64,000 bases of DNA from Chloroflexota bacterium. Its GTDB lineage: Bacteria > Chloroflexota > Dehalococcoidia > GIF9 > AB-539-J10. A program made the position numbers and the translations under genes. Below, in pieces: positions 1-64,000 of this stretch (within the stretch, counting starts at the first letter, position 1; each line of letters starts with the position of its first letter). A model generated the notes under the pieces. The model saw only the letters and a program-made list of their open reading frames with translations. It was not told the origin of the DNA and did no database searches. Location of the stretch: assembly GCA_013388845.1 (NCBI GenBank), contig JACAEN010000008.1, forward strand, positions 30,412 through 94,411. Direction: 5' to 3'.

Positions 1-605
1 CGCCTACTGTGTGGGTCTCGCCCGATAGGTGCCTTGATTATCCCTTGCTCCGGGGATAGCCTGCCTTTAACGAGGACCAGATATCCTTTGGTCACAGCGC
101 GGCTTTTGAACTGTGCGGCTAAATATTCTCGGGCAAGGTCGTTTTTGGCCAAGACTATGAGCCCAGATGTATCTTTATCTAGCCTGTGCACTATGCCCGG
201 GCGCAACAGCTCATTGCTCTTGGCCAGGCTGGGACAATGGGCCAAGACAGCATTAACTAAGGTATGACTGGGATGCCCCGGGGCAGGGTGAACCGTCAAC
301 CCTGCCGGTTTATCTATGACCAATATATCTTCATCTTCATAAATTATGGTTAAAGGGATGGGCTCAGCTGAAGGATGGACAGGCAAGGGAGGAAGCTCAA
401 CCGTTATCCTATCAACCTTGTTTAGCTTCTGGCTCGCCTTTGCCTTTTGCCCCTTGACCAGAACGTAGCCCTGCTCAATCAGTTTCTGCACATAAGCGCG
501 AGAGAATTGTGGTAGAACCTGGGTTAAATACTTATCAAGGCGGATGTCAGGAACAGGTGAGCTGAATTGCAGTGTCTTAGTTTTGGAGTCCGTGGCTGCG
601 CTCAT
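1..605 (-). CDS. rluD: RluD-family 23S rRNA pseudouridine synthase (3' end truncated by window edge)
   Basis: Reverse translation gives S4-like N-terminus then '...PAGLTVHPAPGHPSHTLVNAVLAHCPSLAKSNELLRPGIVHRLDKDTSGLIVLAKND...' (HRLDKDTSG motif); start ATG overlaps lspA stop. Confidence 0.9.
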   Translation of the reverse strand, partial: MSAATDSKTKTLQFSSPVPDIRLDKYLTQVLPQFSRAYVQKLIEQGYVLVKGQKAKASQKLNKVDRITVELPPLPVHPSAEPIPLTIIYEDEDILVIDKPAGLTVHPAPGHPSHTLVNAVLAHCPSLAKSNELLRPGIVHRLDKDTSGLIVLAKNDLAREYLAAQFKSRAVTKGYLVLVKGRLSPEQGIIKAPIGRDPHSR

Positions 606-1168
606 AATCTTTTTCTAAACATCCCCGACTTGTAGAAGGAATAGATGAGAATAAAGACCCCCACCGTTATAGCTGCGTCAGCGATGTTGAAAGCTGGCCA
701 ATGGAAACTGCCCCATAAACGAAAGTCAATGAAGTCGATGACATAACCAAAACGGAGACGGTCTATTAGATTGCCCACGGCACCACCCCAAATCAAACCA
801 ATGGATACCATGCTCAAAGTAGTAACTTGAGATAGGTAACGAAGAAACAGCAAGATAATGAGCAAACTAGCTATGCCAACAATGATGAGAAGAAAAGTTT
901 GGTTGGCAAGTAAACCAAAGGCGGAACCCGTATTCCCAACATAGGTCAAACTTAAGCGCCCAGTTATGGGCAGCGATTCCCCCGGGGCTAAGTGAGCTCT
1001 GACCCAGAGCTTGCTCAGTTGGTCAAGGGCCACCACCAGAGCAGCAACAATCACAAATAACCCTAACTTTCTTCTCCGCCTGTTTGAAGAAACCCTTGAT
1101 TTATCTTCGCCGACATAACCCGCTATCTTGTCGGTCACCAGTTTACTTGGAGGCCCATTATCTTGCAC
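602..1168 (-). CDS. lspA: Lipoprotein signal peptidase II
   Basis: Four TM segments, 'GGAVGNLIDRLRFGYVIDFIDF' and 'AFNIADAAITVG' catalytic Asp motifs. Confidence 0.95.
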   Translation of the reverse strand: MQDNGPPSKLVTDKIAGYVGEDKSRVSSNRRRRKLGLFVIVAALVVALDQLSKLWVRAHLAPGESLPITGRLSLTYVGNTGSAFGLLANQTFLLIIVGIASLLIILLFLRYLSQVTTLSMVSIGLIWGGAVGNLIDRLRFGYVIDFIDFRLWGSFHWPAFNIADAAITVGVFILIYSFYKSGMFRKRL

Positions 1169-1526
1169 CTTTCATATCCTTTGTTCGGCTTGCCTTACAC
1201 TTCAGGCATAAGCTTGCTTGTGGTATGGCTTCCAGGCGAGCCCTCTCTATAGGTTGCCCACAGGAATCACACAATCCGTAGGTGCCAGCTTCATATTTTT
1301 GTAAAGCATGCTCAACTTCATTAAGAGACTCCCCCAGCCTTTTTTCCAAAGCCAGTCTTTTCTCTAGCTCAGAGGCCTCATCAGCTCCCTCCTCCCTTTT
1401 ACCAAACGGACTCCCCTCCTTTCTCTCTGCCGATGGTTGACCCAGAGCCCTCAACTGCTCTATCTTTTCTAGCAGCTCTGCTTTTTCTTTCTTCAATCTC
1501 TCATAAAGCTCAGCAAACTCTACCAC
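1158..1526 (-). CDS. DksA/TraR family C4 zinc-finger protein
   Basis: 'YGLCDSCGQPIERARLEAIPQASLCLKC' zinc finger following coiled coil. Confidence 0.85.
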   Translation of the reverse strand: MVEFAELYERLKKEKAELLEKIEQLRALGQPSAERKEGSPFGKREEGADEASELEKRLALEKRLGESLNEVEHALQKYEAGTYGLCDSCGQPIERARLEAIPQASLCLKCKASRTKDMKGAR

Positions 1527-1609
1527 TTCTTGTCCTCCTTATCCCAACTTCGTCAGGGCAGCCATCCTATATCAAAATTCCACACGGATTGTGTGAGACC
1601 TACAGTTCG

Positions 1610-3232
1610 CTATACTCCGATTTCACCGGAGCTGGGCTTGCTAAAAACTTTTCTTATATTAGAATGTAAGGTGTCCCCCAGTTCCTTCACCGATTCGTAT
1701 CTAATTCTGTTAAGTTCCCTCTGCTTTTCTGCAAATTCAGTTCTGGAGTAAAGCTTTTCAGGATGCAAGTAGATATCATCTACATACCTTATCGCCCTAG
1801 GCACTTTAAAGCCCGTGGGTGAATCTACCCAGTCTTCTAGACCTCCCCTTAGTAGAGAATCGAGTATGGCCATGGTAAATTCTAACCTTATATCCTTGTA
1901 ACGTTCCCCTTCCCCTATGCCTCCAGTATTTAACAAGTAGTAATTTAGGTGGGGAATACCTTTTATTATCTCATAAAATATATTAGCATGCTCTGCCCGG
2001 TCTCCAGCGACGAAGGGGTCGTAGAAAAACTCGCTTCTAATTGCCCCCGCTCGTGTTGGGTCACCAGCCGAGGATTCCATTGCCTGTCCCAGAACCATCA
2101 AGGCTGCTGCTTGCTCCCGGGTTAGCTTGGATATCGCCGGAATCAGTGGCCCCCTGGTGATAAGAATCAGATTATCAATCCTATCTACATCAATATGGGA
2201 ACTGGCATGCATAAAATCTCTTCTTAATACCACTGCTCTGCCATTGGATGTTCTCTCAAAATTGAAAAAATCAAAATCCCCGTCTTCGGTTACGTAAACA
2301 TTCTCACAGACAGTTTCCGGTTTTAACAACCCATAAAATATTTCGATTTGCTCTCCAGGGTTCACACCCTCCGTTTTTACAAATATCCCACCGGCTTCAA
2401 AGCCATGGAAGGAACCATCGGGCATGAGAGTCCCCCCATCATCCTGGATAAGCCAAGATTTCTCTTTCCCTTTTCTAGCCAGGATTCTACAGGTTGTAGT
2501 CGTTTTCCCATTGGCACTTAAGGCTACGAGTAACGTCCGCAACGTCCGATAATCCCCGTGTGCTGATTGCAGATAATCCTCTCTACAGCCAGTATGTAAG
2601 AAGATGCCTCCTCTCTTCGTCTTAGCCACCCAGTCCTCAGCAGCGAAAACTCCCTTCTTATATTCACCTATGTAGTTACCATTCCTGATTATCTTGACAA
2701 ACCTCCCATCGTCCAGCATAGCCAACCTGATAGTGATATCTTTCTCAGGGAGTGGCTTTGACTGATTAGTTTCAAAAGCCTCATCAGCGAAGAATAAGAT
2801 GTAGTAGGTTGGCTCTTTGACTTCCCCCTTTGGAGGTATAAAAAGGTTCTTGCCTCCATAGGCAACATGGGCAAACCGCTCAGGAACAATTAACCTGACC
2901 GTAGTGTTGCTACTTTCATTGCCCACAATTCTGTCTACGGAAATCAATCTTTCCTTGCCCAAAGCCTTTTCACATTGAGCTAACAGCCTTAGTTCATCCT
3001 CACCAAAGAGATGGTCAACGCTGTTTTTGGTGAACATTGCTGACCTAGAAGTAGGCTCACTTTGGGCAACAAAATTTCCATAAATTGTTTTCCTGACTCC
3101 TGGCTCTTTTTCCACAAGCTTTCTCAGTTCCTCGTCAGGGGGGTTGTGAGTTAACCGATTTTCTGCCCGCGCCTTTTGCCAGATTCTGTTGGCAGTTATA
3201 ACGAATTGTTCTAGCTCAAACGCTACCATCAT
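1610..3232 (-). CDS. Phosphoenolpyruvate carboxykinase (ATP)-like
   Basis: 540 aa; 'LLVALSANGKTTTTCRIL' P-loop, 'LIQDDGGTLMPDGSFHGFEAGGIFVKTEG', 'ENVYVTEDGDFDFF' consistent with a divergent ATP-PEPCK. Confidence 0.75.
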   Translation of the reverse strand: MMVAFELEQFVITANRIWQKARAENRLTHNPPDEELRKLVEKEPGVRKTIYGNFVAQSEPTSRSAMFTKNSVDHLFGEDELRLLAQCEKALGKERLISVDRIVGNESSNTTVRLIVPERFAHVAYGGKNLFIPPKGEVKEPTYYILFFADEAFETNQSKPLPEKDITIRLAMLDDGRFVKIIRNGNYIGEYKKGVFAAEDWVAKTKRGGIFLHTGCREDYLQSAHGDYRTLRTLLVALSANGKTTTTCRILARKGKEKSWLIQDDGGTLMPDGSFHGFEAGGIFVKTEGVNPGEQIEIFYGLLKPETVCENVYVTEDGDFDFFNFERTSNGRAVVLRRDFMHASSHIDVDRIDNLILITRGPLIPAISKLTREQAAALMVLGQAMESSAGDPTRAGAIRSEFFYDPFVAGDRAEHANIFYEIIKGIPHLNYYLLNTGGIGEGERYKDIRLEFTMAILDSLLRGGLEDWVDSPTGFKVPRAIRYVDDIYLHPEKLYSRTEFAEKQRELNRIRYESVKELGDTLHSNIRKVFSKPSSGEIGV

Positions 3233-3308
3233 GCTCCTTGTGACAAATAGGATTTTGTTCCTCTAACTTCCTAGGAATCAGGGCCTAATACCCACAAGTC
3301 GGGATTGC

Positions 3309-5204
3309 TTAGACTTCGCGGAACTCACCTTCTACCGTGCCTTCTTCTCCCCCTCCAGGTCCCTCCCCACCAGGTGGCGGCTGCCCTGGTTGCTGGTAGA
3401 CAGACGCTCCAACCTTTTGCAGGGCATCCGATAGCTCTTGCATAGCCTTACGAATGGCGCTTATATCCTTACCTTGGAGAGCCGACTTCACACTGGCTAT
3501 CTTAGCGTCTATGTCCTTTTTTACATTGGCCGGTATCTTATCTTTGTAGTCGCGGAGGGTCTTCTCTGCGGTGTAAGCCAAGCCGTCAGCAGAGTTGCGC
3601 AACTCCACTTCCTCTTTACGCTTAGCATCCTCGGCAGCATACTGCTCAGCCTCTCTCCTCATCCTCTCTACTTCTTCTTTGCTTAGCCCGCTCGAGGCAG
3701 TGATAGTGATTTTTTGTTCTTTCCCCGTGCCTTTGTCCCGAGCGCTAACATTAAGGATGCCGTTAGCATCTATATCGAAAGTTACCTCAATTTGAGGCAC
3801 GCCACGTGGCGCCGGCAAGATGCCATCGAGTACGAAGCGTCCCAATGTTCGGTTATCAGCAGCCATAGGGCGCTCGCCTTGAAGAACATGTATCTCGACG
3901 CTTGGCTGGTTGTCACTAGCCGTGCTGAAAATTTGGCTCTTGGAAGTAGGTATAGTGGTGTTGCGGAGAATAAGCGGCGTAGCTACTCCTCCCAGTGTCT
4001 CTATTCCTAAAGTGAGTGGGGTGACATCAAGAAGAAGGATTTCTCCGACTTCACCTTTAAGCACCCCAGCCTGGATAGCTGCTCCCATAGCGACAACCTC
4101 ATCGGGATTGATTCCCTTGGACGGCTCCTTGCCGAAAAACTGTCTCACCTTTTCTTGAACTAAGGGCATTCTGGTTTGCCCACCAACAAGGAGGACTTCA
4201 TCAATCTTAGCTGCAGTCAGCCCGGCGTCCTTCAGTGCTTGGCGACAGGGCTCAAGAGTCTGCTCGACCAAATCCATGACCAGTTGTTCTAGTTTAGAGC
4301 GGGTCAAGGTGATACTAAGGTGTTTTGGTCCCGAGGCATCAGCAGTAATAAACGGCAGGCTTATCTCAGTCTGTTGCACCGTGGAAAGTTCAATTTTCGC
4401 CCGTTCCGCTGCCTCTTTAAGGCGCTGCATTGCCATGCGGTCGTTCCTTAAATCAATTCCCTGATCCCGTTTGAATTCAGCACACAGCCATTCGATAATA
4501 CGCTGGTCGAAGTCATCCCCACCCAGATGAGTATTGCCGCTAGTGGACTTGACCTGGAAGGTCCCTTCCCCTATCTCCAGGATGGAGATATCGAAGGTGC
4601 CTCCACCAAGGTCATATACTGCAATTATTCCTTCTTTTTTCTTATCGGCACCATAGGCTAGAGCAGCAGCAGTGGGCTCATTAATAATACGAAGGACATT
4701 TAATCCAGCGATTGCACCAGCATCCTTGGTGGCCTGGCGCTGGCTGTCATTGAAATAAGCTGGCACGGTGATGACTGCTTCCGTCACTTTGTCACCAAGG
4801 TAGGCTTCGGCATCGGTTTTTAGTTTTTGTAATATCATGGCCGATATTTCCGGCGGCGTGTATTCTTTTCTACCCATGATCACTCTGACTTCGTTATTAG
4901 GACCACGAGTTGTCTTGTAAGATACACGCTTGGCGTCCTCTTCTACAGGCAATTCTCTCCCTGGCGGTTCCCCCCATTTTCTTCCCATGAAGCGCTTGAT
5001 GCTATAAATGGTGTTCTCGGGGTTAACGATAGCCTGACGTTTAGCCACTTGTCCGACCAGTCGCTCTCCATTCTTGCTTATGGCCACCACGGAAGGATAC
5101 AAGTTAGAGCCTTCAGAACTGGGGATAAGTTTAGGTTTCCCGCCTTCCATAACAGCGATTTCACTCAAAGTTGTTCCTAGATCAATACCTACTGCCTTAG
5201 GCAT
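3309..5204 (-). CDS. dnaK: Molecular chaperone DnaK
   Basis: '[19 protein letters not shown]', '[21 protein letters not shown]', '[12 protein letters not shown]'. Confidence 0.98.
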
Positions 5205-5205
5205 A

Positions 5206-5754
5206 TTATCCCTCCTCTGTAGTTTCCTCTTGAGTCTTATCTTCCTTTTTACCTTTGCCTATCATAACCATACTGGGACGAAGCAGCTTGTCCTTAAATT
5301 TATAACCTTTGCGGATTTCCTCTACGACTACACCCTCCTGCCCCTCCAACTGACCCACTGCCTCGTGAAGATAGGGATCGAAGTACTCTCCCTTGGCTTT
5401 AATTTCAGCCAGCCCTTGCGCTTCTAAAATAGCTTTAATCTTATTATAGACAAGTTTTATGCCTTCAGTCCAATTCTGCTTGTCAAGCTCACTCGGTAGA
5501 GAAGCAAGCGCTGTCTCAAAATCGTCCAGGATGCTTAGCAAGTCCAGGACAAGCATCCTGTTAGCAAACTCCACTACCTCTGATTTCTCCAGCTCAGCGC
5601 GTTTCATGTAATTCTCGAGGTCCGCCTGGCTTCTTTGCCAATTGGCCAAATATTTTTCGGCTTTTTCTTTTTCCTCAGCCAGAGCTTGCTGTAACGCTTC
5701 TATATCCTCAGCCTGCTCGATTCCTGCTTCAACTACTTCATCACCTTCAGCCAA
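5206..5754 (-). CDS. grpE: Nucleotide exchange factor GrpE
   Basis: Coiled-coil + '[19 protein letters not shown]...[12 protein letters not shown]'; between hrcA and dnaK. Confidence 0.95.
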
Positions 5755-5767
5755 TATTAGACCTCCC

Positions 5768-6784
5768 TTAAATATATTCAGCCACCGAGTTGCTCAGCAA
5801 TGTTGAGAGACAATTAAGCGAGGAAATAGCCTTAGCATAGTCCATCCGTTTGGGGCCAATCACTCCCACAATGCCACTGGCCTTGTCAGGCACTCCATAC
5901 CGACTAGCTATAAAACTCAAGTCCTGCAATGCTGGCTCCGGGTTTTCTTCGCCGATGACTACCTTTATCCCTCCCTTGCTAAGCTCGGGGCAGAATATGT
6001 TTCTAAGCCAATCTTCTCCTTCCAACACTTCTAAAATCTTAAGCACTCTAGGGCTGTTGCTAAACTCCGGTTGACTCAGCAACAAATGTAGCCCCTCCAG
6101 ATAAGGCTCACCATACTCTAGCTGATCTTCAGCAGCTACTATTTTTGCTAAACATTCGGCTACTTGCTTTTCCTCAGGAGAAAGTTCCGATTTGTCAGCC
6201 AAAATTTCGCTGCTGGTCATCCCGGCGTAAATAGAAGTAAGTTTGTTAGCTAGCTTTGTTAGCTCATCCTGGTTAACCTTTCTACCAAAAGATAAGACCT
6301 GCCGTCTAACTTTTGCTTCATACAAAACCACGATCAGCAAAGCCATGAAATCCTGCAACGCGACCAAATCGAGGTGTTTGAAGTGACAGCGAACCGCTTT
6401 AGGAGTGGTTATTACTACCAGGTTGTGAACAAGGCGCGCCAAAAGTGCTGCTACTGTTCTTAGCCATTGCTCGAACTCTTCCTTTGCTTCCTGAGATATC
6501 TGATGAATCAAATACTGCTCAACCGGGGAAAGTTCAATCTCTTCTCCTATCAGTTCTACATAGTAGCGGTAAGCCTTATCAGTGGGTACGCTGCCGGCTG
6601 AACGGTGAGGATGGATAACATATCCTTCCCGTTCCAGATATGCTGTATCATTGCGAATGGTAGCCGGGCTTACCTCCAAGCCGTACTTCTTCACGATAGC
6701 GCTGGAAGCTACCGGTACCGCCCTACTGATGTAATCCTCAACTATTATCCTGAGAACGGTTTCTCTCCTTTCTCTTATAGCCAT
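5768..6784 (-). CDS. hrcA: Heat-inducible transcriptional repressor HrcA
   Basis: 'SSAIVKKYGLEVSPATIRNDTAYLEREGYVIHPHRSAGSVPTDKAYRYYVE'. Confidence 0.95.
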   Translation of the reverse strand: MAIRERRETVLRIIVEDYISRAVPVASSAIVKKYGLEVSPATIRNDTAYLEREGYVIHPHRSAGSVPTDKAYRYYVELIGEEIELSPVEQYLIHQISQEAKEEFEQWLRTVAALLARLVHNLVVITTPKAVRCHFKHLDLVALQDFMALLIVVLYEAKVRRQVLSFGRKVNQDELTKLANKLTSIYAGMTSSEILADKSELSPEEKQVAECLAKIVAAEDQLEYGEPYLEGLHLLLSQPEFSNSPRVLKILEVLEGEDWLRNIFCPELSKGGIKVVIGEENPEPALQDLSFIASRYGVPDKASGIVGVIGPKRMDYAKAISSLNCLSTLLSNSVAEYI

Positions 6785-6811
6785 TTAGCACTCTCCCATT
6801 TCAATTGCTAA
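6785..6811 (-). promoter_or_regulatory. CIRCE operator (HrcA binding site)
   Basis: TTAGCACTC-N9-AATTGCTAA on the + strand (CIRCE consensus TTAGCACTC-N9-GAGTGCTAA; 16/18 arm positions), abutting the hrcA ATG. Confidence 0.9.
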
Positions 6812-6818
6812 ATAGAGT

Positions 6819-6847
6819 AATTTAGCACTGTAAACACGTTCTGTCAA
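6819..6847 (-). promoter_or_regulatory. Putative sigma70 promoter of hrcA-grpE-dnaK
   Basis: Reverse strand TTGACA-N17-TAAATT; predicted start falls at the CIRCE edge. Confidence 0.65.
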
Positions 6848-6949
6848 ATGATATAGTTGGGACTTGCTTTGACGGGTCTTCTTATTGACCGAGAATGAAA
6901 TATTAAGTACTATTATACCACAAATCTGAAAACCACAAAGGTATTTCCC

Positions 6950-8182
6950 TTGTCGCAACGTGATAACAAAGTAGCTCAACTCCTGAGCCTGGAGGCAGAA
7001 AGGCAAGCAAGCACCATAAATCTTATTGCCTCTGAAAACCACGCCAGCCGAGCAGTGCTTGAGGCCCAAAGCTCGGTGCTCAATGACAAATACGCTGAAG
7101 GATACCCCAGGCACCGCTATTACGGCGGTTGTGTCTACATAGACGAAATTGAAAACTTGGCTATCGAACGGGTTAAAAAGCTATTTAAAGCCGAGCATGC
7201 CAATGTCCAAGCTCATAGCGGCAGTCAGGCCAATATGGCAGCCTATTCAGTCCTATTGGAACACGGGGACACTGTTATGGGGATGAGTCTCAGCCATGGC
7301 GGGCATCTCACCCATGGCTCTGAGGTCAATTTCTCCGGGAAATGGTATAACTTTGTCCCTTACGGAGTCGACCCCAAAACCGAGATGCTCAACTACGACG
7401 AAATTGAACGGTTGGCTCTGAAGCATAAGCCTAAGCTAATAATAGCCGGGGCAAGTAGCTACTCGCGTATTATTGATTTTGAAAGGCTTCGCCACATAGC
7501 TGATAAGGTGGGTGCCAAGTTATTGGTTGACATGGCTCACATAGCAGGGATAATAGCCGCTGGACTTCATCCCTCCCCTGTGCCCCATGCCCAAGTTACT
7601 ACTTCTACCACGCAAAAGACCTTGCGGGGACCCCGGGGTGGCTTTATTTTGTGTGATAAAGAGCTGGCTTCAGCGATTGATGCAGCAGTTTTTCCCGGCA
7701 TGCAGGGTGGCCCCTTCATGCACATCATCGCCGCCAAAGCTGTGTGCTTCTTTGAAGCTATGCAACCTGAATTCGTTGATTACCAGAAGTCAGTGCTGGA
7801 GAATGCTCGCGTTTTGGCTTCCGAACTCCAGAGATATGGGATGCGTATTGTTTCCGGCGGCACAGATAACCATATTGTCCTTGTTGACCTCTCCTCACAG
7901 GGGATAAGCGGCAGGGATGCTGAGGAGGCCTTAGGGGCAGCGGGCATCTCCGTAAATAGAAATACCATCCCCTTTGACCCCAAGCCACCATTGATTACCA
8001 GCGGTATTAGACTGGGCACGCCAGCGGTGACCACCAGAGGTTTTGGCACAGACGAGATGAAGCGAGTTGCTTCTTTCATTGTCAAAGCGCTTTCTTCTTT
8101 AGGAGACAAGCGTGCTCAAGAACGAGTCCGCCACGAAGTGCAAGAGATGTGCCGACATTTCCCCATTCCCGGACTGGCCTGA
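6950..8182 (+). CDS. glyA: Serine hydroxymethyltransferase
   Basis: 410 aa, '[19 protein letters not shown]' PLP lysine motif; TTG start. Confidence 0.97.
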
Positions 8183-8313
8183 CACATCTCTTCCCCGTTT
8201 AATCTTTTTACTTGCTTGGGCAAGAGGCATAGGAAGAACGTGTTTGCCTTTTTGTTTTTTGCTCTCGTCAAGAAGAATTGGACTGTGATAAGGTTAAGTC
8301 GAGAGTCTGGATA

Positions 8314-9117
8314 ATGTCCGAGTTGAAAATAATCCCCACGGTAAAGAGGTCTTTCAACCTTCTCAAAAAGGACCCCGCCCTCCTAGCACTTTTTATTCTC
8401 CCCGCAGTGTTCCCGATTGAAAGAATAATTGCCAATTATCTAATGCTTTTCATCATATTAGCTACGTTAGGACGTTCAGGAATTCCTTCGGTACCTTCTT
8501 TAATGCCTCCTATCCCTTTCCAGGTTATCTATCTTATCGTGGGCTTCTTGCTAGGAGTATGGGCGTCGGCCGGGGCTATTCTTAAGGTAACGGAACTTGA
8601 GAAAGGAAGCAAATTGGGATTAATAAAAGCCCTGACTAGGGGACTCAAGAGAATCCCCAAGCTCCTGGTCCCAGCCATCGCAGGCTTGGCGCTGTACACT
8701 TTAATGATTTCTGGTATGACGATAGTAATCAGTCGTTACACGTTTCTAAGAATGGGACCTCTAGTTCAGGGCGCTTCACCTTCGATTCCTTCCACCGTTG
8801 CCCTTATACTGGTGGCAGTCCTTATATTCATAGTGACGCTTTACGTTGCGACAAGACTACGCCTTTCTGCACCGGCATGCGTCCTTGAAAATAATTTTGG
8901 GTTAAACACAAGCTGGAAAGTAATAAAGGGGAATTGGTGGAAAGTCTTCGCAATCTTCTTAATCTTTGGGGCGATGTCAGCACTTATCAGCCAGATACCG
9001 ATAATAGGGATATATCTCCGTGGTGTGATAGTAGAGCCGCTCAGCATCACAGCCGCGACTCTTATCTATTTCCAGTTGCAAGAAGCAAAACCGAGTAGAG
9101 AAGAGGGAATTCCGTAG
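8314..9117 (+). CDS. Multi-pass integral membrane protein of unknown function
   Basis: Long ORF 8278..9117 with several hydrophobic segments; internal ATG at 8314 (MSELKIIPTVKRSF) is a likely start. Confidence 0.65.
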   Translation: MSELKIIPTVKRSFNLLKKDPALLALFILPAVFPIERIIANYLMLFIILATLGRSGIPSVPSLMPPIPFQVIYLIVGFLLGVWASAGAILKVTELEKGSKLGLIKALTRGLKRIPKLLVPAIAGLALYTLMISGMTIVISRYTFLRMGPLVQGASPSIPSTVALILVAVLIFIVTLYVATRLRLSAPACVLENNFGLNTSWKVIKGNWWKVFAIFLIFGAMSALISQIPIIGIYLRGVIVEPLSITAATLIYFQLQEAKPSREEGIP

Positions 9118-9238
9118 GCTTCGCCCTCAGCTTACCTCTCCCTTCGAGGGAGAGAAACTTCATATGAGATTACGCAGTTGACTGTAGTTTCTTTGGTTAG
9201 TTTTGAACCAACCTTTCCTGAAAAGAGACACGATTTCA

Positions 9239-9247
9239 TGCTATAAT
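9239..9247 (+). promoter_or_regulatory. Extended -10 promoter element upstream of prs
   Basis: TGCTATAAT about 30 nt before the prs ATG; no strong -35. Confidence 0.5.
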
Positions 9248-9276
9248 CAAGTTAGCATCCATACAATTAAGAGGTA

Positions 9277-10218
9277 ATGATAGACGAATTAAAAGTCTTC
9301 AGCGGCACGGCTCACCCGGCCTTAGCCAGGGCTGTGTGTGATTATTTAGACATACCTCTGGGGGAGGCTGAGGTCTTTGAGTTTAGCAACGAAAACATTT
9401 TTGTACGCATCCTCGAGAATGTCCGGGAACGGGACGTTTTTATCGTCCAGCCCATTTGCTCCCCAGTTAACAGAAGTCTGGTCGAGCTACTTATCATGCT
9501 TGATGCCTTCAGACGAGCTTCAGCGGGGCGAATCACCGCCGTCGTTCCCTATTATGGCTATAGCCGCACCGACAAAAAAGACCAACCCCGGGTCCCCATC
9601 ACCGCTCGCTTGATTGCTGACCTGATTACCACCGCTGGAGCTAATAGGCTGCTCGCCGTGGATCTCCACGCTCCCCAAATTCAAGGATTCTTCACCATAC
9701 CTGTGGACGAACTCACCGCTCGCCCCATGTTGACCCGGTATTTCAAGGAAAAGGCTTTGAAGAATCTGGTGGTGGTGGCTACTGATATTGGTATCTCCAA
9801 GGTAGCTCGCGATATGGCTGCCAAACTCGCAGTTCCCTTGGCTATCATGGAAAAGAGGCGCTTGGGCAATGTCGATGCCACAGAAACCCTCAACGTCATT
9901 GGTGAGGTTGAGGGAATGCGCGCCCTGACCGTTGATGATGAGATTGATACCGCTGGTTCGCTGGTCGGGGTGGTGGACGCTCTTCTAAAGCGTGGCGTTA
10001 GGGAAGTTTATGCTTGCTGCACTCACCCCGTTTTCTCTGGTCCCGCTATCCAGAGGATAGCCGCCTGCCCGGTGAAAGAGGTAGTCGTTACCGATACTAT
10101 ACCTGTTAATGCCGATAAGAAACTGGACAAGATCACCGTTCTGTCCATAGCCTCTCTTCTTGGTGAAGCCATTCATCGCATTCACACCGGCTTATCAGTG
10201 GGCGCGATGTTTGAGTGA
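9277..10218 (+). CDS. prs: Ribose-phosphate pyrophosphokinase
   Basis: 'VQPICSPVNRSLVELLIMLDAFRRASAGRITAVVPYYGYSRTDKKDQPRVPITARL', 'TVDDEIDTAGS' PRPP loop. Confidence 0.97.
   Translation: MIDELKVFSGTAHPALARAVCDYLDIPLGEAEVFEFSNENIFVRILENVRERDVFIVQPICSPVNRSLVELLIMLDAFRRASAGRITAVVPYYGYSRTDKKDQPRVPITARLIADLITTAGANRLLAVDLHAPQIQGFFTIPVDELTARPMLTRYFKEKALKNLVVVATDIGISKVARDMAAKLAVPLAIMEKRRLGNVDATETLNVIGEVEGMRALTVDDEIDTAGSLVGVVDALLKRGVREVYACCTHPVFSGPAIQRIAACPVKEVVVTDTIPVNADKKLDKITVLSIASLLGEAIHRIHTGLSVGAMFE
10172..10218 (+). repeat. 47-bp direct repeat, copy 1 (prs 3' end)
   Basis: ttcatcgcattcacaccggcttatcagtgggcgcgatgtttgagtga, identical to 10729..10775. Confidence 0.97.
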
Positions 10219-10234
10219 TAAGGAGGATTGATTT

Positions 10235-10465
10235 ATGAAGAAAATCGTCCAAGTTAAGATTTACAAAGGGGAAAAGTACTATGTTGCTGAATGTGTTGAT
10301 TTACCCGTGGTTACCCAAGGTAGAACATTGGATGAGACAGTGCAGAATATAAGGGAAGCAATCGAGCTTCATCTCGAGGGAGAGAATCTTGATGAATGGG
10401 ATATTCTTCCTGATTTTTCTATCTTAGCTAATTTTGAACTTGAGCCAATCTATGTCAAAGCTTAA
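10235..10465 (+). CDS. hicB: HicB-family antitoxin (short form)
   Basis: 'YYVAECVDLPVVTQGRTLDETVQNIREAIELHLE' HicB-like fold; upstream of HicA. Confidence 0.85.
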   Translation: MKKIVQVKIYKGEKYYVAECVDLPVVTQGRTLDETVQNIREAIELHLEGENLDEWDILPDFSILANFELEPIYVKA

Positions 10466-10700
10466 AAGCCTCAGTGGAGAGGACGTTGTCAAGATTTTCT
10501 CCCAATTTGGTTTCGAAATTGCTTCTCAGAAAGGAAGCCACGTAAAGCTGAAAAGGGTTCTATCTAGGGGAGCGAAACAAACCCTGACTATCCCTTTACA
10601 TAAGGAATTGGATAAAGGCACTTTGAGAGCTATCTTCAGACAAGCCTCAAGATACATCCCTGAGGAAGAATTGAGGTCATGTTTTTACAGTAATCGCTAG
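10452..10700 (+). CDS. hicA: HicA-family mRNA interferase toxin
   Basis: 'KSLSGEDVVKIFSQFGFEIASQKGSHVKLKR...LTIPLHKELDKGTLRAIFRQA'; ORF 10434..10700, ATG at 10452 preferred. Confidence 0.9.
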   Translation: MSKLKSLSGEDVVKIFSQFGFEIASQKGSHVKLKRVLSRGAKQTLTIPLHKELDKGTLRAIFRQASRYIPEEELRSCFYSNR

Positions 10701-10728
10701 AATGCAGATAAACGAAGTAGGGAGACTG

Positions 10729-10775
10729 TTCATCGCATTCACACCGGCTTATCAGTGGGCGCGATGTTTGAGTGA
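10729..10775 (+). repeat. 47-bp direct repeat, copy 2 (orphan prs 3' end)
   Basis: Perfect duplicate of 10172..10218. Confidence 0.97.
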
Positions 10776-10804
10776 CAATTTGCCGAAGACAAAGAGGGGT
10801 TAGG

Positions 10805-10937
10805 AAATCCAAAATCCTAAGCACGAAATGCTAAACAATATCAAAGTTTAAAACTCCAATGACAAAAACAGAGAGGATTCTGGATTTGGAGCATTGAGAT
10901 TTTGAATTTGTTTAGAGCTTAGAAATTAGGATTTTAT
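10805..10937. repeat. Imperfect palindromic AT-rich dispersed repeat (family 'AAATCCTAAGCAC')
   Basis: Left arm AAAATCCTAAGCACGAAATGCTAAACAA.. and right arm reverse complement TAAAATCCTAATTTCTAAGCTCTAAACAAATTCAAAATC; second copy at 17992..18076. Confidence 0.75.
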
Positions 10938-10943
10938 CGAACG

Positions 10944-13547
10944 ATGCTTAAGTGGCTTAGCAATCTGATTGATTCCAACGAGAAAGAATTGAGGCGCCTT
11001 CAGCCTTTGGTTGACCACATAAACTCGTTGGAGCCTGACTTTGAAAAGCTCACCGATGCTGAGCTGCGAGCCAAAACTGATGAATTTAAGGCTCGGCTAG
11101 CCGACGGCGAAAGCCTGGATGAGCTCCTGCCTGAGGCTTACGCCGCCGTCAGGGAAGCCGCCAGGCGAACCATAAAGCAGCGGCATTTTGATGTCCAGTT
11201 AATGGGCGGTATCGTCCTGCACCAGGGCAAGATAGCCGAGATGAAAACTGGTGAAGGAAAAACCCTGGTAGCTACCTTGCCTCTCTATCTCAATGCCCTG
11301 GCCGGACAAGGCTGCCACTTAGTCACCGTTAATGACTATCTCGCCAAGCGGGACTGCCACTGGATGGGTCCTATTTACCACGCCCTGGGGGTAAGCGTAG
11401 CCTGCATTAATGCCCAGCAGGCAAGTGACCAACCTGCACCCTCCTATATCTATGACCCCAGCTATGAGACGGCAGACCAGAAGTGGAATTTTCTCCGCCC
11501 AATCACCCGCCGCCAGGCTTATGAGGCAGACATAACTTATGGCACCAATAACGAGTTTGGCTTTGACTACCTCCGAGATAATATGGTCTGGGATTTGTCC
11601 CAATGTGTCCAGCGTTCCCTGAACTATGCCATCGTCGATGAGGTGGATAACATCCTTATTGATGAAGCCCGCACTCCGCTCATTATTAGCGGTGCCGCTG
11701 AGGAAGCAACCAAAAGGTATTACACCTTCGCTCAATTAGTCTCCCGCCTTAGCAAAGACACAGACTATACCATTGACGAGCGCACGCGTACCGTCAGCCT
11801 TACCGAGATGGGCATGACCAAGATGGAGAAGATGCTGAAGAGGGAAGGTTTGCTCAAAGCGCCTGACCTGTATGACCCCTCTAATTACCTGCTCACTCAG
11901 CATCTCGAGAGCGCCCTTAAGGCTCATGCCTTGTTCAAGAGGGACAAGGACTACGTGGTGAAGGATGGGCAGGTCATCATCGTGGACGAATTCACGGGCA
12001 GGTTGATGTTCGGCCGAAGATACTCTGAAGGATTGCATCAGGCTATCGAAGCCAAAGAGAGGGTAAAAATTCAGCGAGAATCGGTTACCTTAGCCACCAT
12101 CACCTTCCAGAACTATTTCCGTATGTATCAAAAACTGGCAGGCATGACTGGTACGGCAGTTACCGAAGCTGAGGAGTTCCATAAGATTTATAACCTGGAA
12201 GTCGTGGTTATCCCGACCAACAAGCCCTTGATTCGCACTGAATACCCTGACCAGATTTACAAGGACGAGAAGACCAAGTTTGCTGCCGTAGCCAGGGAAG
12301 TCAAGCAATTATATGAGCAAAAAAGGCCGGTCCTTATCGGCACAACCTCTATTGAGAAATCGGAGTATTTATCTGACCTTCTGAGGAGAAATGGCATACC
12401 TCATCAGGTATTGAATGCCAAGCATCATGAGAAAGAGGCAGCCATAATTGCTCAGGCCGGGCGACTGGGAGCGGTAACCGTCGCCACCAACATGGCTGGC
12501 CGTGGTGTAGACATTATTTTGGGTGGCAATCCCGAAGGGTGTAATGAAGCCGAATGGCAGGAAGAGCACAACAAGGTGGTGGAGCTGGGCGGGCTGCACA
12601 TCATCGGCACCGAGCACCACGAAGCTCGACGCATTGATAATCAGCTCCGGGGAAGGGCGGGAAGGCAAGGAGACCCGGGCAGCTCCCGTTTTTATGCCTC
12701 CCTGGAAGATGAGATTATTCGCCGCTTTGGCGGCGACCGTGTTAAGGGAATTCTGCAGTGGGCAGGCATGGATGAAAATACCCCCATTGAGCATCCCCTC
12801 GCCACCAAAGCTATCACCAATGCCCAGGTCCAGACCGAAGGTTATCACTTCAATATTCGTAAACATCTTGTGGAATACGACGATGTCATTAACAAACACC
12901 GTGAGGTCATTTACGCCGAGAGGAAGAAAGTCCTCACTGGCGCCGACCTCAAGGTCAACATACTATCTATGGTCAAGGATGAGATTGAAAGCCTTGTATC
13001 GAGGCATCTCACCAATGTCGGCTACGAGCAGGAAGAAGGGCAATCCGGGCTGTCTGGCTTACTCGAGGATGTATCCACCATCTTCCCTTTGCCTCCGCAG
13101 TTCCGAAGCAACGGGCTTTCCGAACTCAGCGCCCAGCAAATCACAGAAAAGCTGATTGATTATGCCATTGAGTTTTACAACCAACGAGAGCAGGAGCTAG
13201 GTCCTGACAACATGCGAATAGCCGAGAGGCTGGTGATGTTGCGAGTTATTGACCGGTTATGGATGGAGCATCTTACCGCCATGGAGCATCTAAGACAAGG
13301 GATAGGTCTGCGGGCTGTCGGTCAGGAACAGCCACTGGTAGTGTATAAAAGGGAAGGTCATGCCTTTTTTGAAGCCCTCTTAGCGGGCATTCAGCATGAT
13401 GTTGCCCATAGTATTTACCACGTTGGCATTGCCAAAGAGGCTCCGCAAAAAAAGAAGGAAGCAGTCCCGGTAGGCAAGAAAGTTGGTCGTAACGACCCCT
13501 GCCCATGCGGCTCGGGCAAGAAATACAAGCATTGCTGTGGAAAATAG
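10944..13547 (+). CDS. secA: Preprotein translocase ATPase SecA
   Basis: 867 aa; '[20 protein letters not shown]', '[16 protein letters not shown]', C-terminal SEC-C '[18 protein letters not shown]'. Confidence 0.98.
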
Positions 13548-13560
13548 TTGAAGTTCAAAG

Positions 13561-13758
13561 TCCCCCCTCTTAAGGCTTGTCCTGAGCGAAGTCGAAGGAT
13601 AAGAGGGGGTTAGGGGGAGTTATGAAACAGAGCCCGGTCTCCTCTCCCTTGACGGGAGAGGGCGTGGTTGCCCAATTCATTGGGCTCCCTTGCGAAAGGT
13701 AGGTTTATTTATAGATTCCCCTCTTAAGATAAGAGGGGCTAGGGGAGTTATGAAATAG
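13561..13758. repeat. Two copies of a CCCCTCTTAAG/ATAAGAGGGG palindromic repeat, the first carrying a 24-nt nested insert
   Basis: 13565..13627 and about 13717..13757 share 'CCCTCTTAAG...ATAAGAGGGG(G)NTAGGGG(G)AGTTATGAAA'. Confidence 0.85.
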
Positions 13759-13789
13759 AAACTATTCTACCAAAGGAGGTGAGGATAAG

Positions 13790-14059
13790 ATGCCAATCTA
13801 TGAATATAAAGCTAAAAACGGTGCTCATTGCAAGCTCTGTAAAGGAAAGTTTGAGGTCAGGCAGGGCATAGATGACGCCCCCCTTACCAGATGCCCCCGA
13901 TGCGGCGCCGAAATAAGGAGGCTCTTTTCCCGTCCATTCCTGAGTCGAAAAGAATCCTTCAGCCATGAAGGCCCTCTGAATTATATGGAGGATATGGAGG
14001 ATGAGGGCGAAGAGTTAGGGCTTGAGGGAGACCTCGACGAAGACGAAGTCTGGGAGTGA
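13790..14059 (+). CDS. FmdB-family zinc-ribbon putative regulatory protein
   Basis: 'MPIYEYKAKNGAHCKLCKGKFEVRQGIDDAPLTRCPRCGAEIRRLFSRP'. Confidence 0.85.
   Translation: MPIYEYKAKNGAHCKLCKGKFEVRQGIDDAPLTRCPRCGAEIRRLFSRPFLSRKESFSHEGPLNYMEDMEDEGEELGLEGDLDEDEVWE
14038..14059 (+). repeat. 22-bp direct repeat, copy 1 (fmdB-like 3' end)
   Basis: cgaagacgaagtctgggagtga, identical to 14754..14775. Confidence 0.95.
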
Positions 14060-14123
14060 TGCTATTTCCCGTCAATTGTGATATACTATTCTGGGTAAAA
14101 ATGATATATAAAGGAGGTTCACA

Positions 14124-14327
14124 ATGAGGACGCTCATAGATATAGAAGGCGAATTAATGGAAGACTTACTGGAAGAAACTAAAGCCAAAACAAAGAAAGA
14201 AGCCATAGTAACGGCTATAAGAACTTATCTCAATTTGAAAAGAAGAGAGAAACTCGCCTCTCTTATCGGCAATTACGACTATGGGCACACTGTACAAGAG
14301 CTAGAAAGAATGAGGGCTGATGACTAG
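14124..14327 (+). CDS. vapB: VapB-type antitoxin
   Basis: 'MRTLIDIEGELMEDLLEETKAKTKKEAIVTAIRTYL' RHH; GGAGGT RBS; overlaps vapC. Confidence 0.85.
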   Translation: MRTLIDIEGELMEDLLEETKAKTKKEAIVTAIRTYLNLKRREKLASLIGNYDYGHTVQELERMRADD

Positions 14328-14718
14328 GGTAATAATTGATACCTCCGCCTGGATAGAATCTTTTCATCCCAAAGGAGATATTAAGCTAAAAGAAAGAGTT
14401 AAGCAGTTAATAACCGAAGGGAGTACACTTCTCCCCGGAATTATAAAAGCGGAGATATTAAGAGGAGCGAAATCGAAAAAAGAATACGAAAGTCTTGACG
14501 AATTATTGGATGGTTTAACTTACCTTCCGGTGGAAGAGAACTTCTGGGGTCGCTTAGCTAAGTTCTCCTTTGATTTGCTCAGGGAGGGGATTGTTGTCCC
14601 TCTGGTGGATGCTTACATCGCCCTTCTAGCTATAGAAAGCAACGCCTCACTCCTTCACCGTGACCAACATTTTGATTTAGTGGCTCGAAAAACTGGTTTG
14701 AACGTATTAAAGGTGTGA
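14320..14718 (+). CDS. vapC: VapC-type PIN-domain ribonuclease toxin
   Basis: 'VIIDTSAWIESF...E...PLVDAYIALLAIESNASLLHRDQHFDLVA' PIN acidic residues. Confidence 0.92.
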   Translation: MTRVIIDTSAWIESFHPKGDIKLKERVKQLITEGSTLLPGIIKAEILRGAKSKKEYESLDELLDGLTYLPVEENFWGRLAKFSFDLLREGIVVPLVDAYIALLAIESNASLLHRDQHFDLVARKTGLNVLKV

Positions 14719-14753
14719 TATCCATGCGCAATCATTCCTGCGGAAGGCCGCGC

Positions 14754-14775
14754 CGAAGACGAAGTCTGGGAGTGA
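14754..14775 (+). repeat. 22-bp direct repeat, copy 2 (orphan fmdB-like 3' end)
   Basis: Perfect duplicate of 14038..14059, downstream of vapC. Confidence 0.95.
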
Positions 14776-14782
14776 GGAAGAC

Positions 14783-14816
14783 CTCGCAAGAAACATGAAT
14801 ATTGCTGTGGGAGGTA
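14783..14816 (+). pseudogene. Remnant of a SEC-C motif C-terminus
   Basis: ctcgcaagaaacatgaatattgctgtgggaggtaa (..KKHEYCCGR*) resembles secA 3' end ctcgggcaagaaatacaagcattgctgtggaaaatag; 19/24 identical over the core. Confidence 0.5.
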
Positions 14817-14820
14817 AGAA

Positions 14821-15006
14821 ATGGAAATGATATTGGGTGTTACCACATGTGACAAATGCGGAGAGCCTATAAAAATAGGACAAAATATCGTTATTGTAAG
14901 CCTAAGCACTGTTGCCGGAGAGAATTGTGAGTTAGAGATTCCAGAGCCTGAGATAAGATATGCCTGTCACCTTGACTGCTGGGATGGTGTAGAGGTGGAC
15001 TATTAG
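14821..15006 (+). CDS. Small putative zinc-binding protein (61 aa)
   Basis: 'TTCDKCGEPIKIGQ...YACHLDCWDG' CxxC...CxxxC. Confidence 0.6.
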   Translation: MEMILGVTTCDKCGEPIKIGQNIVIVSLSTVAGENCELEIPEPEIRYACHLDCWDGVEVDY

Positions 15007-15104
15007 CATGGGAAGGGATAACCTTGCAAGGTTCTTGTGTGCAATATGTTTGACACTTTGACTGCTGGGATGTGATGGAAGAAAATGCAAGATAAGGAGT
15101 GACA

Positions 15105-15986
15105 TTGCATAATTGTTGGTTAGTAGTAGGTTTGCCCCACAATTGGAAAACTGCTTTTGAGCACAAAAACATTTGGGGCCTTAAACAAACACAGAGACAT
15201 TTGTGGAATAGGCTAAATGAAGGAGATGTGTTGCTTTTTTATGTCACAAGCCCTGTGAGTGGGGTAATTGGCTATGGCACTGTTCGCATAAAGTTTCATC
15301 AAGATCAGCCTTTATGGCCTCAGGAGATCGAAGAAAACGAGGTTATATGGCCATTACGCTTCGAATTTAATGTAGAGCGCTGCCTCCCTTTTGATAAATG
15401 GCCAACATCCAAAGTGACTTCCAGAGAATTGTTTCCTCGAGGAGGCTTCCAAACATTAAGTCATGACATAGCTCAAGAACTTGTTTCAAAACTTAAATCC
15501 CTGCCCCGAACATATTACGTACGGACTCCGACGGTAACCCCAGCAACTGAGGCTCTTTCTCCTTATCTTCACGGAGCCCAGCAGGCAGAGCAAGTTTTAC
15601 CTTCACACAAAGAACTCAAACAGAAACTGGTGGAAATTGGGAAACTCCAAGGTTATCTCGCCGATGAAGAGTACGTCTTTGACATTGGGAAACTTGATGT
15701 GGTGTGGAGAAGAGTGGCTCTCTCCGTACCAACCTATGCCTTTGAAATTCAGGTTGGCGGTGACATATACCACGCTCTAGCAAAGCTAAAGCACGCATCC
15801 GATATATGGAATAGCAATATTTTCATCGTAGCACCTCAAACAGACCACGGTAAGTTTGAGGGTTTGCTATCTGGTACTTTTCATGAAATCAGTAATCGGG
15901 TCAAGTTTATTGAGTTAAACAAGGTAGATGAGCTCTACAAGCGTAAGAAGGCCTATTCAGAGTTTGAAAAGGAACTTGGCATATAA
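15105..15986 (+). CDS. EVE-domain protein with C-terminal PD-(D/E)XK-like nuclease domain (candidate modification-dependent restriction protein)
   Basis: N-term 'HNCWLVVGLPHNWKTAFEHKNIWGLKQTQRHLWNRLNEGDVLLFYVTSPVSGVIGYGTV' resembles EVE/PUA-like; C-term 'GKLDVVWRR...PTYAFEIQVGGDIYHALAKLKHASDIWNSNIFIVAP' fits D..ExQ core. ORF opens at 15099 (GTG); TTG at 15105 fits the aaggag RBS better. Confidence 0.65.
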   Translation: MHNCWLVVGLPHNWKTAFEHKNIWGLKQTQRHLWNRLNEGDVLLFYVTSPVSGVIGYGTVRIKFHQDQPLWPQEIEENEVIWPLRFEFNVERCLPFDKWPTSKVTSRELFPRGGFQTLSHDIAQELVSKLKSLPRTYYVRTPTVTPATEALSPYLHGAQQAEQVLPSHKELKQKLVEIGKLQGYLADEEYVFDIGKLDVVWRRVALSVPTYAFEIQVGGDIYHALAKLKHASDIWNSNIFIVAPQTDHGKFEGLLSGTFHEISNRVKFIELNKVDELYKRKKAYSEFEKELGI

Positions 15987-16026
15987 TTTCCTGTAAGAAA
16001 CAAATTCGCCAAATGGGGTAAAAAGA

Positions 16027-16254
16027 ATGCTTGATAGAGGTGTAGTCGAAGAATTCCTTTATTGCAAGCTTAAAGAACTAAAGATAAAAATCCCAAGGGA
16101 TATCAAGAAAAAAGCCTTGGTTGAAGCTTTTTGCCAGTATGTTGAGGATGATTATTACGAGTGGCTGAAGGATAATTTCAAGTCTTTCTTTAGGGATGGC
16201 GAAGTTGATTGGGAGTGGATAAGGGGGAAGATTAGGGCCATAGGTGGCGTATAG
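16027..16254 (+). CDS. Hypothetical protein (75 aa)
   Basis: ORF with compact helical, charged composition; weak support. Confidence 0.45.
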   Translation: MLDRGVVEEFLYCKLKELKIKIPRDIKKKALVEAFCQYVEDDYYEWLKDNFKSFFRDGEVDWEWIRGKIRAIGGV

Positions 16255-16471
16255 TTAGCGGCATAAATCATTATAGTTCTCTCTCCCGGTGGGAGAGAGT
16301 TTAGAGAGGGGGAAATTCACCCTGACCCTCTCCCTTGAAGGGAGAGGGTTTTATGCAAAATCATAAACTGTTGCACTGGCCAGAAAGGCTTGCTAAAATA
16401 CCTGACTAAATAGTTACGGCTGAGAAATTGCAAACCGAATTTTCACAGCGAACTATAATTAGGTTGTAGGT

Positions 16472-16981
16472 ATGATAGACTCTCCGGTTCTGGTCCTTAA
16501 TCAGAGCTATGAGCCCCTTAACCTATGCCGCACGCGTCGGGCCGTAGTGCTGGTCATCCGTGGCAAAGCCGAGATACTGGAAAATAACAGAGGTGAGCTT
16601 CACTCCGCTAATCTCGTATTCCAGATACCTTCGGTAATCCGACTCGTCTATATGATTAAGCGCCCTCGCCATCAGAGAAAATTGAGCAGGGCTGAGGTAT
16701 TTACTCGTGACCAATACACTTGCCAGTATTGTGGTCGGCAAACCAGGGAGCTTACCCTAGACCACGTTATCCCACGGCGGCGGGGTGGGCAGCACGCCTG
16801 GGATAATGTGGTTAGTGCCTGCATTCCCTGCAACAGACGCAAAGGCGGACGTACGCCCAATGAAGCTAGAATGAAGTTGCTGCGTCAGCCACGTGCCCCT
16901 CGCAATGACGGTTTCTATATTCCCTATCACCTTCTCAATAATCACAGCGAATGGCAGAAGTATCTGCCCTCTATGAATTAG
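16472..16981 (+). CDS. HNH endonuclease family protein
   Basis: 'FTRDQYTCQYCGRQTRELTLDHVIPRRRGGQHAWDNVVSACIPCNRRKG'. Confidence 0.93.
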   Translation: MIDSPVLVLNQSYEPLNLCRTRRAVVLVIRGKAEILENNRGELHSANLVFQIPSVIRLVYMIKRPRHQRKLSRAEVFTRDQYTCQYCGRQTRELTLDHVIPRRRGGQHAWDNVVSACIPCNRRKGGRTPNEARMKLLRQPRAPRNDGFYIPYHLLNNHSEWQKYLPSMN

Positions 16982-17165
16982 CTTAACCCCGACCCTCCCC
17001 CTTAAGATAAGGGGGATAAAGGGGGTTATCTCGAGGAGCAACATATTCCTGCTCGCTTCATAACTCCCCCGCCTGCCAAAGAATTTGTTCGGCGGCCAGG
17101 CCTGACGCCTCTTACCTTAAGAGGGGAATTTTGGAAAGACTTACCTATTACCCCACAGATTTGTG

Positions 17166-17984
17166 CTAAGTTCGATCGGCTTCCTTAGAAGACTTCTCTT
17201 CTGGATGGATTAGCTCGTCCAGAGCTATCTCTTTAATCGCCTCACTATCCAATAATTGAACTGTTACCGTTTCCTTGAGCAAGTTAGCGCCGATTACCCT
17301 GGCTTTACCCCAGGGTGTTAATACCTCTTGTTTCAACTGAGGCATCTTGGCTTTAATAGCGGCATAGTCTTTGCTCTCATATGCCAGGCAGCAGAGGAGC
17401 CGGCCACAGATGCCCGATATCTTCATAGGATTCAAAACTAAGCTTTGTTCCTTGGCCATTTTGATAGATACTGAGGCAAAGCTGGTCAGGAAATTCTGGC
17501 AACATAAAGGATAGCCGCACTTGCCGATGCTCCCCAATAATTTACCCTCATCCCTAGCCTTTACCTGCCTTAGCTCCACCCGCGTTTCCAGAGCATGGCT
17601 CAATTTCCGAACCAACTCCCGGAAGTCCACCCTCTCCTCAGCACGAAAGAATATGGTCAGGCGCTCAACCTGAGAATCATAGCGAGCCGCTAGCGGCTTC
17701 ATCTTTAACCCGAGTTGGGCTACCATTTCCTGGCATTTGCTTAAGGCTTCCACTTCCAAGTTCCGCCAGACTTTCTCTATGTCCTCCGCTTCAGCCCGGC
17801 GCACCACTCTCGTCAATTGCTCGTCTGGTTGAGATGGGGCTTCCAGAGTAACGACTTTAGCCACGTCTGGACCATGCTCAGTATCCACCACTACATAGTC
17901 GGTCACTTGCAAGGCTATCTCACCAGAGTCGCAGTGGACCAATTTTCCTCTAGAGCGGAATTTGACTCCAATTATGTTAGCCAT
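17166..17984 (-). CDS. PSP1 C-terminal domain protein (RicT/YaaT-like)
   Basis: 'GKCGYPLCCQNFLTSFASVSIKMAKEQSLVLNPMKISGICGRLLCCLAYE'. Confidence 0.92.
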   Translation of the reverse strand: MANIIGVKFRSRGKLVHCDSGEIALQVTDYVVVDTEHGPDVAKVVTLEAPSQPDEQLTRVVRRAEAEDIEKVWRNLEVEALSKCQEMVAQLGLKMKPLAARYDSQVERLTIFFRAEERVDFRELVRKLSHALETRVELRQVKARDEGKLLGSIGKCGYPLCCQNFLTSFASVSIKMAKEQSLVLNPMKISGICGRLLCCLAYESKDYAAIKAKMPQLKQEVLTPWGKARVIGANLLKETVTVQLLDSEAIKEIALDELIHPEEKSSKEADRT

Positions 17985-17991
17985 CGACGTG

Positions 17992-18076
17992 TAAATCCTA
18001 AACTCTAATTTCTAAGCCCTAAACAAACTCAAAATCCCTAATTGTTTAGGATTTCGTATTTAGTGCTTAGGATTTT
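17992..18076. repeat. Second copy of palindromic 'AAATCCTAAGCAC' repeat; overlaps holB 3' end
   Basis: Reverse complement GAAAATCCTAAGCACTAAATACG...GATTTTGAGTTTGTTTAGGGCTTAGAAATTAG matches 10805..10937. Confidence 0.75.
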
Positions 18077-19058
18077 CCCTCCTGGGTAAATTGAGCATCA
18101 GCCGTTCCCAGGCTAGACGGGGATTAACATTCTGGGAGATTTCCTCCTGCAACAAGCAAAGATTAGCCAGAAACCCTTCAATCTCGCTCAGAGTTAATCC
18201 CCGAGCCTGTTCTTTCAGAGCCGTCTCATAATCCACATTGATGATGGCTTCCTGGCAACCACTTTTAATGAGCATCAAATCACGCCACCAATCGAGCCAA
18301 ATCTCTATTATTTCTGCCCCGGCTCGCCTGTTCTGGGTAAATTGGTTTGCTAGCTCCTGGGCATAGGCAAACCTTTGCTCTAAGCCGGCATTCGCCAAGG
18401 AGACCAGTTTAGCTATCCTTTGAGAGCGTTGCTCCAATACATCCTCATTAGCTAAAGCCAACAATGCCCAGCCCAGGCGACCATGGCATAATCGAGCCAG
18501 GAGCTTGGCTTTATCAGCCTCAACGTTATATGACTTGATGAGTATCTCTTGCACCTGCTCTGATGGCACAGGCTTCAATTCCAGCCACTGACACCGGGAA
18601 GTAATTGTCGGCAAGAGGCGTTCTTCCTCAGCTGCCAATAAAAGCCAAACGACCCTGGGCGGTGGCTCTTCCAATATCTTGAGCAAGGAATTGGCTGCTT
18701 CAGTGGAAAGAAATTCAGCGTCGTCAATGATAAACACCTTACACTTACCCTCATATGGGGGCAGATTAGCTAAGTGCTGCAGCCCTCGAATATCATCAAT
18801 GCCAATCTCCGTTCTAGAATCCAAACCAATAGGGGTGACATCAGCATGCTTGCCCTCCAGGATTCGCTGGCAGGAACGGCATTGACCGCAAGGCAGTTCG
18901 GGTCCATCGCAATTTAAGGCTTGAGCTAGATTGAGAGCTAAAGTCCCCTTCCCCACATGCCTTGGCCCTACTAGAAGATAGGCGTGAGCTACAGAATTGG
19001 TCTTAAGGCTGTAGTCCAGCAAAGATAGAATTTTGTCCTGTCCTATGACTTGCCACAT
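18060..19058 (-). CDS. holB: DNA polymerase III delta' subunit
   Basis: 'AYLLVGPRHVGKGTLALNLAQALNC...CGQCRSCQRI', 'AANSLLKILEEPP', 'TITSRCQWLELKP'. Confidence 0.93.
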   Translation of the reverse strand: MWQVIGQDKILSLLDYSLKTNSVAHAYLLVGPRHVGKGTLALNLAQALNCDGPELPCGQCRSCQRILEGKHADVTPIGLDSRTEIGIDDIRGLQHLANLPPYEGKCKVFIIDDAEFLSTEAANSLLKILEEPPPRVVWLLLAAEEERLLPTITSRCQWLELKPVPSEQVQEILIKSYNVEADKAKLLARLCHGRLGWALLALANEDVLEQRSQRIAKLVSLANAGLEQRFAYAQELANQFTQNRRAGAEIIEIWLDWWRDLMLIKSGCQEAIINVDYETALKEQARGLTLSEIEGFLANLCLLQEEISQNVNPRLAWERLMLNLPRRENPKH

Positions 19059-19059
19059 G

Positions 19060-20385
19060 TTAAATCAGGTCCAGGTTCATCAAATCCTGATAAGTTTCCC
19101 GTCGCCGAATAAGACGCGCTTGCCCTTCTTTCACCATAACTATAGCTGGCCTGGGCAGGGCATTATAATTGCTCGACATAGGTATGCAATAGGCGCCGCA
19201 GACTGGAATAGCTATGATGTCACCGGGCTGCACTGAACCCAAATTGATATCCCTCACTAATATATCACCGGACTGACAGAGCTTGCCAGCAATAGTAACC
19301 ACCTCTCTTTCCGCCTTCGAAGCTTTGTTAGCCACCAGAGCCTCATATTTGGCTCCGTAAAGAGCCGGGCGGATATTGTCGCTTATGCCGCCGTCAACAC
19401 AGACATATTTCTTTATGCCCGGTATCTCCTTTATCGCCCCAACCTTGTATAATGCCACCCCGACCTGGCCGACAATCGCCCTGCCGGGCTCGATAATGAG
19501 CCGAGGACGACCCAACCCCAGTTCCGAAACAAGACTATTCAACTTGCCAGTCACAGCCCGGGCATACTCAGCTATCGTGGGCACCTTAGAGTCCATAGTG
19601 TAGGGAACGGCAAAGCCGCCACCGATGTCGAATTCGCTAAGGTTAAAGCCAAATTTTCGGCCCATTTCCTGGGCAAAGCGCAGCACCAGCTCTATAGCCA
19701 GTTCGTAAGGCTGAATCTCGGACACCGGAGAGCCAAGATGAAAATGAAAGCCTAAAAGGTTGAGGTTGGAGGCTGACAAAGCCTGCCTTACTGCCTCTTC
19801 AGCCTGCCCGGTCGCCAAAGGAAAGCCAAATTTGCTCTCTATCGTCCCGGTCGTAGTATATTGGTGAGTGTGGGGGTCGACCGCCGGAGTGAGGCGAAGC
19901 AAAATATCTTGCCTCATCCTCCTTTCCTTGACCAGCTTGTTAAGTAACTCAAGTTCATAAAAGTTGTCCACCACAATTCTGCCCACTCCCCAATCCAGAG
20001 CCAGATTCAGCTCTTCTGGCGTCTTGTTGTTGCCGTGGAAATAGACCTTGCCCAGAGGAAAATCCACGGAGTGGGCGATGCTGAGTTCTCCTCCGGAGAC
20101 AACGTCGAGCCCCAGGCCTTCTTCCTTAAATACAAAAGCCAAAGCTCGGTTCAGGAAGGCTTTGGAGGCATAAATGACTAGAGTATCAGGATAATATTTG
20201 CCGAACTCGTCTTTAAATTCTCGGCACTTGTGGCGGAGGGTGATTTCGTCGAAAAGATAGAGCGGTGTGCCGAATTCCTCAGCCAACTCCACAACATCGC
20301 AGCCACCAATAAGGAGGTGACCTTTTTGACTTATTTCAGCGGTTAGGGGGAAAAGGGCTAGCCTGGGCACCTTTCTTGCGTTCAT
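19060..20385 (-). CDS. lysA: Diaminopimelate decarboxylase
   Basis: 'YASKAFLNRAL', 'GFHFHLGSP', 'DIGGGFAVPY', 'EPGRAIVG', 'CQSGDIL'. Confidence 0.96.
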   Translation of the reverse strand: MNARKVPRLALFPLTAEISQKGHLLIGGCDVVELAEEFGTPLYLFDEITLRHKCREFKDEFGKYYPDTLVIYASKAFLNRALAFVFKEEGLGLDVVSGGELSIAHSVDFPLGKVYFHGNNKTPEELNLALDWGVGRIVVDNFYELELLNKLVKERRMRQDILLRLTPAVDPHTHQYTTTGTIESKFGFPLATGQAEEAVRQALSASNLNLLGFHFHLGSPVSEIQPYELAIELVLRFAQEMGRKFGFNLSEFDIGGGFAVPYTMDSKVPTIAEYARAVTGKLNSLVSELGLGRPRLIIEPGRAIVGQVGVALYKVGAIKEIPGIKKYVCVDGGISDNIRPALYGAKYEALVANKASKAEREVVTIAGKLCQSGDILVRDINLGSVQPGDIIAIPVCGAYCIPMSSNYNALPRPAIVMVKEGQARLIRRRETYQDLMNLDLI

Positions 20386-20494
20386 GCTGATATGGTAGCT
20401 GGTAATGCTCGATAAGTCAAAAACGACTGGACGAAGTCCTTGCCCTCGCCCATCACCCTGAGAGCAAGAATAAATTACCTACACGACAGTCCCA

Positions 20495-21754
20495 CTAAGC
20501 AAGCTGGGTCATCAAATAGAGGCTGCCTATGCTGGCGGCTAGCAACAGCGGGGTTAATACCAAGCCCACTCGGAAGTATTGCCGCGGTCTGATGTCCAAA
20601 CCTCTCTGCCGCAGAAGAACTATCCAGAGCATGGAAGAAAGGGAGCCCACAATAGTGAGATTAGGACCGAGGTCGGCACCCAGAATGGCGGCATAAATAA
20701 AGCTGGGGGCAGGTAAAGAATTGGCGACACCCAAGCTGGATACGGAAACCATCATCATTGACCAGTTGTTAATTAAATTGGAGCCCAGAGCATTGCCCAG
20801 GGCAACAGTCGCAATGCCTCTAAACGATTCCTGAGGAAAGGACTGCGCCAGGGCGTTTGCCAGAGCAGCGATGACGCCGCTATTTCCCAGCCCTTTTACC
20901 ACCACAGCAAGGCTGAAGATAAAGAGCAAAATAGACCAGGATATGCCCGAACCTATCTCTCGGAGATGGAGGCGACGGAACGCTAATCCCCCACTTATTA
21001 GCAGCAATCCCCCTCCCAGCGCTGCCCAAAAGAGGGGTAATCCATGAACAGAGATTGCCAGATAAGCTACGGCAATAAATCCCAGAGCCAGACAGGTGTA
21101 CTTGAAAAAGACATCTCGAGACGGATAAGTTAGCGTATTAGCTTTAAAATCAGCGGAAATCTCATGGCGGAAAAGAAGACGAAAAACGAGCATGTTCACT
21201 CCAATACCCACCAGACTGGGTAGCAGAAGATAGCGCAAATACTCGCCAAGGGTGAGGTGAAAGGCGGTAAAGGGCAACAAGTTCACGGGATTAGACACCG
21301 GCAAGAGTAGAGAAGCAGTATTGGCGATAAAGGCACAGGTAAACACATAGGGCAAGGGGTTAAGCTTTAACTTGCTGACCATGGTGAAAACAATGGGGGT
21401 TAATACTAAAGCAGTGGCATCGTTAGAGAGGAATGCTGTGATTACGGTTCCTAAGGCAAAAATGGTGAAGAACAGAACCTGACCCTTCCCTTTCGCCACG
21501 TTTACCGCTTGGTAAGCACTCCACTGGAAAAAGCCCGCCTTCTCCGCAGCTACACATATCAGCATCAGCCCCAGAAAGAAAAGCAAAATAGGAGCAACCT
21601 CCTGTAACACAGCCAGTAATTGCTGTGGCAATACCTGACCACTAATTAACATCAGGCCTGCACCGATGGCTGCTGCTGTGCCCTCGTTAAGTGGCTTGGG
21701 ACGCAGCATTATCAAAACCACGGTGATCACAGAGATAGAAAGAGCAATCCACAT
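20495..21754 (-). CDS. ArsB/NhaD-type (IT superfamily) permease
   Basis: Multi-TM; 'LSNDATALVLTPIVF', 'NTASLLLPVSNPVNLL', 'GADLGPNLTIVGSLSSMLW'. Confidence 0.85.
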   Translation of the reverse strand: MWIALSISVITVVLIMLRPKPLNEGTAAAIGAGLMLISGQVLPQQLLAVLQEVAPILLFFLGLMLICVAAEKAGFFQWSAYQAVNVAKGKGQVLFFTIFALGTVITAFLSNDATALVLTPIVFTMVSKLKLNPLPYVFTCAFIANTASLLLPVSNPVNLLPFTAFHLTLGEYLRYLLLPSLVGIGVNMLVFRLLFRHEISADFKANTLTYPSRDVFFKYTCLALGFIAVAYLAISVHGLPLFWAALGGGLLLISGGLAFRRLHLREIGSGISWSILLFIFSLAVVVKGLGNSGVIAALANALAQSFPQESFRGIATVALGNALGSNLINNWSMMMVSVSSLGVANSLPAPSFIYAAILGADLGPNLTIVGSLSSMLWIVLLRQRGLDIRPRQYFRVGLVLTPLLLAASIGSLYLMTQLA

Positions 21755-21787
21755 TTCTTCACATACCCTGGGTATAATCCAAAAGCA

Positions 21788-21827
21788 AAGAAGCTATCCC
21801 CGTTTAGAGATAGCCCCTTTGCTTTTT
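21788..21827 (-). terminator. Rho-independent terminator downstream of the 24-aa ORF
   Basis: Inverted repeat AAGCAAAG-AAGCTATC...GATAGCCCC-CTTTGCTTTTT; stem followed by T-rich run in the minus direction. Confidence 0.65.
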
Positions 21828-21843
21828 ACTTTTCCAGGCTTAA

Positions 21844-21918
21844 CTACTTCTTGGATTTCTTGGCCTTCGGCTTAGCTGCCGCTTTTGCGGCTTTCTTAGC
21901 GGGCTTACTGCACGCCAC
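21844..21918 (-). CDS. Lys/Ala-rich basic microprotein (24 aa)
   Basis: GTG start after GGAGGTGAG-ATAAA RBS; MACSKPAKKAAKAAAKPKAKKSKK*; not in the supplied ORF track (too short). Confidence 0.65.
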   Translation of the reverse strand: MACSKPAKKAAKAAAKPKAKKSKK

Positions 21919-22097
21919 TTTATCTCACCTCCTTTTTTCTATTCAGTGTCATCCCCTAATCCACTATCATCACCACAAAAACACTTCATACGTTTATTTT
22001 CTCATACTTTTGAAGTTTGTCAATAGTACTTTTGCCGAGGTTGTCTAGTAACCTATTTGCGTGAGGGTTTTGACCCTCGTGGTTCCCTAGCTTTCGC

Positions 22098-23174
22098 TCA
22101 GAGCTTTAGTTTCGCTATTACAGCGTCGGCGACCTGGCTGGTGCCCACAGCGGTGGACGGGTCGAGCTTCAAATCATAGGTGAGGTTCTTGCCTTCAGCT
22201 ATGACGTCAGCTATAGCCTTTTCCAGCCTATCGGCGCTATCCTTTTCTCCCAGATGACGCAGCATCATCACCCCGGAGAGCATCATAGCCATGGGATTGA
22301 CCTTATTTTGCCCGGCATACTTGGGGGCGCTGCCATGGGTAGGCTCAAAGATAGCCACCTCGTCCCCGATGTTGGCTCCCGGCGCTACGCCCATGCCACC
22401 AACCAAACCAGCACAGAGGTCGGAAATTATGTCGCCGTACAAATTGGGCAGCATGAGGACGTCAAACATCTGAGGCTTCCTGACCAGTTCCATGCAGGTT
22501 GCATCCACGAGCATATCGCTAAACTCTATGTCGCTATATCCTTTAGCTACTTCACGAGCAGTATCTAGAAACAGTCCATCGGAGAACTTGAGTATGTTAG
22601 CCTTGTGAACTGCGGTGACCCTCTTCCTGCCGTTCCGTCTGGCATATTCAAAGGCAAATTTGACAATTCGCCGGCTCGCTGTTTGAGATATAATCTTCAG
22701 GCTCACAGCAGAGTCTTTTCTTAGCTCCTTTCCCGTGGCATCGTGCACCAAGTCCAGCAACTGCTTGGTTGCTGTGTCACCCTTGGCAAATTCGATGCCA
22801 GCATAGAGGTCTTCGGTATTTTCCCTGACCACCACTATATCCACGTTTTTGAATGGCGTATTTATACCGGGATAAACCTTGTAAGGACGAAGGCAAGCAT
22901 AAAGGTCTAACTTCTGCCTCAAAGCGACATTGACGCTCCGGAAACCCGTGCCTATGGGTGTGGTCACCGGTCCCTTAAGGGCAACTTTGTTTTTCCTTAG
23001 GGACTGGAGGGCACTTTCAGGAAGGGGGGGGCCAAACTTCTCCTGAGCCTGACTGCCTATGATAACAGTGTCCCACTGAAACTTGACCCCCGTAGCTTCC
23101 AGCACCCGCCGTGTCGCCTCAGCCACTTCAGGGCCTATGCCATCGCCAGGGATAAAAGTTATTCTGTGCTGCAT
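22098..23174 (-). CDS. Isocitrate/isopropylmalate dehydrogenase family (probable NAD-type isocitrate dehydrogenase)
   Basis: 'FIPGDGIGPEV', 'SVNVALRQKLDLYACLRPYK', 'VVRENTEDLYAGIE'. Confidence 0.88.
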   Translation of the reverse strand: MQHRITFIPGDGIGPEVAEATRRVLEATGVKFQWDTVIIGSQAQEKFGPPLPESALQSLRKNKVALKGPVTTPIGTGFRSVNVALRQKLDLYACLRPYKVYPGINTPFKNVDIVVVRENTEDLYAGIEFAKGDTATKQLLDLVHDATGKELRKDSAVSLKIISQTASRRIVKFAFEYARRNGRKRVTAVHKANILKFSDGLFLDTAREVAKGYSDIEFSDMLVDATCMELVRKPQMFDVLMLPNLYGDIISDLCAGLVGGMGVAPGANIGDEVAIFEPTHGSAPKYAGQNKVNPMAMMLSGVMMLRHLGEKDSADRLEKAIADVIAEGKNLTYDLKLDPSTAVGTSQVADAVIAKLKL

Positions 23175-23253
23175 CCCTTATATCGTAACATAACTCCGAA
23201 AAGAGATTCTTCGCCCCGATAAGTCAGGGCTCAGAATGACAAGTGGAATGGAC

Positions 23254-23793
23254 TTAATTCTCTAGGTTGAAGCCCTTATGCTTTTGTATGTACGGGATAA
23301 GCCCACCCTCTTTAAGGATGGCGGACATTATTGGCGGCATCTTGCTACAGCTTAATGTAATACCCGAGGTCAGATTAGCAATCTTGCCACCGGTCACATC
23401 TATTTCCAGCTCATCGCCGTCGCTGATCTTATCAGTATCGCAAAGCAGGACCGGCACACCCTGGTTTACGGCGTTCCGGAAAAAGATGCGGGCTGCCGAT
23501 TTGGCTAGAATAGCGCCCACTCCTGACATTTTGATTACTACCGGGGCATGTTCTCGGCTGGAACCCAAGCCGAGATTTTTGCCCGCCACCAAGATCGCTT
23601 TGCCTGCACCCACTGCTGACAAAGTCCTTACTCTTGAGGCAAATCCAGGCATAGCATCCTCCAGAACATGCTTGGCGAGCTCAGATAAGTTGCTCCGCAG
23701 ATGGGCAAACCTGCCGGGGATAATATCATCAGTGGAGATATTATCCCCCAATTTAATAGCTTTACCCTTAAGCACCAAATCTGGCATTGTCAC
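23254..23793 (-). CDS. LeuD-type hydrolyase small subunit
   Basis: 'LGDNISTDDIIPGRFAHLRSN', 'NLGLGSSREHAPVVIKMSGVGAILAKSAARIFFRNAVNQG'. Confidence 0.92.
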   Translation of the reverse strand: MTMPDLVLKGKAIKLGDNISTDDIIPGRFAHLRSNLSELAKHVLEDAMPGFASRVRTLSAVGAGKAILVAGKNLGLGSSREHAPVVIKMSGVGAILAKSAARIFFRNAVNQGVPVLLCDTDKISDGDELEIDVTGGKIANLTSGITLSCSKMPPIMSAILKEGGLIPYIQKHKGFNLEN

Positions 23794-23869
23794 CCTTCCT
23801 GCAAACCAAAAGCCAAAGACAAAAAATCAAAATGACAAACCAAAGTGCAAAGCTTTTGCATTTTGCATT

Positions 23870-25141
23870 TTAGCTTTTGCCTTCCATAACCTCCCTGGGG
23901 TCAGTAATCTCGCCCCTTATAGCTGAGGCAGCAGCAGTAGCCGGGCTAGCCAAGTATACCATAGCCTCAGGATTGCCCATTCTGCCCTTGAAATTGCGAT
24001 TAGCGGTGGAAAGGCAAACCTCGCCATCTCCCAACACCCCCTGGTGAAGACCAAGGCAAGCAGCGCAACCCGGCGGCAAAATCGTTGCTCCAGCTTCAAG
24101 CAAGCTCTGGATATATCCTTTCTTCATAGCTTGAATGAGCACCTGCCTCGAAGCTGGCGCTATAAGCAGCCTGGTGCCGGGATGCCTCTTCTGACCTTTA
24201 AGAATCTCAGCAGCCACAGCTAAATCCTCCAGACGCCCGTTAGTGCAGGTGCCAATAAATGCCTGCTGAATCTTGACCCCCTTTGCTTGAGCCACGGGAC
24301 GAACATTATCCACAGCATGAGGGAGAGAGAGCATTGGCTCGAGCTGGTTGAGATTCACAGATATGACCCGCTCATAGTTGGCCTCGGCATCAGGATATAG
24401 TGGCTGGTATTTATCACTCCGGTCATGTTCTCTGAGGAAGTCGCGGGTGATTTTATCGCTGGGAAACAAGCCAACTTTGGCTCCGGCTTCCACAGCCATG
24501 TTAGCGATAGTGAGACGCTGCGACATAGTCATCCGAGCCAGGGCCTCGCCACCAAATTCCAAAGCCTTATAATTAGCACCATCAACACCAATCTGACCAA
24601 TGAGATACAGAATTAAGTCTTTGGCATAAACTCCCCGAGGGAAGACACCCTTGAGCTCAATGAGAAAACTTTCCGGCACCCGAAACCAGGTTTTGCCCAG
24701 AGCTAAGGCGACGGCAACATCGCTGGAACCCATGCCCGTGGCAAAAGCCCCTAAAGCCCCAGCGGTAACAGTATGAGAATCCGCACCCACAATGATATCC
24801 CCGGGATTGGCGAAATTTTCCGCCACCAACTGGTGACATACACCATCGCCGACCTCGTAGATGCGACAGCCTGTTTCCCTGGCGAAGCGCCGCAGAAGAA
24901 TATGGTCATTAGAAAGCTGCTGAGCGGGGCTAGGAGCAGCGTGGTCCAGAAATATTATTGTTTGTTGCGGCTTGGCCAGAGCTGCAAAACCACTTTCCTT
25001 GAACTGCCTTATGGTGAGGGGCCCAGTAGTGTCCTGGACAAAAGCCCAATCCACGTCAGCAATAACGACATCCCCAGCCTTAGCTTCACTATGCGACTTA
25101 AGGCTGAGAATTTTCTCGGCTAATGTCTTGCCCACCCTCAC
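23870..25141 (-). CDS. LeuC/aconitase-type hydrolyase large subunit
   Basis: 'VGADSHTVTAGALGAFATGMGSSDVA', 'AFIGTCTNGRLEDL', 'PPGCAACLG' Fe-S cysteines. Confidence 0.93.
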   Translation of the reverse strand: MRVGKTLAEKILSLKSHSEAKAGDVVIADVDWAFVQDTTGPLTIRQFKESGFAALAKPQQTIIFLDHAAPSPAQQLSNDHILLRRFARETGCRIYEVGDGVCHQLVAENFANPGDIIVGADSHTVTAGALGAFATGMGSSDVAVALALGKTWFRVPESFLIELKGVFPRGVYAKDLILYLIGQIGVDGANYKALEFGGEALARMTMSQRLTIANMAVEAGAKVGLFPSDKITRDFLREHDRSDKYQPLYPDAEANYERVISVNLNQLEPMLSLPHAVDNVRPVAQAKGVKIQQAFIGTCTNGRLEDLAVAAEILKGQKRHPGTRLLIAPASRQVLIQAMKKGYIQSLLEAGATILPPGCAACLGLHQGVLGDGEVCLSTANRNFKGRMGNPEAMVYLASPATAAASAIRGEITDPREVMEGKS

Positions 25142-25176
25142 TATTTTAATCGCTTCCTTCTGCTATAATCAATAAC

Positions 25177-26055
25177 ATGTCTGATTACAAACCAAGCAAG
25201 CTGGGCTCCACCCAATGTGGCAAGAGCACCTTTCACTGGGGCAAGCGTACCTACGTCATGGGGGTGATAAATGTTTCCCCAGATTCTTTCTCCGGCGATG
25301 GACTGGCCGATGTCGAAGGAGCCGCAGCCAGAGCAAAACGCTTTGTCCAGGAAGGAGCTGACATAATTGACATCGGCGGTGAATCCACCCGCCCTGGCTC
25401 CACTTCAATTTCAATCGAGGAAGAACTACGGCGGGTGATTCCTGTTGTGGAAAAGTTGGCCAAAGAGATATCGGTGCCATTGAGTGTAGATACCTACAAG
25501 CTAGAAGTAGCCCATCAGGCTTTGGATGCGGGAGCCAACATGATAAACGACATCTGGGGATTGAAAAAGGAATCCATGCTAGCTATGTTAGCCGCCCAAA
25601 AAGGTGTGCCAATTGTTGTAATGAGCAATCAGCGTGACTCTCCGTGCCAAGACATTATGGCAGCGGTTATTTCCGATTTGAAAAGAGCCATTCAGCAAGC
25701 ATTAGCTGCCGGAGTGCCCTGGGAGAATATCATCATTGACCCGGGCATAGGTTTCGGTAAGACACAGGAGCAAAACCTGGAGATTCTGCGCCGCCTAGAG
25801 GAACTTAAGACGCTGGGCAGACCTATCCTTCTGGGTAGCTCACGTAAGTCTTTTATCGGCTGGGTGCTCGACCTAACTCCGGAAGAAAGGAGTAAGGGAG
25901 TGGCATTCCTGCCACCTGGCGACCAGCGGCTGGAAGGGACAGCAGCCACCATAGCCATCGGCATCGCCAAAGGCGCTGATATTGTTCGGGTACACGATGT
26001 CAAAGAGATGGTACGCGTGTGTCAGATGAGCGATGCTATTGTGAGAGGCGTGTAA
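25177..26055 (+). CDS. folP: Dihydropteroate synthase
   Basis: 'VMGVINVSPDSFSGDG', 'IIDIGGESTRPGS', 'IIIDPGIGFGKT'. Confidence 0.96.
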   Translation: MSDYKPSKLGSTQCGKSTFHWGKRTYVMGVINVSPDSFSGDGLADVEGAAARAKRFVQEGADIIDIGGESTRPGSTSISIEEELRRVIPVVEKLAKEISVPLSVDTYKLEVAHQALDAGANMINDIWGLKKESMLAMLAAQKGVPIVVMSNQRDSPCQDIMAAVISDLKRAIQQALAAGVPWENIIIDPGIGFGKTQEQNLEILRRLEELKTLGRPILLGSSRKSFIGWVLDLTPEERSKGVAFLPPGDQRLEGTAATIAIGIAKGADIVRVHDVKEMVRVCQMSDAIVRGV

Positions 26056-26579
26056 GCGAATTGGCTATCGCCTATCTTGGTCTGGGCTCAAACTTGGGAG
26101 AACGGGACGAAAACCTCTGCCAGGCTTTGACAATGCTTTCTCAGAAGGTAAAAGTTGAGAGGATTTCATCCGTTTATGAGACAGAGCCGGTCGGCTATGA
26201 AGAACAGCCGTTGTTTCTCAACTTGGTCTGCCGCATTACCACTGATTTGGCTCCTGACGAGCTTCTTCATCTCGCCAAAGAAATTGAAACAGCGATGGGC
26301 AGAGTCCCCAGTTTCCCCGGCGCCCCTCGCATTATAGATATAGACATCCTGTTCTATGACAACAAGATTAGGGAAACCCCGAACTTAACTATACCGCACC
26401 CCCGCTTAAAAGACCGGGCTTTCGTCCTGATACCACTAGCTGAAATCGCTCCGGACTTGGTTCATCCCAAGCTGGGCAAGAGCATTGCCCAATTGGCTAA
26501 AGATGTTAAAGGACAAGAGGGAGTGCGAAAGTACGAAGGAGGATTAGATGTATCAGATATTTGTGGAAGAGCACTTTGA
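26019..26579 (+). CDS. folK: Hydroxymethyl-dihydropterin pyrophosphokinase
   Basis: 'AYLGLGSNLGERDENL', 'SSVYETEPVGYEEQPLFLNLV', 'PRIIDIDILFYDN', 'PHPRLKDRAFVLIPL'. Confidence 0.96.
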   Translation: MSDERCYCERRVSELAIAYLGLGSNLGERDENLCQALTMLSQKVKVERISSVYETEPVGYEEQPLFLNLVCRITTDLAPDELLHLAKEIETAMGRVPSFPGAPRIIDIDILFYDNKIRETPNLTIPHPRLKDRAFVLIPLAEIAPDLVHPKLGKSIAQLAKDVKGQEGVRKYEGGLDVSDICGRAL

Positions 26580-26916
26580 TGCTGCCCATTACCTCCCAAA
26601 CTATCATGGCAAATGCGAAAAGCTACATGGCCACCGCTTCAACGTAGTAGCTCGTTTACAGGTAGCCGAGCTCGATGAGTCGGGCCTGGCTTACGATTTC
26701 GCTCAGCTTAAGCAGCACCTGAGGGAAGTCCTGTCTCGGTTCGACCACACTTGCCTCAACGACCTGTCCCCTTTTGATAAGATTGGGCCCTCCAGCGAGA
26801 ATATCGCCGCCACTATATATAATGCGCTTCAGCCTCATTTTGCCCGCTCTTCAGCAAAGCTGGTGAGTGTAGAAGTCTGGGAATCGCCCACAACAGGCGT
26901 GTCCTATAGTCCCTGA
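26548..26916 (+). CDS. 6-pyruvoyl/6-carboxy-tetrahydropterin synthase family (PTPS; combined type I/III motif)
   Basis: 'FDAAHYLPNYHGKCEKLHGHRFNVVARL', 'FDHTCLNDL', 'SSENIAATI'; overlaps folK. Confidence 0.9.
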   Translation: MYQIFVEEHFDAAHYLPNYHGKCEKLHGHRFNVVARLQVAELDESGLAYDFAQLKQHLREVLSRFDHTCLNDLSPFDKIGPSSENIAATIYNALQPHFARSSAKLVSVEVWESPTTGVSYSP

Positions 26917-26917
26917 G

Positions 26918-27100
26918 TTAAGTTTGCTGTTCCGGCGGCAACAGATTGGGAATGGTGTCCACAATGGGATAAGAATAGTGACAATTGGAGCAATAAAGAG
27001 AACCGGTGACTACTTCCTCCCCTTTTTCTTCATCCACTTTAAGCTCCAAATCCCCTTTACATACAGGACAGGCTAAGATTTTCATCAACTCTTTTTTCAT
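26918..27100 (-). CDS. Trm112-family zinc-binding protein
   Basis: 'MKKELMKILACPVCKGDLEL...LYCSNCHYSYPIVDTIPNLLP'. Confidence 0.88.
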   Translation of the reverse strand: MKKELMKILACPVCKGDLELKVDEEKGEEVVTGSLYCSNCHYSYPIVDTIPNLLPPEQQT

Positions 27101-27175
27101 TTCCGATTCCCAATTATACCATATGAGCACTGAAACTAAGATAGTAAAGTGCTATAATACTTGCAGGAGAATAAA

Positions 27176-27523
27176 GTGACAATCCAGATTAAAAAGACTT
27201 ATAAGAATTTAAATCCCGGGATGCTCTGCGACGAAGTAAAAGGCTTGTTGCAGAAACAAGGGATTCTAGTTGTGGAAACTGAGTCGCAAACATATGGGCT
27301 TCCCAGTGGCGCCACCCAATCGCGTACTACACTGGCATTAAAAACACAGGCCGAACAAGAGAAAAACCAGAAGGAATGCGGCAGCGTACATATTCTGGGC
27401 GCACCGCAGGACGAAACAAAAATGCTCCTTGACATAGATGAGACTCTTTTCCCCAAGGAAAAACTCTCTGCTTTTCAAAATGACCTCGATTTTATCCTCG
27501 GCTCATACGAAATGAAGTGGTAG
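27176..27523 (+). CDS. Hypothetical protein (about 115 aa)
   Basis: ORF 27161..27523; GTG 27176 preceded by AGGAGAATAAA. Confidence 0.5.
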   Translation: MTIQIKKTYKNLNPGMLCDEVKGLLQKQGILVVETESQTYGLPSGATQSRTTLALKTQAEQEKNQKECGSVHILGAPQDETKMLLDIDETLFPKEKLSAFQNDLDFILGSYEMKW

Positions 27524-27702
27524 ACGAACAGCTTTCAGACCAGAACCAGCTTGCCAGGGAAACCAGACAGGAACGAAGAGAAAGGCGGCGAGCCAGGGAA
27601 AAAGCCAAGATGCTCCAGCATGGCAAGAGCCTGGCCAGGGTATATAGGGACGCTGTATCCAAGAGAGCTAAGACCGCCAAACCCCGCAAGCAGTCAGACT
27701 AA
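27517..27702 (+). CDS. Hypothetical Arg/Lys-rich small protein, translationally coupled to upstream ORF
   Basis: 61 aa 'ETRQERRERRRAREKAKMLQHGKSLARVYRDAVSKRAKTAKPRKQSD', GTG start overlapping upstream stop. Confidence 0.45.
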   Translation: MVDEQLSDQNQLARETRQERRERRRAREKAKMLQHGKSLARVYRDAVSKRAKTAKPRKQSD

Positions 27703-27759
27703 AACCTAGCGGTTGTATGACAAAAAAGTTCCTTCTCAGAGGAGGCCGTGAAACGTTCA

Positions 27760-27917
27760 TAACCCCCTTCATCCCCCTTATCTTAAGGGGGATGTTTAAG
27801 AAGAGAGCCTTATCTTAAAGGGAATGTTGCAGGAGAGAATCCTCATCTTAAGGGCTGACACGAAACTTCACCTAAGATCCCCCTCTTAAAATAAGAGGGG
27901 AAAGGGGAGTTATGAAG
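27760..27917. repeat. Cluster of CCCCCTTAAGATAAGGGGG-type palindromic repeats
   Basis: 'cataacccccttcatcccccttatcttaagggggatg' and 'gatccccctcttaaaataagaggggaaaggggagttatgaa'. Confidence 0.75.
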
Positions 27918-28010
27918 GAGAGACCTCTAATTTTAAGATGGAACTTGTGGAAAAACCAAACTATTACCCGGTATCTAGTACTCTATGAAAACAAAGTTTC
28001 TCAGGGGCAA

Positions 28011-28928
28011 CTAGTTGGCTCGGCGTTTTGAGCAGATTGCCGAGCACTGTTCACATTCATTGTCGCAGGGCTCAGCATGAATGATGACACTAGCCTCGCG
28101 GAGCGTACTCTGTATTTCGCCCTCAATCTGGTCGCATATTTGGTGAGCTTGCTCCAGACTAATGTCACTGGCCATTACCAGATGAAGGTCTATATAGCTC
28201 TGGCTGCCAGCCCGACGTGTCCGTAGTGCGTGGAAGCCGGACACCTCGCGACTGTGTTTCCCTAAACAATTTTCGATGACCGCCTGTTGTGAAGGAGGCA
28301 ATTTTTCATCAAGCAATCCGGATATCGGCTTACGGATAGTATCAAAAGCTACTTTCAGGATGTAAATAGCAACTCCGATAGCGAGTATAGGGTCAATAAT
28401 ATTGAGCCCGGTGAATCGCACTATTGCCAATCCCACTAACACGGCTGAGGCGGAGTAGACATCGGTGGCAATATTGCGGGCATTAGCTTCCAAGGCTACT
28501 GAGCCAGTGCTTCGGGCTACGTTTAGCAGATGCCGAGATAGGAAGATACTGACCACTATGGAAACCGCCATCACGGCTATCCCGGCTTCGGCTAGTTCAA
28601 TGCTAGAGCCCTTTATTATCCGGCCTATTGCCGAATAGATTATTAATCCGCCGGCAATGAAAATCAGAATTCCTTGCAAGCTGCCAGCAATGTCCTCTAC
28701 CCTACCATGACCATACGGATGTTCGGCATCGGCGGGCTTAGCCGCAATGCGAATAGCCGAGAAGGCAACAATCCCGGCAAACAAATCTAATAAGCTGTCA
28801 GCGGCCTGGGCCAGGATGCTGATACTGCCGGTGAGCCAGCTGACGACCACCTTAAATATTATTAACCCGACGACTACACCAATCAGCAGCTTGGTAGCCC
28901 CGGCTTTGGTCGAAAATATTTTATTCAC
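28011..28928 (-). CDS. Cation diffusion facilitator family transporter
   Basis: 'SILAQAADSLLDLFAGIVAF', 'DAEHPYGHGRVEDIAGSLQG'. Confidence 0.95.
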   Translation of the reverse strand: MNKIFSTKAGATKLLIGVVVGLIIFKVVVSWLTGSISILAQAADSLLDLFAGIVAFSAIRIAAKPADAEHPYGHGRVEDIAGSLQGILIFIAGGLIIYSAIGRIIKGSSIELAEAGIAVMAVSIVVSIFLSRHLLNVARSTGSVALEANARNIATDVYSASAVLVGLAIVRFTGLNIIDPILAIGVAIYILKVAFDTIRKPISGLLDEKLPPSQQAVIENCLGKHSREVSGFHALRTRRAGSQSYIDLHLVMASDISLEQAHQICDQIEGEIQSTLREASVIIHAEPCDNECEQCSAICSKRRAN

Positions 28929-29133
28929 TTTCTTACCTTCCCTGATATAAAACTACAGAGACCAGAAGTTTACAGCGATATTTCGACTAAGGCAACTGTT
29001 ATCTAGCGGGTTGTTTACCAACCCCTCACCCTTTAGCCTTCTCCCATTCACAAGGGGAGAGGCAAAGATAACTACTCGAGGAACCCAACCAGAGCTAGAA
29101 TGACCCTCGGTAAATAAGTTAAAATAGCGGATT

Positions 29134-30516
29134 ATGGATGACTCTGTGGGCAATGGTACCAGCAAAAAAGTGGTACTCCTTATCACCACAACAGCCTCGT
29201 TTATTTTCCCCTTTACGCTCTCCGCTGTGAATATTGCCCTCCCTAGAATCGGGAAAGAGCTATCATTGGATGCCGTCATGTTAGGCTGGATTGCCACCGC
29301 CTATCTTCTGTCTTCGGCAACCTTTATTGTTCCCTTCGGCAGAATAGCTGACATATATGGCAGGAAGAAGATTTTCAGTTCTGGCATAGTTACCTTCACG
29401 CTCTCGTCTCTTTTTTGCGGAATGGCAAGCTCCGGCACTATGCTCATTTCTTGCCGGGCTTTTCAAGGAATTGGCGGTGCCATGTTTGGCGGAGCCGCAG
29501 TAGCATTGCTTACTACAGTATTTTCCGCCAATGAGAGGGGAAAAGTCCTGGGGATAAATGTCGCAGTAACATATACCGGCCTTTCCGTAGGCCCGGTCTT
29601 GGGTGGGATTCTCACACAGCATCTTGGTTGGAGGAGTATCTTTTTTCTGAGCGCGCTCCTGGGCTTGGTAGTTATTGGCATTGTTTTATGGAAGCTAAAA
29701 GGTGAGTGGACCGGGGCGAAGGGCGAGAGATTTGATTTCGCAGGCTCCGCAATCTATATCTTTGGACTTGTCGCGCTGGTATACGGTTTTACTCTTCTGC
29801 CGGCGATGTCCGGAGTGTGGTTGATTGTGGGAGGCATTATAGGGCTTTCCGCGTTCATCAGGTGGGAAATGAGAACAAGAAGCCCGGTTCTGGATATGAG
29901 CCTCTTCAGAAACAGCAAGGCCTTTACCTTTTCTAACCTGGCAGCGTTGATTAATTACAGTGCCACATGGGCCGTATCTTTACTCATAAGCCTTTATTTA
30001 CAGTATCTGAAGGGATTCAACCCTCAAGGTGCCGGCTTGATTCTGATCGCCATGCCCGCTATGCAAGCTATTTTTTCACCGCTGGCTGGCAGGCTTTCCG
30101 ACAGAATTGAACCAAGGCTGATTGCCTCAACAGGAATGGTGCTGACCACCATAGGACTCACCATATTCATCTTCCTCAATGAGCAAACTCCCCTGCAGTT
30201 AGTCATCGGCAATTTGATGCTGATGGGTTTGGGCTTTGCCCTTTTCTCATCTCCTAATACCAATGCGGTTATGGGTTCGGCGCCAAAAACGGCTTACGGG
30301 GTAGCCTCGGCAACGCTGGCAACGATGCGCCAAGTGGGCATGGTCTTCAGCATGGGAGTTGCCATGCTGATGTTTGCGCTGTACATCGGGAGAGTTCAAA
30401 TTACACCTGAATACTACCCGCTCTTCCAGGCAAGCACAAAAACGTCGTTCATAATTTTCGCCGTTCTCTGCTTCGGCGGCATATTTGCCTCGCTCGCCAG
30501 GGGTAAGGTGCGGTAG
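29134..30516 (+). CDS. MFS transporter, DHA2/EmrB-QacA type
   Basis: 'VNIALPRIGKELSLDAVMLGWIATAYLLSSATFIVPFGRIADIYGRKKIF'. Confidence 0.93.
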   Translation: MDDSVGNGTSKKVVLLITTTASFIFPFTLSAVNIALPRIGKELSLDAVMLGWIATAYLLSSATFIVPFGRIADIYGRKKIFSSGIVTFTLSSLFCGMASSGTMLISCRAFQGIGGAMFGGAAVALLTTVFSANERGKVLGINVAVTYTGLSVGPVLGGILTQHLGWRSIFFLSALLGLVVIGIVLWKLKGEWTGAKGERFDFAGSAIYIFGLVALVYGFTLLPAMSGVWLIVGGIIGLSAFIRWEMRTRSPVLDMSLFRNSKAFTFSNLAALINYSATWAVSLLISLYLQYLKGFNPQGAGLILIAMPAMQAIFSPLAGRLSDRIEPRLIASTGMVLTTIGLTIFIFLNEQTPLQLVIGNLMLMGLGFALFSSPNTNAVMGSAPKTAYGVASATLATMRQVGMVFSMGVAMLMFALYIGRVQITPEYYPLFQASTKTSFIIFAVLCFGGIFASLARGKVR

Positions 30517-30548
30517 TGCTTCACGTCGTTGCGACCCGCCCTTTTGCT

Positions 30549-31031
30549 TCAGGGCAGGCGAGTTATCCCAGAAGGCGGTTTTTTATGTAGCTCAAACTCT
30601 ATTCCGGCTTCTCGAAACAGGCTTAGAAAAGAATCATCAGCATATTTGCCAAAGGTTACAAAGCGCTTGATTTTGGCATTGACCAGCATCTTAGCACAGA
30701 GTATGCATGGTGAATGGGTAACGTAAATCGTGGCACCTTCCAGGCTCACCCCATGTAGTGAGGCCTGTATGATGACATTCTGCTCGGCGTGAATACCCCG
30801 GCATATCTCCTGCCTGGTTCCAGATGCTATGCCCAGCTCATCCCTGAGGCAGCCAAGCTCCAGGCAATCTTTAAGTCCGGCGGGAGCCCCATTGTAGCCG
30901 GTGGCTAATATATGCTTGTCCTTCACAGCCACTGCACCGACATGGTGGCGCCGGCAAGTGGAACGCTCCGCCACCACAGAAGCTATCTTGAGAAAATATT
31001 CATCTATGTCGGGCCTGGTTTTTTTTGTCAT
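30549..31031 (-). CDS. dCMP deaminase family (ComEB-like)
   Basis: '[27 protein letters not shown]', '[10 protein letters not shown]', '[12 protein letters not shown]'. Confidence 0.94.
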
Positions 31032-31570
31032 TTCAAAGCCGATAGAACTCGTTTTATCTCTCTTTCCAGTTCCTCCAAGGAAGCCTCATTTAGTATAGTG
31101 AAGTCGGCCATGGCAATTGGCCCACCTTTGTTAATTTTCTCTATCTCGGATTTATCCCGACTGGCTGCTTCCTCGAGCGTTAAGGGGCGCTCTGTTCTAC
31201 GTGCAAGTCTTTTATGCCTAGTAGCAGGAGACGCCCAAACCGCCAGCACGCTGAGCCTTTTCCCATAGCGCTCCTTCAATAAAGTATACTCTTCCCAAGA
31301 GTAAAGCCCATCTACGACAACATTCGACGATTTCAGTAAGCTATCTATCGTGGGCAAGTTCAATTTGGCATAAGCCGCCATCCCATGCTCTTTCCTCAGT
31401 AGTTGTCTGATATAACGCTCGTTTTCTTCACTTGGCTGGAGTCCTCTTTTCCTAAGCTCCTCGTCTGTAATGTCTCCAAACCGAACCTTCTTAAAGCCAT
31501 GCTCTTCAAATATCCTGGCTACCTCTGACTTGCCCGCACCCGTCATGCCCACAATTGCTACCACTTTCAT
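31028..31570 (-). CDS. P-loop nucleotide kinase, UPF0200/archaeal dephospho-CoA-kinase-like
   Basis: '[66 protein letters not shown]'. Confidence 0.85.
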
Positions 31571-31857
31571 GGTTTACTCGCATCAACCCCGACAAGTGTC
31601 GGGGAACTACAACAGTAGTTATATTATCAAGATTTAGACAACTATCATAGAGAAAATCCCAGACCTGAGAAAAAATTGAGCACCCCATCCTTCAATAAAC
31701 TTAGGACAGGCTCTTAATCCTCTCCCGTCAAGGGAGAAGAAATTTGGCTTTGTCCCTAATAATGGAAAATATCGTAGTGCCTTGCCTGGCAGTTCGGCCC
31801 AGATTATACTAAGTTTCTGTAACCTGGGTTACGTAAGCCTGAGTTGTAGGTGAACAA

Positions 31858-32373
31858 GTGTTCGGTATCCTTTCCAGAGACGACATCCTGAAGATGCTAA
31901 AGGCAAGTCCTCCCCTAGTGGAGAACTTATGCGATGTCCAGAAGCAGGTTCAACCCAATGGCATTGACTTGACTCTAAAGGAAGTAGCTTTGCTTTCCTC
32001 ACCGGGTGGCCTGGGCTTCAGCAACGAAGACAGAATCCTTTCCCGCGCTTCCCCGCTCGTTTTCGACGGCTTGGGCCGTATAGACCTCCTGCCTGGTTGT
32101 TATCTAGTTACATATAACGAGGTGGTCAATCTTCCCAAAAACATAATGGCCCTGGCTGCACCCCGGTCAAGCCTTCTCCGCTGCGGCGTCAGCATTCACA
32201 GTGCAGTCTGGGATGCCGGCTATTCAGGCAGGTCGCAGTCTCTTATGGTGGTCTATAATGCACAGGGGTTTCGGCTACACAGGAACGCTCGGATTGTTCA
32301 AATGGTCTTCTTCTCCTTAAGCCGCGAGGTAGCCCAAGGCTATCAAGGTATGTTTCAAGGCGAGAACATCTGA
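31858..32373 (+). CDS. dcd: dCTP deaminase family
   Basis: 'VQPNGIDLTLKEV', 'AAPRSSLLRCGVSIHSAVWDAGYSGRSQSLMVVYN'; GTG start. Confidence 0.88.
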   Translation: MFGILSRDDILKMLKASPPLVENLCDVQKQVQPNGIDLTLKEVALLSSPGGLGFSNEDRILSRASPLVFDGLGRIDLLPGCYLVTYNEVVNLPKNIMALAAPRSSLLRCGVSIHSAVWDAGYSGRSQSLMVVYNAQGFRLHRNARIVQMVFFSLSREVAQGYQGMFQGENI

Positions 32374-32398
32374 TAACGATCTCAAGTTGGGGCTAATC

Positions 32399-33970
32399 CT
32401 ATTTACTCGTTGACTCTCTTACCTGCTCCAACCTGTGCGCATCGCTCGTTAGGGATACACGTATTTTCTCAGCAACCTTGCGGAAATGGAATCCCTGAGC
32501 AGCAAGCGTCATGGATAAAGGGAAGGTTTTTGGTTTTTTCAGCAATGTCCAGACAAATAATTTCCAATAATGTATTCTCCCCTTTTCCTGGACTCCCAAA
32601 ACCCACATGGATCTTATCCAGGCTATAAAATGGAGAAAGGAAATCCTGAGTTTTCCTTTGTTGCTAGGTTTATACTCCTTCAGAAAGGTTTTGATGCGCT
32701 CATAGTATTGCTTGGGGGCATAGATTGTATCTAGAACATGCTTATAGCCCCTGACAAGCGTTTCGTGACCCATTTTGGGGATGAAGTTAGTTGAACCATC
32801 CGTGTTGTCCCCGGTACCACCTCGCAGTAGACGGTTCTCCTCTTTTAAGCGTTTGTATAATCTTGTCCCCGGGGGGGCCATCAACACACCGACCATAGCG
32901 GTAACGATTCCACTGTTTTGAATGAAATCTATCTGGCTCTTGAAGATTGAAATCGGGTCACTATCAAACCCCACAATAAATCCTCCCTGCACCTGCAAGC
33001 CATGGTGCTGTATCTTCTTAACCGCAGCCAATAAATCACGACCTTTGTTTGGCAGCTTGTTACATTCAACAAGACTTTCTTCATTGGGGCTTTCGATGCC
33101 CACAAATACCGTGTCAAATCCTGCCTCAACCATTAGACGCATTAGTTCTTCGTCATCGGCAAGATTCATAGATGCTTCTGTATAGAATGAAAAGGGACGT
33201 TTCCTCTCCTCCATCCATTCAATTATGGCTGGCAGAATTTCCGACTTTAGTTTCCGTTTGTTGCCAATGAAATTATCGTCCACAAAGAATACGCTAGCTC
33301 GCCATCCCATATCGTATAACGCCTCTAGTTCAGCTATTACCTGACTTCTATCCTTGGTTCGTGGTATATGCCCGTTCAGTATAATGATATCGCAGAACTC
33401 ACAATTGAAAGGACAGCCTCGAGAATACTGGATAGTCATCGATTGGTATTTTCTCCTGTTGATAAGTGACCACAAAGGCACAGGAGTTTTCCTGATATCT
33501 GGCCATTCTTCAGACTGGTAGATATGTTTGGCACAGCCCTTCTCTAAATCTTCCAAAAAGCGCGGCAGTATATCTTCAGCCTCGCCAAATATGAGATGGT
33601 CGACGTCTTCAAAAAAACCGGAATCTTCATACCCAGGGCCAAAAAAGGGGCCACCAGCAACAACTTTGGTCCCTAACTTTTTGCACCTATCGAGGACTTC
33701 CCTTGCCGAATTCTGTTGCGCCACCATAGCGCTAAGAAACACATAATCAGCCCACTTAAGGTCTTTATCCGTCAGGGCTGTGGTATTCATATCCACAAGT
33801 TTCTGTTCCCATTCCTCGGGAAGCATTGCCGCTACAGTTAATAGCCCTAGAGGAGGAAAAGTTGCCCTTTTAAAAATGAATTTCAAAGCATGCCTAAAGC
33901 TCCAGAAGGTATCTGGATACTGCGGATAAACTAAAAGTATTTTCAACTTACGCTCCTTTTTATGTTCCAC
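32399..33970 (-). CDS. Cobalamin-binding-domain radical SAM protein (HpnP/DUF4070-like)
   Basis: N-terminal B12-like domain; 'YSRGCPFNCEFCDI' CxxxCxxC; C-terminal extension. Confidence 0.88.
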   Translation of the reverse strand: MEHKKERKLKILLVYPQYPDTFWSFRHALKFIFKRATFPPLGLLTVAAMLPEEWEQKLVDMNTTALTDKDLKWADYVFLSAMVAQQNSAREVLDRCKKLGTKVVAGGPFFGPGYEDSGFFEDVDHLIFGEAEDILPRFLEDLEKGCAKHIYQSEEWPDIRKTPVPLWSLINRRKYQSMTIQYSRGCPFNCEFCDIIILNGHIPRTKDRSQVIAELEALYDMGWRASVFFVDDNFIGNKRKLKSEILPAIIEWMEERKRPFSFYTEASMNLADDEELMRLMVEAGFDTVFVGIESPNEESLVECNKLPNKGRDLLAAVKKIQHHGLQVQGGFIVGFDSDPISIFKSQIDFIQNSGIVTAMVGVLMAPPGTRLYKRLKEENRLLRGGTGDNTDGSTNFIPKMGHETLVRGYKHVLDTIYAPKQYYERIKTFLKEYKPSNKGKLRISFLHFIAWIRSMWVLGVQEKGRIHYWKLFVWTLLKKPKTFPLSMTLAAQGFHFRKVAEKIRVSLTSDAHRLEQVRESTSK

Positions 33971-34163
33971 TCAAATTAGTGTGAACGATAATACCATAAC
34001 TCAAAATATTTTGATAGTGCCGTGCACAAGCTCAAAGTTTCAGGAGGCACAAATAAAAGTGTATGACGCTTACACAGGAAGATATCTTGCAATAGTACGA
34101 AAGAAATAACCTGAGCGGCTTAATTGTATTTTACCTAGCAGGGTCAGTTTTCAAGCCAGACTC

Positions 34164-34189
34164 TTAACAACTGAATAGTGGAAGGAAGG
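34164..34189 (-). repeat. Right (3') arm of 16S rRNA processing stem
   Basis: ttaacaactgaatagtggaaggaagg pairs with 35784..35809 (25 of 26 complementary). Confidence 0.85.
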
Positions 34190-34270
34190 AAAGCTTCAAA
34201 CACTCAACGATAGACTTTGCAGCCTACCGACCGACCTAGGAATCCATAAGCTTTCCGCTTATGACTCCTT

Positions 34271-35777
<1,507 letters not shown>

Positions 35778-35783
35778 TTAAAA

Positions 35784-35809
35784 CCTTCCTTCCACTATTC
35801 AATTGTTAA
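35784..35809 (-). repeat. Left (5') arm of 16S rRNA processing stem
   Basis: ccttccttccactattcaattgttaa, complement of 34164..34189. Confidence 0.85.
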
Positions 35810-35883
35810 AGTACTAATACAATATTATTTTACAAGAACCCTTCTACCGCTGTCAACTTTTCCATCCTCGACCCAAAACAACT

Positions 35884-35912
35884 ATAATACCTTAATCCAC
35901 AGTGTCAGGCAA
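35884..35912 (-). promoter_or_regulatory. 16S rRNA promoter
   Basis: Reverse strand TTGCCT-N17-TATTAT upstream of 16S. Confidence 0.65.
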
Positions 35913-35914
35913 GT

Positions 35915-35943
35915 TTGACATCAAGGAAATTTTCCTTTATATT
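35915..35943 (+). promoter_or_regulatory. tRNA-Asp promoter
   Basis: TTGACA-N17-TATATT, 25 nt before the tRNA 5' end. Confidence 0.7.
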
Positions 35944-35968
35944 AATATTTTGTATTAAATCCTTCTGA

Positions 35969-36042
35969 GGCCCCGTGGTGTAGCGGTTTAACATGCCACC
36001 CTGTCACGGTGGAGATCAGGGGTTCAAATCCCCTCGGGGTCG
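35969..36042 (+). tRNA. tRNA-Asp (GTC)
   Basis: GGCCCCG acceptor / CGGGGTC, anticodon loop CTGTCAC, T-loop GGTTCAAATCCC; CCA not encoded. Confidence 0.95.
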
Positions 36043-36351
36043 CTTATTATATAATACTTGGTTTAACAGCCCTTCGTACCAACTATCAAGGAAAAGCCTA
36101 AATTCAGAGCATCCCCACTTCCCATCACACAGTGCAAGGCAAAAAGCGTGAGCTTCTAACCTCACAAGATTGAGAGTTTTATCCTCCACGCCCCGATAGC
36201 CAGTTGTGCTAGGCAATTCTGTTGATATTCGGTTGCTTCTTTAGTCATTTCTGAGGCAGATTCTGGATGCTTGCTTCACAAACTCCCTAGTGTTATTCTA
36301 ATGGGATTGTAAGTCAGGTATTCAACCTGTAGAGACAAAGAAGGTGATATA

Positions 36352-37791
36352 GTGCCAGAACTTGAAACAACTGGATTAGGCACAAAAAGAGATTTTGCTA
36401 TCTATCTCGGGATAGTTGTGGCTGTTGGTATTGGCCTATTCCTCCTGCTCCGGGATGCCAGACAGACACTGGCCGCCACTATCTTCTTAGCTACTGTTTT
36501 CGGCACCCTCATGTTCTGGAAATTTAGAGTGGCCATCGCCTTTCTGGGCTTAGTGCTGCTTCTTATCACCCAGACAGTGAACCTGACGACAGCCATTCAG
36601 TTTATGAATCTACATGTCATCCTGTTCCTAGTGGGCATGATGGTGATTGTGGGACTCCTGCGACGATGCGGATTCTTCCGCTGGCTACTGTTCAAAGTGC
36701 TCAGGTTTTCCAAGTTTGAGCCTCACTGGCTAATAATAATTATCCTGTTTCTGGCAGCCCTGATGGCGGCACTGGTGGATGAAGTAACTTCAATACTTTT
36801 TGTCACCGCACTGGTGCTCGAGCTCTGCGACCATTTCGAAGTCAACCCGGTGAAGTATGTTATTGCTGTAGTATTGGCCACCAATATTGGCAGCTCCTGG
36901 ACTGTTCTAGGCAACCCGATAGGCATTCTGATCGCCTTCGAAGGCGGACTGACTTTTGGGGATTTCATTAGATTTGCTCTACCAGTGGGATTAATGTCGC
37001 TATTTGTACTCATGATTATAGCTTTGATATGGTTCAGGAAGGACTTCCCTGAATTAAGGGAGGGATACAGGCGGGAACTAGCCCGCGGCGGGATACGTGA
37101 CCAGGCGGCTGATGCCGGGGTGCGCTTCCTAGCTGACTGGGCTGAGATTAAAAATAGGGGGCTTTTTATCGGCAGTGCAGTCATTTTTGTGGCAGTTATC
37201 ACCTCCCTCGTTATTGGCCACAGGGTAGAGCTCTGGCTTGGGCTCGAGCTCAACACATTGCTTTTTGTTACTCCTATCCTCGGGGCCGGGATAGTAATGC
37301 TGTGGCACCGGGATGAGGCTAGAGAATATATACAAAAGGACGTGGATTGGTGGACACTGGTATTTTTCATGTTCTTATTCGCCAAGGCTGGCTGCCTCCA
37401 GTATGCCGGCTTAACTGACCGGATTGCTGCAGGCATGCTCAACATCAGTGGTGGTGCTAACAATCACTTACCAGCAATAATCATGTTGTGGATTTCCGGA
37501 TTCCTATCAGCGATAGCGGACAACGTAGTCGTGGTGGCCGGGTTAGCGCCAGTAGCCCATACCCTTTCTGCCGGAATGAGCACTTCAGCACCGTGGTGGG
37601 CTCTCCTCTTTGGTGCCTGCTACGGCGGCAATATGACCATGATTGGCTCCACAGCTAATATCGTGGCATTAGGTATGCTGGAAAAGAAAACAGGACACTT
37701 AATAAAGTTCGGTTACTGGCTCAAGGTTGGCTTGCTGGCCTCTCTGATACCAATGGCAATCGGCACGGTGGCAATAATGATTTTTGGCTAA
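36352..37791 (+). CDS. ArsB/NhaD/SLC13-type permease
   Basis: Multi-TM; 'ALVDEVTSILFVTALVLEL', 'NIGSSWTVLGNPIGILIAF', 'ADNVVVVAGLAPVA'; GTG start. Confidence 0.88.
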   Translation: MPELETTGLGTKRDFAIYLGIVVAVGIGLFLLLRDARQTLAATIFLATVFGTLMFWKFRVAIAFLGLVLLLITQTVNLTTAIQFMNLHVILFLVGMMVIVGLLRRCGFFRWLLFKVLRFSKFEPHWLIIIILFLAALMAALVDEVTSILFVTALVLELCDHFEVNPVKYVIAVVLATNIGSSWTVLGNPIGILIAFEGGLTFGDFIRFALPVGLMSLFVLMIIALIWFRKDFPELREGYRRELARGGIRDQAADAGVRFLADWAEIKNRGLFIGSAVIFVAVITSLVIGHRVELWLGLELNTLLFVTPILGAGIVMLWHRDEAREYIQKDVDWWTLVFFMFLFAKAGCLQYAGLTDRIAAGMLNISGGANNHLPAIIMLWISGFLSAIADNVVVVAGLAPVAHTLSAGMSTSAPWWALLFGACYGGNMTMIGSTANIVALGMLEKKTGHLIKFGYWLKVGLLASLIPMAIGTVAIMIFG

Positions 37792-37981
37792 ATCACATTG
37801 CAAACCGTATTCAGCTTTAGCAGCCTCTTTGTGCTCATATGGGAGACGTTTTACATCGAAGAAGGCCAACGTCGAAGTATCACTGTGGCTAGCAAGCTGG
37901 TCAAATTGAACACAATGAGTGAATGTGTGAGAATGCCAATCCATTGTGTACGAGGTGCGATATTTTGAACTAGCAATAGTT

Positions 37982-38473
37982 TCATGTTAGCTTCATCAGG
38001 TATTTCTCGTAATCGACAACCTGGTACTTCTTGCCCCGAGCAATGACCTTGAAATTCTCTCCCTCGAGTAGCTTCTTATGCGCTTCTTGACCACCGGGGT
38101 ATTTTTCATTCAAAAACCCATCTGCTTTGAGCGTCCGCCAGTACGGTATATCTAATGACTTGCCTTCCTTGCTTGCTTCTTCCACCGCATTGGCCGCCGT
38201 CATTATGAAAATCCCTGTGGTTAAAGAGCAGCAAGCTTTTACATCGTGCTGCGCGGCAATCTTTTTGCATATTTCGACAATAGTGACGAGCTTACCCTTC
38301 GGTACCTGCTTCATGATTGCCATTACTTCAGATGGATTAACCAAGACGACATTATTACCGACTTCGGCACCCATCTTGTGCACAGCATTGTAACAGGGAA
38401 ACCCTTTCTCCAGCTTGAGTACCTTAGGAAAAGAGGGTTTGTCTTTCAATTTTTCCTGCCAAGTTTTCTTCAT
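37982..38473 (-). CDS. MGMT/alkyltransferase-like DNA-binding-domain protein
   Basis: 'VPKGKLVTIVEICKKIA...DIPYWRTLKADGFLNEKYPGGQEAHKKLLEGE'; start MKKTWQEKL at 38473. Confidence 0.7.
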   Translation of the reverse strand: MKKTWQEKLKDKPSFPKVLKLEKGFPCYNAVHKMGAEVGNNVVLVNPSEVMAIMKQVPKGKLVTIVEICKKIAAQHDVKACCSLTTGIFIMTAANAVEEASKEGKSLDIPYWRTLKADGFLNEKYPGGQEAHKKLLEGENFKVIARGKKYQVVDYEKYLMKLT

Positions 38474-38918
38474 TATTCCTCCCAGCAGTATTTGTGCTTC
38501 TTTTGGCGTAGCTTGTCGAGACCACAATCAAAACACAGCCCGTTATGGCAGCATATTATCCCACCACACGCCGAGCAGCGCCACTTTGCCACTTCTCTTT
38601 CCAAGAACTTCCCCGTACCATACTTTTTTATGTATTCGAGGTTCTCAATCATGCTCATCCTGAAATATGTTCTGTAGCGGTTATCAAGACGCTTTACCCC
38701 TCGCAGGGAAAACTGCTACATTCATAGCAATATCTTACCTTATCAGAGATCAGTAGTTCGCATCTTTTCTTCAAGAAAGCGCACCTCTTATCTCGTGGTC
38801 TGCACCCTATGCAATAAGGCATCCTGATTCCCTTGCTTTTAACATCATGATGATAGGCAAGATATCCACTGCATATTGCGCAGTTCATCCCACAGGGAGC
38901 AATTAGTTCTTCATTCAT
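38473..38918 (-). pseudogene. DUF3795-type Cys-rich protein split by a -1 frameshift
   Basis: ORFs 38694..38978 ('MNEELIAPCGMNCAICSGYL...YCYECSSFPCEG*') and 38473..38658 (frame extends upstream as 'VKRLDNRYRTYFRMSMIENLEYIKKYGTGKFLEREVAKWRCSACGG') are adjacent in -1 phase at a GGGG run (38697-38700). Confidence 0.75.
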
Positions 38919-39117
38919 GGCTTCCCAACAGTAATATACAGGATTTGAAGCGATAGACACCAGCTCGATAAGAATCAATCTATATTAGCGTTGGAGTGAG
39001 TGAATTACACAGTCGGGTATTTTACATTGAAGAAGGCCAAATGTCGGAGTGTGACTAGCAATCCAAGCAAATTGAACAATTTGTGTGGACGTGTATAAAC
39101 TGATTTCAGACTTAAGG

Positions 39118-40113
39118 CTACACAGATTTCAATAATGCTGTATATGCTTCTTCCTCGGTGTCGGCTATCTCTCTGAGGAATGCTGAGCAGCCACGACCAT
39201 CATTTTCCAGTGCTCGCTCGCACAATTTCACAATGAGGTCTCCCGATTTTCTAAAGAGGATAGAGGCATCGCTCCACTCTTTTCTCCGATACTTCTGCCC
39301 CAGGTCACTGAAAACTCGTGCCTGCTCAAATCGTAACCCATCATTACGAGATAAATCTTCGGCAATGAGCGGCGGTGTTAATCCAGCATATGCGATCATG
39401 TGTTTGAAGCAATCCTTATTTTCCCAATAGACAATCTCCTTGGCCAGCTTTCTCATGGCCGGAATGCCGAACATGCTCACAGGTGGTTTAAGCATTCGCC
39501 TGGCTTTATAGGTAAAACCTTTGTCGGCAATTTCAAGTTCGGTTGGCATCTTACGAGGTAATTGGAAGATTCTATAGGTATTCCTCTTGCTCATGCCAGG
39601 CACATTAACATCCAGAGCTCTCTCAAATTCCGTGTAAGGAATCTCTTGCACACCGCCTACACTACAATCGTGAACATAGACTACGTGCCTATCGTCATCA
39701 TAACCAACCATTAGAACGTAGTGAATAGGAACATGTTCTTTTTGATAGAGTTCGGGGTAGTAATGCAAATAATACATGTCCAGCGCACCAACCATCACCG
39801 GCTCATCATTATCCACATGCTCCTTCATTTTTGAAAATTCGTTCCTGAACGATTTGCCCTCACTTACGGTTTGAGTGAATCCGATTATCTCACCCAAGTC
39901 TTTGAGTAAGTATTTAGGATTATTGCCCCAGTAAACCATGCAGGGAGGTTTAGCCATCTTGAACTTCAGATACGTGAACGAAGCCATACCACCAATAATA
40001 GGTAGCAGGGAGTAATCATACCTGGCTCCCTGCCACGTTAAAATGTCAAATAAGCCATTAACGTAGCATGTGGATTCGTGAACCTTGTGAGGTATTTTAA
40101 TCAATTTGGCCAT
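39118..40113 (-). CDS. BtrH N-terminal / DUF4872-like (C39-peptidase-like) protein
   Basis: 'HESTCYVNGLFDILTWQGARYDYSLLPIIGGMASFTYLKFK', 'HYVLMVGYDDDRHVVYVHDCSVGG'. Confidence 0.75.
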   Translation of the reverse strand: MAKLIKIPHKVHESTCYVNGLFDILTWQGARYDYSLLPIIGGMASFTYLKFKMAKPPCMVYWGNNPKYLLKDLGEIIGFTQTVSEGKSFRNEFSKMKEHVDNDEPVMVGALDMYYLHYYPELYQKEHVPIHYVLMVGYDDDRHVVYVHDCSVGGVQEIPYTEFERALDVNVPGMSKRNTYRIFQLPRKMPTELEIADKGFTYKARRMLKPPVSMFGIPAMRKLAKEIVYWENKDCFKHMIAYAGLTPPLIAEDLSRNDGLRFEQARVFSDLGQKYRRKEWSDASILFRKSGDLIVKLCERALENDGRGCSAFLREIADTEEEAYTALLKSV

Positions 40114-40253
40114 TTTCTATCGCTTGTAGAAGTATAACAGCATCACAAGGTTGCTTGCCAGCACAACACAGCGAGTTGACGATAACCCGATAAAAGGTTA
40201 TTATTAATATACAATGTTTTGCATTTATTACGACAACGAAATAAAGAGGGAAA

Positions 40254-41777
40254 ATGGACTACACATTAATGATAAGTGGCCTTGCTCTTGTCTTAGGCAT
40301 TCTTGTTGGATACTTTATCAGGCAGCTAGTAGCCAACCGGGAAATTCAAAAAACAAGAAGAGAGGCACAGAAGCTATTAGATGAAGCAACAACCAAGTAC
40401 AATGAGCTACTCCGTGCAGCTAGGGAAGAAGCTATCAAGGTTGCCAATGCTGCCGAGGCGGAAAGCAAGGAACGCCGCTTCGAAATACAGCGAATAGAAA
40501 AGCGTGTTCACCAAAAAGAAGAGGCGCTGGAGCGCAAGTTAGAGTCTGTAGAGCGGCGTGAGCGTGATTTAGACAGCAAGAAAAAAGACGTTGAGAGAAT
40601 AACCGCTGAACTTCAGGCAATAAGAGAAAAACAGCTAGCCAAGTTAGAAGCCATCTCCGGCACATCCAGCCAAGAAGCCAAGACCCTCTTGTTCCAAATG
40701 CTGAAACAGGAGGTTGAAGAAGAAGTTTCGCGACAAGTCAGGACATGGGAGACGCAAATAAAGGAAGAGGCTGAGGAAAGGGTTCGGAATATTCTGGCTA
40801 CAGCCATTCAAAGATGTGCTACTGACGTTGTCTCGGAAACCACAATATCCGCTGTTCCCCTGCCTAATGATGAGATGAAAGGGCGGCTTATCGGGCGGGA
40901 GGGACGCAATATCCGGGCTTTGGAACAAGCTACTGGCGTTGATCTCATCATCGACGATACTCCGGAGACAGTTACTATCTCCAGCTTCGACCCTGTGAGA
41001 CGGGAGATAGCTCGCCTTGCCTTAAATAAGCTTATCCTTGACGGGCGCATTCATCCCGCTCGCATTAAAGAAATAGTGGATAAAACAAGAGCAGAGGTGG
41101 AAGCTACTATCCGCAGTGAAGGCGAACGAGCTGCTTACGAAGCTGGAGTGCCAGGCTTACATCCCGAACTGATTAAGCTGCTTGGCCAGCTTAAACTTCG
41201 CACTAGCTATGGACAGAATGTTTTGCTTCACAGCCTTGAAGTTTCTCACCTGGCAGGGATGTTGGCTAGCGAGATTGGGGCTAATGTCAGTGTCGCCAGG
41301 AAAGCTGGCCTGCTTCATGATATTGGAAAGGCAGTAGACCATCAGACGGAAGGCCCGCATGCTTTGATAGGTGCTGACCTGGTTAAGCAATGGGACAAAA
41401 ATCCCGAGGTGACTCAAGCTATTGCTGAACATCATGGCGAGGCAACAACTAGTAGTGTTATGGGCTTCATCGTTGCTGCCGCCGATGCCATAAGTGGTTC
41501 GCGGCCTGGTGCCAGACGCGAGTCCCTAGAACAATATTTGAAGCGTGTCAAGGACTTAGAGGATATAGCAGCCAATTTCCCTGGTGTAGAAAAGGCTTTT
41601 GCCATCCAGGCCGGACGTGAAGTGCGTGTCATGGTAAAACCGGACAAAATTGATGATTTAGCAGCGGTGAGATTGGCTCGGGATATTTCTAAGAAGATAG
41701 AGGAGAGCTTGACTTATCCTGGCCAGATAAAAGTAGTAGTGATAAGGGAGACCACAGCAGTAGATTACGCTAAGTAG
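40254..41777 (+). CDS. rny: Ribonuclease Y
   Basis: N-term TM + coiled coil, KH '[31 protein letters not shown]', HD '[12 protein letters not shown]...[16 protein letters not shown]'. Confidence 0.97.
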
Positions 41778-41803
41778 ACCTGTCCTGAGCTAAGTCGAAG
41801 GAT

Positions 41804-42571
41804 TTGAAAATACTGGCAGTAGGCGACATCATCGGCAAGCCCGGTAGGAAAGCAGTAAAGGAAATCCTACCAGCTTTGCGTCGTGAGTATAGTATTGACC
41901 TGATAGTAGGCAATGGCGAGAATGCTGCTGGTGGGTTAGGGCTGACCCCCAGCACAGCACAAGAACTTTTTGATTCTGGAATTGATGTCATAACCACAGG
42001 CAATCATGTCTGGGCTTACAAGGAGATTATTCCTTACCTGGATAGCGAACCTGCTCTTCTCCGTCCATTGAATTATCCGCCGGCGAATCCCGGTCGTGGC
42101 TATTTGCTTAAAAAAAATGCCCTGATAGTTAACCTCGTAGGGCGTGTTTTCATAGGCCATTCTGATTGCCCCTTTCGAGCCATGGACCAGCTACTGGCTG
42201 AGTTTGAACATAAATCAATGCCTATCATTGTTGACTTCCATGCTGAGGCCACTTCGGAGAAAGTGGCCATGGGTAGATATCTTGATGGACGAGTCAGCGC
42301 CGTGTTGGGCACCCACACTCATGTCGGCACTATTGATGCCCAGATACTGCCTGGAGGCACTGCCTATGTCACTGACATAGGCATGGTCGGCCCTATAGAT
42401 TCGGTTATCGGGGATGACCCAAATTCTGTAATCAATCGCTTCCTTACCCAGATACCCTCCCGGTTATCGGTGGGAAAGGGAAAGGTCAACTTCGATGCAA
42501 TTCTGGTCGAAGTTGATAAAAATACTGGCAAGGCTCTGGATATCAAACGTATCCAAAAATTAGTGGACTAA
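41804..42571 (+). CDS. YmdB-family metallophosphoesterase (TIGR00282-like)
   Basis: 'MKILAVGDIIGKPGRKAVKEILP...VGNGENAAGGLGL', 'TTGNHVW', 'VDFHAEATSEK', 'GTHTHVGTID'; TTG start. Confidence 0.93.
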   Translation: MKILAVGDIIGKPGRKAVKEILPALRREYSIDLIVGNGENAAGGLGLTPSTAQELFDSGIDVITTGNHVWAYKEIIPYLDSEPALLRPLNYPPANPGRGYLLKKNALIVNLVGRVFIGHSDCPFRAMDQLLAEFEHKSMPIIVDFHAEATSEKVAMGRYLDGRVSAVLGTHTHVGTIDAQILPGGTAYVTDIGMVGPIDSVIGDDPNSVINRFLTQIPSRLSVGKGKVNFDAILVEVDKNTGKALDIKRIQKLVD

Positions 42572-42614
42572 GAAGAAAGAGCACCCAGTCGTTAGTTTAG
42601 CTGAGAACTGATAA

Positions 42615-43373
42615 CTAAGAGAGCCTCACCTTTTCCATCACCTTGGGCATTATTTTGCCAGCCTCGCCGTAGATGACCACTGTGGCGTAGCGGTCGAGGG
42701 GGGTCGGTGTTAAATTCACGATAGCTAACCTGGCTCCTGCCTCTCTGGCATATGTTGGCATATAGGCAGCGGGGTAAACGACAAGAGTGGAACCAATGAC
42801 AATAAAAAGGTCGCAGTTCCGAGAGCGGCGAGTAGCCTCTTTCAATGTCTCTGGGGGCAATGCCTCTCCAAATAACACGGCATCTGGCTTCAGGATACCC
42901 TGACAGTCAGGGCAATCGGGAACTTCTATCCCCTCCTTTATCCTTTGTAATACTTCGAGCATGGGAAATCGTCTACGGCAGCTTAAACACACCGCCCACC
43001 GCGTATTACCATGAAGTTCAAATACCTTATTTTCAGGGACCCCGGCCTTTTGGTGCAGATTATCGATATTTTGTGTGATGACGCAATCTAATTTGCCCAA
43101 CTCGTGGAGCTCGGCGATGGCATAGTGGGCCGGATTTGGTTCAGCTTCAGTAAGAAGTCCGCTTTCAGCAGACATTTTCCAAAGAATTCTGCGAGCGGCC
43201 GGGCTGCTGAGGAACCTTTGAATGGTGAAATCCTCAGGGTCGTATCTACTCCAGATTCCTCCCGGGCCACGGAAATCGGGTATACCTGATTCCGTGCTTA
43301 CCCCAGCCCCAGTGAACACAACGGTCTTTTTGGACTCTATGATAAGTTGAGCTAACCGTTCTATCTCTCCCAC
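42615..43373 (-). CDS. cobB: Sir2-family NAD-dependent protein deacylase
   Basis: 'VVFTGAGVSTESGIPDFRGPGGIWS', 'ITQNIDNLHQKAG', 'ELHGN', 'CxxC..CxxC'. Confidence 0.96.
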   Translation of the reverse strand: MGEIERLAQLIIESKKTVVFTGAGVSTESGIPDFRGPGGIWSRYDPEDFTIQRFLSSPAARRILWKMSAESGLLTEAEPNPAHYAIAELHELGKLDCVITQNIDNLHQKAGVPENKVFELHGNTRWAVCLSCRRRFPMLEVLQRIKEGIEVPDCPDCQGILKPDAVLFGEALPPETLKEATRRSRNCDLFIVIGSTLVVYPAAYMPTYAREAGARLAIVNLTPTPLDRYATVVIYGEAGKIMPKVMEKVRLS

Positions 43374-43384
43374 AGTTACCCTTT

Positions 43385-44239
43385 CTACAATACCACCTTT
43401 ACTACCCTATCAATGCCACCCAGATCAGGAATTAGCCTGATGCTGGCGCGAGGGAAATAACTGCTCACCAACGACGTCACCGCTTCTCCTTGCCCTTGAC
43501 CTATTTCCAGAAGGAAGAATCCACCAGAATCGAGCTTTCCTGACATTTGTTCTAGCATGTGGTGTATTTTGTCCAAGCCGTCTTTGCCGCCAGCTAAGGC
43601 TATCCTGGGCTCAAAATTTATTATCTCTGGGCTCAAATCTTCAAATTCACAATCTTTGATATAAGGTAAATTGGCTACCACCATATCTACGGGTTGAGAC
43701 AAGGGCTCAAGCAAATCCCCCTGCAAAAGCTCCACCCGCCTGTTGACGCCATAGTGTCGGCAGTTCACTTGAGCTACCTTCAGAGCTGAAGCTGAAATAT
43801 CCGTAGCATAAATCCTAGCTTGGGGTATCGCTAAGGCAAGGCTAATGGCAATGGCTCCGCAACCTGTCCCAATGTCAGCTATCTCAATTTGCTCTTTCCG
43901 CTGGGCAAGATGATGAACAAGCTTAATAGCCTCTTCCACGAGAACTTCTGTTTCTGGACGGGGAATGAAAGCATCGCAATCAACGTAGAACTCAATGCCG
44001 AAGAACTCGCACCGTCGTAAGATATAAGCAGTAGGCTCACGATTAAGACGACGCTGGACAAGACGCTGTAGATGACTTGTTTCTGTTCGAGTTAAGTCCC
44101 TCTCTGGCTCTGTGTAAAGTTGCGTTTTGGACATTCCTAGAACATAGCCGAGCAAAAGCTCAGCCTCAATGGAGGCATCAGCAATTCCTGCTTTGAGTAA
44201 TGTTTGAGTAGCTGATTGTAAAGCTTGGCTCAAAATCAT
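43385..44239 (-). CDS. prmC: Release factor glutamine methyltransferase
   Basis: 'IADIGTGCGAIAISLA', 'VANLPYIKD' (NPPY-like), 'FIPRPETEVLVEEA'. Confidence 0.95.
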   Translation of the reverse strand: MILSQALQSATQTLLKAGIADASIEAELLLGYVLGMSKTQLYTEPERDLTRTETSHLQRLVQRRLNREPTAYILRRCEFFGIEFYVDCDAFIPRPETEVLVEEAIKLVHHLAQRKEQIEIADIGTGCGAIAISLALAIPQARIYATDISASALKVAQVNCRHYGVNRRVELLQGDLLEPLSQPVDMVVANLPYIKDCEFEDLSPEIINFEPRIALAGGKDGLDKIHHMLEQMSGKLDSGGFFLLEIGQGQGEAVTSLVSSYFPRASIRLIPDLGGIDRVVKVVL

Positions 44240-45306
44240 GTAAAGGCTGCTTCCAATTGTTCAACTTGCTCTTTGCTGGACAGGGCTTCAATGATTTCGT
44301 CCAGTTCTCCATCTAGGACCTGTTGAAGGTTGTGAAAACTTAAGTTGACTCGGTGGTCGGTGACCCGATTCTGAGGGAAATTATAGGTGCGAATCTTTTC
44401 TGCCCGCTGGGCACTGCCTACTTGCATCCTCCGCTCTTTATCTATGCTTTCAGATTGTTTCCGTTGTTCCAAGTCAAGCAGCCTGGCTCGAAGCACCGCC
44501 ATGGCCTTCATCCTGTTTCTTATTTGAGACCTTTCATCCTGACAGGAGGCTACTATGCCTGTGGGCAAGTGCGTGATGCGAACCGCTGTAGTTACTTTAT
44601 TCACATTCTGCCCTCCGGCCCCTCGACTACGGAAAAACTCCATTTTGAGGTCATCGGGATTGATATTGAGCTCAACCTCTTCTGCCTCGGGCAGGACTGC
44701 CACTGTAGCTGTTGAAGTATGAATCCGCCCCGAGGCTTCAGTGATTGGCACCCTTTGTACCCGATGAACACCACGCTCATACTTAAGATGGCTGAAAGCG
44801 CCTTTACCTTTGATTTCAAATATTAGCTCTTTAAAACCTCCGATCGAGCTTGGACTGCTATCAACGATCTCCACTTGCCAGCCCTTGGATTGAGCGTAAC
44901 GGCTATACATACGGAATAAATCGGCAGCGAAGAGGCTTGCCTCTTCACCACCAGCACCTGCTCTTATCTCCACAATGACATCCTTATCATCATTGGGGTC
45001 TTTGGGCACTAGTGAAAGCTTGAGTCTGTGAAGGAGAGCATCTTGTTGCTCTTTGAGCTTGCTCACTTCTTCCCTGATTAAAGCCATCATCTCCGTATCG
45101 GCTTGGGAATTAAGCAAAGCTTCAAGCTCCACCAGCTCTTTGCTCCTAGCTTTATATTCCTGATATATGCCAACAACATCTTCAAGAGCAGCCTTTTCCT
45201 TGCCTAGCTCTTGAAGCCGTCTAGGATCGGTGACTATCTCCGGCTGAGCCAGGAGCTGGCTTAGCTCATCGTAGCGTTTTTGTATTAGTTCTAGTTTCTC
45301 AAACAT
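44236..45306 (-). CDS. prfA: Peptide chain release factor 1
   Basis: 'RSRGAGGQNVNKVTTAVRITHLPTGI', 'RVPITEASGRIHTSTATVAVLPE'; start MFEKLELIQKRYDEL at 45306. Confidence 0.96.
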   Translation of the reverse strand: MFEKLELIQKRYDELSQLLAQPEIVTDPRRLQELGKEKAALEDVVGIYQEYKARSKELVELEALLNSQADTEMMALIREEVSKLKEQQDALLHRLKLSLVPKDPNDDKDVIVEIRAGAGGEEASLFAADLFRMYSRYAQSKGWQVEIVDSSPSSIGGFKELIFEIKGKGAFSHLKYERGVHRVQRVPITEASGRIHTSTATVAVLPEAEEVELNINPDDLKMEFFRSRGAGGQNVNKVTTAVRITHLPTGIVASCQDERSQIRNRMKAMAVLRARLLDLEQRKQSESIDKERRMQVGSAQRAEKIRTYNFPQNRVTDHRVNLSFHNLQQVLDGELDEIIEALSSKEQVEQLEAAFT

Positions 45307-45469
45307 AGCCAATACTATTATAATACAGCAACATAAGCTGCTCAAATTTGTCTCTAATTGTCACCCTGAGCGCTAGCGAAGGGCCTGTAGATTCTTCGCT
45401 CCGACAAGTCGGGGCTCAGAATGACAGAGGGTGAAAGGCTCAAAGTGATATAGGGTGGAGGGAACCACA

Positions 45470-46363
45470 ATGCGACTGGCGCCAAGTTGCTATGAGTGCT
45501 TACGAGGATTAATCCACCAAGCTGCCGGGCTAGCTACGAGTGATGCCTCGCTGAAGCAAAGAGCCATAAGAGAAGCCATGAAGATATTGGATGATGAGTT
45601 TTCTTATAGCCAATTGTCTATTGCGATTGCCACCAAGATTCACAAGGTAATAAAAGATGTGACCCACAATCCTGACCCCTATAGGGCAATGAAGAAAAGG
45701 GAAATGACGGTCGCCAGGAAACTATCCCTCGAGCTGTTATTGCGAGCTCAAGCTGCGAGGCCCGACTTGTCGGGGCCAGGCAAGAAACAAAGCAATCTCT
45801 ATAAGGATGAATTTCAAGGTTATATTCAGCTGGCTGCGGCAGCCAACGCCATAGATTTCTTCAGGGAGCCTGGACTCATCAAGGAGGACCTCAGGAAACC
45901 TGTGAGCTTTATTATAGACGACTCGGAGCAATTTGCCGCAAAGCTAAAAGATGCCGACAAAGTTTTATATCTGGCGGATAATGCCGGTGAGCTCTACTTC
46001 GACCTACCTCTAGTCAAGTGGATGAAGCAATTTGCCCATGTTATTTATGCGGTTAAACCATCGCCTGTTCAAGACGACCTGACTCTACAAGATGTGAAGG
46101 AGGCTGGCTTGGAAAGCGAGTTGAGGAAGGTTATAACTACGGGCATAGCCTCACCAGGAATAGTTTTCTCCCTAGCTTCAGCCCAGTTCAAACGAGAATT
46201 TGAGTCAGCAGACCTTATATTCGCCAAAGGGATGGGGCATTATGAGGCTTTATCCGAGCTCCCAGCGAACGGGAGGTTTTTCTATTGTCTGAAGGCGAAA
46301 TGCCAACCCGTAGCCGATTCCCTTGGTGTGTCTATAAATAGTTATGTAGCCATGCTACAGTGA
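45470..46363 (+). CDS. DUF89/ARMT1-like protein
   Basis: 'SCYECLRGLIHQA', 'VLYLADNAGELYFDLPLVKWM', 'ADLIFAKGMGHYEALSE'. Confidence 0.85.
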   Translation: MRLAPSCYECLRGLIHQAAGLATSDASLKQRAIREAMKILDDEFSYSQLSIAIATKIHKVIKDVTHNPDPYRAMKKREMTVARKLSLELLLRAQAARPDLSGPGKKQSNLYKDEFQGYIQLAAAANAIDFFREPGLIKEDLRKPVSFIIDDSEQFAAKLKDADKVLYLADNAGELYFDLPLVKWMKQFAHVIYAVKPSPVQDDLTLQDVKEAGLESELRKVITTGIASPGIVFSLASAQFKREFESADLIFAKGMGHYEALSELPANGRFFYCLKAKCQPVADSLGVSINSYVAMLQ

Positions 46364-46606
46364 TTTTAAGTTTTCGCCCGTATCCCTCAAAATCTCCTCA
46401 AAGGGCACTGAGAGGCTCTAAAAAGGGCATGAAATAAGAAATAAGGGAAAAATATTATCCCCAACCCTCCCCTCCCAACACCTCAAAGCAGCGGGGACAT
46501 GATTTTTGATCTCATCCAAAACTTTCATCAACCAAAGTCGACAGGCACAAGGTGCTAGCTTACCTGAGATATTCAGTTTGCACTCCTATTTGGGGGTTGT
46601 TTTAAC

Positions 46607-46635
46607 TTGAGTTTCCCAAGCTATTCTGTTATAGT
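46607..46635 (+). promoter_or_regulatory. tRNA-Ala promoter
   Basis: TTGAGT-N17-TATAGT, ending 12 nt before the tRNA. Confidence 0.65.
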
Positions 46636-46647
46636 CTTGAACCAAGC

Positions 46648-46720
46648 GGGGCTGTAGCTCAATTGGGAGAGCGTCTGACTGGCAGTCAGAAGGTAGTGGG
46701 TTCGAATCCCATCAGCTCCA
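46648..46720 (+). tRNA. tRNA-Ala (GGC)
   Basis: GGGGCTG/CAGCTCC acceptor with G3:U70, anticodon loop CTGGCAG. Confidence 0.96.
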
Positions 46721-46774
46721 CAAGTTTTTTCTCGGCTTTGCTTACCACGAGCCGAAACAAGAGGCTTAGTCCCA

Positions 46775-47323
46775 TTACCCTTTCTCGGGCTCGATCAGGC
46801 CGTAGTTGCCATCCTTGCGGCGATACAGTAGATTGAGCTTTTCAGTATCAGCATCCAGGAAAAGAAAGAAATCATGCCCCAGAAGCTCCATTTGGCTTAT
46901 AGCTTCATCTACAGGCATGGGTTTGACTAAGAAGCGTTTACTCTTTACCACCCTCTTGGGAGCCTCGATTTCCTCCGCCTCGATTGCCGCTCCTCGCCGA
47001 GCCAAAGAAACGCCTCGGCCCTTATCATATAGTTTGCCCTTGTATCGCTCGATTCGCTTAGACAGCACGTCCACTACCTTATCAACGGCTGTGCGAATGT
47101 CCTTAGATTTTTCCTGAGCTCTAATTAGAACACCTTTGCTGTCAAGAGTAACCTGGACGGTGAATCGCTGCTCAGGCAGCTTGGCATTCTCTTGGGAAAT
47201 CTCCACCTTACCTTCACCAATAGTACGTAAATAACGACCTAGTTTACCAATCTTCTTCTCAACATATGTATGTATTGTTTCAGAGATCTCCAAATTATTC
47301 TTAGTCATAATCTGTAGCTTCAT
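46775..47323 (-). CDS. hpf: Ribosome hibernation-promoting factor (long form)
   Basis: 'MTKNNLEISETIHTYVEKKIGKLGRYL...KRFLVKPMPVDEAISQMELLGHDFFLFLDADTEKLNLLYRRKDGNYGLIEP'. Confidence 0.95.
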   Translation of the reverse strand: MKLQIMTKNNLEISETIHTYVEKKIGKLGRYLRTIGEGKVEISQENAKLPEQRFTVQVTLDSKGVLIRAQEKSKDIRTAVDKVVDVLSKRIERYKGKLYDKGRGVSLARRGAAIEAEEIEAPKRVVKSKRFLVKPMPVDEAISQMELLGHDFFLFLDADTEKLNLLYRRKDGNYGLIEPEKG

Positions 47324-47333
47324 TTCCCCTCCT

Positions 47334-48038
47334 TCAGTTGTAAATTTCTCTGGCTAAGGTTAAGCCCCAAACAGACATAGCACCCTTACTCTTGAGAGCT
47401 ACGGCACAAGACTCCAGCGTAGCTCCAGAGGTACATACATCATCTATAAGGATAACTTGTTTACCGCGTACCCTTTCATCACGACACACAAAAGCACCGG
47501 CGACATTCCTTCGGCGCTCTTCCACATTAACAGCCTTCACCTGAGGTTGTGCCAGCCTAACTCGAATCAGACAATCCTCAATCACTGGCAAACCGATGCG
47601 CCGGCCCAACTCCCTGGCGAGAAGGCTGGACTGATTGTAACCCCTCTCCCTCAATCGTCGTGGATGCAGAGGTACACAAACCAAGACCTCACCAGGCAAG
47701 GGATTTGACCTGAGGTAATCGGCTAGTAATTCAGCCAGACAGGGAGCAATTGTTTTCAAATTTCGGTATTTCAACTCATGAATGGCTTTCCGTATCACTT
47801 CTTCAAACCTAAATGGAGAACGGATGCCGTCAATCTCAGTTTGTCCTCGCCGGCAGTCTGGGCATACAATGCCGCTGGCTTGAGGTCTGCCACAGCGGGG
47901 ACAAAACGGCGGTGACAGCCTTGGTAGTTTCCCAAGGCATTTCGGGCAAAGAAACGCGCCTACCTTCCCACAGCCCACGCATCGACGCGGGAAAAAGGAG
48001 TCAACCGCCAGCTCAACTATTTTACTTAAGCGAAGCAA
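47334..48038 (-). CDS. comF: ComF family phosphoribosyltransferase-like protein
   Basis: 'FFPRRCVGCGKVGAFLCPKC', 'RERGYNQSSLLARELGRR', 'VILIDDVCTSGATLE'. Confidence 0.94.
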   Translation of the reverse strand: MLRLSKIVELAVDSFFPRRCVGCGKVGAFLCPKCLGKLPRLSPPFCPRCGRPQASGIVCPDCRRGQTEIDGIRSPFRFEEVIRKAIHELKYRNLKTIAPCLAELLADYLRSNPLPGEVLVCVPLHPRRLRERGYNQSSLLARELGRRIGLPVIEDCLIRVRLAQPQVKAVNVEERRRNVAGAFVCRDERVRGKQVILIDDVCTSGATLESCAVALKSKGAMSVWGLTLAREIYN

Positions 48039-48046
48039 ATCTTTGT

Positions 48047-48286
48047 CTAAGGAGTATATTCCCGGCGCGTGCGAGTATGAAGTGCTCCACTAAGAATAGG
48101 CTCATTAAGGTATATCTCACCATTCCTGATCTTTACATTGTAACCACAATCAGGATTGGTACATACCCACGCTTTGTACTGGATTGGTGCCCCTTGACTA
48201 CCGAAGTCAGACAGAGGCACTAAATCCCCCTTTCCACATTTTTGACATTTGGGTAATGAACCGTTTTCCAAGTTCCACCTCCGCAT
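48047..48286 (-). CDS. Small zinc-ribbon protein
   Basis: 'PKCQKCGKGDLVPLSDFG...AWVCTNPDCGYNVKIRNGEI'. Confidence 0.65.
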   Translation of the reverse strand: MRRWNLENGSLPKCQKCGKGDLVPLSDFGSQGAPIQYKAWVCTNPDCGYNVKIRNGEIYLNEPILSGALHTRTRREYTP

Positions 48287-48375
48287 TTATTATTATTTTA
48301 TGACATCAAAACCAGTAAGTATATACTATCAAAAATTCGGTTGCAAGGCCACCTGTCTTACAAACCAAAAATTTT

Positions 48376-48990
48376 TCACATTTTCTTTGCACTTTCTAAT
48401 GGCCTCAGCCCAACCATCGACAGCCGACTATAAATAGCCCCGGCCGGCGTTAGTTGGCTTCTCATTAAGTTGATAGCCTCGACATCGACAGAATATTTAT
48501 CTACAAAGGTCACAGAGCCCACGAGTTCGCCAAAACTTCTCCTTTCTGCCGGTGATGCGCCTTCCCTGATGCGAGCCAGAGTCAAATGGGGCACAAAGGA
48601 GCGTTCTTCTTTAGCAAATCCCAGGGCAGCGAGTGCAGAGTCCATGCTTTGCTGTAAACTGGATAGCTTGTCAACCTCCCCACCAATGCCGACCCAGAAG
48701 ACCCGAACTTGCTTCAGACTGGGGAAAGCCCCTAAGCCTGAAATCTCTAAATGGAATGGCGAAACTCCCTGTGCGGCTTCTTTCATAGCTTCAGTTATCT
48801 CTGCTACCCGCTTAGAAGGAATATTGCCCAGAAACTTCAAGGTCAGGTGAATTCCCCCGGGGTCTACCCACTTGACGAACTTATGCTCGTCCCTCTCCAA
48901 TTCTTTTCTCAGCCTGGCTAGCCCTTCCTTAGCCTCCTCAGGCAGTTCAATGGCAATAAAGGAACGGATTTCTTCACGATCATGTAACAT
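48376..48990 (-). CDS. thpR: RNA 2',3'-cyclic phosphodiesterase
   Basis: 'IRSFIAIELPEEAKEGL', 'GIHLTLKFLGN' (HxTxxF), 'FVPHLTLARIR'; internal ATG 48990 preferred over 49149. Confidence 0.92.
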   Translation of the reverse strand: MLHDREEIRSFIAIELPEEAKEGLARLRKELERDEHKFVKWVDPGGIHLTLKFLGNIPSKRVAEITEAMKEAAQGVSPFHLEISGLGAFPSLKQVRVFWVGIGGEVDKLSSLQQSMDSALAALGFAKEERSFVPHLTLARIREGASPAERRSFGELVGSVTFVDKYSVDVEAINLMRSQLTPAGAIYSRLSMVGLRPLESAKKM

Positions 48991-49009
48991 TCTTGCTCCT
49001 TGCACCCCG

Positions 49010-49843
49010 TCACAGCAGTTTTTGGGCATTAGCCCCCAGAATTCTAACTTTGTCTTTCTCTGGAAGATGCGCAGATTGGATTTGGGCAAGCACCCGATTC
49101 TGGTGCACAAGAGGATAATCGCTGCCAAAAAGTATCTTATTACTGCCAATGACTTGATTCACCTGCTCAAAAATCTCGGGCTCATACAGGAAAATGGTGG
49201 CCGCGGTATCGAAGAAGACATTAGCTAAAGCCTTACCTACTTCGGGCATCAGGGCATAAAAAGGCAACCCACCACCCCAGTGAGCACAAACAATCTTTAA
49301 ATTCGGGAAAGCCGTGATGAAGGAGTAGAGAATACCGGGGGTTATACTACCCTTGCCAGAGTAGTCATGCCCCACTGGCTCAGATGAGTGGGTCAGAAAA
49401 ATCAAGCCGTGCTTCAGCGCGGCATCGACCAGAGGCTTCATCGTTGCCTTATCAGTAAGGTCGAAGCCCTGCACATCGAACCTTAATTCGCCAATTCCCT
49501 TAGCCCCAGCCTTAGCACATCGCTTCAGTTCGGCTATGGCAGCATCTCTCGCCTTGGGTTGAACAGCACAAAAGCCGACAAGCCTTGTGGGATAGCGTGA
49601 TACTGAATCTAGAATATAGTCGTTTGTTTTCACACAGAGTTCGTGGCTGACCCAGCCGATGTTAAGAACGACTGACAAATCGATGCCGGCTTCATCCATG
49701 CTGGCAAGCAATTCCTCGGCCGTAGCTATCCTGGCTTTTGGCTTAGAATAAAGCAAAGAAAAACAAGGATCTCGCTTGATATATTCGTCACGCCTTTCCC
49801 TCAGCCAAGGGGGAAATATGTGGGTATGAAAATCTATAATCAC
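49010..49843 (-). CDS. Amidohydrolase family (TIM-barrel metal-dependent hydrolase)
   Basis: 'MIIDFHTHIFPPW', 'KIVCAHWGGGLPFY', 'KILFGSDYPLV'. Confidence 0.92.
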   Translation of the reverse strand: MIIDFHTHIFPPWLRERRDEYIKRDPCFSLLYSKPKARIATAEELLASMDEAGIDLSVVLNIGWVSHELCVKTNDYILDSVSRYPTRLVGFCAVQPKARDAAIAELKRCAKAGAKGIGELRFDVQGFDLTDKATMKPLVDAALKHGLIFLTHSSEPVGHDYSGKGSITPGILYSFITAFPNLKIVCAHWGGGLPFYALMPEVGKALANVFFDTAATIFLYEPEIFEQVNQVIGSNKILFGSDYPLVHQNRVLAQIQSAHLPEKDKVRILGANAQKLL

Positions 49844-49947
49844 TTAAGGCATTATACCCAAACGACGAAAAATACTAAACACTAATATTCCTAAAAATGA
49901 GAAACTAAGTCAGACAAGCAAAAAATAACGACACCTGAAATGTTAGG

Positions 49948-51567
49948 TCATATCTCAATTGTCCTACCTTCGGTGGGCAAGATGATATTTATCCCACTGC
50001 CACTGAGGTTATCCGTGTAGAATTCGGGATGCTCGGAGTGCACAGGGATTAGCACCTCTGGCTGAATCTCACGGGCAACTCTTAGCAAATCAGGGCCGCA
50101 GGCGTGACCAGAGGCGTGCAGCCCCTTCTCCTCTTCAGGTATTTCCCACTTACCATTTTTAGCTACAGGTAAGCCAAAACCTCGCATTTGGAACACGACA
50201 TCATCTTCTTTGAAACTCTCGTCCGGATGTCCCAGCCAGTGGTGTAGACGCCGGAAGTCCATCTCCTGTTCCTCATTGTGAGGTTCACTGGAGCTAAAGA
50301 CGTAAAGGCTGCCAGGCCGGGGGTGTATGCTGGGTAGCTCATTCAAATCGAAGAAGCTGAAGCAAAGGATGAAATCGCTTTGATCAGAACTAACATCCTT
50401 AGCCAGGACAATCTTGCTGGAGTATTCCTCGTAAATCTTTTTCAACCATTGAGCAGGGCTCTTACTGGCGGTTGTTTCCTGATAAATGACAATGGGACCT
50501 TCCTGGGCAATGTCCGGTATTTCTGGCTCAAGAAGGCGCATGATTCTCAAGAGGTAGGCATCTTTGGGCAGAATGGCTAGTTTCCTCTTAGTATCTCTGG
50601 CAACGTGCAAAAAGGTAAGCAAACGGTCTACATCTCTGGCAGGGAAATCGGCGATGACTAGGCCCTTGGCATTCCTGATGACCCTTAAGGCATTCTCGTA
50701 CACCTGCTGTTCAGAAACATTTGTGGCCTTGTCCACGTTAGTGCCTTCCAGAATTAATGCCCTGGGGTGTAGCTCGGCTGCCTTCTTTATAAATGCCTCA
50801 GTGAGCTTACCCCGCTTGCCATGAAGTCTCAGGTCGCCACTATAAACCACCCAGCCAGAGCTTGTCTCGATACCCCAGGCACAGGCACCAGGGATGGAGT
50901 GATCCACGGGAAAACACCGCAGATTAAAACTACATTTACTAATATCTCCCAGCGGTTGTGAGTCAAGTTTCTTCTGCCGAGTAGCTTTTCCCCAAAATTT
51001 TTCGGCGTCCTCACTCAGCCCCGATTTGTTAGCAATATAGAAGCGGCGTTGACGGTCACTGCCGCCGCTGGCAACATAAGCCCCTTGCCTCCATCCATTC
51101 AGACATTCCTCAACCCTAGGGGTGAAATAGCATACTTGTTGGTCGAAATCTGCCTTTCCTGAGTCTTGTATAGCCTTTGTGATAAAAGCCGTAGTCGCGG
51201 TGGCATACACCGGGATGTCCTCCCTCAAAAAAGATATGTGGCCAGAGTGGTCGAGATGGGCGTGGGTTAGCAGAACCCCGTCTACACCTTCAAGTTTGCG
51301 ATAATGCTCGGCTCGGCGAAACTGTTGCCACAGGTTTCCTGTCTCCAAATCAGTGCGGTAAATGCCCTCAAGGTGAGGAAGCAGCCCCATTACTAACAGG
51401 TCGAGAAGTCCGGCTCCGGCTCGGGGCTTCAAATATTCCTCGTAGAAAATTCGGTACTTACTATAGGGATAGCCGAAGTCCAGGAAAAGCTTCCCTTTGC
51501 CATCCTCAAGGAGGATCTTATTGCCCCCGATTTCCCGGACGCCGCCGTAGAACGTAAGCTTCACCAT
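49948..51567 (-). CDS. Metallo-beta-lactamase fold protein, RNase J/CPSF-like
   Basis: 'GVREIGGNKILLEDG', 'LLTHAHLDHSGHISFL', 'HASGHACGPDLLRVAREIQPEVLIPVHSEHPEFY'. Confidence 0.88.
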   Translation of the reverse strand: MVKLTFYGGVREIGGNKILLEDGKGKLFLDFGYPYSKYRIFYEEYLKPRAGAGLLDLLVMGLLPHLEGIYRTDLETGNLWQQFRRAEHYRKLEGVDGVLLTHAHLDHSGHISFLREDIPVYATATTAFITKAIQDSGKADFDQQVCYFTPRVEECLNGWRQGAYVASGGSDRQRRFYIANKSGLSEDAEKFWGKATRQKKLDSQPLGDISKCSFNLRCFPVDHSIPGACAWGIETSSGWVVYSGDLRLHGKRGKLTEAFIKKAAELHPRALILEGTNVDKATNVSEQQVYENALRVIRNAKGLVIADFPARDVDRLLTFLHVARDTKRKLAILPKDAYLLRIMRLLEPEIPDIAQEGPIVIYQETTASKSPAQWLKKIYEEYSSKIVLAKDVSSDQSDFILCFSFFDLNELPSIHPRPGSLYVFSSSEPHNEEQEMDFRRLHHWLGHPDESFKEDDVVFQMRGFGLPVAKNGKWEIPEEEKGLHASGHACGPDLLRVAREIQPEVLIPVHSEHPEFYTDNLSGSGINIILPTEGRTIEI

Positions 51568-51589
51568 ATCGGTACCGAAAATAGATTGA

Positions 51590-51895
51590 CTATCGTGTCC
51601 TAACAGTGATTTTCAAACTGTCTATCTTACCCACCCCCTTTAATGAAGAAACCATGCCGGTTATGGTGTTGGTGATAATCTCTTCGGGGAAGGGAGTAAG
51701 CGGAAGTTCATTCCCATTGACAATGAGCTTGACATCGCCCCGCTCCAGATGAAGTTCTAAGTCTTGTATGTTTTCAGCTCCTTTCAAGGAAGAGACCGCA
51801 CCAACCACAGTTCGAGCTAAGAACTCCTCGGCAAAGGGGTTGAGTTCGATAGATACTTTGTTGACCACAAGTTCTGCTCTGAGGTTCTTTCCCAT
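51590..51895 (-). CDS. Hypothetical protein with internal duplication (101 aa)
   Basis: 'IELNPFAEEFLARTVVGAVSSLKGAENIQDLELHL' and 'LPLTPFPEEIITNTITGMVSSLKGVGKIDSLKITV' align. Confidence 0.75.
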   Translation of the reverse strand: MGKNLRAELVVNKVSIELNPFAEEFLARTVVGAVSSLKGAENIQDLELHLERGDVKLIVNGNELPLTPFPEEIITNTITGMVSSLKGVGKIDSLKITVRTR

Positions 51896-51975
51896 TTTAC
51901 ACCTCCTGGTCTATAACCACGCTGTTTAATAATTTTGATTGCCCGTTCAACTGGCAATCAATATCTGGCGACACC

Positions 51976-53910
51976 TTACTTCTTCTTCACCTCTCCTTCT
52001 TTAAGCTCCTGATAGGCTTTGATTATTTCCTCCACGGAGCTTGCATCTTCCAGAGTCGTAAGGTCGCCTATACTGGTATTATTGGCTACGGCTTTCAAAA
52101 CCCGCCGCATGACCTTGCCACTCCTGGTCTTGGGTAGCTTCGTGACGAAATAAACTTCGTCAGGAACTGCTATAGGCCCTACCTCTTTTCGTATATGAGC
52201 AGCGAGGCCCTTTTTCAAGTCTGGAGAAGACTCAATTCCTTCTTTGAGCCGGGCAAAGACGACAATGCTCTCACCCTTCACCGGGTCAGCTTTGCCTACG
52301 ACTGCTGCTTCCACTATTTGGGGATGTGAAACGACAGCGTCCTCTAGTTCAGCAGTACCTATTCTATGCCCGGCTACTTTGAGCACTTCGTCAGCCCTCC
52401 CCAGGACCCAGAAGTATCCGTCTTTATCCTTCACAGCATAGTCACCGGCATAATAGACACCAGGAAAATGTGACCAATAGGTTTCCCTGTAACGTTCCGG
52501 GTCCCCATGTATGCCCAGGAGCATCCCCGGCCAGGGCCTCTTTATGACCAAAAAACCCCTCTGCTCCATCGGCGCGGGCTTACCATCCTCACCAACTACG
52601 TCAACCTCTACCCCGGGCAACGGCAGTGTTGCCGAGCCCCGCTTCAAAGGCAAACACTCTATGCCCGGGCAAGGCGAAATCATAATGCCACCAGTTTCAG
52701 TCTGCCACCATGTATCAACGATGGGACACCTCTCACCACCGACATTGCGGTAGAACCAGAGCCAGGCCTCAGGATTAATGGGCTCTCCTACACTCCCCAA
52801 TAACTCCAGACTGCTGAGGTCATGCTTTTTCACCATTTCCTCCCCATATCCCATAAACATCCTGATGGCTGTGGGCGAGGTATAGAACACGGTGACCCCA
52901 TATTTCTCGATAATATCCCACCATCTCTCAATCGTAGGATAATCAGGAGCCCCTTCGTAAATGACTGTAGCCGCCCCATGCGCCAGCGGGGCATACACTA
53001 TCTGGCTGTGTCCGGTAACCCACCCAATATCAGCAGTACACCAGTAGATCGATTCCTCTCGAAGATTGAAGACCCACTTATAAGCAGAACAATTGTGCAC
53101 CAGATAGCCACCTGTACTGTGCACGATTCCTTTGGGCTTCCCTGTGGTCCCCGAGGTGTATAGTATATAAAGGGGGTGATTTGACTCTACTAGCTCCGGT
53201 TCTACAAACAGAGCAGCATCTTTTAGCAAGTCATCAAGCCACGATTCCTTTGGTGTCTTTACGGTGACCGGAGAGTTAGTTCTCTTAACCACGATAACCT
53301 TCTCCACTGAGGGGCATTTTGTTACAGCCTCGTCGGCTATGTTCTTCAACGGGACCACCTTCCCCCGGCGAAATCCTCCATCAGCAGTTATTAGCAGCTT
53401 AGCTTGTATATCATTGACCCTATCAGCCAATGCCTGAGCACTGAAACCAGAGAAAATCACTGTGTGAATGGCTCCAATTCGGGCACAGGCCAGCATGAAA
53501 ATAAGCAGCTCCGGTATCATCGGCAGATATAGGGCAACTTTGTCTCCATCCCCTACACCGCAGTTCCTTAAAACTGAAGCATATCTGTTGACTTCCCGAT
53601 ATAACGTGGAATAGCTTAAGGCCCTGCTATCTCCCGACTCGCCCTCCCAGTATATGGCCACCTTGCTTCTACGCCACGTCTTAACATGGCGGTCCACACA
53701 TATATGCGATGCATTCAGTCTCCCCCCTAGAAACCATCTGGCAAAAGGCGGCTTCCACTCCAGCACTTTGTCCCAGGTCCTGAACCAATCCAGCTTACGC
53801 GCCTCCTCCGCCCAGAACTCCTCTGGCTCCTCCAGGGACTTCTGGTACATATCGAGGAATTTCTTCACAGGCAAGTATCTGAACTTAAATGGTAAAGATA
53901 ATTCAGTCAT
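51976..53910 (-). CDS. Acetyl-CoA synthetase family, paralogue 1 (Trp pocket)
   Basis: 'YTSGTTGKPKGIVHSTGGYLVH', 'DTWWQTETGG', 'PKTRSGKVMRR'. Confidence 0.95.
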   Translation of the reverse strand: MTELSLPFKFRYLPVKKFLDMYQKSLEEPEEFWAEEARKLDWFRTWDKVLEWKPPFARWFLGGRLNASHICVDRHVKTWRRSKVAIYWEGESGDSRALSYSTLYREVNRYASVLRNCGVGDGDKVALYLPMIPELLIFMLACARIGAIHTVIFSGFSAQALADRVNDIQAKLLITADGGFRRGKVVPLKNIADEAVTKCPSVEKVIVVKRTNSPVTVKTPKESWLDDLLKDAALFVEPELVESNHPLYILYTSGTTGKPKGIVHSTGGYLVHNCSAYKWVFNLREESIYWCTADIGWVTGHSQIVYAPLAHGAATVIYEGAPDYPTIERWWDIIEKYGVTVFYTSPTAIRMFMGYGEEMVKKHDLSSLELLGSVGEPINPEAWLWFYRNVGGERCPIVDTWWQTETGGIMISPCPGIECLPLKRGSATLPLPGVEVDVVGEDGKPAPMEQRGFLVIKRPWPGMLLGIHGDPERYRETYWSHFPGVYYAGDYAVKDKDGYFWVLGRADEVLKVAGHRIGTAELEDAVVSHPQIVEAAVVGKADPVKGESIVVFARLKEGIESSPDLKKGLAAHIRKEVGPIAVPDEVYFVTKLPKTRSGKVMRRVLKAVANNTSIGDLTTLEDASSVEEIIKAYQELKEGEVKKK

Positions 53911-54110
53911 AGCTTAAATCCTTCCCATGATTCATTTTGTAGCTGCCTGATTTATCAAGCACCACTTTTGTCATTGCCAGTGAAGAGTGGCAACCCCATA
54001 CCCTTCCACGAGATTGCTTCGTCCCGATAAATCGAGACTCGCAATGACAAACAGTCTGCACCCCTTGCGCTGCTTCACCACCAACCATGAAATCAATATC
54101 TGGCGGCACC

Positions 54111-56045
54111 CTACTTCTTCTTCACCTCCCCTTCTTTAAGCTCCTGATAGGCTTTGATTATTTCCTCCACGGAGCTTGCGTCTTCCAGAGTTGTGAGATC
54201 TCCTATGCTGGTATTATTAGCTACGGCCTTCAAAACCCGCCGCATGACCTTGCCACTCCTGGTCTTGGGTAGCTTCGTGACAAAATAAACTTCGTCAGGA
54301 ACTGCTATAGGCCCTACCTCTTTTCTTACATGACCAGCAAGTTCTTTTTTCAGGTCCGGAGAAGGCTCCGCACCTTCTTTGAGCCGGGCAAAGATGACGA
54401 TGCTCTCACCTTTCACCGGGTCAGCTTTGCCCACGACTGCTGCTTCCGCTATTTGAGGATGTGAAACGACAGCATCCTCTAATTCAGCAGTGCCTATTCT
54501 ATGCCCGGCTACTTTAAGCACCTCGTCAGCTCTCCCCAGGACCCAGAAGTATCCGTCTTTATCCTTTACGGCATAGTCACCAGTATAGTAAACACCGGGG
54601 AACCGCGACCAGTAAGTTTCCTTATAACGTTCTGGGTCTCCATGTATGCCCAGGAGCATCCCCGGCCAGGGCTTCTTTATGACCAAGAAACCCCTCTGCC
54701 CCATCGGCACTGGCTTACCATCCTCATCGAATATATCAACCTCTATCCCTGGCATCGGCAGTGTTACCGAGCCGGGCTTCAAAGGCACACACTCTATGCC
54801 CGGGCAAGGCGAGATCATATTGCCACCGGTTTCAGTCTGCCCCCAGGTATCAACAATGGGACACCTTTCACCACCGACATAGTGATAAAACCAGAGCCAG
54901 GCCTCAGGATTAATGGGCTCTCCCACACTCCCTAATAACTCCAGACTGCTGAGGTCGTACTTTTTCAGCATCTCCTCCCCATATCCCATAAACATCCTGA
55001 TGGCTGTCGGTGAGGTGTAAAATACGGTGACCCCATATTTCTCGATAATATCCCACCACCTTTCGATCGTGGGATAATCGGGAGCTCCTTCGTAAATGAC
55101 TGTGGCCGCCCCGTGTGCCAGCGGGGCATACACTATCTGGCTGTGCCCGGTAAGCCAGCCAATATCAGCAGTGCACCAGTACACTGATTCCTCTCGAAGA
55201 TTGAACACCCACTTATAAGCAGAACAATTGTGCACCAGATAACCACCTGTGCTGTGGACAATTCCTTTAGGCTTTCCTGTGGTCCCCGAGGTGTATAGTA
55301 TATAGAGGGGGTGATTTGACTCTACCGGCTCCGGTTCCACAAAGAGTGCTGCCTGTTCAAGCAGGTCGTCCAGCCATGATTCCTTGGGCGCCTTTACAGT
55401 GATTGGAGAGTTAGTCCTTTTAACCACAATAACCTTCTCCACCGAGGGGCATTTTGTTAAAGCTTCATCAACTATACTATTCAGCGGGACCACCTTCCCC
55501 CTCCGAAATCCTCCATCGGCAGTCACCAGCAGTTTGGCTTGTATATCGTTGACTCTATCAGCCACTGCTTGAGCACTGAAACCAGAGAAAATCACTGTGT
55601 GAATGGCTCCAATTCGGGCACAGGCCAGCATGAAAATAAGCAGCTCCGGTATCATCGGTAAATATAAGACAACATTGTCCCCTTTGCCTATACCACAATT
55701 CTTCAGGACGGAGGCAAACCTGTTAACTTCACGATATAACGTGGAATAGCTTAGGGCCCTGCTATCCCCTGGCTCGCCTTCCCAGTATATAGCCACCTTG
55801 CTTCTGCGCCACGTCTTGACATGGCGGTCCACACATATGTACGAAGCATTCAGCATCCCCCCGACAAACCATCTGGCAAAAGGCGGCTTCCATTCCAGCA
55901 CCTTGTCCCACGTCTTGAACCAATATAGCTTACGTGCCTCTGCCGCCCAGAACCCCTCAGGATCTTCCAGAGACTTCTGGTACACATCGAGGAATTTCTT
56001 AATAGGAAAGTATCTGGACTTAAATGGTAAGGATAATTCAGCCAT
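54111..56045 (-). CDS. Acetyl/acyl-CoA synthetase family, paralogue 2 (Gly pocket)
   Basis: Same architecture; 'DTWGQTETGG', 'PKTRSGKVMRR'. Confidence 0.95.
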   Translation of the reverse strand: MAELSLPFKSRYFPIKKFLDVYQKSLEDPEGFWAAEARKLYWFKTWDKVLEWKPPFARWFVGGMLNASYICVDRHVKTWRRSKVAIYWEGEPGDSRALSYSTLYREVNRFASVLKNCGIGKGDNVVLYLPMIPELLIFMLACARIGAIHTVIFSGFSAQAVADRVNDIQAKLLVTADGGFRRGKVVPLNSIVDEALTKCPSVEKVIVVKRTNSPITVKAPKESWLDDLLEQAALFVEPEPVESNHPLYILYTSGTTGKPKGIVHSTGGYLVHNCSAYKWVFNLREESVYWCTADIGWLTGHSQIVYAPLAHGAATVIYEGAPDYPTIERWWDIIEKYGVTVFYTSPTAIRMFMGYGEEMLKKYDLSSLELLGSVGEPINPEAWLWFYHYVGGERCPIVDTWGQTETGGNMISPCPGIECVPLKPGSVTLPMPGIEVDIFDEDGKPVPMGQRGFLVIKKPWPGMLLGIHGDPERYKETYWSRFPGVYYTGDYAVKDKDGYFWVLGRADEVLKVAGHRIGTAELEDAVVSHPQIAEAAVVGKADPVKGESIVIFARLKEGAEPSPDLKKELAGHVRKEVGPIAVPDEVYFVTKLPKTRSGKVMRRVLKAVANNTSIGDLTTLEDASSVEEIIKAYQELKEGEVKKK

Positions 56046-56208
56046 AGCTTAACCTTTCCGATTACGATTCTTCACATTTATGAGTCGCCTGATTTGTCAG
56101 GCATCTCTTTCATCATTGTCAGCAAAGCGCAGCATTCCCATGCCCATCCACAAGATTGCTTCGTCCCGATAGATCGGGACTCGCAATGACAGATAGTGTG
56201 GCGACGTC

Positions 56209-58155
56209 TTACTTCTTGTTTCCCTTCTTCTTTACCTTCCCTTCTTTGAGCTCCTGATAAGCCTTGATTACCTCTTCTACGGAGCTTTCATCTTCCAGAG
56301 CTGTGAGGTCTCCTATGCTGGTACCATTAGCCACGGCTTTCAAAACTCGCCGCATAATTGTGCCACTCCTCGTCTTGGGTAGCTTGGCCACAAAATAAAC
56401 CTCATCAGGTACTGCCACGGGACCTAGCGCCCTCCGTATATGATCAGCCAAGTCCTTTTTCAAGTCCGGGGAAGGCTCAACGCCTTCTTCAAGCCGGGCA
56501 AACATGACGATGCTTTCACCTTTCACCGGATGAAGTTTACCTATAACTGCTGCTTCAGCTATTTTGGGATTTGATATAGCAGCATCCTCTAGTTCAGCAG
56601 TGCCTATTCTATGGCCGGCCACTTTAAGCACTTCATCAGCCCTCCCCAGAATCCAGAAGTATCCATCTTCGTCCCTTACAGCATAGTCACCAGTATAGTA
56701 AACGCCAGGAAACCGTGACCAATATTCTTTCTTGTAACGTTCCGGCCCTCCGTATATGCCCAGGAGCATCCCCGGCCAGGGCCTCTTTATGACCAGAAAA
56801 CCTCTGTGCTCCAGCGGCACCGGTTTGCCATCCTCATCTACTACCTCAGCCTCTACTCCAGGCAGCGGTAGCGTTACTGAGCCAGGTTTCAATGGTATGC
56901 ACTCTATGCCCGGGCAAGGTGAAATCAGGGCACTACCAGTTTCAGTTTGTCCCCAGGTATCAGCAATGGGACACCTTTCACCACCGACATTACGGTAAAA
57001 CCAGAGCCAGGCTTCAGGATTAATAGGCTCTCCCACGCTCCCTAATAACTCCAGAGTGCTGAGGTCATGCTTTTTCACCATTTCTTCCCTATACCCCATG
57101 AACCTCCTGATAGCTGTGGGCGAGGTGTAAAATATGGTGACTCCATATTTCTCGATAATATCCCACCATCTTTCAATTGTAGGATAGTCAGGAGCACCCT
57201 CGTAAATGACTGTGGCCGCCCCATGTGCTAATGGGGCATATACTATCTGGCTGTGCCCGGTAACCCACCCAATATCAGCAGTGCACCAGTAGACTGATTC
57301 TTCCCGAAGACCGAAAACCCACTTATAAGCAGAGCAATTGTGCACCAGATAGCCACCCGTACTGTGGATAACTCCTTTAGGCTTTCCTGTAGTCCCCGAG
57401 GTATACAGCACATAAAGGGGATGATTTGATTCTATCGACTCCGGTTCCACGAAGAGTCCTGCCTTATCCAGCAGGTCATCCAGCCATGATTCCTTTGGCG
57501 TCTTCAAAGTGACCGAAACACCAGCCCTCTTAACCAGAATAACCTTCTCCACCGAGGGACATTTTGTTAAGGCTTCATCAACTATACTCTTTAGCGGGAT
57601 CACCTTCCCCCTCCGAAATCCTCCATCAGCAGTTACTAGCAGCTTGGCTTGTATATCATTGACCCTATCAGCCAATGCCTGAGCACCAAAGCCGGAAAAA
57701 ATCACTGTATGAATAGCCCCGATCCTGGCACAGGCCAGCATGAAAATAGGTAGCTCCGGTATCATGGGCAGATATAGGGCAACTTTGTCCCCATCCCCTA
57801 CACCACAGTCCCTTAAAACTGAAGCATATCTGTTGACTTCACGATACAACGTGGAATAGCTTAAGACCCTGCTATCTCCCGGCTCGCCTTCCCAGTATAT
57901 AGCCACCTTGCTCCTCCGCCAGGATTTAGCATGACGGTCCACACATATATACGAAGCATTCAGCATCCCCCCGACAAACCATCTGGCAAAAGGCGGCTTC
58001 CATTCCAGTACCTTGTCCCACGTTCTAAACCAATCTAGCTGACGTGCCTGTTCCGCCCAGAACTCCTCCGGCTCCTCCAGAGACCTCTGGTACATATTGA
58101 GAAATTTCTTCATAGGGATATAACTTGATTCAAATGGTAAAGATAATTCAGCCAT
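56209..58155 (-). CDS. Acetyl/acyl-CoA synthetase family, paralogue 3 (Gly pocket, catalytic-Lys position Thr)
   Basis: 'DTWGQTETGSALI', 'PKTRSGTIMRR'. Confidence 0.93.
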   Translation of the reverse strand: MAELSLPFESSYIPMKKFLNMYQRSLEEPEEFWAEQARQLDWFRTWDKVLEWKPPFARWFVGGMLNASYICVDRHAKSWRRSKVAIYWEGEPGDSRVLSYSTLYREVNRYASVLRDCGVGDGDKVALYLPMIPELPIFMLACARIGAIHTVIFSGFGAQALADRVNDIQAKLLVTADGGFRRGKVIPLKSIVDEALTKCPSVEKVILVKRAGVSVTLKTPKESWLDDLLDKAGLFVEPESIESNHPLYVLYTSGTTGKPKGVIHSTGGYLVHNCSAYKWVFGLREESVYWCTADIGWVTGHSQIVYAPLAHGAATVIYEGAPDYPTIERWWDIIEKYGVTIFYTSPTAIRRFMGYREEMVKKHDLSTLELLGSVGEPINPEAWLWFYRNVGGERCPIADTWGQTETGSALISPCPGIECIPLKPGSVTLPLPGVEAEVVDEDGKPVPLEHRGFLVIKRPWPGMLLGIYGGPERYKKEYWSRFPGVYYTGDYAVRDEDGYFWILGRADEVLKVAGHRIGTAELEDAAISNPKIAEAAVIGKLHPVKGESIVMFARLEEGVEPSPDLKKDLADHIRRALGPVAVPDEVYFVAKLPKTRSGTIMRRVLKAVANGTSIGDLTALEDESSVEEVIKAYQELKEGKVKKKGNKK

Positions 58156-58184
58156 AGCTTAACCTCCTGCAATTATTACAAGGG

Positions 58185-58532
58185 TTAGACCTCTACCAGG
58201 ACTTCGCCATCTTGAAGCCCTACATTATACACCATAAGGCTCTTGGACATCTTAAGGGCTTTACCTACCTTCGACATCAGCCCTCCTTTTAACCAACGGA
58301 CTACCCGACCATTACTAATATCAAATTGAGAGCCATGCCGGGGACAAGTGACCACTGTGCCTTCCAATCTACCCTGTGATAGATCGCCCTTCATATGAGG
58401 GCAGCGATTATCAGTGGCATAGTACTTATCTCCGACTCTGGCCAGAAGGATTTCACGCCCTGCTATCCTTACCATTTTCATTGTTCCGTCTTTCAGTTCG
58501 TCTATTTTAGATACCTCTATGAACTGACCCAT
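58185..58532 (-). CDS. Rieske [2Fe-2S] domain protein
   Basis: 'CPHMKGDLSQGRLEGTVVTCPRHGSQFDI' CxH...CxxH. Confidence 0.95.
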   Translation of the reverse strand: MGQFIEVSKIDELKDGTMKMVRIAGREILLARVGDKYYATDNRCPHMKGDLSQGRLEGTVVTCPRHGSQFDISNGRVVRWLKGGLMSKVGKALKMSKSLMVYNVGLQDGEVLVEV

Positions 58533-58652
58533 AAAGCACCTCCTTTAACAAATCCGAGCTATCAAGCAAATCCTTGCCCACCTCGCCAGACTACCTTCCT
58601 AAATTTCTCCCGAGGGTAGGCATTGCTAGCTATCTTCTCCCTCCCTGTAAAT

Positions 58653-58808
58653 TTAATTCTTCCCCTTGGCGAGGTATTTCTCAGGGTTCTGGTCGAAAGC
58701 CTTCTTGCAACCAACAGCACAGAAATAGTATCTCTTTCCTTTGTACATGGAAGTAGCTGCTGCCTTAGCTTCCTGTACCTGCATCTTGCAAACTGGATCT
58801 ATGGCCAT
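58653..58808 (-). CDS. YHS domain protein
   Basis: 'MAIDPVCKMQVQEAKAAATSMYKGKRYYFCAVGCKKAFDQNPEKYL'; ATG 58808. Confidence 0.93.
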   Translation of the reverse strand: MAIDPVCKMQVQEAKAAATSMYKGKRYYFCAVGCKKAFDQNPEKYLAKGKN

Positions 58809-58824
58809 TGAGCACCTCCTTTCC

Positions 58825-61311
58825 TTAATTACCAAGCTTAGCTGGCTTAAACCTTCTTAGACGCAGGGAGTTGGATACGACGGTGATGGAACTAGCTGCC
58901 ATGGCTGCTGCAGCCAGTATGGGGTTCAAGAAACCATACTCACCCAAGATGAAACGAAGCCCAGAGGGTACACCAGTGCTCCCGAAGACGAGATATAATA
59001 CTCCGGCTGCCACCGGGATTAGAGCAGTATTGTAAGCAAAGGCCCAGAAGAGGTTCTGCTTGATAGTCCTCATGGTCCGCTTGCTCAGGGATATAGCGGT
59101 TACCACTCCCATCAAGTCACCGCTAATCAGGGTAATATCGCCAGTCTCCATGGCCACATCAGTACCTGTACCAATAGCGATACCGATATCTGCCTGAGCC
59201 AATGCCGGAGCATCGTTAATGCCATCGCCCACCATTGCCACCACCTTCCCTTCCTTCTGCAATTTCTTGACCTCTCCAGCCTTATGCTCAGGGAGCACGT
59301 CAGCCAGGACACGGTCAATGCCTGCCTCTCGAGCAATAGCTTCAGCCGTGCGTCGGTTGTCCCCGGTGAGCATAGCTGTCTCGATACCCATCTTGCGCAG
59401 CATTTGGAGTGCTTCTTTGGCGCCTGGTTTTAGGGTATCAGCTAAGGCAATAATTCCTGCTATTTGACCGTCCCACCCCAGGAACATCACTGTCTTGCCC
59501 TGTTCAAAGAGCTCGGTGGCTTTCTTCGCCAACCCATTCAAGGAAAAGCCTCTCTCGCCCATCAACTTAAGGTTGCCTATGAAAAGCTGCTTGCCATCCA
59601 CCAAAGCCTCCACACCTTGCCCTGGAATAGCATTGAAATCGGAGGACGGAGATAATTCCAGCTTCTTTTCCAGGGCAGCCTTGACCACAGCCTCGCCCAG
59701 TGGGTGCTCTGAGCTGTGCTCAGCGGAGGCAGCTAACCGGAGGACCTCCTCGGGAGAGGAAAAAGGCGCAGCAACCACGTCAGTCACCACAGGCTCGCCA
59801 CGCGTCAAAGTGCCTGTCTTATCCAGAAGTACAGTGTTTATCTTGTGAGCCCTCTCCAGGGACTCGCCATTTCTGATCAGAATCCCATGCTCGGCTCCTT
59901 TGCCTGTGCCAACCGTAATCGCGGTGGGAGTAGCCAACCCCAAAGCGCACGGGCAGGCGATAATAAGCACAGCGACAAAGTTGAGGAAGGCGAAGGTGAG
60001 AGCTGGAGGTGGTCCCACAAAATACCAAACCACAAAGGTTATGATGGCAATGCTAATCACCGTCGGCACGAAGTAGCTGGCGATGACGTCAGCAAGACGC
60101 TGAATAGGAGCTTTGCTTCCCTGTGCTTCCTCCACCATTCTGACGATACGTGCCAAGGTTGTCTCTTTGCCCACTCTGGTTGCTTCGAATTGAAAGCTGC
60201 CCGTCTTGTTAATAGTGGCACCGATAACCTCGTCACCCACCTTTTTCTCCACAGGGATACTCTCGCCAGTAATCATGGACTCATCAACGCTAGAGTAGCC
60301 CTGGCGCACTATACCATCTACAGGTATTCGCTCGCCAGGGCGCATCAGGATAAGATCGCCAATCCGAACATCTTCAACAGGAATTTCCCTCTGCTCGCTT
60401 TCGCGGATGACCAAAGCAGTCTTCGGCTGCATACCGATAAGCCTCTTTATCGCTTCCGATGTCTGCCCTCTGGCTCTAGCTTCCAGAAAACGGCCGAGCA
60501 GGACCAGCGCTATGATCATCGCTGAGGTATCGAAGTACAAATGGGGTTCCAGCATATCACCAGCAAAAAGGCCAAGAGAAACAACAGCTACCAGGCTGTA
60601 GAAGTAAGCCACCGAGGTACCTACCGCAATCAGGGTATTCATATCAGAAGTTCTATGTTTCAAAGCGCCCCATGCCCCTCGGTAGAATCGCAGGCCCGCC
60701 CAGAATTGCACCGGCGTGGCCAGAGCCCACAATAGATAAGGCTGGCCCACAAAGGGAGGACTGAAACCCAGAACCATGATTATTGAGGCAAGGACGGCAG
60801 CGACGATAAATCTATCCCTGAGAACTCGAACCTCACGCTGGGCAGCAGTGGTCACATCCTCCAGAGCTTGCACTTCGGGGCCAAGTTCATAGCCGGCGTC
60901 TTTTACTGCTCGTCTCATGTCAGCCAGCCCCACCCCTTCCAGGTACTCCACAGTAACCTTCTCCGAGACCAGATTCACGCTGGCTGAAATCACTCCGGGC
61001 ACGCTGGATAGCGCCTCCTCCACCCGGGCGACACAGGAGGCACATGTCATTCCGCCTACGGGGAATATGGATTTCCTGGTGGCGACCCCATACCCTAATT
61101 GCGAGACAGTATCCTTAATCTTGGCGAGGTCGACCTTTGTAGGATCATATTTTATCGAAGCCTTCTCCGAAGCGAAGTTAACGTCAGCTTGCTCTATACC
61201 AGGAGTTTGGGAAAGGCCCTTCTCGATAGTAGCCGCACAGGTAGTGCAGGTCATTCCGGTTATGTGGATTGAAGCCCTGTCAGACTTCTGAGAATTAGTT
61301 TCGTCGCTCAC
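58825..61311 (-). CDS. copA: Copper-translocating P1B-type ATPase
   Basis: Two HMA domains (GMTCTTC, GMTCASC), '[13 protein letters not shown]', 'DKTGTLT', '[18 protein letters not shown]'. Confidence 0.96.
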
Positions 61312-62164
61312 TATTTTTTCTACCCCGCCCTTCCTCTTCCTTCAACAAATCGTTGAATATATCAGCGTGGTACAATTCGTGGTCCCTTATCCGGGTGAGA
61401 AGCTCTTTCAGGTCAGGCTCTTCAATTTCTTTGGCAGCACGGTCATATTCAGCCGCCACCTTTTTCTCAATCTTGATATCTGCCCGAAGCATATCAGCGG
61501 TCTTGGTGGATTTATCCACCTTGGTATGCTCAATCCTGGGACTGCCTTTATTGCCAATCATCTCCTCGGACAGCCATCCCAGATGCTGCATCTCATTTAT
61601 AGCCTGGTCCTCCATTTCCTTCTTGACATCCTTGTTGGGCGTCATATAGGAATGGAGAAGGTATTGCAGGATAACAGTATATTCATGCTCAATACCCCAG
61701 TTGAGAACGTTGGTAACCTTATCCTGTCGAGAGCACCTTAAATCCCTGAGACTTTCTTTTTGAGCCTTAGTTACAAAGTGTTCAAAGTCGCCATGGTGTG
61801 ATTTTTCATCGGAAAGAATTCGCTTCAGCAGCCGCCTTATCTCAGGATTGTCGATGGCCTTGATGTGCTCTTCATATAAAGCAATGGCATCTTTTTCCTG
61901 AAGCACATCGTTCCTCATCCAATCGGGAACCGATTCGCCGCCCGTGCGCATGTCTCCCCTCTCAATGCTGGGAGTGCCGCCCAGGCTGACTATGGTCTCA
62001 GCCAGCCAATCAAAATGGCGCATTTCTTCCCGGGCAATGGCTTCGATTTCACAGGCCATCTCGCCCTCACCCATGGCATAGGCATGGACCAAATACTGAA
62101 TTATGGCTGCGTGTTCCCCCTCGAGGTCTTTATTTAGTAAAGCAATAATTTTACTTTTGTCCAT
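61295..62164 (-). CDS. Tandem ferritin-like (di-iron) domain protein
   Basis: Two repeats with E...ExxH patterns: '[17 protein letters not shown]...[12 protein letters not shown]...[10 protein letters not shown]' and '[17 protein letters not shown]...[12 protein letters not shown]...[10 protein letters not shown]'. Confidence 0.85.
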
Positions 62165-62293
62165 TTGTCTCTCCTGTGTCGCCCACTTTCTTGTCTATTT
62201 CATCGCGATAAACACTTAGCCCTCCGTACCAACAAGTTGTTGGTCTTATGAGGGGAAGACACTCCCTATATAAATTCAATATCGCCTGGAATA

Positions 62294-62515
62294 TTACTTT
62301 ATCAGCTTGGTTCCCTTTTCACTGAGCTTGTACTTATCTTCTTTTTGGTCAGCCAGTCCAGCTTGAGTAAGCTCACGGAGCCCGCTCCTCACCCTGAACA
62401 AGGGAAGTCCAGTTTCCTTGGCGATTTCTTCGGGAGACTTCAACCCTGCCTGCAGGGCGCGGAGCATCTTGGTACCTGACTCGGTAGGTTTACCATCGGG
62501 GCTAATACATGCCAT
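62294..62515 (-). CDS. Small winged-helix-like protein (73 aa)
   Basis: 'MLRALQAGLKSPEEIAKETGLPLFRVRSGLRELTQAGLADQKEDKYKLSEKG'. Confidence 0.65.
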   Translation of the reverse strand: MACISPDGKPTESGTKMLRALQAGLKSPEEIAKETGLPLFRVRSGLRELTQAGLADQKEDKYKLSEKGTKLIK

Positions 62516-62538
62516 ATTATCCTCCTATAAAGATGTGT

Positions 62539-63198
62539 CTAGAGCTTTTTCTTACATAGATACCAGTCCACGCACTTGTATCCTTGCTTGAGCCTCTCTT
62601 CAGCCATCTCCTGCGTGTTCGGCGGCGGCACCACTACCTCATCACCCGGTCGCCAGTTGGCCGGAGTAGCGACGCCGTGTTTGTCCGTGGTTTGTAAGGC
62701 GTCTATTATTCTCAGTATTTCGTCCATGTTCCTGCCGGTGGTCAGCGGGTAGTAGAGTATCGTCCTGATTTTCTGGTTGGGGTCGATTATGAACACGCAT
62801 CTGACAGTCTCCGTCTTGCTCTGACCGGGGTGAATCATGCCATAGGCCAGAGAAACTTCCTTGTTGAGGTCAGCGATAATGGGGAATGGTATTTTTACCC
62901 CCATTTTTTCTTCCACATTGCGCACCCAGGCAATATGAGAGGAGACACTGTCTACACTAAGACCCAGAAGCTCCACCCCCCGCTTTTGTAGTTTGGGATG
63001 AATCTCGGTAAAAGCGATGAACTCAGTAGTGCACACCGGGGTAAAATCCGCCGGGTGAGAAAAGAGAATCAGCCAGCTCCCCTTAAAGTCTTCCAGCTTG
63101 AGCGTCCCATGAGTGGTTACTGCCTCAAAAGCTGGCGCCGGCTCGCCTATCCGGGGCATGTGACCTGTTTGTTCTTTTATTTCTTCCATGTTAGACAC
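62539..63198 (-). CDS. Peroxiredoxin (Prx6/1-Cys-like group)
   Basis: 'WLILFSHPADFTPVCTTEFIAFTEIHPKLQKRGVELLGLSVDSVSSHIAWV'. Confidence 0.95.
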   Translation of the reverse strand: MSNMEEIKEQTGHMPRIGEPAPAFEAVTTHGTLKLEDFKGSWLILFSHPADFTPVCTTEFIAFTEIHPKLQKRGVELLGLSVDSVSSHIAWVRNVEEKMGVKIPFPIIADLNKEVSLAYGMIHPGQSKTETVRCVFIIDPNQKIRTILYYPLTTGRNMDEILRIIDALQTTDKHGVATPANWRPGDEVVVPPPNTQEMAEERLKQGYKCVDWYLCKKKL

Positions 63199-63308
63199 CT
63201 CCTTTAATTGTACTTTTTTAATTCTAAAAGGCCTCTCTTAGCTTCGTTCTTTCCCATCAACCTCCTTTCCTATCACATCTAACTTATCCGTCCACCCTTG
63301 CCCTAAAA

Positions 63309-63953
63309 CTACTTGAATATTCTTTCCAGCCTCTTATTCACCTCATCCCAGTTGACGATGTTCCAGAAGGCATCAACGAATTTGGCTCTGTCATTCTTGT
63401 AATCCAGATAATAAGCATGTTCCCAGACATCAACAACCATGAGGATGGTAAACATGGGATAAACATTTGTATTATGTTTTTCTATCTGCATTATTATTGG
63501 TCTGTTAGTTTGCCTGCAGAAACTGAGTGCTGCCCACCCCGAGCCTTCCACACTGGTAGCAGCCAGACTGAATTCCTTTTTGAATCTGTCGAAACTACCA
63601 AACTCCTTTTCTATGGCTGTGCCCAAATTTCCGGTTGGCTTTCCACCACCTTTGCCCGATGGCGCCATGTTAGTCCAGAACAATGAGTGTAGCAGATGCC
63701 CTCCGATATGAAACGAGAGCTCTTTCAAGGTAGCTTTAACATCAAAGTCGGTACCTTCTTTGCGAGCCTTGTCCAGCCTCTCGAGTATGGCATTAGCACT
63801 ATTGACGTACGCCTGATGATGCTTTTGATGGTGTAGAGTTAACTGTTCCTGGGATATATATGGCTGCAATTCACCATATCCGTAGGGCAATTGCGGCAGG
63901 ACATAAAACCTAGCTTTTTCCATAAGTCTTTTTCCTCCTTTCCAAAATTCCAT
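63309..63953 (-). CDS. Superoxide dismutase [Fe/Mn]
   Basis: '[15 protein letters not shown]', '[12 protein letters not shown]', '[25 protein letters not shown]'; start probably [19 protein letters not shown]. Confidence 0.95.
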
Positions 63954-64000
63954 TTCCTTAGCTCCCTGCCCAAAATCACTTTAATCTCTTTTTTGATTCC

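Follow-up and report, generated by a model that had tools for sequence, protein, structure and literature searches.

Toxin–antitoxin pairs between copies of their neighbour's gene end: probable small cassettes inserted at the 3′ ends of housekeeping genes in Dehalococcoidia

The vapBC pair lying directly behind an fmdB-like gene in a Chloroflexota genome is probably a small addiction cassette whose insertion behind this gene duplicated the gene's 3′ end, and the same would apply to a hicBA pair behind prs and, in an earlier event, to fmdB behind secA. Read from sequence, the comparison of related genomes shows insertion, the downstream copy as the old gene end, recurrence with unrelated cargo and arrays at secA; the reaction that joined the DNA we infer, under either of the two leading models weighed below. 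The window, by which we mean the whole analysed stretch of 64,000 nucleotides (contig JACAEN010000008.1, positions 30,412 to 94,411), carries the genes and gene ends of the prs, secA and fmdB loci described below on its forward strand.

The target of the vapBC insertion is a zinc-ribbon gene at 13790–14059 (PF09723 Zn_ribbon_8, 46.8 bits), which follows secA (10944–13547), an upstream housekeeping gene recognised as an open reading frame with a SEC-C motif at its end and preceding fmdB in relatives as well. The last 22 nucleotides of fmdB form the exact repeat CGAAGACGAAGTCTGGGAGTGA at 14038–14059, which ends precisely with the TGA stop codon (14057–14059) and reappears behind vapC at 14754–14775, so that both genes of the pair stand between the two copies. 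A sequence-only reading had claimed both this perfect 22-bp direct repeat and its identity with the 3′ end of the fmdB-like gene, and each proved exact. When weaker upstream similarity is included, the repeat covers about 37 nt at 86% (14023–14059 and 14739–14775). Even with up to 3 mismatches allowed, the 22-mer occurs at only these two places in the 1.38-Mb assembly, and none of 100 shuffles gave a match at 3 mismatches. With two copies only, a dispersed repeat is ruled out here; this explanation was retained for several of the hicA loci treated below. Exact repeats of at least 18 nt at a spacing of 200–2000 nt were limited in the window to the fmdB and prs pairs, a tandem triplication at 51–59 kb aside. 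In the latter (51956–58200), one gene is found in three tandem copies that are roughly 80–90% alike over aligned segments. No RNA element was found at the repeat, the Rfam matches in the window being rRNA and tRNA only.

The insert, about 0.68 kb at 14060–14738, holds vapBC only. Its first gene, vapB (14124–14327), matches PF09957 (VapB_antitoxin) barely at the curated cut-off and is 79% identical to its homologue in genome G063. The second, vapC (14320–14718), encodes a PIN-domain toxin (PF01850, 47.5 bits; the sole PIN match in the assembly) whose best solved relative is VapC11 (6a7v, E 3.9e-14) and whose identity to the G063 homologue reaches 83%. The PIN toxin gene overlaps the upstream antitoxin gene by 8 nt, the layout of VapBC type II systems, and we infer the toxin–antitoxin (TA) function of this and the other pairs from their family alone.

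A second, unrelated TA family with the same architecture had also been noted in the window, and it is indeed present. The hicBA pair (10235–10700) stands between two copies of the prs end (10172–10221 and 10729–10778) that are identical at 49 of 50 positions; the best-preserved stretch counts as a 47/47 match to the host gene. The toxin gene hicA (10452–10700) matches PF07927 with 64.8 bits, and the adjoining hicB (10235–10465) gave a HicB_lk_antitox match with an E value of 8e-4, under the curated cut-off. Between the prs stop codon and hicB there is a ribosome-binding site alone. The earlier remark that both repeats terminate at the stop codon in a shared GAGTGA is correct as an observation; as a common target motif GAGTGA was ruled out, since other sites end in GAGTAG, AGATAAA or CTGATATAA, and the coincidence arises because the fmdB and prs proteins each end in Glu-stop. 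In genome G014, from a second species, the same prs end is followed by another cassette, composed of a DUF4258-like gene and a DUF2283 gene, within a perfect 43/43 repeat that ends at the stop codon; DUF2283 was confirmed by Pfam, whereas DUF4258 was assigned by eye with no Pfam match. This cassette is an insertion independent of hicBA.

Empty sites, which the sequence-only reading had proposed to look for at the fmdB locus, were found there in relatives and at prs as well. In relatives of the same genus (loci L005/L033, L016 and others), the fmdB end directly joins the sequence that succeeds copy 2 in the window; in genome G019, whose locus L005 is the same sequence as the public record L033, GGGAGAACCAGCAAGAAATATGAATATTGCTGCGGGAGGTAAGAGATGG comes immediately after the fmdB TGA. 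Similarly, the prs end of L054 and L058 runs into CTTGCCGAA..., corresponding to the window flank after copy 2 of that repeat. Because the empty-site fmdB ends continue from copy 2, vapBC is taken as the insert and copy 2 as the old fmdB end, and because the prs ends of L054 and L058 continue likewise, hicBA is taken as the insert and its copy 2 as the old prs end. Moreover, copy 2 behind vapC has a GCC codon as in most relatives, where the present fmdB has GAC. On this comparison, the copies behind vapC and hicA are displaced old gene ends and the TA pairs are inserts. The bracketing of vapBC by the fmdB end is thereby upheld with a correction: the copy behind vapC is the displaced original, and copy 1 belongs to the present gene. 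An empty site in a relative and a direct repeat of the target flanking the insert, which together characterise an insertion with long target duplication, were both observed. The other 19 genomes searched from the same genus yielded no close VapC, the best reaching 37% identity. The region downstream of fmdB in L008, L011, L005 and L006 is a hotspot of gene content, with a DNA methyltransferase with HTH, an EVE-domain gene or an HNH gene according to species.

The closest homologues of the window's vapBC (VapC 83 to 55% identity) lie mostly at secA, and behind the gene wherever the contig shows secA; the pair of genome G075 stands away from secA, between two copies of the secA end. A perfect 58/58 repeat of the secA end surrounds vapBC in G081, and diverged ones do so in G064 and G063 (about 50 nt) and in G075 (about 46 nt). 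The window cassette thus bears the fmdB end and its relatives the secA end, from which it follows that the repeat derives from the target gene. Horizontal movement of vapBC is indicated by the VapC proteins of G075 and G081, which are 86% identical, whereas the SecA ends of the two genomes are 59% identical. In addition, the G075 tails are closer to the secA ends of G056 and G081 than to the secA end of G075 itself, as if the tail travelled with the cassette, a comparison to be read with the possibility that the G075 contig is a binning error. In G063, two different secA copies were seen on contigs C101 and C40 of one assembly, where contamination or gene transfer is possible.

Displaced secA ends were detected at 10 of the 31 secA loci read downstream (among the ten, the G043 match is weak and possibly due to chance), compared with 0.01 per locus in shuffled sequence. 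Some of these loci form arrays in which successive modules are separated by gene-end tails. In G056 the order is secA, an HTH and PIN pair, a tail, hicBA, a tail, a ParE-type pair and a tail, and in G037 it is secA, a gene of 153 aa, a tail, vapBC, a short tail, a ParE-type pair and a tail. A further array, in G017, combines hicBA with DUF433-DUF5615, separated by end copies of a gene other than secA.

Behind fmdB, the sequence agrees with the secA end at 20 of 25 positions in the window (14786–14817) and at up to 31 of 36 in relatives, the null maximum score being 13, and fmdB is for this reason placed between secA and the displaced end of secA, left by an older fmdB insertion. On sequence evidence, the insertions in the window lie nested one within another, secA-[fmdB-[vapBC]-fmdB end]-secA end. 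An in-frame SEC-C-like stretch is retained past the fmdB TGA in the window (14776–14817) and in L005, L014, L016 and L017, for example GRTSKKYEYCCGR. It is best read as a displaced secA end that has persisted across an order; a recoded fmdB stop codon was also considered and set aside, as the stretch matches the displaced secA end and is missing in several relatives. Further downstream, in the stretch 14821–15099, a small gene (14821–15006) is followed by about 80 nt left from the 3′ part of another allele of it, one like those in G063 and G017 (L399, L010), and this remnant may be the scar of a further insertion or replacement.

Beyond the window, TA modules flanked by gene-end repeats, for which a genome-wide scan had been suggested, do recur with the same layout, in unrelated TA families and at many gene ends. 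In a bracket test, 27 of 83 hicA loci had a repeat score of at least 20, compared with 7 of 600 random positions drawn from 1.26 Mb of the same Dehalococcoidia order (p 8e-21), part of the hicA count coming from dispersed repeats and a few loci having been entered twice (L115/L225, L129/L241). A conservative count of clear 3′-end duplications only, leaving out hicA loci with TGTCATTGCGAG-type or similar dispersed repeats, still gave 12 of 80 hicA sites against 4 of 600 (p 4e-9). The high-scoring control positions were mostly tandem protein repeats, plus one genuine case, at mfd, of inserted cargo of another kind. A family-independent repeat scan covered 1.26 Mb from three genomes, some stretches having been picked around known TA or GIY-YIG genes.

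The hicBA pairs were located at tRNA-Met (G023, G064), at tRNA-Thr (G037), at a miaB-like gene (G025), where copy 2 includes the start of the next gene, at comM (G037) with a 77-nt repeat, at serA (G017, G013) with a repeat of at least 200 nt, and, in three genomes, behind a gene with the end CNCVW; miaB, comM and serA were named from protein ends. The repeat ends 0–3 nt from the stop codon at the prs, fmdB, comM, serA, miaB-like and secA targets, and its length differs across sites, between 22 and at least 200 nt, also among closely related cassettes. Elsewhere in the phylum, a small sample yielded 4 of 26 hicA sites with a score of at least 15, the clearest being a tRNA-Ala with a 75-nt repeat. 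Judged from these genomes, nearly all of them metagenome assemblies, the pattern holds generally across this Dehalococcoidia order.

It is worth adding that the layout is shared by cargo of other kinds. The genome to which the window belongs has GIY-YIG genes behind tRNA-Ala (two in tandem) and tRNA-Asn, accompanied by copies of the 3′ part of the tRNA, and they are found likewise at the tRNA-Ala genes of G005 and G009. Those at tRNA-Ala (L093:17635-18350, L168, L170) have the right end AGAGCGTCCCGATTGCATCGGG in common, after which comes the 3′ part of the local tRNA, and the unit resembles a homing-type element with specificity for tRNA-Ala. The same layout was seen for a 327-aa gene at an apparent mfd end with a 110-nt repeat (L222:14413-15812) and for a 183-aa gene at tRNA-Asn (L235, reverse strand 1944–2595). 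With such cargo at mfd and tRNA-Asn, the process extends beyond TA pairs.

How could such cassettes move? In the explanation that we prefer, the moving unit would be the cassette together with a copy of the end of its target gene, and homologous recombination by the host, using the short end in common, would place the unit behind the same gene in another cell. The target gene keeps an intact 3′ end (copy 1) with the cassette directly behind its stop codon, and the old gene end (copy 2) stays downstream as a non-coding tail before the ancestral flank; each leftover tail may serve the next round of insertion. The TA pair would in this way probably gain the transcription of a housekeeping gene without damaging that gene. 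Such a unit explains the exact junctions, the loyalty of cassette families to their target and the arrays. Counting against an imported tail, the best repeats fit the host gene perfectly (43/43 in G014, 58/58 in G081, 47/47 at prs). This is what would be expected if break or fork repair copied in a foreign fragment at the gene end, with synthesis restarting 20–200 nt upstream and no travelling address, since a local duplication makes young repeats out of the host's own gene; variable repeat lengths, varied cargo and the published parallel in restriction-modification systems speak for it too. Yet it leaves unexplained why the left junction lies 0–3 nt from the stop codon at many targets, and it does not account for the return of one vapBC family to secA across three families of the order. 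By itself this course is a clear possibility at rather less than an even chance, and we hold the homology-carried unit and the local long target duplication to be about equally likely.

Site-specific insertion by an integrase acting in trans, or an origin of the TA pairs as remnants of larger integrative elements with att sites at gene 3′ ends, is less likely than either of these. Classic att sites are the 3′ ends of genes and tRNA genes, where the gene end is restored, and both this likeness and the repeated use of the same targets would favour such an origin. Nevertheless, the cassettes of about 0.5–0.7 kb hold a TA pair alone, the two in the window have no space for an integrase and no recombinase or transposase was found in their listed open reading frames; the wide variation in repeat length and the many unrelated targets also argue against an integrase, which we therefore consider unlikely. 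Homing-type spread, in which repair after endonuclease cleavage of the gene end copies in the cassette, would have the TA pairs share the route of the GIY-YIG genes, and finds its best arguments in the same layout behind tRNA-Ala and tRNA-Asn of the same genome and in the fungal mitochondrial mobile ORFs that duplicate gene ends likewise. Against it, the TA cassettes encode no DNA endonuclease, and fmdB and prs likewise showed none, and it too falls behind the homology-carried unit and local duplication, being doubtful even by the measure of an integrase. An assembly artefact, chance or a dispersed repeat is highly improbable: even though the genomes are metagenome assemblies, the 22-mer has two copies only, and the layout occurs in many separate assemblies with some of the copies diverged. 

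More broadly, it could be that TA modules from a wide range of unrelated families spread without a recombinase, as cassettes that attach at the 3′ end of a housekeeping or tRNA gene, repeated insertion beside the gene building integron-like TA arrays with gene-end copies between the modules, a generalisation to which we assign a little short of an even chance.

The mobility of TA systems is often attributed to known mobile elements, according to a review (PMC3874152). The layout described here addresses the open question of how solitary chromosomal TA modules move, and suggests a simple way for TA pairs to settle without known mobile-element machinery. Its signature, which works with at least five TA families, orients single insertions, reveals their target and lends itself to scans of any genome. 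With it, this route of TA spread becomes directly testable and young insertions become simple to recognise. A literature search that had most subscription papers outside it brought up no account of TA modules in this layout or in such arrays, and for TA modules the repeats ending at the stop codon and the serial arrays look new.

Several known systems resemble parts of this picture, the nearest precedents found being the first two below. Insertion of restriction-modification systems with target duplications that are long and variable, around the 100-bp scale, has been described (Nobusato et al. 2000; Furuta et al. 2010, via PMC3874152, PMC3031569, PMC1643837). As far as those accounts are accessible, they share with the present cases small addiction modules, no known mobile element, long variable target repeats and comparison with empty sites; on the same limited view they differ in that the cargo here consists of several TA families, GIY-YIG genes and a few others, and in that the repeats here end at the stop codon of the upstream gene or at the tRNA end and the insertions stack in arrays. 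In fungal mitochondria (Allomyces, Glomus), mobile endonuclease ORFs duplicate gene C-termini and leave the displaced native C-terminus downstream, the inserted ends being 64–81% identical to a relative and the native ends 91–98% (PMC3630166). The order of a gene with a replaced end, a mobile ORF and a displaced native end is the same; however, those ORFs carry an endonuclease and a foreign end, whereas the TA cassettes lack an endonuclease and their young repeats equal the host gene. Neither vapBC nor hicBA comes with an endonuclease in its cassette; the tRNA cases do have a GIY-YIG gene. Integrative elements at tRNA and gene 3′ ends likewise restore the gene end and leave a displaced copy on the far side, but the inserts here measure 0.5–0.7 kb and have no integrase. 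Finally, like integron gene cassettes, TA cassettes among them, the modules at secA are single-module units in repeat-separated arrays, and a reading of the open reading frames listed within a few kb of these arrays recognised no IntI tyrosine recombinase; the separators here are secA-end copies, derived from the 3′ end of a housekeeping gene, and apparently not attC sites.
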